Shown: positions 1 through 32,992 of the stretch, in pieces
How the letters are laid out: each line of letters begins with the position of its first letter
How positions within the stretch are numbered: the first letter of the stretch is position 1
Source: an uncultured bacterium
Lineage (GTDB): Bacteria; Patescibacteriota; Minisyncoccia; Phycocordibacterales; UBA9973
NCBI GenBank assembly: GCA_903894955.1
Contig: CAITSA010000009.1
Coordinates: forward strand, 1-32,992
Length of the DNA stretch: 32,992 nt
Direction: 5' to 3'
The notes under the pieces: generated by a model
The model's input: only the letters and a program-made list of their open reading frames with translations
The model's database searches: none
Told to the model about the DNA's origin: nothing
Position numbers and translations under genes: made by a program

Positions 1-66
1 AACGGTGTCACAATTGCTACAATGCTTCCCTTGAACATGATTGAATACCTCCGTATTAACGTTTAA
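1..66 (+). CDS. C-terminal fragment of an unidentified CDS (…NGVTIATMLPLNMIEYLRINV*)
   Basis: Open frame from window start to TAA at 64-66; too short to assign. Confidence 0.45.
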   Translation, partial: NGVTIATMLPLNMIEYLRINV

Positions 67-69
67 GAT

Positions 70-669
70 TCAAAAAGCTTTCTTGATATTCCAGATTGTC
101 GAATAATCAGAAAAGAAAACAATAAAAACAAGCAATAAGATCAAGGAGTATTGTTCATAAGCTAAGATAAATGAAAAAGCTCTCTCGGGCAGAAAAGAAA
201 AAAGTATTTTAGAACCATCGAGAGGTGGAATTGGAACAAGGTTAAAAATCGCCAAAGCTAAGTTCACAATCACAATGGCAGAAGTTATAAAATAAAAATT
301 AGGTTGCAAGGTCATGTGAGAGGTTAAGCGTATTATCATTCCAAAAATAATAGCAATGAAAAGGTTCGAGAGAACACCAGCTGCCGCAACCCAGATTGTT
401 CCCCACTTCCTATTGCTTAAATTATTTGGATTATAAGGAACAGGTTTAGCCCAGCCAAAAAGAAAGCCGGCATGACTTAAAATAAGAACAGCGGGTAAAA
501 GAATTGAGCCGAATAAGTCTATATGTGAAATAGGGTTCAAGGTCAGCCGTCCAGCATTGCGCGCAGTATCATCACCAAAATATTCCGCCATAAAACCATG
601 CGAGATTTCGTGAATCACAATAGACATAATAAGGATAAGGATATAAAAGATTGAATTGGTTGCGTCCAT
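70..669 (-). CDS. Site-2 protease family (M50) membrane metalloprotease
   Basis: HEISH zinc motif, NLVPIPPLDGSK motif, multiple TM segments; likely start is MDATNSIF inside the 70..723 ORF. Confidence 0.9.
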   Translation of the reverse strand: MDATNSIFYILILIMSIVIHEISHGFMAEYFGDDTARNAGRLTLNPISHIDLFGSILLPAVLILSHAGFLFGWAKPVPYNPNNLSNRKWGTIWVAAAGVLSNLFIAIIFGMIIRLTSHMTLQPNFYFITSAIVIVNLALAIFNLVPIPPLDGSKILFSFLPERAFSFILAYEQYSLILLLVFIVFFSDYSTIWNIKKAF

Positions 670-701
670 ATAAATTATATGATAGCATGTGAGAACTACA
701 T

Positions 702-950
702 ATGAAAACATGCATGATAACAAAAAAGAGTTCAGTGGTCGGAGGCGGATACTCTAATAGAACCCGTGCGACTAAATTTAACCCAACTGGCAAGAAAAGA
801 AAATACCCAAATCTTCAAAAGAAGAAGATTTTTGTTCCGGAACTTAATAAAACAGTCAACATAGAAGTCTCCGCTCGCGGAATGCGCACAATGAAGAAGC
901 GTGGCACCTATGCTACCCTCCTCAAAGCTGGGTTAGTAAAAGCAAAATAA
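702..950 (+). CDS. rpmB: 50S ribosomal protein L28
   Basis: MKTCMITKKSSVVGGGYSNRTRATKFNPTGKKRKYPNLQ… and KAGLVKAK C-terminus are L28-like. Confidence 0.9.
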   Translation: MKTCMITKKSSVVGGGYSNRTRATKFNPTGKKRKYPNLQKKKIFVPELNKTVNIEVSARGMRTMKKRGTYATLLKAGLVKAK

Positions 951-978
951 AAGGCCTCGGAAAAGGAAATTCGTCGGC
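951..978 (-). terminator. Rho-independent-like hairpin AAGGCC…GGCCTT with T-tract on the minus strand
   Basis: Inverted repeat aaggcctcgg…tcggcctt; minus strand reads GGCCTTTTATTTT. Convergent with rpmB. Confidence 0.55.
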
Positions 979-1020
979 CTTAAGCATAGGGGTACTAATA
1001 CCACCAACCAATTCCTATCT

Positions 1021-1095
1021 CTAGGAAAGAGGAGTCGAACCTCTACGTGATAGTGGGTTCCCAGCCCACAACGCACCCCGGGAAACACCTCCTTT
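1021..1095 (-). ncRNA. tRNA-like element (Pro GGG-like anticodon arm, canonical T-arm, non-canonical D-arm and weak acceptor)
   Basis: Minus strand contains GTGGG-CTGGGAA-CCCAC and AGAGG-TTCGACT-CCTCT; acceptor only about 5 bp (AGGAG/TTCCT); no normal D stem. Confidence 0.45.
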
Positions 1096-1152
1096 CGAAA
1101 ATCGATTCATTATTTATATAGCACATATTAATTCTATCTGCAATATTAAATT

Positions 1153-2466
1153 CTACGCTGGCACAAAGGTTAAGGCTGTACCTTTTTTGCCACTTCGGCC
1201 AGTACGGCCTATACGATGTATGTAAGTATCGTAAGTTTGTGGTACATCATAGTTAATAACATGAGTAACATCTGGAATATCCAACCCCCGTGCAGCTACA
1301 TCAGTCGCAATCAAAACATTAATATGATCTTTTTTAAATGAATCCAAAATACGAATACGTTCTCGACTTCTTTTGTCACCATGAATACCTCCAACCTTGA
1401 AACCTCTTTGGGCAAGTTCTTTGGCTAAAGTATCTACACTATGTTTCATTTCTCTGAAAATCAAAACTTTGTCTGAGCCGTCTTTTTTCAAGACTTCATG
1501 CAGTTTTTCTAATTTTTCTTCTTTACTTTTTACTCGAATCACGTCTTGGTCAATATTTTTTAAAGTCTCACCAGAAATTACAGAAATAAAAATTGGATTT
1601 TTTAAATATTGCTCGGTTAATTTTTTAATCTCAGGAGATAAGGTCGCAGAAAAGAAAAGTGTTTGGCGATCTTTCGCAGTTTTGCCAATTATGTAAACCA
1701 TGTCATCGCGAAATCCCATATCCAACATTCTGTCCGCTTCATCTAGTACAACCGAATGACAAGTAGATAAATCTAAAACTTTTTTTTCAATCAAATCTCG
1801 TAAACGCCCTGGAGTACCAATAACGAAAGAAACCCCCATTTTTATTTCTCTAATTTGTTTCATAATCGGCAACCCTCCAACGCAAGCCACAGAAAACATA
1901 CCAAAACCAAAAGCTAGATTTTTAAAATCAGATTCTATTTGAAGCGCCAATTCACGAGTGGGTGCCATTATCAAAACAGTTTCTCTTTTGGCTTGTCCTT
2001 TGGTTTTAGAGATTTTTTCAATTAAAGGCAATAAAAATGCTGCGGTTTTACCTGTGCCCGTATTAGCCATACCGAAAACATCCTTGCCCTCCATCATAGA
2101 GATGATAGCTTGGTCTTGAATAGGTCTAGGATTTTTAAATCCAACTCTTTCAATATTTTTGTGAAGCTGAGGATTAAAAGGAAAATCCGCAAAACTATGT
2201 TTAGACACATAGGGCTTTTCCTCTACATAAACATTTTTTTTAATGAAACGAGAAAAATCTATGCGATCACCTCTTCTCCTGCCACCACCTGGGCTTCTCT
2301 TTTTAAATGTTGGCCTTCCTCCAGAACTACGAAATGGAGGGCGAGAACTTTTACTAAAACCACCAACTCGAACAGGCCTGCTGCCAGAAAAATGACGAGC
2401 TGGTTTTTTTAACACAGAAGTATGTCTGCCGAATTTCTTCAAGGCAGATGAATTATTTTTTTGCAT
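1153..2466 (-). CDS. DEAD-box ATP-dependent RNA helicase with basic N-terminal extension
   Basis: ANTGTGKTAAFLLP, PTRELALQ, VLDEADRMLDMGF, FFSATL, HRIGRTGR motifs. Confidence 0.97.
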   Translation of the reverse strand: MQKNNSSALKKFGRHTSVLKKPARHFSGSRPVRVGGFSKSSRPPFRSSGGRPTFKKRSPGGGRRRGDRIDFSRFIKKNVYVEEKPYVSKHSFADFPFNPQLHKNIERVGFKNPRPIQDQAIISMMEGKDVFGMANTGTGKTAAFLLPLIEKISKTKGQAKRETVLIMAPTRELALQIESDFKNLAFGFGMFSVACVGGLPIMKQIREIKMGVSFVIGTPGRLRDLIEKKVLDLSTCHSVVLDEADRMLDMGFRDDMVYIIGKTAKDRQTLFFSATLSPEIKKLTEQYLKNPIFISVISGETLKNIDQDVIRVKSKEEKLEKLHEVLKKDGSDKVLIFREMKHSVDTLAKELAQRGFKVGGIHGDKRSRERIRILDSFKKDHINVLIATDVAARGLDIPDVTHVINYDVPQTYDTYIHRIGRTGRSGKKGTALTFVPA

Positions 2467-2486
2467 ATTGGGTCACTCCCAATATG
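2464..2486 (-). promoter_or_regulatory. 9-bp hairpin CATATTGGG-AGTGA-CCCAATATG containing the helicase start codon
   Basis: Perfect inverted repeat; last three nt of the 3' arm are the ATG of the 1153..2466 CDS. Confidence 0.55.
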
Positions 2487-2530
2487 TTATGTATAGATGA
2501 GAATGATATTTAAAGAGTAGCATTTCTGTC

Positions 2531-3346
2531 TTATTTTGTCAATGATTGCAACGGTTTTATAATATCAAAAATGTATTTATTAATTTCACTAGTGTTACTC
2601 ATAATAAATTTAGTTTCAGTAAATTTCTTCTCTTGTTCCCCAGTAAAATCAATGATCTGAGCTCCAGCCTCAAGTGCTATAAGCTTCCCTGCAGCAAAAT
2701 CATGAATTTCTATAGCGTCACTTATAAATGATTCAATTTTCCCAGAAGCAAGCATACAACATTCAATAGCAGCTGACCAATTATTAATAATTCTTTTGCA
2801 ATTACCACTTCCAAAAGCATCCATTATTTTACCAAAATAATTTCGATTAATTTTATAACCACAAGTATACACAATTGTTAATTTTTTTTGTTCAGTAACA
2901 TCATTAACTTTAATTGATTTTCCATCTAAAAATGCACCTCCACCCTTAGTGGCAACATAAGTTTGATTTGTTATAGGTTGATAAACAACCCCAGCGATAA
3001 CTTCATCTTTAAAAGATAAAGCAATAGAGACAGAAAAGTGCGGGATACCTAATACAAAATTATTTGTTCCATCTAATGGGTCTATGATAAAAGTATAATC
3101 TGAACCATTAAATGTTTCTCCATCTTCTTCAGAAAAAATATTATATGAAGGAAACTTAGATTTTAAAATCTCTAAAATTACTTTTTCAGATTCTATGTCG
3201 GCTTTAGTTTGAAAGTCTGCAACTGTTGATTTTTCAGTTAAATCCATCACTTGACCAAAATATTGTCGTAGCTTTTCTCCTCCCGCATGAGCAGCTTTTA
3301 TTAAAATTTGTAGATCTTTGTCTTCTGTTTTTTTCATACTAAGCAA
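2531..3346 (-). CDS. Inositol monophosphatase family protein
   Basis: IFSEEDGE, IDPLDGTNNFVLGIPHFSVSIAL motifs. Confidence 0.93.
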   Translation of the reverse strand: MLSMKKTEDKDLQILIKAAHAGGEKLRQYFGQVMDLTEKSTVADFQTKADIESEKVILEILKSKFPSYNIFSEEDGETFNGSDYTFIIDPLDGTNNFVLGIPHFSVSIALSFKDEVIAGVVYQPITNQTYVATKGGGAFLDGKSIKVNDVTEQKKLTIVYTCGYKINRNYFGKIMDAFGSGNCKRIINNWSAAIECCMLASGKIESFISDAIEIHDFAAGKLIALEAGAQIIDFTGEQEKKFTETKFIMSNTSEINKYIFDIIKPLQSLTK

Positions 3347-3866
3347 ATTGCTTACCTATAATATTGCTTGGACTACTTCTTTCAAAAAGAAGTTCGCTGT
3401 CTTCAACTAAGAATACTTTTTTAATACCAAGCTCCATCATCTTGTTCCAGCATGGTTCACAACACCACCAGTGTCCCCATAAATATAATTCAGGATTGTT
3501 TAAATTATTTATTCCTTGTTTTTGAAGATTTAAAACTACACGATATTCAGCATGGCTCGAATTTGTAGCACATCCTGGGCAAAGCCAATATTTATGACCT
3601 GAAGGGATGCCGAATATTTTCCTGATACAATATTTTTTATGAAGATTAATAAGTTTAGGATTAGAAATTGGAGCCTTGTTATGTTCTCCACTCACTATCT
3701 TTCCATCAGAAACAATAACCGCCCCAGTTGGAGTATTGTGGTCATTGGATTTTCTTGCTTGATCCTTTGCCGCCATCATAAAAGCATTACTTTCTGGAAC
3801 ATAGTCAATAATACCTTCTGTAGGTAAGTATGGACATACGATGGTTTTTTGATTTTTTGTTTCCAT
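3339..3866 (-). CDS. Cytidine/deoxycytidylate deaminase-like protein with divergent zinc motif
   Basis: TGAVIVSDGKIVSGEHN, CPGC…HAEYRVV, and CCEPCWNKM near the position of canonical PCxxC. Confidence 0.75.
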   Translation of the reverse strand: METKNQKTIVCPYLPTEGIIDYVPESNAFMMAAKDQARKSNDHNTPTGAVIVSDGKIVSGEHNKAPISNPKLINLHKKYCIRKIFGIPSGHKYWLCPGCATNSSHAEYRVVLNLQKQGINNLNNPELYLWGHWWCCEPCWNKMMELGIKKVFLVEDSELLFERSSPSNIIGKQFA

Positions 3867-3884
3867 AACTTTATATTGTATACT
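3857..3884 (+). promoter_or_regulatory. Candidate promoter for thyA: TTGTTT-16 nt-TATACT, 7 nt before ATG
   Basis: -10 at 3879-3884, ATG at 3892; consistent with a leaderless mRNA. Confidence 0.5.
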
Positions 3885-3891
3885 CTACTAT

Positions 3892-4725
3892 ATGACTACT
3901 TTTGACACAATCTATCAAAACATTATTAAAAAAATAATGACCGAAGGAGTTGAAGAATTAAATGAACGCACGGGCCATAAAACAAAGGCTCTCCCTGGAA
4001 TTACTTTCTCCATTGATATTGAAAAGGACGGTTTTCCTGTTTTAACTCTTCGCAAGCAACCATTGAAGTCTCCAATTGCTGAACAAGTTTGGTTTTTACA
4101 AGGTGAAAAAGACACAACATTTTTAAGAAAATTTACAAAAATGTGGGACCCTTTTATAGAGGAAGATGGTACCCTATCTTCAGCCTATGGATTCCGTTGG
4201 CGTAAATATTTCGGGCGAGACCAACTTGGTAAAGCAATTGAACTTTTAGAGAAAGAGCCAAGTTCTCGTCATGGAGTAATTATCACATGGGACCCAAAGG
4301 ATGATGGATATGGTGGAACTCCTAAAAAAAATATACCCTGTCCTTATACTTATACAATAAATATAATTGGTGGCCGGCTCAATATGCATAATATAATACG
4401 CTCAAACGACATGATGCTTGGTTGCCCATTTGATACTTTTGGTTTTGTCCTTTTACAGTGTATGATTGCAGAGAGACTTGATGTCCGTCCAGGAATCTAT
4501 ACTCACTCAATATCTAATGCCCATATTTATGACAATCATTACGAAGGAGCAAAAGAAATTATTTCTAGAAAAAATAATCATCAAAACATAGAACTGCATT
4601 TACCTAAAAATGCTTTGCTTCGAGCAGAACAAAAAGATGAAAATTTAGTCGATGAAATTTTAAAAGATTTACAAGCTCAATATAATCCTCTACCTTCAAT
4701 TGAAGGATTAGAAATTGCAATATAA
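3892..4725 (+). CDS. thyA: Thymidylate synthase
   Basis: CPYTYTINIIGGRLNMHNIIRSNDMMLGCPFDTFGFVLLQCMIAE; IYDNHYEGA. Confidence 0.95.
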   Translation: MTTFDTIYQNIIKKIMTEGVEELNERTGHKTKALPGITFSIDIEKDGFPVLTLRKQPLKSPIAEQVWFLQGEKDTTFLRKFTKMWDPFIEEDGTLSSAYGFRWRKYFGRDQLGKAIELLEKEPSSRHGVIITWDPKDDGYGGTPKKNIPCPYTYTINIIGGRLNMHNIIRSNDMMLGCPFDTFGFVLLQCMIAERLDVRPGIYTHSISNAHIYDNHYEGAKEIISRKNNHQNIELHLPKNALLRAEQKDENLVDEILKDLQAQYNPLPSIEGLEIAI

Positions 4726-4727
4726 TT

Positions 4728-5252
4728 ATGATTTCAATCATCGCGGCCATTGGTAAAAATAATGAACTCGGAAAGAAGAATGATCTTTTGTGGAATTTAC
4801 CTGCCGACATGAAACATTTCCGTGAAACAACAAAGGGCCATACTGTAATAATGGGCCAGAAAACATTTGAGTCTTTGGGTAGAGATGAAAATGGTAAACA
4901 AGTTGGACGACTCCTCCTAAATCGCAGAAACATTATCTTAACTCAAGATAAAACATTTGAAAAAGAAGGTGCAGAAATTGTATATTCTGTTCCAGAACTT
5001 ATGACTTTACTTGAAAAAACTTCAAATAAAAATAAAGAAAATTTTATTATCGGTGGAGGGCAAATATATAAATTATTTATAAACGAGGCAGACAAACTCT
5101 ATATTACACATGTCAATGCATCATTCCCTGACGCAGAAGTATTTTTCCCAGAAATTATTCCTGTTATTTGGAATGAAATATCTCACGAAGAACATCAAAA
5201 AGATAAAGAAAATTCTTTTGATTACACCTTTTCAGTTTACGAGAAATTTTAA
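4728..5252 (+). CDS. folA: Dihydrofolate reductase
   Basis: MISIIAAIGKNNELGKKNDLLWNLPADMKHFRETTKGHTVIMGQKTFESLG; FIIGGGQIY. Confidence 0.95.
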   Translation: MISIIAAIGKNNELGKKNDLLWNLPADMKHFRETTKGHTVIMGQKTFESLGRDENGKQVGRLLLNRRNIILTQDKTFEKEGAEIVYSVPELMTLLEKTSNKNKENFIIGGGQIYKLFINEADKLYITHVNASFPDAEVFFPEIIPVIWNEISHEEHQKDKENSFDYTFSVYEKF

Positions 5253-5263
5253 AAGTTTATATT

Positions 5264-5593
5264 TTAGGGGTCTTCGTCTGTTTTAACCCGAATAAAAACA
5301 TCTTTCCCTTCAGGAGATTTTTCTTTTATATATTTACGATTTTTATTTATTTCAATTTTTCTAACAAGTTCTTTTTCGAGATCAAAACCCATTTTCTCAC
5401 ACATTCCAAGAATAAAAATAACCACATCGGCAAATTCCTCGGCCACTCCATGCTGATTTTTATCATGTTTAGAAAAGGCTTCAGAAAGCTCTTCATAAGC
5501 TCGGCAAAATTCTCGCGCTACATCTGTCGTGTTAAATCCTTTCTCCACTTTATTTCTCATCACCTCTTTTTGTAATGCTTTTAAGTCAACCAT
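5264..5593 (-). CDS. MazG-like NTP pyrophosphohydrolase
   Basis: EELSEAFSKHDKNQHGVAEEFADVVIFILGM (ExxE…ExxD-type arrangement). Confidence 0.75.
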   Translation of the reverse strand: MVDLKALQKEVMRNKVEKGFNTTDVAREFCRAYEELSEAFSKHDKNQHGVAEEFADVVIFILGMCEKMGFDLEKELVRKIEINKNRKYIKEKSPEGKDVFIRVKTDEDP

Positions 5594-5596
5594 AAA

Positions 5597-5983
5597 TTAT
5601 TTTACTTCAACTATAACTCTTTTAACACCCAAACTTTTAGCTATTTTTGAACAATCGGAACAAGGTTTCTTTTTACAATACATTGTTGCATCTTCCAATG
5701 AAATGCCAAATCTAATAGATTGAGAAATGGCGTTTTGTTCAGCATGTATAGTTCTGGAACAGTTTCCAGACTTTATATCATGTCCAACTTCATTACAATG
5801 TGGAAACCCTGAAAGAGAACCGGTGTAACCAGTAGCAACAATCCTATTGTCGCGGACTATTACACATCCACTTCCACCCCTATCACAAGTAGCTCTAGAT
5901 CCAACACAATCAGTAATATTTAAAAAGTATTCATCCCAAGAAGGCCTTTTGTTTTTAGTAAGTTTTTTTGTATTTTTTTTCAT
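5597..5983 (-). CDS. dCMP deaminase family protein
   Basis: RPSWDEYFLNI, GCVIVRDNRIVATGYTGSLSGFPHC, TIHAEQNAI, KKPCSDCSK. Confidence 0.92.
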   Translation of the reverse strand: MKKNTKKLTKNKRPSWDEYFLNITDCVGSRATCDRGGSGCVIVRDNRIVATGYTGSLSGFPHCNEVGHDIKSGNCSRTIHAEQNAISQSIRFGISLEDATMYCKKKPCSDCSKIAKSLGVKRVIVEVK

Positions 5984-6025
5984 GGTTCGGTTTTTCTCAC
6001 TATGACCCTGAGTTTTTCGAATGGG

Positions 6026-6757
6026 TCATTTCTTTAATATACTCCCAAAAAGTGGTAAATACAAATCATCTTTGATCTTTATCAAAAGTTCTTTTTTATT
6101 AACTTTCTTTATAAACTCAACTGGTGCATTTGTTATTAAAGCAAATGGCTGTTGCTCTTTTCCTTCTCCCATACAAAACACCGCAGTAGTAGCCAAACTG
6201 TCTGCAACATCTGTCTGAGATATTTTCAAAACTTTACCAAAAATATCTTTTTTACCTATATAACTTTTAACACCCTTGAACCCAGCATAACCAAGCGCCA
6301 CCCCCACCGCACCAGCACGTAACGGTAAAAGTCGCGAATCAGTTATTAAAATACCAAAATTCTTTAACCGAAATTTTTTCATCAATTTTCTACGTAAAAT
6401 TTCCGCGCTCTTAAAACTATCCTTAGGTAAAAGAATAAGTTTACTTTTCGCATTTGATTCATCAATGCCAGCATTTGCCAAAACCATTCCGTCTTTAATA
6501 GTTAACCAAGCATCTTTTGTTTTTAGAGAAAATTCGCTTTCTTGTTTTATTAATTCTATTTTTTGCTTTTCATTTTTATACTCTTTTGTTCTACCTTCAG
6601 AAAGAGCTACTATTTTAGAAGTTACAACTAAAACCGAGTTCTCGGGAATTTTTTTGACATACTCTAAAATAAATGCAAATAAATCTTCGTTCTCCTCAAA
6701 TATTTTAGTTTTGATTGGTATAACTTGCATTTGATTTAACGAAATCATGCCGCGCAC
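6026..6757 (-). CDS. Coenzyme F420:L-glutamate ligase-like (CofE family) protein
   Basis: VIPIKTKIFEENEDL…IPENSVLVVTSKIVALSEGR; LITDSRLLPLRAGAVGVALGYAGFKGV; DVADSLATTAVFCMGEG. Confidence 0.8.
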   Translation of the reverse strand: MRGMISLNQMQVIPIKTKIFEENEDLFAFILEYVKKIPENSVLVVTSKIVALSEGRTKEYKNEKQKIELIKQESEFSLKTKDAWLTIKDGMVLANAGIDESNAKSKLILLPKDSFKSAEILRRKLMKKFRLKNFGILITDSRLLPLRAGAVGVALGYAGFKGVKSYIGKKDIFGKVLKISQTDVADSLATTAVFCMGEGKEQQPFALITNAPVEFIKKVNKKELLIKIKDDLYLPLFGSILKK

Positions 6758-6761
6758 CGTC

Positions 6762-7409
6762 CTAGATAGCGTGGCTCTTCCCTCTTAATAAACGAATTCC
6801 TAAATATGAAAGAGGGGTATATAGAAATCCCATAAGTATTTTATAAGCCCACCATGGGATGATAATCAAAAAAATAGTTTTTATTGGTAAAATCCCAAGA
6901 TAAGCAATAAACATAAAAATAACAGAATCAAAAAACTCTGACCAAATATTGGATAAATTGGAACGCAACCAGAATTTTTTCTCACCGATATTTTTCTTTA
7001 AAAAGAAAAAAGAAAGAACATCCTGATATTGACTAATAGCAAAAGCAACTAGTGAAGCAATAGAAAAACGAACAGATAGTCCAAAAATTTGATTATATCC
7101 GTCTTGAACCCAAAGGCCTTCTTTGGCCCAAGGGGTAATTGTAGAAACTAAAGAATAAAGTAAAAATAAAATAATACTGACAATACCAGCCAGGACAAAA
7201 TTATTCGCCATTTTCTTCCCATAAACTTCTCCGATAACATCAGTCATACAAAACACAACTGGAAAAGAAAAAACTGCTACGGAAAGATGCGTACCAAATA
7301 AAAAAGGCATTAATTTAATACCAAGCGTATTGGCAGCAAAAAGAGAGGTAATGTAAAAAGTTAAACAAATGAGAATTTTTTTATAATCCTTTTCAGTAAG
7401 TGTTTGCAT
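6762..7409 (-). CDS. Queuosine precursor transporter-like (YhhQ/VUT family) membrane protein
   Basis: FPVVFCMTDVIGEVYGKKMANNFVLAG; repeated TM segments; SNIWSEFFDSVIF. Confidence 0.88.
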   Translation of the reverse strand: MQTLTEKDYKKILICLTFYITSLFAANTLGIKLMPFLFGTHLSVAVFSFPVVFCMTDVIGEVYGKKMANNFVLAGIVSIILFLLYSLVSTITPWAKEGLWVQDGYNQIFGLSVRFSIASLVAFAISQYQDVLSFFFLKKNIGEKKFWLRSNLSNIWSEFFDSVIFMFIAYLGILPIKTIFLIIIPWWAYKILMGFLYTPLSYLGIRLLRGKSHAI

Positions 7410-7410
7410 A

Positions 7411-7481
7411 AAATTAGTTGCTAGGGGTTAGTGACTAGTTGCTAGTTTTTTGCATTCACTAGAACCTAGAAACTAGAACCT
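7411..7481. repeat. CTAG-rich intergenic repeat, copy 1 (imperfect inverted structure)
   Basis: ATTAGTTGCTAGGGGTTAGTGACTAGTTGCTAG … CTAGAACCTAGAAACTAGAACCTAATTTA; related to 8662-8739. Confidence 0.75.
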
Positions 7482-7484
7482 AAT

Positions 7485-7907
7485 TTAATTTACCTCAATA
7501 CCCATTGAACGAGCAGAACCAGCAATAATATTAATCGCGCCTTCGTCGTCTTTCGCATTCAAATCAGCCATTTTTTTCTTTGCTATTTCTAGGGCTTGTA
7601 CGCGAGTAATTTTCCCAGCTTTCGTTGCAGCATTTTTACCAGAACCTTTTTCTACTCCAGCTGCTTTTAAAATAAGTCCTGTAACAGGAGGGGTTTTAAC
7701 GATAAAATCATAACTGCGGTCTTCGTAAACGGTGATTTTCACAGATACCTTATCTCCAGCCATCTTTTGCGTGGCAGCATTAAATTTAGTAACAAAGTCT
7801 CCGATGTTAATCCCAGCCTGACCAAGCGCTGGACCTAAAGGAGGCGCTGGAGTTGCTTTAGCAGCTTGAATTTGTAGTTTTATTTTTTTCGTTATTTTCT
7901 TTGCCAT
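7485..7907 (-). CDS. rplK: 50S ribosomal protein L11
   Basis: [37 protein letters not shown]. Confidence 0.97.
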
Positions 7908-7925
7908 ATGAATATACAGATTAAC

Positions 7926-8468
7926 TTAAATTTTCTTGATTTGCAAGAAATCGAGCTCCACTGGAGTTTCGCGACCAAACATTGAAACAAGAACTTTAAC
8001 TTTTCCACGATCCTGATCGACGGAACTTACCTTGCCCTCTAGGTCTTTAAATGGACCATCAGTGATTAAAACAGTCTCCCCAACCACCATATCAATATTG
8101 TGCTTAGTGGTGCCTACATTCATCTTTTTAAACAAATAGTCAACTTCGTCACTTTTTAGTGGAACTGGATTCACTCCGGCCCCGACGAAACCAGTTACTC
8201 GGGGAGTATTTCTTACTACATACCAAGAATCATCAGTGACAATCATATCTACCAACACATAGCCTGGATAAATTTTCTCTTCCACTTCCACTCGTTTACC
8301 TGCTTTGATTTTTATTTTCTTTTCAACTGGAACAATAACATTAAAAATCTTATCATTCATCCCAAGAGAATCAATGCGCTGTTTCAAATTACGAAGAACA
8401 ACGTTCTCGTATCCAGCGTAAGTGTGTATTGCATACCAATTTCTAACTCCCAGTGTTTCTTGTTTCAT
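7926..8468 (-). CDS. nusG: Transcription termination/antitermination protein NusG
   Basis: WYAIHTYAGYENVVLRNLKQR; VTGFVGAG; GPFKDLEGKVSSVDQDRGKVKVLVSMFGRETPVELDF. Confidence 0.97.
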   Translation of the reverse strand: MKQETLGVRNWYAIHTYAGYENVVLRNLKQRIDSLGMNDKIFNVIVPVEKKIKIKAGKRVEVEEKIYPGYVLVDMIVTDDSWYVVRNTPRVTGFVGAGVNPVPLKSDEVDYLFKKMNVGTTKHNIDMVVGETVLITDGPFKDLEGKVSSVDQDRGKVKVLVSMFGRETPVELDFLQIKKI

Positions 8469-8475
8469 AGTGCCT

Positions 8476-8661
8476 TTATGGGGTAATTATTTTCTGTAAG
8501 CCTTGAGAGAAAATAAAATCAAAAATACCTAAATAATATGCAATAACTAAAGATAAAATAATAACGATTATCGTATAGTACAAAGTCTGGTTGCGAGATG
8601 GCCAAATCACGTGTTTTAATTCTGTTTTTGTTTCTTGAAAATACTCAGTTATTTTTGACAT
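8476..8661 (-). CDS. secE: Preprotein translocase subunit SecE
   Basis: ITEYFQETKTELKHVIWPSRNQTLYYTIIVI, one TM, upstream of nusG. Confidence 0.93.
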   Translation of the reverse strand: MSKITEYFQETKTELKHVIWPSRNQTLYYTIIVIILSLVIAYYLGIFDFIFSQGLQKIITP

Positions 8662-8739
8662 AGAATTAGTTTCTAGTAATTAGTGACTAGTTTCTAGAAG
8701 AATTCATCCCTAGAACCTAGAAGCTAAAACCTAATTTAT
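8662..8739. repeat. CTAG-rich intergenic repeat, copy 2
   Basis: AATTAGTTTCTAGTAATTAGTGACTAGTTTCTAG … CCTAGAACCTAGAAGCTAAAACCTAATTTA; related to 7411-7481. Confidence 0.75.
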
Positions 8740-8740
8740 T

Positions 8741-8766
8741 AAAAAGCCCCCTTTCAAGGGCTTTTT
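8741..8766 (-). terminator. Rho-independent terminator for the 8838..13157 gene
   Basis: AAAAAGCCCCCTTTCAAGGGCTTTTT. Confidence 0.8.
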
Positions 8767-8837
8767 GTATAATACTCTATTTACTCAATATAGTCAATAA
8801 AAAATTATAAATATACTTTTGAAAGGATTATGATTTT

Positions 8838-11800
8838 TTACTCCATCTTCTTTCTTGTTTGTGGTCCCACCACTCCATCAACCATTAACCCATGAGCCTT
8901 CTGCCATTTTTTAACGGCTTTAGCTGTCTTTAGACCGAAATTACCATCAATAGTTAAGTGGGGTTTTAAATGTTTGTTGAGAAATTTTTGTAAGGCTTTG
9001 ACATCGTTTCCTACACTGCCTAGCTTTAGAACGGAAGAAGTGCCAGTAGTGGTAGTAGATACTTCAGGGTTAGTAGTTGGAGGAGTTTGAGGAGAAGGAG
9101 GTAAGGTTGAATTTGACGCTGGAGATGAAGTAACGACAGTAGGAGCGGTGATTGTTGGAGCAGGAGTGGTAATTGTTTTAGTAATGACTGGAAGATTGGT
9201 AAAGACTGAAGCACTGGTAACTGTTTGACAGGTAACATCGAGGTTTAGGGGGGCAGAATCTGTATAGTTGTTAACATTATCTAGGGCTCGAAGACTCCAG
9301 GTGTGATAGCCACAGGTTGGATTAGAGAGAGTATAGGGAGAAGTAATGGAAGAGGCTAAAAGAGAACTATCCCAATAGAAGTTGTAGGAAGCTGGTCCCG
9401 AGAGAGCGTCGGTGGCTGACCAAGTGAAGACAGGAGGAGGATTTCTAGTGCGAGCACTATTGTTGAGGGGTAGAAGGTTGGAGAGAAGTGGGCCGGTGGC
9501 ATCAATCCCACTGATGGCATTTGATAATGCGTAAAAATTAACATTTCCGGTATAATCCTGCGCTCTATAGCAAACCGTTTTGCCTACATCTGCTTCCGTA
9601 TGAAAATTTAATGAAGCGTAGCTTGTAAAAGTTAGACTGGCGTCGCAGGTGTTAACTCCTGTGTTATTTATGGCATAAGATAGAGTTGTTCCTGCTGTAG
9701 TTGAGGCGATAACGTTTTTACTTTGCGCCCAAGTTGCATTTGGATTATTAACAGTTATCGGATTGTAGGCAGAGGCTAAATCTGTTGAGTTAAGGTCTTG
9801 TCCAGTAGATTGTTGCCAATCTGCCAACGTGTTGTAAACATTCACGTTACCAATTACTGTACTAGAATTAGGGTGATAGTAGGTGTTGTTATTAAATGTA
9901 CCAAAGAGAGGGGGGGTATCCGGCCCTAGATTGGTTCCAGTAGATTGTCCAGTATAATACCTTGCGACAGCGTCTGTCCCAAGCGTTTCAAAAATATTGT
10001 TCGTAGCAATATTATTACGAACAAGACCAGGCGCCGCTGTAGAAGAATTTCTATTTATAGCATAGGCGTATTTTCTAGAACTATAAACATTATTGCCTGT
10101 AACTGTGGTGTCATGAGAGGAATGAAGAAAAATACCTACATCCGTGTTGGAAACAATGTTATTGAGAATACTTATGCCATAAGAAAGATCATCTAGGTAA
10201 ATCCCAAGAGACATTGTTGTCGTGTGATTGGTTCCACTGGCATTACCAATCGAATTGGTAACTGTGTTGCCGCTAATTGTTCCAAACATAGGATTACCGC
10301 TAGGCTCGGTATAAATTCCGCCACAATCATCAAGCACTAGGCATGACCTGTCTATAATGTTATTTTCAACTAAAGTCTGACTACCATTAATCTGACCACC
10401 ACGAAAATCTATACCAATATATCCGCTATTGGTAACAGTATTGTTGTTGGCCGTCATCGCGGCGCCTGTTATATAAATTGCACCATCTGACACTTTTGGC
10501 ATCCCTACATTCCCCGCATTGTTAATAGTATTATTTGAGACAACCTCGTTGCTTGTATTTGTGGTGGCCTGTATTCCATCTGACAAGGTATTCTGTATGG
10601 AATTATTGGTTATTGAAGAATTTGTATTAGTAGTTAATAATATTCCATTCTGTCCTCCGGATGCAGTAATACCGTTTATGGTTATATTACTAGCGTTAGA
10701 GATATAAACATCCTGTTGATTTGCGTTATCAATTTCTAAATTCTGAATTGTGATGTAATTTTTTCCAGTATCATTGATGCCATACGAACGATTTGAGATT
10801 TCTACAGAATGACTGCTTGGATTATCGCCATTGGGAGCCCAAAGATAAATCTGGTGCGCGGTTGAATCGTAGTACCATTCGCCAGGAGAATCAAGCATCC
10901 AGAGCATATTCTGAAGATAAAAACCATAACCAGCTATCATGCTTGATTGCGTGCCAGGATATATGCTGTCATGCAAAGTTATGGTATAAGTTGCCGGATT
11001 GTAGTCTGTCGCCACTGTCGTGCCTATATACCAATCGTTTGCTCTAACCATAACCGTCGCTCCAATAATTTGATCTGACGTTAACGTAAGATTGGAATCA
11101 ATTATAGTGTTGTAACTGGTATAATAAGAATTCGCAGTCGCTGTCAGCCAGCCGCTGTTTGGATAATGGGCAATATCATAAAAAGTTCCATCAACATAAA
11201 GCTGGTTCGGCACGTTCGCTGGGCTAGTACTGGCAACATAAATATTACCACTGTAGTTAGTCCATCCGCTTACTGTATCTGCTCCGGAAATAATTGGCTT
11301 GTTCCCTGTTCCATATGCGCCAAAAGTGATGGGGGCATTTGCTAATCCTGACGACAGTACCGTTAACTGTTCCCGCCAGGTGCAACCTCTATGGAAAAGA
11401 ATTGAATCTGCGGGATTGAAAGCAGATGAATTTACTTTAGCAACTGTAAGCCATGGAGTTGAGGGATCTGTGCCATTATTAGAATCGCTGCCTGTTACTA
11501 CGCAATTATCAACATAGTAAACGGCACCGGTAAGTGTAATGGTTATTGTTTGTGATGCGCTTGGCGAAATATTACCTTCATAATCCCTGACCCAAGCGTA
11601 GGCATTTACTACGCCCGCTTCTCCAAAAGTAAAGGTGGCCGGCGCTGTATCGGACCAATTGGGATTACCAAGCGATGGTATTGAGGATGACTCGGTGATT
11701 AGATAACCAGTAGCACCAACATCATCAGTCGCAGTAAGCGTTGCCGGTACCGTAATCGCATTTGTATTAGCAGGCATAGAAAAGGTGGTAACAGACGGGG

Positions 11801-13157
11801 CGACAAAATCAGTCCGTGTGTGAGTAGACTCGTCCGCGCCTATGTCCCAACCACTTCCAAATGGTCTAGCATCTGCATCAATGTCAGTGTTAAAGGCGAG
11901 GTTACTATCTCCGGACAAATTTGCGCCCGCGTTAATGGCGACTGCGCCTGGGGCTAAATGAAAATCTTCATTCGTGGCATCAATAAATTGAATCTTGGTT
12001 GAGTTGAGTGAATTGGAACCAGGAGCGTCATTAAAGTCAGAAATATTATTAGAAGATGAGTCTGCATAATTGCGAACAAATCCACTGGAAACGTCATCTT
12101 GAGAAATATTGTTTATGGCTGTAACTGTGCTTGGTGCCCACGTAGCGCCTATCCCTTGATAATTATTGTAGAGCGTATTGTTGTAGACATAGGCGATATC
12201 TCCGGTAACCTGCATGGCCGCGCCGCTAGCACAGTTGAAACCATAAATAATATTATTCCAAATTCTATAGACATTCGCGCTGGCTGTTGCCCTATAATTT
12301 TCAATTCCCATTTGCCCAGTACCACCACCATTACCGCTTTTAATAATATTGTTGGAAATTTGGATGTCTGTTGTATCACCAATTAACTTACCAGACACAT
12401 TTATACCCCAAGCATAGGTTGCGGTCGAGGTAATTTTGATTTGTAAGCCATCAAAACGAATGTAGTTCGTGGTACCGGAAAAGCCATTTGCGTTTGTTAA
12501 CTCAATTCTGTACGCATTGGTAGTCCATTTTCCAGTATGACGCTGTGAGGCATTTGCTTCAGTGGAAGTGCTAACCGGGGTATATATTCTTATGTAATTT
12601 AATGAACCAGTAGTATAGCTACTGACAGCTAAACCAGAGGTAGTGTCCGCACCAGTATCGTAATAACAAGGGATATTTAAAATCACATTGGCGGTCACGA
12701 GATTAGCAGTAGTGATGTGACTAGAATCTTTTGCTCCTGTTAAAGCCGCCGACATTGATGCATAGGCATGAGTAATAGATGTTACTGCTGTTGAAGCCAA
12801 ATCAACTGGAATTGCTCCAAGTTTAGTTACAACATTCCAATGCTTTGTATCTATTTTTGAAGCTAAATAATATATGTTTCCACCTGCATTCAATCGATCA
12901 CCCACGCCTAAATTATTTGCGATCTGAGCCACAGTGAAAGTGGCCACGCCAGAAGTTATGCTGATATTGCCACCACTAGAATGATCAGTGGTATTTTGGC
13001 CTACGGAGTAATAAACATTGACTGCCACAGCACTGGCATGACTGGCTATACTAAAAAACAAACCAACACACAACAGAAGTAGAACGGTTTTTGCCCTTCT
13101 TTTTTTTTCGGATTGTGTATGTTTAAATTTTAACATATTAACACTTAATGACATCAA
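8838..13157 (-). CDS. Secreted right-handed beta-helix (pectate-lyase-like) protein with C-terminal PG_binding_1-type domain
   Basis: N-terminal signal/TM (TVLLLLCVGLFFSIASHASA); repeated N/T/I-rich solenoid (NNSIQNTLSDGIQATTNTSNEVVSNNTINNAG…); Thr/Pro/Ser linker; LKLGSVGNDVKALQKFLNKHL…VDGVVGPQTRKKME. Confidence 0.88.
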   Translation of the reverse strand: MMSLSVNMLKFKHTQSEKKRRAKTVLLLLCVGLFFSIASHASAVAVNVYYSVGQNTTDHSSGGNISITSGVATFTVAQIANNLGVGDRLNAGGNIYYLASKIDTKHWNVVTKLGAIPVDLASTAVTSITHAYASMSAALTGAKDSSHITTANLVTANVILNIPCYYDTGADTTSGLAVSSYTTGSLNYIRIYTPVSTSTEANASQRHTGKWTTNAYRIELTNANGFSGTTNYIRFDGLQIKITSTATYAWGINVSGKLIGDTTDIQISNNIIKSGNGGGTGQMGIENYRATASANVYRIWNNIIYGFNCASGAAMQVTGDIAYVYNNTLYNNYQGIGATWAPSTVTAINNISQDDVSSGFVRNYADSSSNNISDFNDAPGSNSLNSTKIQFIDATNEDFHLAPGAVAINAGANLSGDSNLAFNTDIDADARPFGSGWDIGADESTHTRTDFVAPSVTTFSMPANTNAITVPATLTATDDVGATGYLITESSSIPSLGNPNWSDTAPATFTFGEAGVVNAYAWVRDYEGNISPSASQTITITLTGAVYYVDNCVVTGSDSNNGTDPSTPWLTVAKVNSSAFNPADSILFHRGCTWREQLTVLSSGLANAPITFGAYGTGNKPIISGADTVSGWTNYSGNIYVASTSPANVPNQLYVDGTFYDIAHYPNSGWLTATANSYYTSYNTIIDSNLTLTSDQIIGATVMVRANDWYIGTTVATDYNPATYTITLHDSIYPGTQSSMIAGYGFYLQNMLWMLDSPGEWYYDSTAHQIYLWAPNGDNPSSHSVEISNRSYGINDTGKNYITIQNLEIDNANQQDVYISNASNITINGITASGGQNGILLTTNTNSSITNNSIQNTLSDGIQATTNTSNEVVSNNTINNAGNVGMPKVSDGAIYITGAAMTANNNTVTNSGYIGIDFRGGQINGSQTLVENNIIDRSCLVLDDCGGIYTEPSGNPMFGTISGNTVTNSIGNASGTNHTTTMSLGIYLDDLSYGISILNNIVSNTDVGIFLHSSHDTTVTGNNVYSSRKYAYAINRNSSTAAPGLVRNNIATNNIFETLGTDAVARYYTGQSTGTNLGPDTPPLFGTFNNNTYYHPNSSTVIGNVNVYNTLADWQQSTGQDLNSTDLASAYNPITVNNPNATWAQSKNVIASTTAGTTLSYAINNTGVNTCDASLTFTSYASLNFHTEADVGKTVCYRAQDYTGNVNFYALSNAISGIDATGPLLSNLLPLNNSARTRNPPPVFTWSATDALSGPASYNFYWDSSLLASSITSPYTLSNPTCGYHTWSLRALDNVNNYTDSAPLNLDVTCQTVTSASVFTNLPVITKTITTPAPTITAPTVVTSSPASNSTLPPSPQTPPTTNPEVSTTTTGTSSVLKLGSVGNDVKALQKFLNKHLKPHLTIDGNFGLKTAKAVKKWQKAHGLMVDGVVGPQTRKKME

Positions 13158-13221
13158 AAAAATGATATTAATACAACGTTACCAATAAAAATTTTATTCT
13201 TGATTTTTTATATAGGCTCGC

Positions 13222-14040
13222 TTATCTAATTTCGTAAGTTATCGTCACGTCCGAAGATATCGTATTCGTCCCTTTTGGAATGACGGCTGGAGCTGGGACA
13301 CTTCCTGCACTATCCATAGCTACGGCTTTTTCAGCGTACATAATTGGGTAATTTCCATTTTCAGAAAAAGAAACAATTTTGTCTAAACTCACTCCTAAAT
13401 CTTTTGCTAATACTTTTGCTTTTGCTTTTGCATCATTGATGGCTAATTTCCTTGCTTGTGCTTTCAATGCATCTTCTTTATCAATTGCAAAATTTGGACC
13501 ACTCAAATCAGAAACACCTGTTGTGCCAAGCTCTTGCATAATATCCCCAACACTATCTGTGTTTCGAACTTTTACGGTGATATTTTCACTGGCCGTATAG
13601 CCAATCAACACTTGTTTTCCACTAGGACAATAATAAGGAGCGCTGACTGTTCCAGAATCGAGTGAAGCTGGTTGTGGACAAACAGAATTTCGATATTCAT
13701 ATTTCGGATTAAAAGATGCATTAGTAGTTTGAATATCTTTATCAGCTACCCCTTTTGCCTTTAAAACATCTAAGGCTTTTTTCTCAATTACAGCCACTCC
13801 TGCTTGAGCATCTTTGACTGTTTTGTCGTCTTTACTAATCGTAAAATAAACATTCGCAATATCAGGCACAGCAGTAATTTCTCCATGACCAGAGAAAGTT
13901 ATGGTATTTGGTGTTTTATTTTCATCCCTATATCCTCTACTATAAAACAAGGCATTAGCAACCAAAACAGCCAAAAAAACAACGAGTGCAATTTTTAATC
14001 CACGATATAATCTAACTTTTTGTTCTGGTAATATTTCCAT
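13222..14040 (-). CDS. SIMPL domain (DUF541) membrane-anchored protein
   Basis: TITFSGHGEITAVPDIANVYFTISKDDKTVKDAQAGV; LAINDAKAKAKVLAKDLGVSLDKIVSFSE. Confidence 0.9.
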   Translation of the reverse strand: MEILPEQKVRLYRGLKIALVVFLAVLVANALFYSRGYRDENKTPNTITFSGHGEITAVPDIANVYFTISKDDKTVKDAQAGVAVIEKKALDVLKAKGVADKDIQTTNASFNPKYEYRNSVCPQPASLDSGTVSAPYYCPSGKQVLIGYTASENITVKVRNTDSVGDIMQELGTTGVSDLSGPNFAIDKEDALKAQARKLAINDAKAKAKVLAKDLGVSLDKIVSFSENGNYPIMYAEKAVAMDSAGSVPAPAVIPKGTNTISSDVTITYEIR

Positions 14041-14050
14041 ATATTTTTTA

Positions 14051-14086
14051 CTTGTCCCGTAGTGAGCTTTGCTCTACTACTAGGAT
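14051..14086. repeat. Palindromic element (GAGC/GCTC core with TACGGG arm), overlapping the FKBP stop codon
   Basis: cttgtcccgtagtgagctttgctctactactaggat; resembles the element at 17943-17978. Confidence 0.5.
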
Positions 14087-14568
14087 TTTTTAATTGCTAA
14101 TAATTCGACATCAAAAATCAAAGTTGAATTTGGAGGAATTGGACCTTGTCCATTTGCTCCATACCCATCTGCTGGCGGTATTGTTAAAGTCTTCTTTTCT
14201 CCAACCTTCATTCCAACTATCCCTTTATCCCAACCGGCAATTACTTGTCCAGCACCTAAGGTAAACTCAAATGGTTGCACATGATTAAATTTTGGATCAA
14301 CATTAGAATCAAAAACAGTACCATTTTCTAAACGACCAGTATAATTCATTGAAACCACATCACCTGTCTTTGCTACTTCTCCTGTTCCTGCTGTATTTGT
14401 AGACGTGGGGATAGAAGGTGTAAGTGTATTATTTACAACATTATTATTTATATCATTATTACTTGGAGCCATATTTACTTTATTATTTATACTAAAAAAA
14501 ATCAAAACTCCTACCAAAACTACACAAATCACAACTGCCAAAATTATATTCATATTTTTCTTTTCCAT
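14080..14568 (-). CDS. FKBP-type peptidyl-prolyl cis-trans isomerase, membrane/lipid-anchored
   Basis: GDVVSMNYTGRLENGTVFDSNVDP; FTLGAGQVIAGWDKGIVGMKVGEKKTLTIPPADGYG. Confidence 0.95.
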   Translation of the reverse strand: MEKKNMNIILAVVICVVLVGVLIFFSINNKVNMAPSNNDINNNVVNNTLTPSIPTSTNTAGTGEVAKTGDVVSMNYTGRLENGTVFDSNVDPKFNHVQPFEFTLGAGQVIAGWDKGIVGMKVGEKKTLTIPPADGYGANGQGPIPPNSTLIFDVELLAIKKS

Positions 14569-14620
14569 AACCTAAATTAATTAGTCTTTTAATAACCTCA
14601 TTGTAAACCTTATACTTTTT

Positions 14621-15655
14621 TTACACAATATTGACTTCAGGGATTAATTCGAGTCCAAATTTTTCTTTAACAGATTTTATGATTTTGTTGGATAAATCAA
14701 CAATCTCACCACCAGTTGCTCCCCCATAATTGACCAAAACCAGTGCTTGTTTTTCGTATACACCAACATTGCCAACTTTATACCCTTTCCACTCACATTG
14801 TTCAATGAGCCATCCAGCTGGAATTTTTATAACTTTATCTTCCTCAAAATAAGGCATCTTTGGAAAAACTTTGAGTAAATTACTTAATTGTTCTTTTGAT
14901 ACAAAAACATTTTTAAAAAAACTTCCAGCATTTCCTATAATTTTTGGATTGGGCAATTTATTTTGCCGTATAAATGTCACAGCATCACTAATATCCTTCG
15001 GACTATTTATTTTAATTTTATTCCCGTCTGCCGACGAGGCAGGTTTTTCTAAATATTCTTTTAAAATTTTATAAGAAAGATTTGGTTTTGGTATTTTGCT
15101 TAATTTTAAAGTTATAGCTGAGATAAAATATTTTCCCTTTAATTTATTTTTAAAAACACTATCCCTATAACCTAATTCGCATTCTTCCCTAGAAAAAATT
15201 TTATTTTTACCTGTTTCAACTTCGAAAGCTTCAACATTTTCTAAAATATCTTTAAGCTCTACTCCATACGCTCCAATATTTTGAATCGGAGTAGCACCAA
15301 CAGTCCCTGGAATAAATGCCAAATTCTCAATCCCCCAATATCCATTATTTACTATAAAAGTTACAAGGTCCTGCCAGAACTCTCCCCCAAAAGAACGAAC
15401 CCAGACATTTTCAAAATCTTCTTTGGCAATTTCTATCCCTTTTAATTTATTCAAAACAACCATTCCATCAAAATCTTTGGTAAATAAAATATTACTACCG
15501 CCACCTAAAAATATTCTCTGGTTATTTTTAAATTCTTCTTGAACAAAAAGCTCAGCTAAATCCTCTTCGTTATTTATTTCAGTAAAAAATTTAGCCTTCA
15601 CATCAACCCCAAATGTATTTAAATCTTTCAAATTATAGTCCTTTAGAATTTTCAT
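14621..15655 (-). CDS. murB: UDP-N-acetylenolpyruvoylglucosamine reductase
   Basis: NTFGVDVKAKFF, LGGGSNILF, IPGTVGATPIQNIGAYGVE, YRDSVFK, GNAGSFFKNV. Confidence 0.96.
   Translation of the reverse strand: MKILKDYNLKDLNTFGVDVKAKFFTEINNEEDLAELFVQEEFKNNQRIFLGGGSNILFTKDFDGMVVLNKLKGIEIAKEDFENVWVRSFGGEFWQDLVTFIVNNGYWGIENLAFIPGTVGATPIQNIGAYGVELKDILENVEAFEVETGKNKIFSREECELGYRDSVFKNKLKGKYFISAITLKLSKIPKPNLSYKILKEYLEKPASSADGNKIKINSPKDISDAVTFIRQNKLPNPKIIGNAGSFFKNVFVSKEQLSNLLKVFPKMPYFEEDKVIKIPAGWLIEQCEWKGYKVGNVGVYEKQALVLVNYGGATGGEIVDLSNKIIKSVKEKFGLELIPEVNIV
15023..15043. repeat. GC-rich palindromic repeat inside murB (CCCGTCTGCCGACGAGGCAGG), encoding KPASSADGN
   Basis: GC-rich insertion in an AT-rich gene, similar to the 17401 and 22681 elements; in frame. 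Confidence 0.65.
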
Positions 15656-15675
15656 ATTATGTATCTATGTTATAC

Positions 15676-15709
15676 CCCCACACTTATTTAATCAATCATA
15701 AGTGTGGGG
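15676..15709. promoter_or_regulatory. 12-bp perfect inverted repeat in the murB/NRAMP divergent intergenic region
   Basis: CCCCACACTTAT-ttaatcaatc-ATAAGTGTGGGG; no T-tract; just upstream of the NRAMP -10 (TATACT 15733-15738). Confidence 0.6.
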
Positions 15710-15744
15710 ATGTACTAAAAGAAAAAATTCGTTATACTTTATAT

Positions 15745-17103
15745 ATGATTGAATTTCCTGATGAAATAATCGCTGACACAGAACAGGATAATACATCAGA
15801 TAAAGTAATTAAAAAAAGAAAAGCTCCAAAACGATTTGGAAGGTTTTTGAGAATCCTTGGTCCTGGTATTGTCACCGGTGCTGCCGATGATGACCCATCT
15901 GGTATTGCAACTTATTCTCAGGCTGGAGCACAGTTTGGTTTCTTGTTGCCTTGGACTATGCTCTTCACTCTTCCGCTCATGACTGCTGTGCAAGAAGCTT
16001 GCATGAGGATAGGAGCTGTCACTGGCAAAGGATTGGCCGCGGTCATTCGTGAACATTACCCAAGAAAAATATTATATCCAATTGTCTTACTAGTGGTATG
16101 CGCCAACACACTGAATATCGGCTCCGACATCGGAGCTATGGCAGAGAGTACTCGACTAATTATTCCAAATTTGTCATTTCCTGTTTTAGCAATTGGTTTT
16201 GCTTTACTTATAATATTACTAGAAGTACTCATTCCTTATCGCACCTATATACGCATTTTGAAATGGTTAGCGATGGCACTATTTGCTTACTTTATTACAG
16301 CCTTTTTGGTTGCTGTGCCTTGGGTGGAAGTATTGAAAGCTACCCTTATCCCTAAAGTACAATTTAACAGTTCATTTTTATATATTATAGTAGGAATTTT
16401 CGGTACAACTATTTCACCCTATCTATTCTTCTGGCAAACAAGCAATGTGGTTGAGGATGAGATTACAAAACATAAAATTCCACAACATGGTGGTGTCCCG
16501 AAGTTAACAAAATCATATTTAAAAAATCTACGGATTGATAATGCAATGGGAATGCTATTTTCCAACGTAACTGCTTGGTTCATTATTATTGTTGGAGCTG
16601 TGGTGTTGAACCAAGCTGGAGTGACAAATATAAACACGGCCGCTGATGCTGCCCGAGCCCTTGAACCACTAGTGCATACATTTCCCAATGCTGGATTTTT
16701 AGCCAAACTTATTTTTGCTATTGGTGTCGTTGGTATTGGTCTACAAAGCATACCTGTCTTGGCTGGAAGTTCTGCTTATGCAGTGGCTGAAACCTTTAGT
16801 TGGAAAGAAGGATTATTTCGTAAATTTAAACAGTCTCGCAATTTTTATTTTGTAATCATCGTTGGTACTTTAGTTGGATTAATTTTCAATTTTATTGGTT
16901 TTAATCCTATTAAAGCACTTGTTTTTACAGCTGTATTTAACGGCATTGCTGCGGTGCCTCTTATTTACTTTATTGCTAGAGTTTCGAGTAAAAGCGATGT
17001 GATGGGCGAACACAAAAGTGGTATAGCTTCTAAACTTGGCCTATGGACTGCATTTATAGTGATGGGCGCATTCGCCATAGCGCTATTGGTATCATTTTTG
17101 TAA
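15745..17103 (+). CDS. NRAMP family divalent metal transporter
   Basis: GPGIVTGAADDDPSGIATYSQAGAQFGF (NRAMP signature); multi-TM; start MIEFPDE preferred within the 15613 ORF. Confidence 0.92.
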   Translation: MIEFPDEIIADTEQDNTSDKVIKKRKAPKRFGRFLRILGPGIVTGAADDDPSGIATYSQAGAQFGFLLPWTMLFTLPLMTAVQEACMRIGAVTGKGLAAVIREHYPRKILYPIVLLVVCANTLNIGSDIGAMAESTRLIIPNLSFPVLAIGFALLIILLEVLIPYRTYIRILKWLAMALFAYFITAFLVAVPWVEVLKATLIPKVQFNSSFLYIIVGIFGTTISPYLFFWQTSNVVEDEITKHKIPQHGGVPKLTKSYLKNLRIDNAMGMLFSNVTAWFIIIVGAVVLNQAGVTNINTAADAARALEPLVHTFPNAGFLAKLIFAIGVVGIGLQSIPVLAGSSAYAVAETFSWKEGLFRKFKQSRNFYFVIIVGTLVGLIFNFIGFNPIKALVFTAVFNGIAAVPLIYFIARVSSKSDVMGEHKSGIASKLGLWTAFIVMGAFAIALLVSFL

Positions 17104-17129
17104 TTGTAAAAAATTTATATATTTAATTT

Positions 17130-17714
17130 TTATTCTCTAACAATTGTTATTGTTCCATCTTTATTTAATTTTAAAATTTTTGAGGCTTTGTTGGTAATTG
17201 TTCCACCATCTATATATAAGTCTACTGAGTCACCAAAATATTTTTTAGCCATATAAATATTTTCACTCGGTAGAGTTGTCTCCAAATTAGCAGAAGGAGC
17301 AATAAGAGGACCAACCTTTTTAAGTAAATCTCTAAGTTCTGATGAAATAGGTATTCTAAATGCTAAAGTTTTTGTTCCACGATGTAAATACTCAAATTTT
17401 CCTGTCTGCGCAGGCAGGTCACGAGGACAATCCAAAATAAAACTGGTAGGCAGAGAAAAATTTTTAATAACATTTTTTTGCTCTTCAGAAAGAGTTATTG
17501 AAAATTTTTTAAGCTCACTAATATCCCCGATGAGAATGATGCAAGGTTTATTGGGTCTTCTCTTGCGTAGAGCATAGATATGCTCTACTACTGCAAGATC
17601 CTGCGCTTTCCCAACAATCCCATATAAAGTATCCGTAGGCATCACTACCACTCCACCCTTTTCGAGGGTTTCTATTAATTCCTTGTTATCCCAAATACTT
17701 TTTTCTGTTTGCAT
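17130..17714 (-). CDS. tsaC: L-threonylcarbamoyladenylate synthase (Sua5/YrdC/YwlC family)
   Basis: GGVVVMPTDTLYGIVGKA; RKRRPNKPCIILI; PLIAPSANLETTLPSEN. Confidence 0.92.
   Translation of the reverse strand: MQTEKSIWDNKELIETLEKGGVVVMPTDTLYGIVGKAQDLAVVEHIYALRKRRPNKPCIILIGDISELKKFSITLSEEQKNVIKNFSLPTSFILDCPRDLPAQTGKFEYLHRGTKTLAFRIPISSELRDLLKKVGPLIAPSANLETTLPSENIYMAKKYFGDSVDLYIDGGTITNKASKILKLNKDGTITIVRE
17401..17418. repeat. Palindromic repeat CCTGTCTGCGCAGGCAGG inside tsaC (encodes LPAQTG)
   Basis: Identical to 22681-22698, shared core TTTCCTGTCTGCGCAGGCAGGT; in frame. Confidence 0.85.
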
Positions 17715-17717
17715 AAT

Positions 17718-18206
17718 TTATTTAAGTTCTAAAATTCTTTGCCCGTTTTCTTTATGTGAAATGTAAATAAATTTAGCATCTAAGGGAATAACTTTTTTTA
17801 CATTTTCTGGCCATTCAATGAAAACCAGGTTTTCTTTATTTTTAATAATTTCTTCCCAACCTAAATGCATCAATTCTTTATAATTTTCTAAACGATAAGC
17901 ATCAAAGTGGAACAAAAATTTATAATTAATATTTTTTAGAGGACCTGCCCCGTACCGAGCTTGCTCTGGTACGGGGTATTTTTTCATAATGACAAAAGTC
18001 GGGCTAGTGACATGGTGTTTTATTCCAAGATGTTTTGCCACCGCTTGAGTAAAAAGAGTCTTCCCAGCACCCAAATCTCCAGACAAAGCAATCACTAAAG
18101 CTCCCTTACTTTTATTTTTTTCCTTTAAAATTTTATCAAAAAATATTCTGGCGATTTCAGTAGTTTCTTTAGTATTCTTTGAAACTTTCACCATATTCTT
18201 TTTCAT
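17718..18206 (-). CDS. tsaE: tRNA threonylcarbamoyladenosine biosynthesis ATPase
   Basis: ALSGDLGAGKTLFTQAVAKHLGI; TSPTFVIMKKY; HFDAYRLENYKEL; FIEWPENV. Confidence 0.95.
   Translation of the reverse strand: MKKNMVKVSKNTKETTEIARIFFDKILKEKNKSKGALVIALSGDLGAGKTLFTQAVAKHLGIKHHVTSPTFVIMKKYPVPEQARYGAGPLKNINYKFLFHFDAYRLENYKELMHLGWEEIIKNKENLVFIEWPENVKKVIPLDAKFIYISHKENGQRILELK
17943..17978. repeat. Long palindromic element inside tsaE (CCCCGTACC-GAGC-tt-GCTC-t-GGTACGGGG), encoding PVPEQARYGAGP
   Basis: Hairpin of about 13 bp; interrupts the TFVIMKKY…YKFLFHFDAYRL segment in frame. Confidence 0.75.
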
Positions 18207-18244
18207 ATTTTTATATTATCATATCTTCGTGTATAATGGTCTCT

Positions 18245-18640
18245 ATGTTGATAAAAAAATTTGTAGACTTTTTTGATAAAACAGAAGATAAAATTAGAAC
18301 AAAGTTAAGTCATTACCCTATTCTTTATGCATTTATTGGAGGTACCGGCATAGTGCTTTTTTGGCGTGGAGTCTGGCACACAGCTGATGATATGGGTGTA
18401 GGAAGTATCATCTCTCTTATTATTGGAGTTTTTATTCTTATTGTGGTTGGTTTGTTTGTCACCGAATTTCTTGGAAATCGTCTCATTGTTACCGGACTGG
18501 TTGGTGAGACAAAAATCTCGGAAAAAGAAGAGGGTGAGATAGAGACAGAAGAAACTCAGCTTAAAAATTTACAAAATACTTTAAGTAGGCTAGAAAAAAA
18601 ACTAGACCATATTGATGAAGAAGTGGAAGAAAAAAAATAA
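18245..18640 (+). CDS. Small membrane protein with C-terminal coiled coil, unknown function
   Basis: Two TM segments; FFDKTEDKIRTKLSHYPILYAFIGGTGIVLFWRGVWHTADDMG; TATAAT 7 nt upstream of ATG 18245 (alternative ATG 18236). Confidence 0.75.
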   Translation: MLIKKFVDFFDKTEDKIRTKLSHYPILYAFIGGTGIVLFWRGVWHTADDMGVGSIISLIIGVFILIVVGLFVTEFLGNRLIVTGLVGETKISEKEEGEIETEETQLKNLQNTLSRLEKKLDHIDEEVEEKK

Positions 18641-18656
18641 ATGGTGTTAGATTTAT

Positions 18657-19148
18657 TCAATTTATTTCCAGAAACTTTTTTTCTATATCTTTATAATGAT
18701 GAAGTAAAAAATGACAATTATGACACAGCCAAGATAAATTTGAGATAGAACTATTTTTTTTATTATGATCCATATGATGAACAGCTAAAACTCTTGCATC
18801 TTTAGTTTTACATAATCTGCAAATTTTTGGAACTTTGCATCTAAACATTATACTTCTGTATGAATGCTTGCCATCTTTCCAGTTAGCATGTAGTGGTCCA
18901 ACAAAGACAGAATTTCTCCATTTTGTTTGGCAAGATTTTGTACAAAAATATGTTTTACTCTTAGAGACACGTAATGCTTTTTTTGTTTTATAAACTTCTT
19001 TACCGCAAGAGTGACATTTCACAAATTTGCCTGTTCTACTACCAATACGCATACATTTTTTTGAACAATATTTTGCGTACCCAATTTTTATATGATAGGG
19101 TTTTCCATAAAATTCTTTTGAACAAATTTTACATTCAATAATAGGCAT
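18657..19148 (-). CDS. Free-standing HNH endonuclease with zinc-finger-like N-terminus
   Basis: CKICSKEFYGKPYHIKIGYAKYCSKKC, CHSCGKEVYKTKKALRVSKSKTYFCTKSCQTKWR, VLAVHHMDHNKKNSSISNLSWLCHNCHFLLHH. Confidence 0.88.
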   Translation of the reverse strand: MPIIECKICSKEFYGKPYHIKIGYAKYCSKKCMRIGSRTGKFVKCHSCGKEVYKTKKALRVSKSKTYFCTKSCQTKWRNSVFVGPLHANWKDGKHSYRSIMFRCKVPKICRLCKTKDARVLAVHHMDHNKKNSSISNLSWLCHNCHFLLHHYKDIEKKFLEIN

Positions 19149-19241
19149 TCTTTAGTTTTAACAAGAAAAATATTCCCTGTAAAGTGAACGACTTGTGGAT
19201 AAAATCCAGAAACTATATTATAAACCTATCAAACTTAATTG

Positions 19242-19313
19242 GGTGCCTATTCGGTTATGCTCCGAATCTAAAAGCTCCACAAGCTTTTGTGCTACTATTA
19301 CACCATAGGCACC
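19242..19313 (-). tRNA. tRNA-His (GUG) with unusual T-loop
   Basis: Minus strand GGTGCCTATGGTGTAATAGTAGCACAAAAGCTTGTGGAGCTTTTAGATTCGGAGCATAACCGAATAGGCACC; 8-bp acceptor incl. G-1:C73, anticodon loop TTGTGGA; CCA not encoded. Confidence 0.8.
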
Positions 19314-19354
19314 ATGTAATAGTATTTATACCAAAAAAAGTAGAGAAATGCCAC

Positions 19355-19579
19355 TTAAAAAAATTTTTTAATTTTTAAGAGATTATAAATAGCAAATAAA
19401 GTAAAAATAATTTGCAAAACTATAAAAAGAGTATCTTTAATGTGAATACTGTAAACTTCCAAACAACAACCGCCAACTATGTAGAGAACATCTTCATATT
19501 TTCTGTTTTTTAACAACAAGCCAACAGAAATCAAAATAAGTCCAATAGCCCCTATTAATTTAAAAATATTTATATCCAT
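19355..19579 (-). CDS. Small membrane protein of unknown function
   Basis: MDINIFKLIGAIGLILISVGLLLKNRKYEDVLYIVGG…; the longer ORF start lies inside tRNA-Leu so the internal M is preferred. Confidence 0.6.
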   Translation of the reverse strand: MDINIFKLIGAIGLILISVGLLLKNRKYEDVLYIVGGCCLEVYSIHIKDTLFIVLQIIFTLFAIYNLLKIKKFF

Positions 19580-19591
19580 AAATTTACTTTG

Positions 19592-19675
19592 TGCGCAGGA
19601 GAGGATTCGCACCTCCACGCCCTTAACGGGCACCAACACCTCAAGCTGGCGAGTCTACTGTTTCTCCACCTGCGC
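19592..19675 (-). tRNA. tRNA-Leu (GAG)
   Basis: GCGCAGG…CCTGCGC acceptor, anticodon arm CCAGC-TTGAGGT-GTTGG, long variable arm, T-arm GGAGG-TGCGAAT-CCTCT; no encoded CCA. Confidence 0.9.
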
Positions 19676-20344
19676 ATATAATTTTTGCTGTTTCCCCTCT
19701 ATAACTAAAGCTTTTTCTATTTTTAAACGTTTCCGGGATAAACAAACTACCTCAGGATTGTAATACATTTTTTTAATAACTTCTAGTGCTTCTCGTTTAG
19801 CAAACTTAAGTTGAAAAAAGGAATTATTAGTAGACATTGTAATATGACCAGCAATATTTGCTCTAAGTTGAATAACTTTTCTTAGCCAAAGAATATGTTT
19901 TTTACTTGCAGAAGCAAATACAACATAAAACATATGACTTGAACGCCATCTTGGGTCCCAATAGGAATAGAAACAACCATCTCCGTCAAAACAGCCCCGT
20001 AAAAAATCAAAAAAATATTTATCTGGTATCACCAATTTACCCATAGTTAATGATTTTCTTGGAGTTAATCCAACAGACAAAAGAAAATCATAAAAAATTC
20101 TATTTTTAAATTGAATTCTCAAATGTTTATCTCCATTACTGTTCCATTTATTACTTATCTTAAAATCGACTCCAAGGCATTTAGAAAAATTTAATAATTG
20201 CTCTCTATCTTTAGAAGTCAAATCAATCAATAAGCCATCACTAGACAAACATCCGTCTGTAGTAATTAAGCCAATTGCATAAGCTAAATTTGCATTCCAT
20301 TTTTCATTTATGATTCTTTTCGGTTTTGGTCCCCTCTTTCTCAT
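19655..20344 (-). CDS. LAGLIDADG-family homing endonuclease, free-standing
   Basis: LAYAIGLITTDGCL and FFDFLRGCFDGDGCF motifs; stop codon lies inside tRNA-Leu. Confidence 0.88.
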   Translation of the reverse strand: MRKRGPKPKRIINEKWNANLAYAIGLITTDGCLSSDGLLIDLTSKDREQLLNFSKCLGVDFKISNKWNSNGDKHLRIQFKNRIFYDFLLSVGLTPRKSLTMGKLVIPDKYFFDFLRGCFDGDGCFYSYWDPRWRSSHMFYVVFASASKKHILWLRKVIQLRANIAGHITMSTNNSFFQLKFAKREALEVIKKMYYNPEVVCLSRKRLKIEKALVIEGKQQKLYAQVEKQ

Positions 20345-20396
20345 CCTCAGATTATATCACCTCAAGGTAGTAGCGTCTACTAATTATTACTAAAAC

Positions 20397-20421
20397 AAAA
20401 ACCCCATAAAATGGGGTTTTT
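20397..20421 (-). terminator. Rho-independent terminator downstream of rplS
   Basis: AAAACCCCATAAAATGGGGTTTTTG. Confidence 0.85.
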
Positions 20422-20432
20422 GTTTTTTAAAT

Positions 20433-20861
20433 TTATTCGGCAACTTTTTCTACTACTTCTGTTGCTTCCGCCACGGCGGATAAATCTTCTTGATTAGTGA
20501 CTGAACGCATTTTTTTACGAACATCTTTAATAGCTTTAGTACGAATATAATAAAGCTTGGATCTACGAGCATGAGATTTTTTAGTTATTTCAATTTTGCC
20601 TATCATTGGAGAATATAATGGAAAAATTCTTTCCACTCCCACTCCCGAAGCGATTTTTCTAACAGTAAAAGTAGCACCTACTTCCGTCCCGTGTTTCCTT
20701 GCGAGAACAATCCCCTCAAAAGCCTGAAAACGAAATTTGCCTTTTTCATCTAGAATCTTTGAAGAAACAGAAACTGTATCCCCAGCCTTAAAATTAAGCT
20801 TCTTTCGTTCCTCAATATCTACTGGACTAAATTTTATTTTATTAATTTTATTTCCTGCCAT
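20433..20861 (-). CDS. rplS: 50S ribosomal protein L19
   Basis: FKAGDTVSVSSKILDEKGKFRFQAFEGIVLARKHGTEVGATFTVRKIASGVGVERIFPLYSPMIGKIE. Confidence 0.97.
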   Translation of the reverse strand: MAGNKINKIKFSPVDIEERKKLNFKAGDTVSVSSKILDEKGKFRFQAFEGIVLARKHGTEVGATFTVRKIASGVGVERIFPLYSPMIGKIEITKKSHARRSKLYYIRTKAIKDVRKKMRSVTNQEDLSAVAEATEVVEKVAE

Positions 20862-20902
20862 AGTGGATTTAATCTAACATAAACCTTTTATCTTTGCAAT
20901 TT

Positions 20903-22606
20903 TTACAAAAATTCATCTTGATAACATTTTACACAATAAACTATTCTAGGGTCTTCCGGTGCATAAGGCGTATAAATGTCGATACCACATTTCATGCAAA
21001 TTCTATTATATAGTTTAGGTTTAGTCATTCTCTCAAACCTTTTATTTTCTCGACATTTTGGACATTTTCGAGGAAGAGGTAGATTCATCTTTTTCAAAAG
21101 ATCAAATTCCAATCTCACAATTTTATATTTTCTTTTGCAAGAAATGCATGAAATTATTTCTTTTAAGATTGAATCATCTACCTCCTTGATGGTTTCTGGT
21201 AAATCTTCTCCAGCCATAGTTGCTTCATTCTGTTGTTCCACTTCTTCGTTCCAAGCATAGCCAAAAGCTAGTGCTTCTTCTTTGGTCTTTGGAAAAAATT
21301 TATAAGCGGTCGAATTATTATAAGCAAATTTACTAAAACCAGACTGAAAGAATTCCCCGTATTTCCATATTCTTCCTCTTTCATCTATATATGGATTATC
21401 TTTCATGTCAACAATAATTTTTTCTTTCAAAACTTTGTATTCTTCTTTAGAATATTCTTTATTTAAGATACAATAATTTTTACGTTTTAAACTGACACAA
21501 CCAAAATTATTTTTTACTGCTATACACCAAAAAGAATATTCTGTATTTATAACATCGTTAAAACAATACATTGAAAATTTCACATTATTTACATTAACCC
21601 CAACATTTGCTGATTCATAAATAAGTTCCGCATTATTGCCCCAACCGGAATAATCCATACAATCTTTTGCGGGTGCAACCGTTATAAATTGGCACCATTT
21701 ACAGTTTTCTGCACCATTTGCAATATACATTTCTTTCGAATTTTTTGACGTATACACATGTTCACCCGTCACATTTAAATTTAAAGAATGCCCGTTATAT
21801 TCTCTATACGGTTTAGTCATCCAAAATTCACGAGTCTTTTTTCCAAATTCATGTAATTTTGTCCAGAAATCTAACCCAAGTTCTTTCAATTTTTTCTCAT
21901 ATTCCTCCTTCCCATATTTAATGTTAAAAATATAGTTTGAAGCTCCACGAAGGTTCACGCACCCAATACAATTAGTACAACCGTAACAATTTCGAGAAAA
22001 CCATACGTCTACACAAGTATCACATTCATCTGAAAAAAAAGTCTTGTAATTTTTAGTAAAACCGATAGATTCATAGCATAGTTCAGAATTAAATCCTCGT
22101 ATGCAATCTGCACTATATTTTAAACCATTTAAAAAAGAAGAAAGATATACACTTTCACAATAATCTGCCCAAGTCGCGAGAACACAATTTTTAGAAAAAC
22201 CAATGGAATTACTATATTCACAATTTTTATTGTTTAAATAACCTGTTTCTAGGGCTGGATATGGAGTCTTTGCGGATAATTCTTTTACTTGAGCTAGAAA
22301 TGGTTGCTTTGGATTATAATCCAAAGCATGCTCTGTTCCATCCCAATCATCTGCCCACCAACACGGCTGACAATAAACGATAATTTTCTGCGAAGGTGGA
22401 TACATAGAAAGTGTACGCTTACCACATTTATCGCAATTACGATAAAAGAGATACCAACTATTTTGACATGCTATACGACGAATCATCCGACACTCCGGGC
22501 ACCATGTTGGTGGAGGCACCTTTATTTTTTCATAAAAATTAAAGTCCTCCGACTCGACAGTGAAGTCTTTTTGGCAATTTTTACAATTCTTGATTTCAGC
22601 TTCCAT
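20903..22606 (-). CDS. Cys-rich protein with duplicated zinc-ribbon pairs at both termini, unknown function
   Basis: N-term CKNC…CPEC + CDKC…CQPC; C-term CISC…CPKC + CMKC…CVKC; Cys/aromatic-rich centre. Confidence 0.85.
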   Translation of the reverse strand: MEAEIKNCKNCQKDFTVESEDFNFYEKIKVPPPTWCPECRMIRRIACQNSWYLFYRNCDKCGKRTLSMYPPSQKIIVYCQPCWWADDWDGTEHALDYNPKQPFLAQVKELSAKTPYPALETGYLNNKNCEYSNSIGFSKNCVLATWADYCESVYLSSFLNGLKYSADCIRGFNSELCYESIGFTKNYKTFFSDECDTCVDVWFSRNCYGCTNCIGCVNLRGASNYIFNIKYGKEEYEKKLKELGLDFWTKLHEFGKKTREFWMTKPYREYNGHSLNLNVTGEHVYTSKNSKEMYIANGAENCKWCQFITVAPAKDCMDYSGWGNNAELIYESANVGVNVNNVKFSMYCFNDVINTEYSFWCIAVKNNFGCVSLKRKNYCILNKEYSKEEYKVLKEKIIVDMKDNPYIDERGRIWKYGEFFQSGFSKFAYNNSTAYKFFPKTKEEALAFGYAWNEEVEQQNEATMAGEDLPETIKEVDDSILKEIISCISCKRKYKIVRLEFDLLKKMNLPLPRKCPKCRENKRFERMTKPKLYNRICMKCGIDIYTPYAPEDPRIVYCVKCYQDEFL

Positions 22607-22610
22607 TTTA

Positions 22611-23354
22611 TTATTTTACCACTTCCTTAAATTCTTTTGGTATAACTGACTCAACTTTTACACTTTCCCCTTTCAAGTTTCCTGTCTGCGCAGGCAGGTT
22701 AAATTCTATGGATTTGGCATGAAGGGCTAAACGTTTTAAGCCTTTTGGACATGGATTATTCGGATTATAAAGCGAATCACACACCACTGGATGATTTAAA
22801 TATTTCAAATGCACCCGAATCTGGTGGGTCCGGCCAGTTTTGGGTCTAACTTCTAAATACGTAAATTTATTATGTAAAAATTGAAATCTTTTTAAAACTT
22901 TATATTCAGTAATTGCTTCACGCATTTCTCCACGCGCTCCTCGTCCGGATAAGTATCGACGAAAATCTTTAGGACTTCGTCCAATTGGTTTATTGATCAC
23001 CCCACGATCATTTTTTACCCAACCATTCACAATGGCAACATAATTTTTTTTTACTTCTCGGTCTTGGAATTGTTTCTTGAGAAATTCGTATGCTTTTTTA
23101 TTTTTTGCTAAAAGCAAAACTCCGGATGTATCTTTGTCTAATCTATGCACAATGCCTGGTCTTTTTATTTCTATTTTTTCTCCTTTGTTTTCCAAGAACA
23201 TTGGTTCTCCTATATTTTTCATTTTTGGATAATTTTTAAGCACCCAATCAGTAATAGTCTTTTCCTTGGTCCTACCATCCGGATGCACCGAAATACCAGA
23301 CGGCTTGTCTATGGCTAAAATATTAGAATCTTCATATAAGACTTTTATTGTCAT
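22611..23354 (-). CDS. RluA-family pseudouridine synthase
   Basis: ILAIDKPSGISVHPDGRT, IVHRLDKDTSGVLLLAKN, VRPKTGRTHQIRVHLKYLNHPVVCDSLY. Confidence 0.96.
   Translation of the reverse strand: MTIKVLYEDSNILAIDKPSGISVHPDGRTKEKTITDWVLKNYPKMKNIGEPMFLENKGEKIEIKRPGIVHRLDKDTSGVLLLAKNKKAYEFLKKQFQDREVKKNYVAIVNGWVKNDRGVINKPIGRSPKDFRRYLSGRGARGEMREAITEYKVLKRFQFLHNKFTYLEVRPKTGRTHQIRVHLKYLNHPVVCDSLYNPNNPCPKGLKRLALHAKSIEFNLPAQTGNLKGESVKVESVIPKEFKEVVK
22681..22698. repeat. Palindromic repeat CCTGTCTGCGCAGGCAGG inside the RluA-family gene (encodes LPAQTG)
   Basis: Identical to 17401-17418; in frame. Confidence 0.85.
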
Positions 23355-23440
23355 TTGGTCGCAAATATTTTTCTACTGAAAAATTTCGCAACCCGCTCCT
23401 CACGCCGTCGCGCTGCGGACTCACAAAACTTTCAGTTTTG

Positions 23441-23512
23441 TGCCCTTGGTAGGAATCGAACCTACATCAAAGCCTTAGAAGAGCTTCGTTCTATCCATTG
23501 AACTACAAGGGC
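23441..23512 (-). tRNA. tRNA-Arg (UCU)
   Basis: GCCCTTG…CAAGGGC acceptor, anticodon loop CTTCTAA, T-arm GTAGG-TTCGATT-CCTAC. Confidence 0.95.
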
Positions 23513-23526
23513 AAAATGGATACATG

Positions 23527-23599
23527 TGCGCGGTAAGGGACTCGAACCCCTGACCTTCCCGGTGTAAACGGGTTGCTCTACCAACTGAGCTAACCGCGC
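23527..23599 (-). tRNA. tRNA-Val (UAC)
   Basis: GCGCGGTTAGCTCAGTTGGTAGAGC…loop with TAC…GGGGTTCGAGTCCC. Confidence 0.95.
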
Positions 23600-23637
23600 A
23601 AAAAAATTCTGTGTAGAACCTATTTAAATTACCATTT

Positions 23638-23946
23638 TTACAGCGAAGGGTCAACGACAGGTGAAATAGAATTTAATATTTGCTGTGAATTATTTTCTCT
23701 TTCAGAAAAAATATTTAATACTTTTTCAATACGATTTTGGTTAACTAAAGGAAGTTGCCCATTGTCATTGGTGGATGACAAAACAGGTTCTTCGTTCATT
23801 TGGATAAAAAGACGATAGTTGAAAATAAAAGAGAAGAGAATGATGACTATGGCAATAGTAAAAACAATTATCCAACAAAGATTCGAGTGAAAAATAAAAT
23901 CTTTTTTCTTAAAACTATTTTCTTTTTTAAAAAAATCTATTTTCAT
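23638..23946 (-). CDS. Small single-TM protein at the end of a pilMNO-like locus
   Basis: Overlaps the PilO-like CDS by 4 nt; one TM segment. Confidence 0.55.
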   Translation of the reverse strand: MKIDFFKKENSFKKKDFIFHSNLCWIIVFTIAIVIILFSFIFNYRLFIQMNEEPVLSSTNDNGQLPLVNQNRIEKVLNIFSERENNSQQILNSISPVVDPSL

Positions 23947-24482
23947 GAAATAAAACTTAAAAGTTGTATTTTAAAAACTGCTTCCCAGCTTGCATTTTTA
24001 ACATTTTTATCTGATGTAACTGGCGATGAAAGTCTGTGTATATCCATCGAAGCAAAATCAAGCACATATGGAGAATTTTCTAATAGGGTTAAAAATTTAT
24101 AAATTGCTTCAAATCTACCAGATGCTTTTAAGTTAACTATTAATCCTGAGTTGTCTACCTTGGTATCCACTGAATCAATTTGAGAAGAAACGCCAGCTTC
24201 CTTTGCCAATTTTTCAATCATATTTAAAAATGGAACAACGTCAGAACTCTTAATAAAATGACTCTCGAGTAAAGTCCTGTCTGGAACAATTTTTTGAAGG
24301 ACTCGATCTAGAGAAGCAATATCGTCACGTCGACGCGCCTCCGTTTGCAAGCTTATAGTACTTTGTTGTGTTTTTTGATTATTGTCATTTATTTTTTGAT
24401 ATAAAAATATAAAAGCAAAGGAACCCAATAACAAAACTGCTACAGAAATAAAAAGTAAGGTTTTTTGAAAGTTGTTTTTCAT
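23943..24482 (-). CDS. PilO-like type IV pilus assembly protein
   Basis: N-terminal TM, coiled coil, VVPFLNMIEKLAKEAGVSSQIDSVDTKVD…LKASGRFEAIYKFLTLLENSPYVLDF. Confidence 0.75.
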   Translation of the reverse strand: MKNNFQKTLLFISVAVLLLGSFAFIFLYQKINDNNQKTQQSTISLQTEARRRDDIASLDRVLQKIVPDRTLLESHFIKSSDVVPFLNMIEKLAKEAGVSSQIDSVDTKVDNSGLIVNLKASGRFEAIYKFLTLLENSPYVLDFASMDIHRLSSPVTSDKNVKNASWEAVFKIQLLSFIS

Positions 24483-24499
24483 AATTTTATTCTATCATC

Positions 24500-25042
24500 T
24501 TACGAAGGATTTAAACTTAAATAAAAATCGATGTTGGATCCTTTCACAAAATTTGAAATTGGCAAAACAACATTTTTAAAATTCGGGCTATCCTCTAGCG
24601 CCTGACGAAATAAAAGCAAAACCTCACGAGAAGGAGCTATCCCAGTAAGGTTAATGGTTCTACCTTTTGTCCCATTATTTTCATATAAAATTTGAGTGAT
24701 TTTAATATCAGACATTTTGTTAAGAAGAATAGCGTTAATTACCTTCGTAGAAAGGAGAAATTTATTTACTTCAAACTTTTCAACTAAAGTAAGTTTGGTA
24801 TCCATATCTTTAATCGAAGCTAGTGACTCTTGTCCTAAAATAGGTAATGGTTCTAACTTTTGGTTTTCTAATTTGGTGCTAATTAAAGAATATTTCATGG
24901 AAGTAATAAAATACGATGGCAAAATAGAAATAAAAGCGACTATGATACAAAAATCAAACATCACTATAAAAAAAATAGTAAGTCTAAGGTAAAAATCTAT
25001 AACCATCTTCTTCTTTTCTTCTTTTGGAATTAGATTAATCAT
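24500..25042 (-). CDS. PilN-like type IV pilus assembly protein
   Basis: MINLIPKEEKKKM start followed by TM; INLTGIAPSREVLLLFRQALEDSPNFKNVVLP. Confidence 0.8.
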   Translation of the reverse strand: MINLIPKEEKKKMVIDFYLRLTIFFIVMFDFCIIVAFISILPSYFITSMKYSLISTKLENQKLEPLPILGQESLASIKDMDTKLTLVEKFEVNKFLLSTKVINAILLNKMSDIKITQILYENNGTKGRTINLTGIAPSREVLLLFRQALEDSPNFKNVVLPISNFVKGSNIDFYLSLNPS

Positions 25043-25047
25043 ACAAT

Positions 25048-26145
25048 TTAATTATCTTCATTAAAATCTCCCAAGGCTAATCCTAGAGCCGTAGTAAAAG
25101 AAAGTGACTGCCCAAGGCTCATTTCTGGAATATAATTTTCCGTATTGAGTATATTAGTCCAAACATTTGCCACCTCCACAGGACTTTTCATACTGATAGA
25201 AATGTATTCCGTGAGCCCTATTAGATTAGAATCACCACCACAAAAAATTATCTTTTTAATAGGTGGATTATTTCTACCCTCTTCATCTTTGTGCGTATGC
25301 CAATATAAAAAATGTTTAACTATTTCATCACGTAAAATAGAAACACTATTTAAAAGCACTGCAAATATTTCTTTGTTGTCAGTATTACGCTCTAACCCAT
25401 ATTCTTCTTTCATTTTTTCCGCTTCGTCAAAGCTTATGTTGAAATTTTTTTGAATCATATTAGTCAACGTCACTCCTCCCAGATCAAGAGTAAAGGTAAA
25501 TACCACGATACCTCTCGAAATAATAAAAATGCCAGTTCTTTTTTTCCCAAAATCTATAATCATATAAGTATCCATATCAGTTTTTTTAATAACAGCCCTA
25601 GAAGCTGCTTGGGCTTCAAGTTCAAAAGATTTAACGGATAGCTGAGAACGTTTAAAAATTAATAAATAATTTTCAATTATATTTTTTAATATAGCCGTAA
25701 CTTGAACTTCTAGATATTGAGCATTTTCACCAATCACTTCATAATCAAAAATTGCATCTTGGGCCGAGATTGGTATATGGTCTTCGATCGCAAGCTCAAT
25801 TCCTTCTCGAACTTCTTTTAAACCTGATTTTTCTAACTTCATAGTAAAAAGGTATACTTGTTCTTCAGGTAAAGAAACTCGCACAGACTTTATCCCTTCT
25901 TCCTTTTTAAGCGTTGAGAGAATTTCCTCTATTTTTTTTGAGTCTTTAATTTTTCCAGATTCAATAACTCCAAGTGGAATGTCCCGCTCTCCATAGCGTC
26001 CAACCCTAATACCATTTTTAGTAGCAATGAGCTGTACAAATTTTAATGATTCATCTGAAATATCTAAACCAAAAGATGGCTCTGAGAGAATTTTAGGCAA
26101 AGGAAAAAATCTTAGAAAAATTCTAGTGAATGAATTACTAAACAT
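25048..26145 (-). CDS. pilM: PilM-like type IV pilus assembly ATPase
   Basis: FGLDISDESLKFVQL, YMIIDFGKKRTGIFII, FCGGDSNLIGLTEYI (actin-fold). Confidence 0.88.
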   Translation of the reverse strand: MFSNSFTRIFLRFFPLPKILSEPSFGLDISDESLKFVQLIATKNGIRVGRYGERDIPLGVIESGKIKDSKKIEEILSTLKKEEGIKSVRVSLPEEQVYLFTMKLEKSGLKEVREGIELAIEDHIPISAQDAIFDYEVIGENAQYLEVQVTAILKNIIENYLLIFKRSQLSVKSFELEAQAASRAVIKKTDMDTYMIIDFGKKRTGIFIISRGIVVFTFTLDLGGVTLTNMIQKNFNISFDEAEKMKEEYGLERNTDNKEIFAVLLNSVSILRDEIVKHFLYWHTHKDEEGRNNPPIKKIIFCGGDSNLIGLTEYISISMKSPVEVANVWTNILNTENYIPEMSLGQSLSFTTALGLALGDFNEDN

Positions 26146-26257
26146 AGTAACATTATATCAAGAAACGAGGAGCATAAACAAGCTAACTAGTTTGTTTAAT
26201 GTCCGAATGCCATTGATATATGGTACTCCATATTCTATATTTAAATCTTCCTCGCTA

Positions 26258-26617
26258 TCACTTGGCATGTGTCCCAGCTGGGATATCATCATTTGGTTCT
26301 AAAAGTGAAAATTTTCCATCTTCGGTAGAGATAGCCAAGATCATCCCATTGCTTTCAAGGCCTCGGATTATTCTAGGTTCTAAGTTTGCCACGAACATAC
26401 ATTTCTTTCCCACTAAAACAGAACAATCAGGAAAATGATTGGCAATCCCAGAAATAATTTGTCTAATATCTTTTTGAGCTTCCCCACCCGCCAGCTCAGG
26501 GACGGAACCTAGGTTAACAGAAAGCTTCAAGAGCTTATCTGTCTCTGGAACTTTCTCCGCAGATAAAATTTCCCCAACTACAATATCAATTTTTTTAAAA
26601 TCTTCTATCTTAATCAT
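26258..26617 (-). CDS. tRNA-binding (EMAPII/MetRS-C/CsaA-like OB-fold) domain protein
   Basis: FKKIDIVVGEILSAEKVPETDKLLKLSVNLG; LVGKKCMFVANLEPRIIRGLESNGMILA. Confidence 0.93.
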   Translation of the reverse strand: MIKIEDFKKIDIVVGEILSAEKVPETDKLLKLSVNLGSVPELAGGEAQKDIRQIISGIANHFPDCSVLVGKKCMFVANLEPRIIRGLESNGMILAISTEDGKFSLLEPNDDIPAGTHAK

Positions 26618-27075
26618 CTTTGTTTATTTGTTCGATCTAAATACCTTTGTAATATAAGTGCTGCCGCTGATGCGTCTACTCGACCAGACTTGATTTGTTT
26701 TACTTTACTGTGTGATTGTGGTGAATTCAAACTTTTTTTATTAATTCCAGATTTCCGAGCTTCAACTGAGGTCAAAAACTCTTTTTGTTTATGGACTGGC
26801 AATTTAAACCTCTCTTTTAGTTCTAAGATAAAAACTTCAATCCTGCCTGATAAAACATTTAATTTACCTGAAAAATCAACCGACTCCCCAACCACGATTT
26901 CTCCCACCTTTTCCTTCTTGATAATGTCATTAATCTTTTGAAAAGTATTTAAATCATTTAAAATAATTTCTTTGGGAAAAGCTAAGGTGTGATTTTCATC
27001 TGAAATTGCTATTCCTATTCTCTTTGTTCCATAATCAACACCCATAAATCTAAGAAAATTTGCTTCTGTGGTCAT
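26614..27075 (-). CDS. ruvX: Putative Holliday junction resolvase RuvX/YqgF
   Basis: MGVDYGTKRIGIAISDENHTLAFP; VVGESVDFSGK; VDASAAALILQRYLD. Confidence 0.9.
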   Translation of the reverse strand: MTTEANFLRFMGVDYGTKRIGIAISDENHTLAFPKEIILNDLNTFQKINDIIKKEKVGEIVVGESVDFSGKLNVLSGRIEVFILELKERFKLPVHKQKEFLTSVEARKSGINKKSLNSPQSHSKVKQIKSGRVDASAAALILQRYLDRTNKQR

Positions 27076-27121
27076 ATGAAGAATATTAGCATAAAAACTT
27101 ATTGATGGTATAATACTTATT

Positions 27122-27376
27122 ATGGATCAATATAATGCATTGTTTATATATAGTCGTTTGGGTTGGATTATTTTACCAATTTTAATTTGGTCTTTGTTTT
27201 GGAAAGGTTGTGCCTTGTGGATCGCTAGCAAAAACAACCAGAAAGTGTGGTTTCTTGTATTGCTTGTAGTGAACACTGTGGGAATTTTAGAAATTGTATA
27301 TATTTTCTATGTTACCAAAAAGAAATGGGCTGATATTCAAGAAATTCTTACTATAGAAAAGTCATCAAATCAATAA
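27122..27376 (+). CDS. DUF5652-like small membrane protein
   Basis: LGWIILPILIWSLFWKGCALWIASKNNQKVWFLVLLVVNTVGILEIVYIFYV; TATAAT 27109-27114. Confidence 0.8.
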   Translation: MDQYNALFIYSRLGWIILPILIWSLFWKGCALWIASKNNQKVWFLVLLVVNTVGILEIVYIFYVTKKKWADIQEILTIEKSSNQ

Positions 27377-27491
27377 GTAAAACTAAAATATCCCGGATAA
27401 TCCGAGATATTTTTAATTTTTTTGTGGTATACTGGATGAGTGACTGAGCAATATAAAAGAAACCCGAATACAAATTGTACTATATGGAAAA

Positions 27492-27812
27492 ATGATTATG
27501 TCAAAATTTAATAAAAAGACTTGCAATAGAAGTTGCGCAAACATACATAGAGCAGGAATAAAATACAAAATTGGCAGACCAAGAGATAAAGCAAGAACAT
27601 TTCGAGTCATAAAATTGAGATTACTGGAAAAAAGAGGGAACAGTTGCGCACGTTGCACCTATAATAAATACGAAATTTTACAAGTTCATCACAAAGACAG
27701 AAATAGAAATAATAATAAACTTGATAATCTTGAGCTTATTTGCCCGAATTGTCACTATGAAGAACATCTCTTGGAAAAAAGCTGGTTGAAAAATACGCAA
27801 AATTTAGTATAG
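27492..27812 (+). CDS. Free-standing HNH endonuclease
   Basis: CARCTYNKYEILQVHHKDRNRNNNKLDNLELICPNCHYEEH; ends 22 nt before tRNA-Ser. Confidence 0.85.
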   Translation: MIMSKFNKKTCNRSCANIHRAGIKYKIGRPRDKARTFRVIKLRLLEKRGNSCARCTYNKYEILQVHHKDRNRNNNKLDNLELICPNCHYEEHLLEKSWLKNTQNLV

Positions 27813-27834
27813 TAGGTTAGGTCCACTATAATAT

Positions 27835-27916
27835 GGAGGGTTCGCCTAATGGTATGGCAATAGTCTTGAAAACTATCGGGAGCAATCCCTTAGAGGTTCG
27901 ACTCCTCTACCCTCCG
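27835..27916 (+). tRNA. tRNA-Ser (UGA)
   Basis: GGAGGGT…ACCCTCC acceptor, ATAGT-CTTGAAA-ACTAT, class II variable arm, AGAGG-TTCGACT-CCTCT. Confidence 0.95.
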
Positions 27917-27941
27917 CAAAATTTTTAAATAACCAAACAAA

Positions 27942-27972
27942 AAACCACGCTACATAGTAGCGTGGTTTTTTG
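27942..27972. terminator. Bidirectional Rho-independent terminator between tRNA-Ser and the convergent DUF5666 gene
   Basis: AAACCACGCTACATAGTAGCGTGGTTTTTTG. Confidence 0.85.
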
Positions 27973-27989
27973 TTATTAAATAATAATAT

Positions 27990-29018
27990 TTAGAATCCAA
28001 AAAGATGCGCAAAGAATGAACCAATTGAACCAAAAAATCCTTGGTTCGTTTTTTCATTCGTTGTTTGATCAATTACACTTGAAGCAACTATAGAATTACC
28101 ATTTACTGTTCCCTGCACAATGATAGCATCGCCTACAGCAACACCGGAAATCGTGATGGTATCTTTGCCTTTAGTTATTTTGGCATTGGTTGTATCAATA
28201 GTATAAGTTACATTACTTTTATTTGTAATTGTTAATGTCGCACCATTTACAACAGTCACATTACCAGCAACCACAGGCTGTCCATTACCAATATCTACTA
28301 TTCCTTTTGTGTTACCATTAGTATCTTTTTTGGGTAAAACTACGCCATCACGAATTTTTGTGGCTATGATGGAAGTTCCACTAACTGTTCCTTCGATTGA
28401 GATAATATCGCCAACGGCAATATTTGAAACCAAACTTGCTACACCATTTTTTTCTACTGTTGCATTGCTTGCATCAACAGTATAGGTTATTGAAGTTTCT
28501 GTTGTGGTGGTACTGATTATTTTTTTAACAGGATTTTTACTTATCACTGTAATAGTCGTACCACTTATAGCAGAAACAGTACCCATGATGTTAGGCTTTT
28601 TAATAAATGTTCCTTTTTTATTATCCATTTTGTTGTTTATTCCACCGACACCATCAATAACAAATGTCGCTGTGATGGAAGTTCCACTAACAGAACCTCC
28701 TACAATTAGAGTATCGCCAACGGCAATGTCTGAGACAGAAATTGTAACCATCTTTTTCTCAATTTTTGCATTAGAAACATCAACCGTATAAGTCGTTTCT
28801 CCTGTTGCTTCTGGGCCCTGTTTCCCTGTCATGGTAATTATGTTGCCATTTATGACAGTAACCTTCCCCAAAAAACCTGGCTTATTTTGCATTACACTGA
28901 TAACTGGAGGTTTCCCCATATATCCTTCAAAAGGATTAATGGTTTGAGCCAAGGCTAATGTTGTAAACCCTAAACCGATTATCATTATTAATAATAATGA
29001 TAGATATTTTTTATTCAT
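27990..29018 (-). CDS. Secreted protein with three tandem DUF5666-like repeats
   Basis: Repeats GKVTVINGNIITMTGKQ…YTVDVSNAKIEK…VGDTLIVGGSVSGTSITATFVIDG (x3); signal peptide at MNKKYLSLLLIMIIGLG. Confidence 0.85.
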   Translation of the reverse strand: MNKKYLSLLLIMIIGLGFTTLALAQTINPFEGYMGKPPVISVMQNKPGFLGKVTVINGNIITMTGKQGPEATGETTYTVDVSNAKIEKKMVTISVSDIAVGDTLIVGGSVSGTSITATFVIDGVGGINNKMDNKKGTFIKKPNIMGTVSAISGTTITVISKNPVKKIISTTTTETSITYTVDASNATVEKNGVASLVSNIAVGDIISIEGTVSGTSIIATKIRDGVVLPKKDTNGNTKGIVDIGNGQPVVAGNVTVVNGATLTITNKSNVTYTIDTTNAKITKGKDTITISGVAVGDAIIVQGTVNGNSIVASSVIDQTTNEKTNQGFFGSIGSFFAHLFGF

Positions 29019-29177
29019 AAATTTAAAAAAGCTTAGTAATAAAGGAATAAAACTATAGACAAATAATTTCATTCTTATATAGAGTATACGTTTAAAACTA
29101 TTAAAAAGTTGCACAAAAATCATTAAACTCTTATCCCACAACAAACTAAAGAGTTAGCTACCCGTGTATTCTTATTT

Positions 29178-29210
29178 AAATATGCTAAAATAGAAGTGTA
29201 AAAATAATTT
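29178..29210 (+). promoter_or_regulatory. Extended -10-like promoter region, copy 1
   Basis: AAATATGCTAAAATAGAAGTGTAAAAATAATTT; nearly identical to 29832-29865. Confidence 0.55.
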
Positions 29211-29219
29211 TTATACTAT

Positions 29220-29828
29220 ATGGAAGAAATAATTTCGCAAGAAGAAATAAGTCGATTGATGAATAAGAAGGGTGAGGTAAGAGGCATAGCTCTTATAAAC
29301 GAGAATGATTTTATCATTAAAGAAAAAGGTAAAGAGGGGTTGAAAAAGTTCGAAGAAGCAGTAGCCCGTCTTGGTATTAAAAAAGAAGAGAAAGAATTAA
29401 ATAAGTGGGAATTTTATCCGATAGGGCAAGAGATAATAGAATTACTTGTTATAAAGAAAATTTTTAATTTTAGTGATGACAAAATGAAAGAAATTGGTAT
29501 TTTAGGCTCTAAGCTTTCTTATATTGTTAAATTATTTTTTCAATATTATATGGGCTCTATGAATTTTTTGGCCCAAAAGGCGCCTGAACTATGGAGGAAG
29601 TATTATACGGTTGGTGATTTAGTTGTTGAAGAAATAAATGAGGAGAAAAAATATATAATTATAGACATTAAAAATTTTAATTTTCATCCAATACATTGTT
29701 TACATCTTAGTGGTTATTTTTCAAATATGGTAAAGATGACTGCTGGCACTAAGACAACTGTAGATTGTCAGGAAATAAAATGCGTTCACCGGGGAGATGA
29801 GTATCATCAGTTTTTGATTAAATGGTAA
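29220..29828 (+). CDS. V4R-like putative sensory protein, paralog A
   Basis: HPIHCLHLSGYFSNMVK…CQEIKCVHRGDEYHQFLI resembles V4R C-terminus; paralogous to 30760..31371. Confidence 0.65.
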   Translation: MEEIISQEEISRLMNKKGEVRGIALINENDFIIKEKGKEGLKKFEEAVARLGIKKEEKELNKWEFYPIGQEIIELLVIKKIFNFSDDKMKEIGILGSKLSYIVKLFFQYYMGSMNFLAQKAPELWRKYYTVGDLVVEEINEEKKYIIIDIKNFNFHPIHCLHLSGYFSNMVKMTAGTKTTVDCQEIKCVHRGDEYHQFLIKW

Positions 29829-29831
29829 TTA

Positions 29832-29865
29832 AAATATGCTATAATAAAAGTATAAAAAATAATTC
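29832..29865 (+). promoter_or_regulatory. Extended -10 promoter region, copy 2 (TGCTATAAT)
   Basis: AAATATGCTATAATAAAAGTATAAAAAATAATTC, upstream of ATG 29879. Confidence 0.6.
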
Positions 29866-29878
29866 GTCAAGAAATTTT

Positions 29879-30742
29879 ATGCCAATTAAAGTTTTAGACC
29901 AAACCTCAGAACTAAAGGACATTCTCGATAAAACTGCGTATACATTAAAGTTAAGATTTATAACGCTTGTCTCGTTTTTTTTGGGCGTTTTACTTGTTTG
30001 GTCACTACATCTTTTTCCTGATGCTCAATATGTTTGGCTTTCTGCCCTAATTATATTTTTTTGGATTATAAGCGCTCTTATCTTCAATATCGTAGTCAAG
30101 AGAATGGAAACTGTTTCGAAAATCAGCAACTTATATCTTGCCTATTCTGCTATATTTGAGTTAGGTTTTTTAACAATTATTGTCTATGCTAATGGTGGCA
30201 TCGTGTGGATGGGAGCTATTTTTTATCTTTTTACTATTATTTATTGCAATATTGTTTTAACTAAAATAAAAGGAACTTTGGTAAGCCTAGTTGCTTTTTT
30301 ATGGTGCGGAACATTAGCCTGTCTGGAATACTTTCAAATAATTCCCTATATTCCCTTTGCTCAATTCAGGGAAAATCTCTATCTGGACCCCAAATATGTT
30401 ATCACCACCCTTTCTTTTATTTTCCTAGTATTTATTTTGTCGGGTATGGCAACCAGCGCTCTTACAGATATTCTTAGAAAAAGAACCGAGGAGTTAGAAA
30501 AAACGAAATTCCAATTGGAAAAATCCAAAGCTGTACTAGAAGAAAGAGTAGACGCTAGAACAAAAGAACTACAAGATATTGCCAATAATTTAGACCAACA
30601 AGTGCAAAAAAGAACCGAGGAGTTAGAAGATAAAGTGAAGGACTTAAAAAGATTTCAAGAACTTTCTGTTAATCGTGAATTGAAAATGATAGAATTAAAA
30701 GAAGAAATTAAAAAAAACGCTAAAATTAATTTAACAACCTAA
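29879..30742 (+). CDS. Multi-TM sensor-like protein with long C-terminal coiled coil and no kinase domain
   Basis: About 6 TM segments, then KRTEELEKTKFQLEKSKAVLEERVDARTKELQ…KRTEELEDKVKDLKRFQELSVNRELKMIELKEEIKK; no H-box or HATPase motifs. Confidence 0.8.
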   Translation: MPIKVLDQTSELKDILDKTAYTLKLRFITLVSFFLGVLLVWSLHLFPDAQYVWLSALIIFFWIISALIFNIVVKRMETVSKISNLYLAYSAIFELGFLTIIVYANGGIVWMGAIFYLFTIIYCNIVLTKIKGTLVSLVAFLWCGTLACLEYFQIIPYIPFAQFRENLYLDPKYVITTLSFIFLVFILSGMATSALTDILRKRTEELEKTKFQLEKSKAVLEERVDARTKELQDIANNLDQQVQKRTEELEDKVKDLKRFQELSVNRELKMIELKEEIKKNAKINLTT

Positions 30743-30759
30743 AAAATTAATCTAATATT

Positions 30760-31371
30760 ATGGATCAGGAATTAAATAAAGAATTAGTTGATAAATTAAT
30801 GGCTTTGCCCGGAGAAGCCAGAGGAGTAGTTTTCATCACAGACTACAATTATGTTTTAAAAGAAATGGGTGAAGACGGATTAAAGAAATTGGAAGAAGAG
30901 ATGACTGCTCTTGGTTGTCCAATTGATTATAAAAAAATTGATACGCTGTCTTTCCATCCTATAGGTTTACGCGTTATTTCTCTGCTAGCTATAAAGAAAG
31001 TTTTCTCTTTTAATGATGAAAAAATAAAAGAAATGGGAATGTTTGCCAGCAAAACATCCCTGATGCTCAAATTGTTTATTAATTATTTTCTTTCTAGACA
31101 AAAGGTATTTTTTGAAGAAGCACCCAAAATTTGGCATAAGCATTATTCTTCAGGAGAACTTATTCCTTTAGAGCTTGATGAAGAAAAAAAATACTCAATT
31201 ATCCAAATAAAAAATAATTACAAATTACACCCTGTTTTCTGTATGTATCTGGGAAGTTACTTTTGCGGATTCTTTCATATGTTATTCAAGAGCGACGAAA
31301 TAAATTTTCAAGAAACAAAATGTCTTTTCCGAGGAGATGAATATCATGAATATAAAATAACATGGAAATAA
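30760..31371 (+). CDS. V4R-like putative sensory protein, paralog B
   Basis: GEARGVVFITDYNYVLKEMGEDGLKKLEEE…LHPVFCMYLGSYFCGFFHML…ETKCLFRGDEYHEYKI. Confidence 0.65.
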   Translation: MDQELNKELVDKLMALPGEARGVVFITDYNYVLKEMGEDGLKKLEEEMTALGCPIDYKKIDTLSFHPIGLRVISLLAIKKVFSFNDEKIKEMGMFASKTSLMLKLFINYFLSRQKVFFEEAPKIWHKHYSSGELIPLELDEEKKYSIIQIKNNYKLHPVFCMYLGSYFCGFFHMLFKSDEINFQETKCLFRGDEYHEYKITWK

Positions 31372-32927
31372 AAAACCTCACTTCAGAAAAAGATAAAATT
31401 TCTGTTATGCTGGATGATTTGGCATTGATGGAAAGCTACGCACGTGATTTATTTTCTTTTTTACCGCTACCAATATGTATGGTTAGTCCAACAGGCATTA
31501 TTTTAGAAACCAATCCGTCCGTAGAAAAAATTTCCGGATATGAAGCGGAAGAACTTGTGGGCGGTACCCTGGAAAAACTTCTCAATAATTCAGATGTTGA
31601 ACAAATAAACAAAACAACAATCGAGAAAGGATTAGTAGTTTCTCTGGAGGTTGTTTTGAAAACTAAAGAAAAAAATGAGATTCATGTCAGTGTTTCTACT
31701 TTACTGCGAAAAAATCAACAAGGAGAAATTATTGGTTTTTTTATAAGTTTTTTTGATCTTACGGTTTTTAAGGAAAGTGAAGGAAAACTGCACGAATCTC
31801 AGAAGGCTTTGTTGAATATGCTTGAAGATGTTAACGAAGAAAAGAAAAAAGCTGAAACAGAAAAAGAAAAAACCATGGCTTTAGTATCAAATTTTTCCAC
31901 ACCGATTATTTTTTTAAATAATTATCACAAATTAACGCTGTTTAATTCCTCAGCCAAAGAAATTTTAAACATTAGTGATACTGATCTAGGCATTGAAATA
32001 TCGAATAGCGATAACTTTAGTTTGAATAATTTTACCAACATTATTCATAATAAATTCTCGATTGAAAAATTGATCGAAGAATCAGACGGCACTAAACTGG
32101 AAGAAGCTATTGTGACATATAACAAAGAACAGAAGGTTTATAAAGTGGTTACTTCTAAGGTTTTGGATAAAAATCAAAATTATTTGGGATTAATGAAGAT
32201 CTTTTATGACACGACACGTGAAAAAGCGATTGATAAAATGAAATCGGAATTCATTTCTATTGCCGCTCATCAATTAAGAACTCCTCTCTCTGCTATTAAA
32301 TGGATACTTAAAATGGTGTTGGATGGCGATATGGGCAAATTAAATACCGAACAACAGGAACTGCTCAATAAGGGATATCTAAGCAACGAAAGAATTATCG
32401 CGTTAGTTAACGATTTATTAAATGTTTCTCGTATTGAAGAAGGCAGATTCGGATTTAATTTTGAAAAAACTGATTTTCAGGAAATTTTGAATATAGCTAT
32501 TAGCAACCTTGATAGCCTGGTAACCCAAAATCATCAAGAGTTGATTCTTGAAATTCACCCGGGGCTACCAAAAATATCTTTAGACAAAGAAAGGATGGTC
32601 ATGGTCATGCAAAATTTATTAAGTAATGCTGTAAAATACACTCCCGAATACGGAAAAATTCAAGTTATTGCTGAAATTGACAAGCAAAGTTTACATGTTA
32701 AAATTAAGGATCAGGGAGTAGGTATTCCTAAGGAAGATCAGCCTAAAATGTTTTCTAAATTTTTTAGAGCATCCAATGCGATTAAGATGAAAACAGAGGG
32801 ATCCGGATTGGGATTATTTTTAGTTAAAAATATTATAGAAAACCATAACGGTACAATTAGTTTGAAAAGCGAGGAAGGCAAAGGCACAGAAGTAGACTTT
32901 TTTATTCCTCTTGTTAGAAATATTTAA
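31362..32927 (+). CDS. Soluble PAS-domain sensor histidine kinase
   Basis: PAS (LPLPICMVSPTGIILETNPSVEKISGYEAEELVGG), second PAS-like region, HisKA FISIAAHQLRTPLSAIKW, HATPase NLLSNAVKYTPEYGKI, DQGVGIPKED, GSGLGLFLVKNI. Confidence 0.95.
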   Translation: MEIKNLTSEKDKISVMLDDLALMESYARDLFSFLPLPICMVSPTGIILETNPSVEKISGYEAEELVGGTLEKLLNNSDVEQINKTTIEKGLVVSLEVVLKTKEKNEIHVSVSTLLRKNQQGEIIGFFISFFDLTVFKESEGKLHESQKALLNMLEDVNEEKKKAETEKEKTMALVSNFSTPIIFLNNYHKLTLFNSSAKEILNISDTDLGIEISNSDNFSLNNFTNIIHNKFSIEKLIEESDGTKLEEAIVTYNKEQKVYKVVTSKVLDKNQNYLGLMKIFYDTTREKAIDKMKSEFISIAAHQLRTPLSAIKWILKMVLDGDMGKLNTEQQELLNKGYLSNERIIALVNDLLNVSRIEEGRFGFNFEKTDFQEILNIAISNLDSLVTQNHQELILEIHPGLPKISLDKERMVMVMQNLLSNAVKYTPEYGKIQVIAEIDKQSLHVKIKDQGVGIPKEDQPKMFSKFFRASNAIKMKTEGSGLGLFLVKNIIENHNGTISLKSEEGKGTEVDFFIPLVRNI

Positions 32928-32957
32928 TAAAATAATTAAAAATATAAATAAAAAATT

Positions 32958-32992
32958 ATGAAAAAAGTATTAATAGTTGAAGATGAGGAAGT
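32958..32992 (+). CDS. Response regulator receiver protein, truncated by window end
   Basis: MKKVLIVEDEE… directly downstream of the histidine kinase. Confidence 0.8.
   Translation, partial: MKKVLIVEDEE

Follow-up and report, generated by a model that had tools for sequence, protein, structure and literature searches.

A tRNA-like hairpin module between rpmB and a DEAD-box RNA helicase gene in an uncultured UBA9973 bacterium, possibly a truncated tRNA relic

Hairpins of the rpmB–helicase spacer

The minus strand of a short intergenic spacer in the window (the whole 32,992-nt stretch of DNA analysed here) contains successive hairpins, two of which look like the arms of a tRNA, and the question raised is whether these belong to a tRNA gene, to the remains of one, to some other RNA or to nothing in particular. 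The window comes from a 627-kb assembly of 31 contigs that is ∼77% complete and whose small size, gene content and relatives suggest a member of the Patescibacteria. rpmB (plus strand) and the helicase gene (minus strand) converge on the spacer, with the helicase gene lying upstream of the tRNA-like element on the same strand. The features referred to below are as follows.

702–950, plus: rpmB (ribosomal protein L28), Pfam PF00830
951–981, minus: weak terminator-like hairpin, AAGGCC...GGCCTT followed by TTATTTT, from the fold (z −1.69)
989–1079, minus: possible closing helix P1, GGGGTGC (1079–1073) with GTACCCC (995–989), from the minimum-energy fold
991–1002, minus: hairpin GGTA-TTAG-TACC, from the sequence; competes with P1 and P3
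1012–1027, minus: GNRA-type hairpin TTCCTA-GAGA-TAGGAA, from the sequence and the fold
1028–1044, minus: T-arm-like hairpin AGAGG-TTCGACT-CCTCT, from the sequence and the T-arm motif
1045–1052, minus: 8-nt "variable region" TATCACGT, from the sequence and the fold
1053–1069, minus: anticodon-arm-like hairpin GTGGG-CTGGGAA-CCCAC (5 bp, 7-nt loop, T33, GGG, A37)
1086–1095, minus: Shine-Dalgarno-like 10-mer AAAGGAGGTG, from the sequence
1111–1120, minus: −10-like box TATATAAATA, from the sequence; the −35 candidate TTGCAG, 17 nt further upstream, is poor
1153–2466, minus: DEAD-box RNA helicase gene, Pfam PF00270 and PF00271

Every hairpin named in an earlier note on this DNA was present on the minus strand as written. 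The GNRA-type hairpin abuts the T-arm with zero gap, and its 5′ strand occupies the expected site of an acceptor 3′ strand; as the note had described, this strand pairs with the downstream TAGGAA, and neither the acceptor partner CTAGGAA nor a D-arm is found upstream of the element. The T-arm had been called almost identical to that of the tRNA-Ser at 27835, here assigned as tRNA-Ser(TGA), with which it indeed shares 18 identical nt within a 24-nt blastn match at 92%. Of the flanking signals proposed, the TATAAAT-like −10 box is present (∼1120–1113), as are the GGCC...GGCC terminator hairpin and its T-tract, but a consensus scan of 900–1200 called neither a promoter nor a terminator.

The minimum-energy fold of 985–1082 was one closed structure nesting the hairpins, in the order P1 (GGGGUGC/GUACCCC), anticodon-like arm, P3 (UAUCAC/GUGGUA), T-arm and GNRA hairpin; the GGTA-TTAG-TACC hairpin does not form part of it. 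P3 comprises the first six bases of TATCACGT paired with GTGGTA at 1004–999 (pair probability 0.33–0.38), and the corresponding values were 0.4 for P1 and 0.95 for the anticodon-like arm at 1053–1069. The folding energy of the closed structure is ordinary: the 985–1082 core gave a z-score of −1.29, with 21 of 200 shuffles equally good, and 951–1110 (160 nt) gave −0.12, a stability like that of its shuffles, as compared with −2.29 for the plus strand.

Comparison with tRNA genes and with chance

ARAGORN detected no tRNA in the region at its default threshold, with or without introns, and a canonical or intron-containing tRNA was rejected on this ground; when the threshold was lowered, the acceptor and D stems were drawn mismatched. 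No Rfam family scored above its cut-off in the region. The tRNA model (RF00005) reached 22.9 bits against a cut-off of 29, covering model positions 23–71 of a stretch that had been pre-cut at the anticodon arm, and the tRNA-Sec model (RF01852) reached 19.2 bits against a cut-off of 47, with an E value of 0.10 for the whole genome and a score below that of many ordinary tRNAs of the same genome. Of the features that define RF00005, the T-arm with a TTCRANY loop (1028–1044) and the 5-bp anticodon arm with a 7-nt loop, U33 and a purine at 37 (1053–1069) are present, and the 7-bp acceptor stem with its 5′ strand upstream and the D-arm are absent. As judged from the sequence, the element is not a working tRNA gene, based on the ARAGORN result, the sub-threshold models, the absent acceptor partner and D-arm, the 8-nt variable region and the lack of G37. 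A tmRNA, standard or permuted, was also rejected, since ARAGORN -m returned nothing and neither RF00023 nor RF04321 matched in the region.

The earlier note had left the choice between a tRNA-Pro(GGG) in decay and a distinct ncRNA with borrowed tRNA pieces. Both the sub-threshold RF00005 match and the motif statistics given below support a 3′ part derived from a tRNA, but the assignment of the anticodon-like arm to Pro is weak. The tRNA-Pro genes of the window genome and of a near-complete relative, G131, carry G37 (loops TTTGGGA and TTCGGGA), whereas the element carries A37, and its likeness to any candidate donor tRNA ends with the T-arm. The anticodon arm is unlike that of any tRNA of either genome, so that none of these could be named as donor. 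The 38 tRNAs detected in the ∼77% complete assembly include Pro(TGG) and Pro(CGG) and no tRNA-Pro(GGG), and Pro(TGG) was the sole tRNA-Pro detected in G131.

Some other tRNA genes were unusual in their own right. The tRNA-His gene at 19241–19312 (minus) has the T-loop AGCATAA in place of TTCRANY, the loop of the G131 tRNA-His being canonical, and a TGCRA T-loop (G for T at position 55) was seen in tRNAs Leu(GAG), Glu(TTC), Cys(GCA) and Met(CAT), e.g. at 19591–19675 (minus). A group I intron (RF00028, 66.8 bits) lies between tRNA-Val and tRNA-Gly genes at L130 1215–1454 (minus).

The motif GGTTCRANTCC has 20 sites in the assembly, 19 of them in tRNA genes and the only other in the T-arm at 1028–1044; its reversed control gave no matches. 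About one site is expected from base composition alone, so the count of 20 is by itself weak evidence. Outside tRNAs, a TTCRA loop on a perfect 5-bp stem was found six times in 359 kb of the window genome and twice in 400 kb of G131; among these hairpins, only 1028–1044 is GG-closed and only 1028–1044 has an anticodon-like arm upstream (1053–1069), no other orphan T-arm in the two sequence sets being preceded by such an arm at a distance of up to 25 nt. The expectation for a perfect GG-closed T-arm is 0.1 per 359 kb. Forty first-order Markov genomes (14.4 Mb), simulated with genome-wide composition whereas the GC content of the spacer is locally higher, yielded four GG-closed T-arms, none of them accompanied by an anticodon-like arm or bordered by a 6-bp hairpin. 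With 19 of 20 motif sites in tRNA genes and the module in none of the 40 simulated genomes, a chance origin of the T-arm and anticodon-arm pair is unlikely.

The element and its spacer in relatives

Searches with blastn found no homologue of the element in 148 family genomes or in 387 class genomes: apart from the self-match, there were matches to the T-arm and short ones attributable to chance; the match in L006 was dismissed as lying inside unrelated sequence. A single-sequence covariance model of the element had no matches in the other 147 family genomes. Across the class it gave five weak hits (sub-0.1), four overlapping tRNA-Leu or tRNA-Gln genes and one being a tRNA-Leu-like piece in L129; none was accepted as a structural homologue, all five being carried by the T-arm. 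Exact patterns of the element were absent from GTDB r220 and from IMG/VR, blastn found nothing in plasmids and, in phages, only an insignificant match to Prevotella Lak phages (E 0.6). With no homologue there is no covariation to draw on. The earlier note had named a lack of conservation or covariation in relatives as telling against its proposal, and the absence of conservation found here goes against the distinct ncRNA, which is likewise without support from covariation or folding energy.

rpmB was detected in 58 of 60 genus genomes. In the 24 relatives with both rpmB and the helicase gene on the fetched piece, the spacer ranged from 2 nt to 1244 nt and contained a short terminator hairpin, small ORFs or a Y1 transposase, and never the element sequence, which is also absent from the nearest relatives (by rpmB). 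Across the genus, the position of the spacer is conserved and its content variable. The L011 spacer carries a Y1 (IS200-like) transposase-type gene (Pfam PF01797), and the L019 copy looked very similar by eye.

Two further readings were considered and set aside. The similar T-arm at 27885–27908 is inverted and both flanking genes are syntenic, so no integrated element is bounded by the two copies, as would be the case for an attachment-site relic. A REP-like repeat was rejected because blastn found no second genomic copy except the T-arm match in tRNA-Ser.

Possible origins and comparison with known systems

The reading that we favour, with confidence evenly divided between it and all others, is that 1020–1069 (minus) is a truncated, tRNA-derived relic. 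On this view a tRNA lost its 5′ half, and the anticodon arm, T-arm and acceptor 3′ strand are its remaining 3′ part, in a spacer that holds lineage-specific sequence in many relatives. Any transcription of the relic would probably be as part of the helicase mRNA, in the 3′ untranslated region, and it would not function as a tRNA. This is suggested by a T-arm motif found nowhere else outside tRNA genes in the assembly, by the absence of the module from the 40 Markov genomes, by the 22.9-bit RF00005 match together with the missing acceptor partner and D-arm and the null ARAGORN result, by the lack of homologues in a variable spacer and by a comparable tRNA-Leu-like piece beside an intact tRNA-Leu in another species of the class. 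Against it, every covariance score is below its curated cut-off (22.9 against 29; 19.2 against 47, E 0.10 genome-wide), the anticodon arm resembles no tRNA of the window genome or of G131 and the variable region is 8 nt long. Both arms are still perfect, which argues against old decay, and a perfect 6-bp hairpin following the T-arm without a gap is not predicted by a plain relic.

The main rival, which we consider unlikely, is a functional lineage-specific structured RNA with a tRNA-like part, either a small RNA or an element of the helicase 3′UTR. P1 would close a fold of anticodon-like arm, T-arm and GNRA hairpin, which RNase P or tRNA-binding proteins might recognize. The nesting of the hairpins in one closed minimum-energy fold, all three local hairpins being perfect, and the flanking weak −10-like box and terminator-like hairpin are what such an RNA would lead one to expect, and a bacterial pseudo-tRNA acting outside translation, with a deletion phenotype, offers a precedent as described in PMC3399842. 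Its folding energy is nonetheless ordinary (z −0.12 over 160 nt and −1.29 for the core, against −2.29 for the plus strand), the P1 and P3 helices have probabilities of only 0.33–0.40, no homologue is available to provide covariation and the scan found no promoter or terminator. The near-zero fold z-score would sit well with an ordinary, somewhat GC-rich spacer whose hairpins resemble tRNA arms by coincidence, as would the whole-genome E value of 0.10 for the tRNA-Sec match and the frequency of chains of three perfect hairpins, of which 78 occur in 759 kb of the window genome and G131 (∼1 per 10 kb). Coincidence is rendered improbable by the 0.1 GG-closed perfect T-arms expected per 359 kb and by the lack of any such T-arm with an anticodon-like arm in 14.4 Mb simulated at genome-wide, not local, composition.

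The acceptor-like strand that immediately follows the T-arm pairs with the downstream TAGGAA, which led us to test permutation, i.e. a circularly permuted or two-piece tRNA gene, or a tRNA-like RNA of that design. A tetraloop would cap the T-arm and acceptor helix, with the 5′ half downstream of it: first would come the 3′ part (anticodon arm, T-arm and TTCCTAG), then a tiny loop, then the 5′ part, made up of ATAGGAA and a D-arm within TTGGTTGGTGGTATTAGTACC. The acceptor strands do pair across the short loop (TTCCTA-GAGA-TAGGAA; six pairs, the seventh being A-G), and known permuted tRNA genes have intervening sequences of 1–74 nt (PMC3978253). When the pieces were joined in permuted order and given to ARAGORN at the default threshold, it accepted 139 of the 154 junction variants; with shuffled tails the mean was 39, and none of the 500 shuffles reached that number. 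The best score was 113, the median for tRNAs of the genome being 118. That best score was, however, equalled by 9 of 500 shuffled tails, and ARAGORN accepts arbitrary junctions here too and therefore discriminates poorly. A permuted-tRNA covariance model, purpose-built from 18 tRNAs of the lineage, aligned over its full length with 10.8 bits (E 0.0022 in 301 bases), a match of which ∼2.6 would be expected by chance when scaled to 359 kb, and a scan of the 359 kb with this model did not list the site. The permuted cloverleaf would further contain an A1-G72 mismatch, G instead of A14 and A37, and the arrangement is present in no relative. To our knowledge, a tRNA-splicing endonuclease is not to be expected in bacteria, and we regard permutation as the least probable of the origins considered. 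Barely more credible is a small protein gene, with AAAGGAGGTG as the ribosome-binding site of a GTG-started ORF of ∼48–51 codons. The 10-mer is complementary over its whole length to the usual 3′ end of 16S rRNA and occurs once in 359 kb, both strands counted, a frame is open from 1088 to 933, and small ORFs are found in the spacer of other relatives; but the ORF matched nothing in Pfam or PHROG, crosses the terminator-like hairpin into antisense rpmB and has no DNA homologue in relatives, leaving no convincing ORF behind AAAGGAGGTG.

As a truncated relic, the element would be a minor case, since tRNA relics and pseudo-tRNAs are already known in bacteria. Should a processed transcript be shown, the element could turn out to be a tRNA-like RNA peculiar to this lineage. 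With much lower probability it could be the first bacterial permuted tRNA, and this, if true, would bear on the origin of permuted tRNA and tmRNA genes.

Relative to a bacterial tRNA (RF00005), the element has the 5-bp T-arm with its TTCRANY loop, a 5-bp/7-nt anticodon-like arm with T33 and a purine at 37, and an acceptor-like strand directly after the T-arm, but differs in lacking the acceptor 5′ strand and the upstream D-arm, in its 8-nt variable region and in scoring under the gathering cut-off. With the permuted tRNA genes known from red and green algae and the archaeon Thermofilum (PMC3978253), it has in common a 3′ part, a short intervening loop, a possible 5′ part and acceptor strands that pair across the loop; it differs in having no supported D-arm, no visible bulge-helix-bulge junction, a failing permuted covariance model and a bacterial host. 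tRNA-Other of Bacillus cereus, a predicted pseudo-tRNA with a deletion phenotype as described in PMC3399842, is likewise a tRNA-like bacterial RNA without a role in translation, although the present element lacks a full cloverleaf and is known from sequence alone. The tRNA-Leu-like piece at L129 1475–1552 has no recognizable 5′ half and lies directly behind an intact tRNA-Leu(GAG), a neighbour that points to its origin, whereas the window element has no tRNA neighbour; both are tRNA 3′ parts with a T-arm and a sub-threshold RF00005 score (19.2 bits for the L129 piece).

Follow-up and report, generated by a model that had tools for sequence, protein, structure and literature searches.

Antifreeze-like solenoids capped by zinc modules: a multicopy protein family of Patescibacteria associated with an anchor-less coupling-protein-like ATPase

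Coupling proteins of the VirD4/TrwB family, which select the substrates of type IV secretion systems (T4SS), mostly carry an N-terminal membrane anchor. In Patescibacteria, the T4SS is thought to serve epibiotic life (PMC12102498, PMC12857230), and a 2025 survey counted 5,713 VirD4-like coupling proteins, mostly encoded far from virB4 (Quinonero-Coronel et al. 2025, PMC12102498). This survey leaves open the exaptation of these proteins, and the part of it considered here names no solenoid or zinc-finger partner of them (PMC12102498). The present analysis deals with a previously undescribed protein family, antifreeze-like solenoids capped by zinc modules, whose genes are associated with the gene of an ATPase that belongs to this same family of coupling proteins but to a clade devoid of the anchor. 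Naming a candidate partner and a candidate regulator for one clade of coupling proteins makes the question of exaptation open to test.

Other described proteins resemble parts of this family. The small zinc proteins with zf_Tbcl and zf_Tbcl_2 fingers (PF13451, PF23477; TIGR04272) display the module pair found at both ends of the protein described here, but the latter has one copy of this pair on either side of two long solenoids; ORFs of about 100 aa carrying a zf_Tbcl-type finger are common in the phylum. The antifreeze protein of the beetle Tenebrio molitor (PDB 1ezg), whose Cys ladder is disulphide-bonded, is a beta-helix of 12 residues per coil like the centre of the protein, from which it differs by its sequence (14% identity) and by lacking the double solenoid with caps and zinc ends. 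T4SS effectors, like this family, comprise many proteins with common terminal domains for each coupling-protein-like ATPase; unlike them, the family has no variable toxic domain, evolves slowly and goes with an ATPase devoid of transmembrane (TM) anchor.

The window, i.e. the whole stretch of 32,992 nucleotides analysed (contig CAITSA010000009.1, from an uncultured member of Patescibacteria), carries a gene of this family at 20903..22606 on the (-) strand. Its reading frame is intact (ATG at 22606, stop at 20903-20905) and encodes 567 aa. The rluA gene ends 4 nt before it and rplS lies downstream, all on one strand; an earlier sequence-only reading had named both neighbours. In about 18 congeneric genomes, an ortholog of the window gene (71-51% identity) adjoins rluA, rplS or both. 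However, this context is conserved for this orthologous group only, the other copies sitting elsewhere, and the RNA- or ribosome-related role formerly suggested from these neighbours is not supported: what recurs phylum-wide is instead an association with TrmB-type regulators and with an ATPase that resembles type IV coupling proteins. Mean identity is 64.1% for the orthologs of the window gene, 64.5% for rluA and 76.7% for rplS; the window gene thus evolves at an rluA-like pace.

Each end of the protein has two zinc modules of treble-clef/zinc-ribbon type. The N-terminal zinc module pair (residues 1-95; 22322..22606, (-) strand; AlphaFold2 pLDDT 85-91) comprises a zf_Tbcl-like site with ligands C8/C11/C36/C39 (CKNC...CPEC) and a zf_Tbcl_2-like site with ligands C58/C61/C79/C82 (CDKC...CQPC). 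The C-terminal pair (residues 479-567; 20906..21172, (-) strand) has ligands C487/C490/C515/C518 (CISC...CPKC) and C537/C540/C558/C561 (CMKC...CVKC). In Pfam, zf_Tbcl_2 (PF23477) is matched at two stretches (28.8 bits for a gathering cut-off of 27), the one at residues 532-564 being above the cut-off, and zf_Tbcl weakly; the TIGR04272 CxxC-x17-CxxC domain reaches 26.7 bits, below the NCBIfam cut-off of 36. Profiles and conservation were established on 277 non-redundant full-length relatives, among which the last four ligands (C537/C540/C558/C561) are kept in 98-100% of the members, and the second N-terminal site is degenerate in part of the family (C61/C79/C82 kept in 44%). The terminal blocks align with each other at 99.4% probability (hhalign on family profiles, E 7.8e-22, 32% identity) and are, as judged from these profiles, true duplicates. 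The repetition noticed by the sequence-only reading is therefore real, with a spacer of x24 between the Cys pairs rather than the x26 that it gave, and zinc pairs are present at both ends of the protein.

The centre begins with a first predicted beta-solenoid of 12 residues per coil (residues 119-232; 21911..22252), to which the AlphaFold2 model, the match to 1ezg and the periodicity of Cys all point. A helical linker that varies among paralogs follows (residues 233-285; 21752..21910; modelled helices at 233-243 and 248-262), then a second beta-solenoid, predicted from the comparison of the two halves and modelled with lower confidence (residues 286-391; 21434..21751), and a modelled helix-rich linker that is conserved among paralogs (residues 392-478; 21173..21433), all on the (-) strand. 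A conserved cap with the pattern FGC..L..K.YCILNKQYSKEEY closes both halves. Cap motif 1 (residues 213-236, CIGCVNLRGASNYIFNIKYGKEEY; 21899..21970, (-) strand) is conserved across the family; the equivalent motif closing the second solenoid, cap motif 2 (residues 368-390, FGCVSLKRKNYCILNKEYSKEEY; 21437..21505, (-) strand), is the best-conserved stretch after the zinc ligands and is 0.64-0.76 identical even among paralogs. The comparison of the first half with the second (hhalign, 277 relatives, E 1.4e-33) indicates that they are duplicates, and the central Cys are spaced at multiples of 3 and 12 residues (z 69-85 for the autocorrelation at lags 3, 9 and 12). AlphaFold2 gives a pLDDT of 81.8 and a pTM of 0.83 for the whole protein, and a pLDDT of 82.3 for residues 97-412 modelled with 85 aligned sequences, most of the first solenoid being at 85-94 and showing 4-residue strands, one every 6 residues. 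Globally, the centre is predicted to be a beta-solenoid of 12 residues per coil, confidently so in its first half. Cys periodicity, duplicate halves and model agree with the sequence-only reading, which had seen a likely solenoid in some 400 aa with regularly spaced Cys and had proposed AlphaFold as a check.

The closest structural match of the centre is 1ezg (Z 8.0, rmsd 2.5 A over 81 residues), a Z of 8 being at the upper edge of the values obtained from unrelated models. As this value is borderline and Foldseek gave nothing confident, the match reflects coil geometry rather than kinship, and the likeness is probably convergent; the 12-residue listing of the window protein displays none of the TxT rows of an ice-binding face. 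Foldseek searches gave a best E of 4.7 for the whole model against the PDB and of 0.003, at a probability of 0.2, for the centre alone, and the structure matches in BFVD are chiefly zinc-finger proteins. Searches of Pfam, NCBIfam, PHROGs (best E 0.0055), PADLOC and PDB sequences returned no convincing match for the centre, in keeping with the initial impression that no characterised homolog could be recognised. The epoxyqueuosine reductase found by phmmer among PDB sequences (E 0.19) is a chance match only. Proteins of this type are presumably often annotated as 'CaiB/BaiF family', an identity that was rejected, since the CoA-transferase domain is unmatched in Pfam and NCBIfam at E 10. PADLOC relates the family protein to no known anti-phage defence protein, the phage and plasmid records contain no family match, and no literature was found on the family, its annotation or a solenoid partner. 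A 68-aa family-like fragment (L146:4920-5123, (+) strand) occupies one end of a viral contig, on which phage structural-like proteins are encoded as well.

The genome to which the window belongs (627 kb, 77% complete) carries 12 full-length copies and 3 pieces cut by contig ends. These copies occupy about 23 kb, so that about 4% of the genome is devoted to one undescribed family, in bacteria that have shed most biosynthesis. Congeners have 1-26 family matches each, and the share is nearer 5-6% in the 26-copy congener. Arrays are strictly head-to-tail, 134 adjacent pairs being on the same strand and none on opposite strands. Among the 286 Patescibacteria genomes sampled, 21 have full-length members, in a patchy distribution over 10 family-level groups. 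All the named relatives belong to Patescibacteria (Nomura-, Staskawicz-, Jorgensen-, Lipton-, Sung-, Uhr-, Magasanik-, Peregrinibacteria and others), except one record labelled Burkholderiales, which is probably misbinned.

In the genus of the window's genome, paralogs group with their counterparts in other genomes and not with copies of their own genome, which indicates that they are old and have been differentially lost. This pairing, together with the absence of TM-like segments from 275 of the 277 members, rules out a fast-turnover surface family involved in antigenic variation. Between 15 orthologs of the window gene, the identity of the solenoids is 0.60-0.67, and ends and solenoids alike are conserved; between the paralogs of one genome, that of the solenoids is 0.26-0.30. 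The first N-terminal zinc module, the helix 96-118, the second cap, the linker 392-478 and the last zinc module are 0.41-0.76 identical among paralogs. Shared ends and diverged solenoids are the pattern expected of proteins whose ends bind the same partner while each solenoid has a ligand of its own; the same pattern could fit cargo proteins with shared export signals. In G234, a divergent 301-aa member with two solenoid halves (L195:6044-6946, (-) strand) is encoded close to a type-C coupling protein with a membrane anchor; this member is a possible evolutionary intermediate.

The most frequent neighbour of the family genes encodes a VirD4/TrwB-like ATPase. This protein matches PF02534 (T4SS-DNA_transf, 1.4e-9) and PF10412 (TrwB_AAD_bind, 7.9e-6), both above cut-off, as well as HerA DUF87, and its Walker A is invariant. 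Its type-B forms, of about 490 and 745 aa, group as a single clade (SH-aLRT 99) within longer coupling proteins. Most of the latter are anchored in the membrane by their N-terminus, but type B has no such anchor: maximum N-terminal hydropathy is at most about 1.2 in type B, one row at 1.9 being due to an over-extended start, versus 2-3.2 in many type C. In the own genus, a type-A VirD4-like ATPase (L048:2354-4495, (+) strand) has, C-terminal to its ATPase core, the zf_Tbcl_2 finger (E 7e-12) that is also found at the ends of the family proteins; ORFs of 500-700 aa with this finger recur across the phylum.

The type-B ATPase is found in all 21 family-positive genomes and in only one of the 265 others, G172 (table 21/0/1/264; Fisher p 6e-31, kinship being ignored). 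With a type-B profile, 19 genomes, which are the family-positive ones outside the own family-level group, score 984-1320 bits and the next one 835; within the own group, the short ATPase form is present in G000, G203 and the family-less G172. This profile was built from family-positive genomes and is biased accordingly, but its separation is unlikely to be an artefact, because an earlier single-sequence search ranked the same genomes first and the score gap is wide. Furthermore, three family-level groups (f93, f82 and f61) each contain genomes with both partners and genomes with neither. At 18 of 19 family-positive loci, the ATPase gene is at most 1.2 kb away from a family gene, the two being usually on the same strand and less than 450 bp apart. 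A type-D ATPase of about 920 aa was taken as a control: a hand count of coordinates places its gene close to family genes in about 1 of the 15 genomes of the own genus, and those of types A and B in about 12 of them. Within this genus, the ATPase gene belongs to a conserved dnaK/dnaJ/rsmE neighbourhood and adjacency is therefore partly shared synteny. A genome usually has a single type-B ATPase but mostly 4-26 family members, and most copies sit far from the ATPase gene. G172 and G009 keep the ATPase and have no full-length family member, which speaks against adaptors as a strict requirement and suggests that the ATPase may have another job. Globally, the partnership of family and ATPase is well supported by genomics, and it provides a first testable idea of the function of the family.

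The partnership also occurs in other forms. In G107 and G230, a gene for a soluble ATPase (713 or 747 aa) is directly followed by that of a 230-237 aa solenoid protein devoid of zinc modules. The solenoid of this protein, a version confined to these two of the 286 genomes, shows homology to the centre of the family (hhalign E 5.9e-10). G230 also has a TrmB-like gene ahead of the ATPase gene. In G161, the ATPase gene, a solenoid-only gene and a zinc-pair-only gene are consecutive. As the same parts are arranged differently in these three genomes, the link between ATPase and solenoid does not depend on a single gene arrangement. TrmB genes (PF01978) are also associated with the family: of the 50 present in ten genomes rich in family members, 18 have a family gene no more than 1.5 kb away, for an expectation of 0.64 (Poisson p 2.5e-20). 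In 15 of these 18 cases, the two genes are head-to-head, with the TrmB gene at the 5' side of the family gene. This association was not seen in the own genus, one locus excepted.

The reading that we favour, at a probability of about 0.4, is that the family consists of multi-copy cytosolic adaptors serving one dedicated anchor-less VirD4/TrwB/HerA-like ATPase, itself derived from T4SS coupling proteins, in Patescibacteria. From what precedes we infer that the shared ends of the proteins would dock on the hexameric ATPase and that each solenoid would bind its own cargo, protein or nucleoprotein. The solenoid would present this cargo to the motor, which may thread it, remodel it or hand it over to an export machine, and TrmB regulators may select which adaptor is made. 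A more ambitious version, in which a secretion coupling protein became a soluble general-purpose motor with up to 26 interchangeable solenoid adaptors, many of them picked by ligand-responsive TrmB proteins, is more doubtful. If true, it would be a modular cargo-handling system, of which no description was found in the literature, in some of the smallest known genomes.

The same data can be read in other ways. The family proteins might themselves be cargo destined for a host or partner cell, with the ATPase as receptor and the zinc ends as export signal. Substrate selection by coupling proteins, the many paralogs per ATPase and the presumed link of the T4SS with epibiotic life in Patescibacteria (PMC12102498, PMC12857230) all suit this explanation. 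So does the resemblance of the solenoid to the disulphide-bonded ladder of the Tenebrio protein: the Cys ladder could hint at an oxidising destination, against a cytosolic adaptor. Nevertheless, export of the family is rather unlikely, since the ATPase clade has no N-terminal anchor, Pfam and NCBIfam reveal no toxin or enzyme domain, and the paralogs are ancient and evolve at an rluA-like pace (64.1% versus 64.5%), unlike typical arms-race effectors. Physical linkage alone could also yield the co-inheritance of family and ATPase, as a genomic module without common mechanism; the proximity of the genes and the patchy distribution over 10 family-level groups would fit, but most copies are far from the ATPase gene, gene order varies and the solenoid-ATPase pair takes another form in two distant lineages; mere linkage is improbable.

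Treble-clef modules often bind nucleic acids, and the family could act with the ATPase as a DNA translocase in uptake, transfer or repair. The ATPase matches to TrwB_AAD_bind and HerA DUF87 and the finger of the type-A ATPase go in this direction, whereas the mean net charge of about -4.5, with acidic solenoids and only mildly basic zinc modules, goes against this reading, which is a still weaker contender. A ribosome or RNA role, which the proximity of rluA and rplS in many congeners would favour, is highly improbable given that the remaining copies have different surroundings and that two congeners estimated to be 99-100% complete, G009 and G172, have no full-length copy. Least probable of all is an anti-phage defence cluster associating a HerA-like ATPase with partner proteins: the copies are island-like and variable in number and the ATPase is weakly similar to mad8 and HerA models, but the family protein has no PADLOC match, no nuclease or other effector domain was found and evolution is rluA-like in its slowness. 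The adaptor reading remains the preferred one.

The window carries other genes of possible interest. Directly upstream of rluA and on the same strand, pilM/pilN/pilO-like type IV pilus genes, named from their sequence, occupy 23638-26145 (-), and pilM-like genes recur close to orthologs of the window gene at related loci. Next to rplS, a Cys-rich HNH-like ORF (18657-19148, (-) strand) has weak TRASH/HNH_3 matches, and a LAGLIDADG homing-endonuclease-like ORF (19655-20344, (-) strand) has relatives in the same neighbourhood at about 5 related loci. A 1439-aa protein (8838-13157, (-) strand) is a candidate surface protein: its N-terminus is signal-like, its repeats recall a parallel beta-helix and its C-terminus resembles peptidoglycan-binding domains. 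Finally, the genes of two similar proteins of about 200 aa, possibly V4R-like (29220-29828 and 30760-31371, (+) strand), lie on either side of a membrane-protein gene, and a PAS-histidine kinase gene comes after them.
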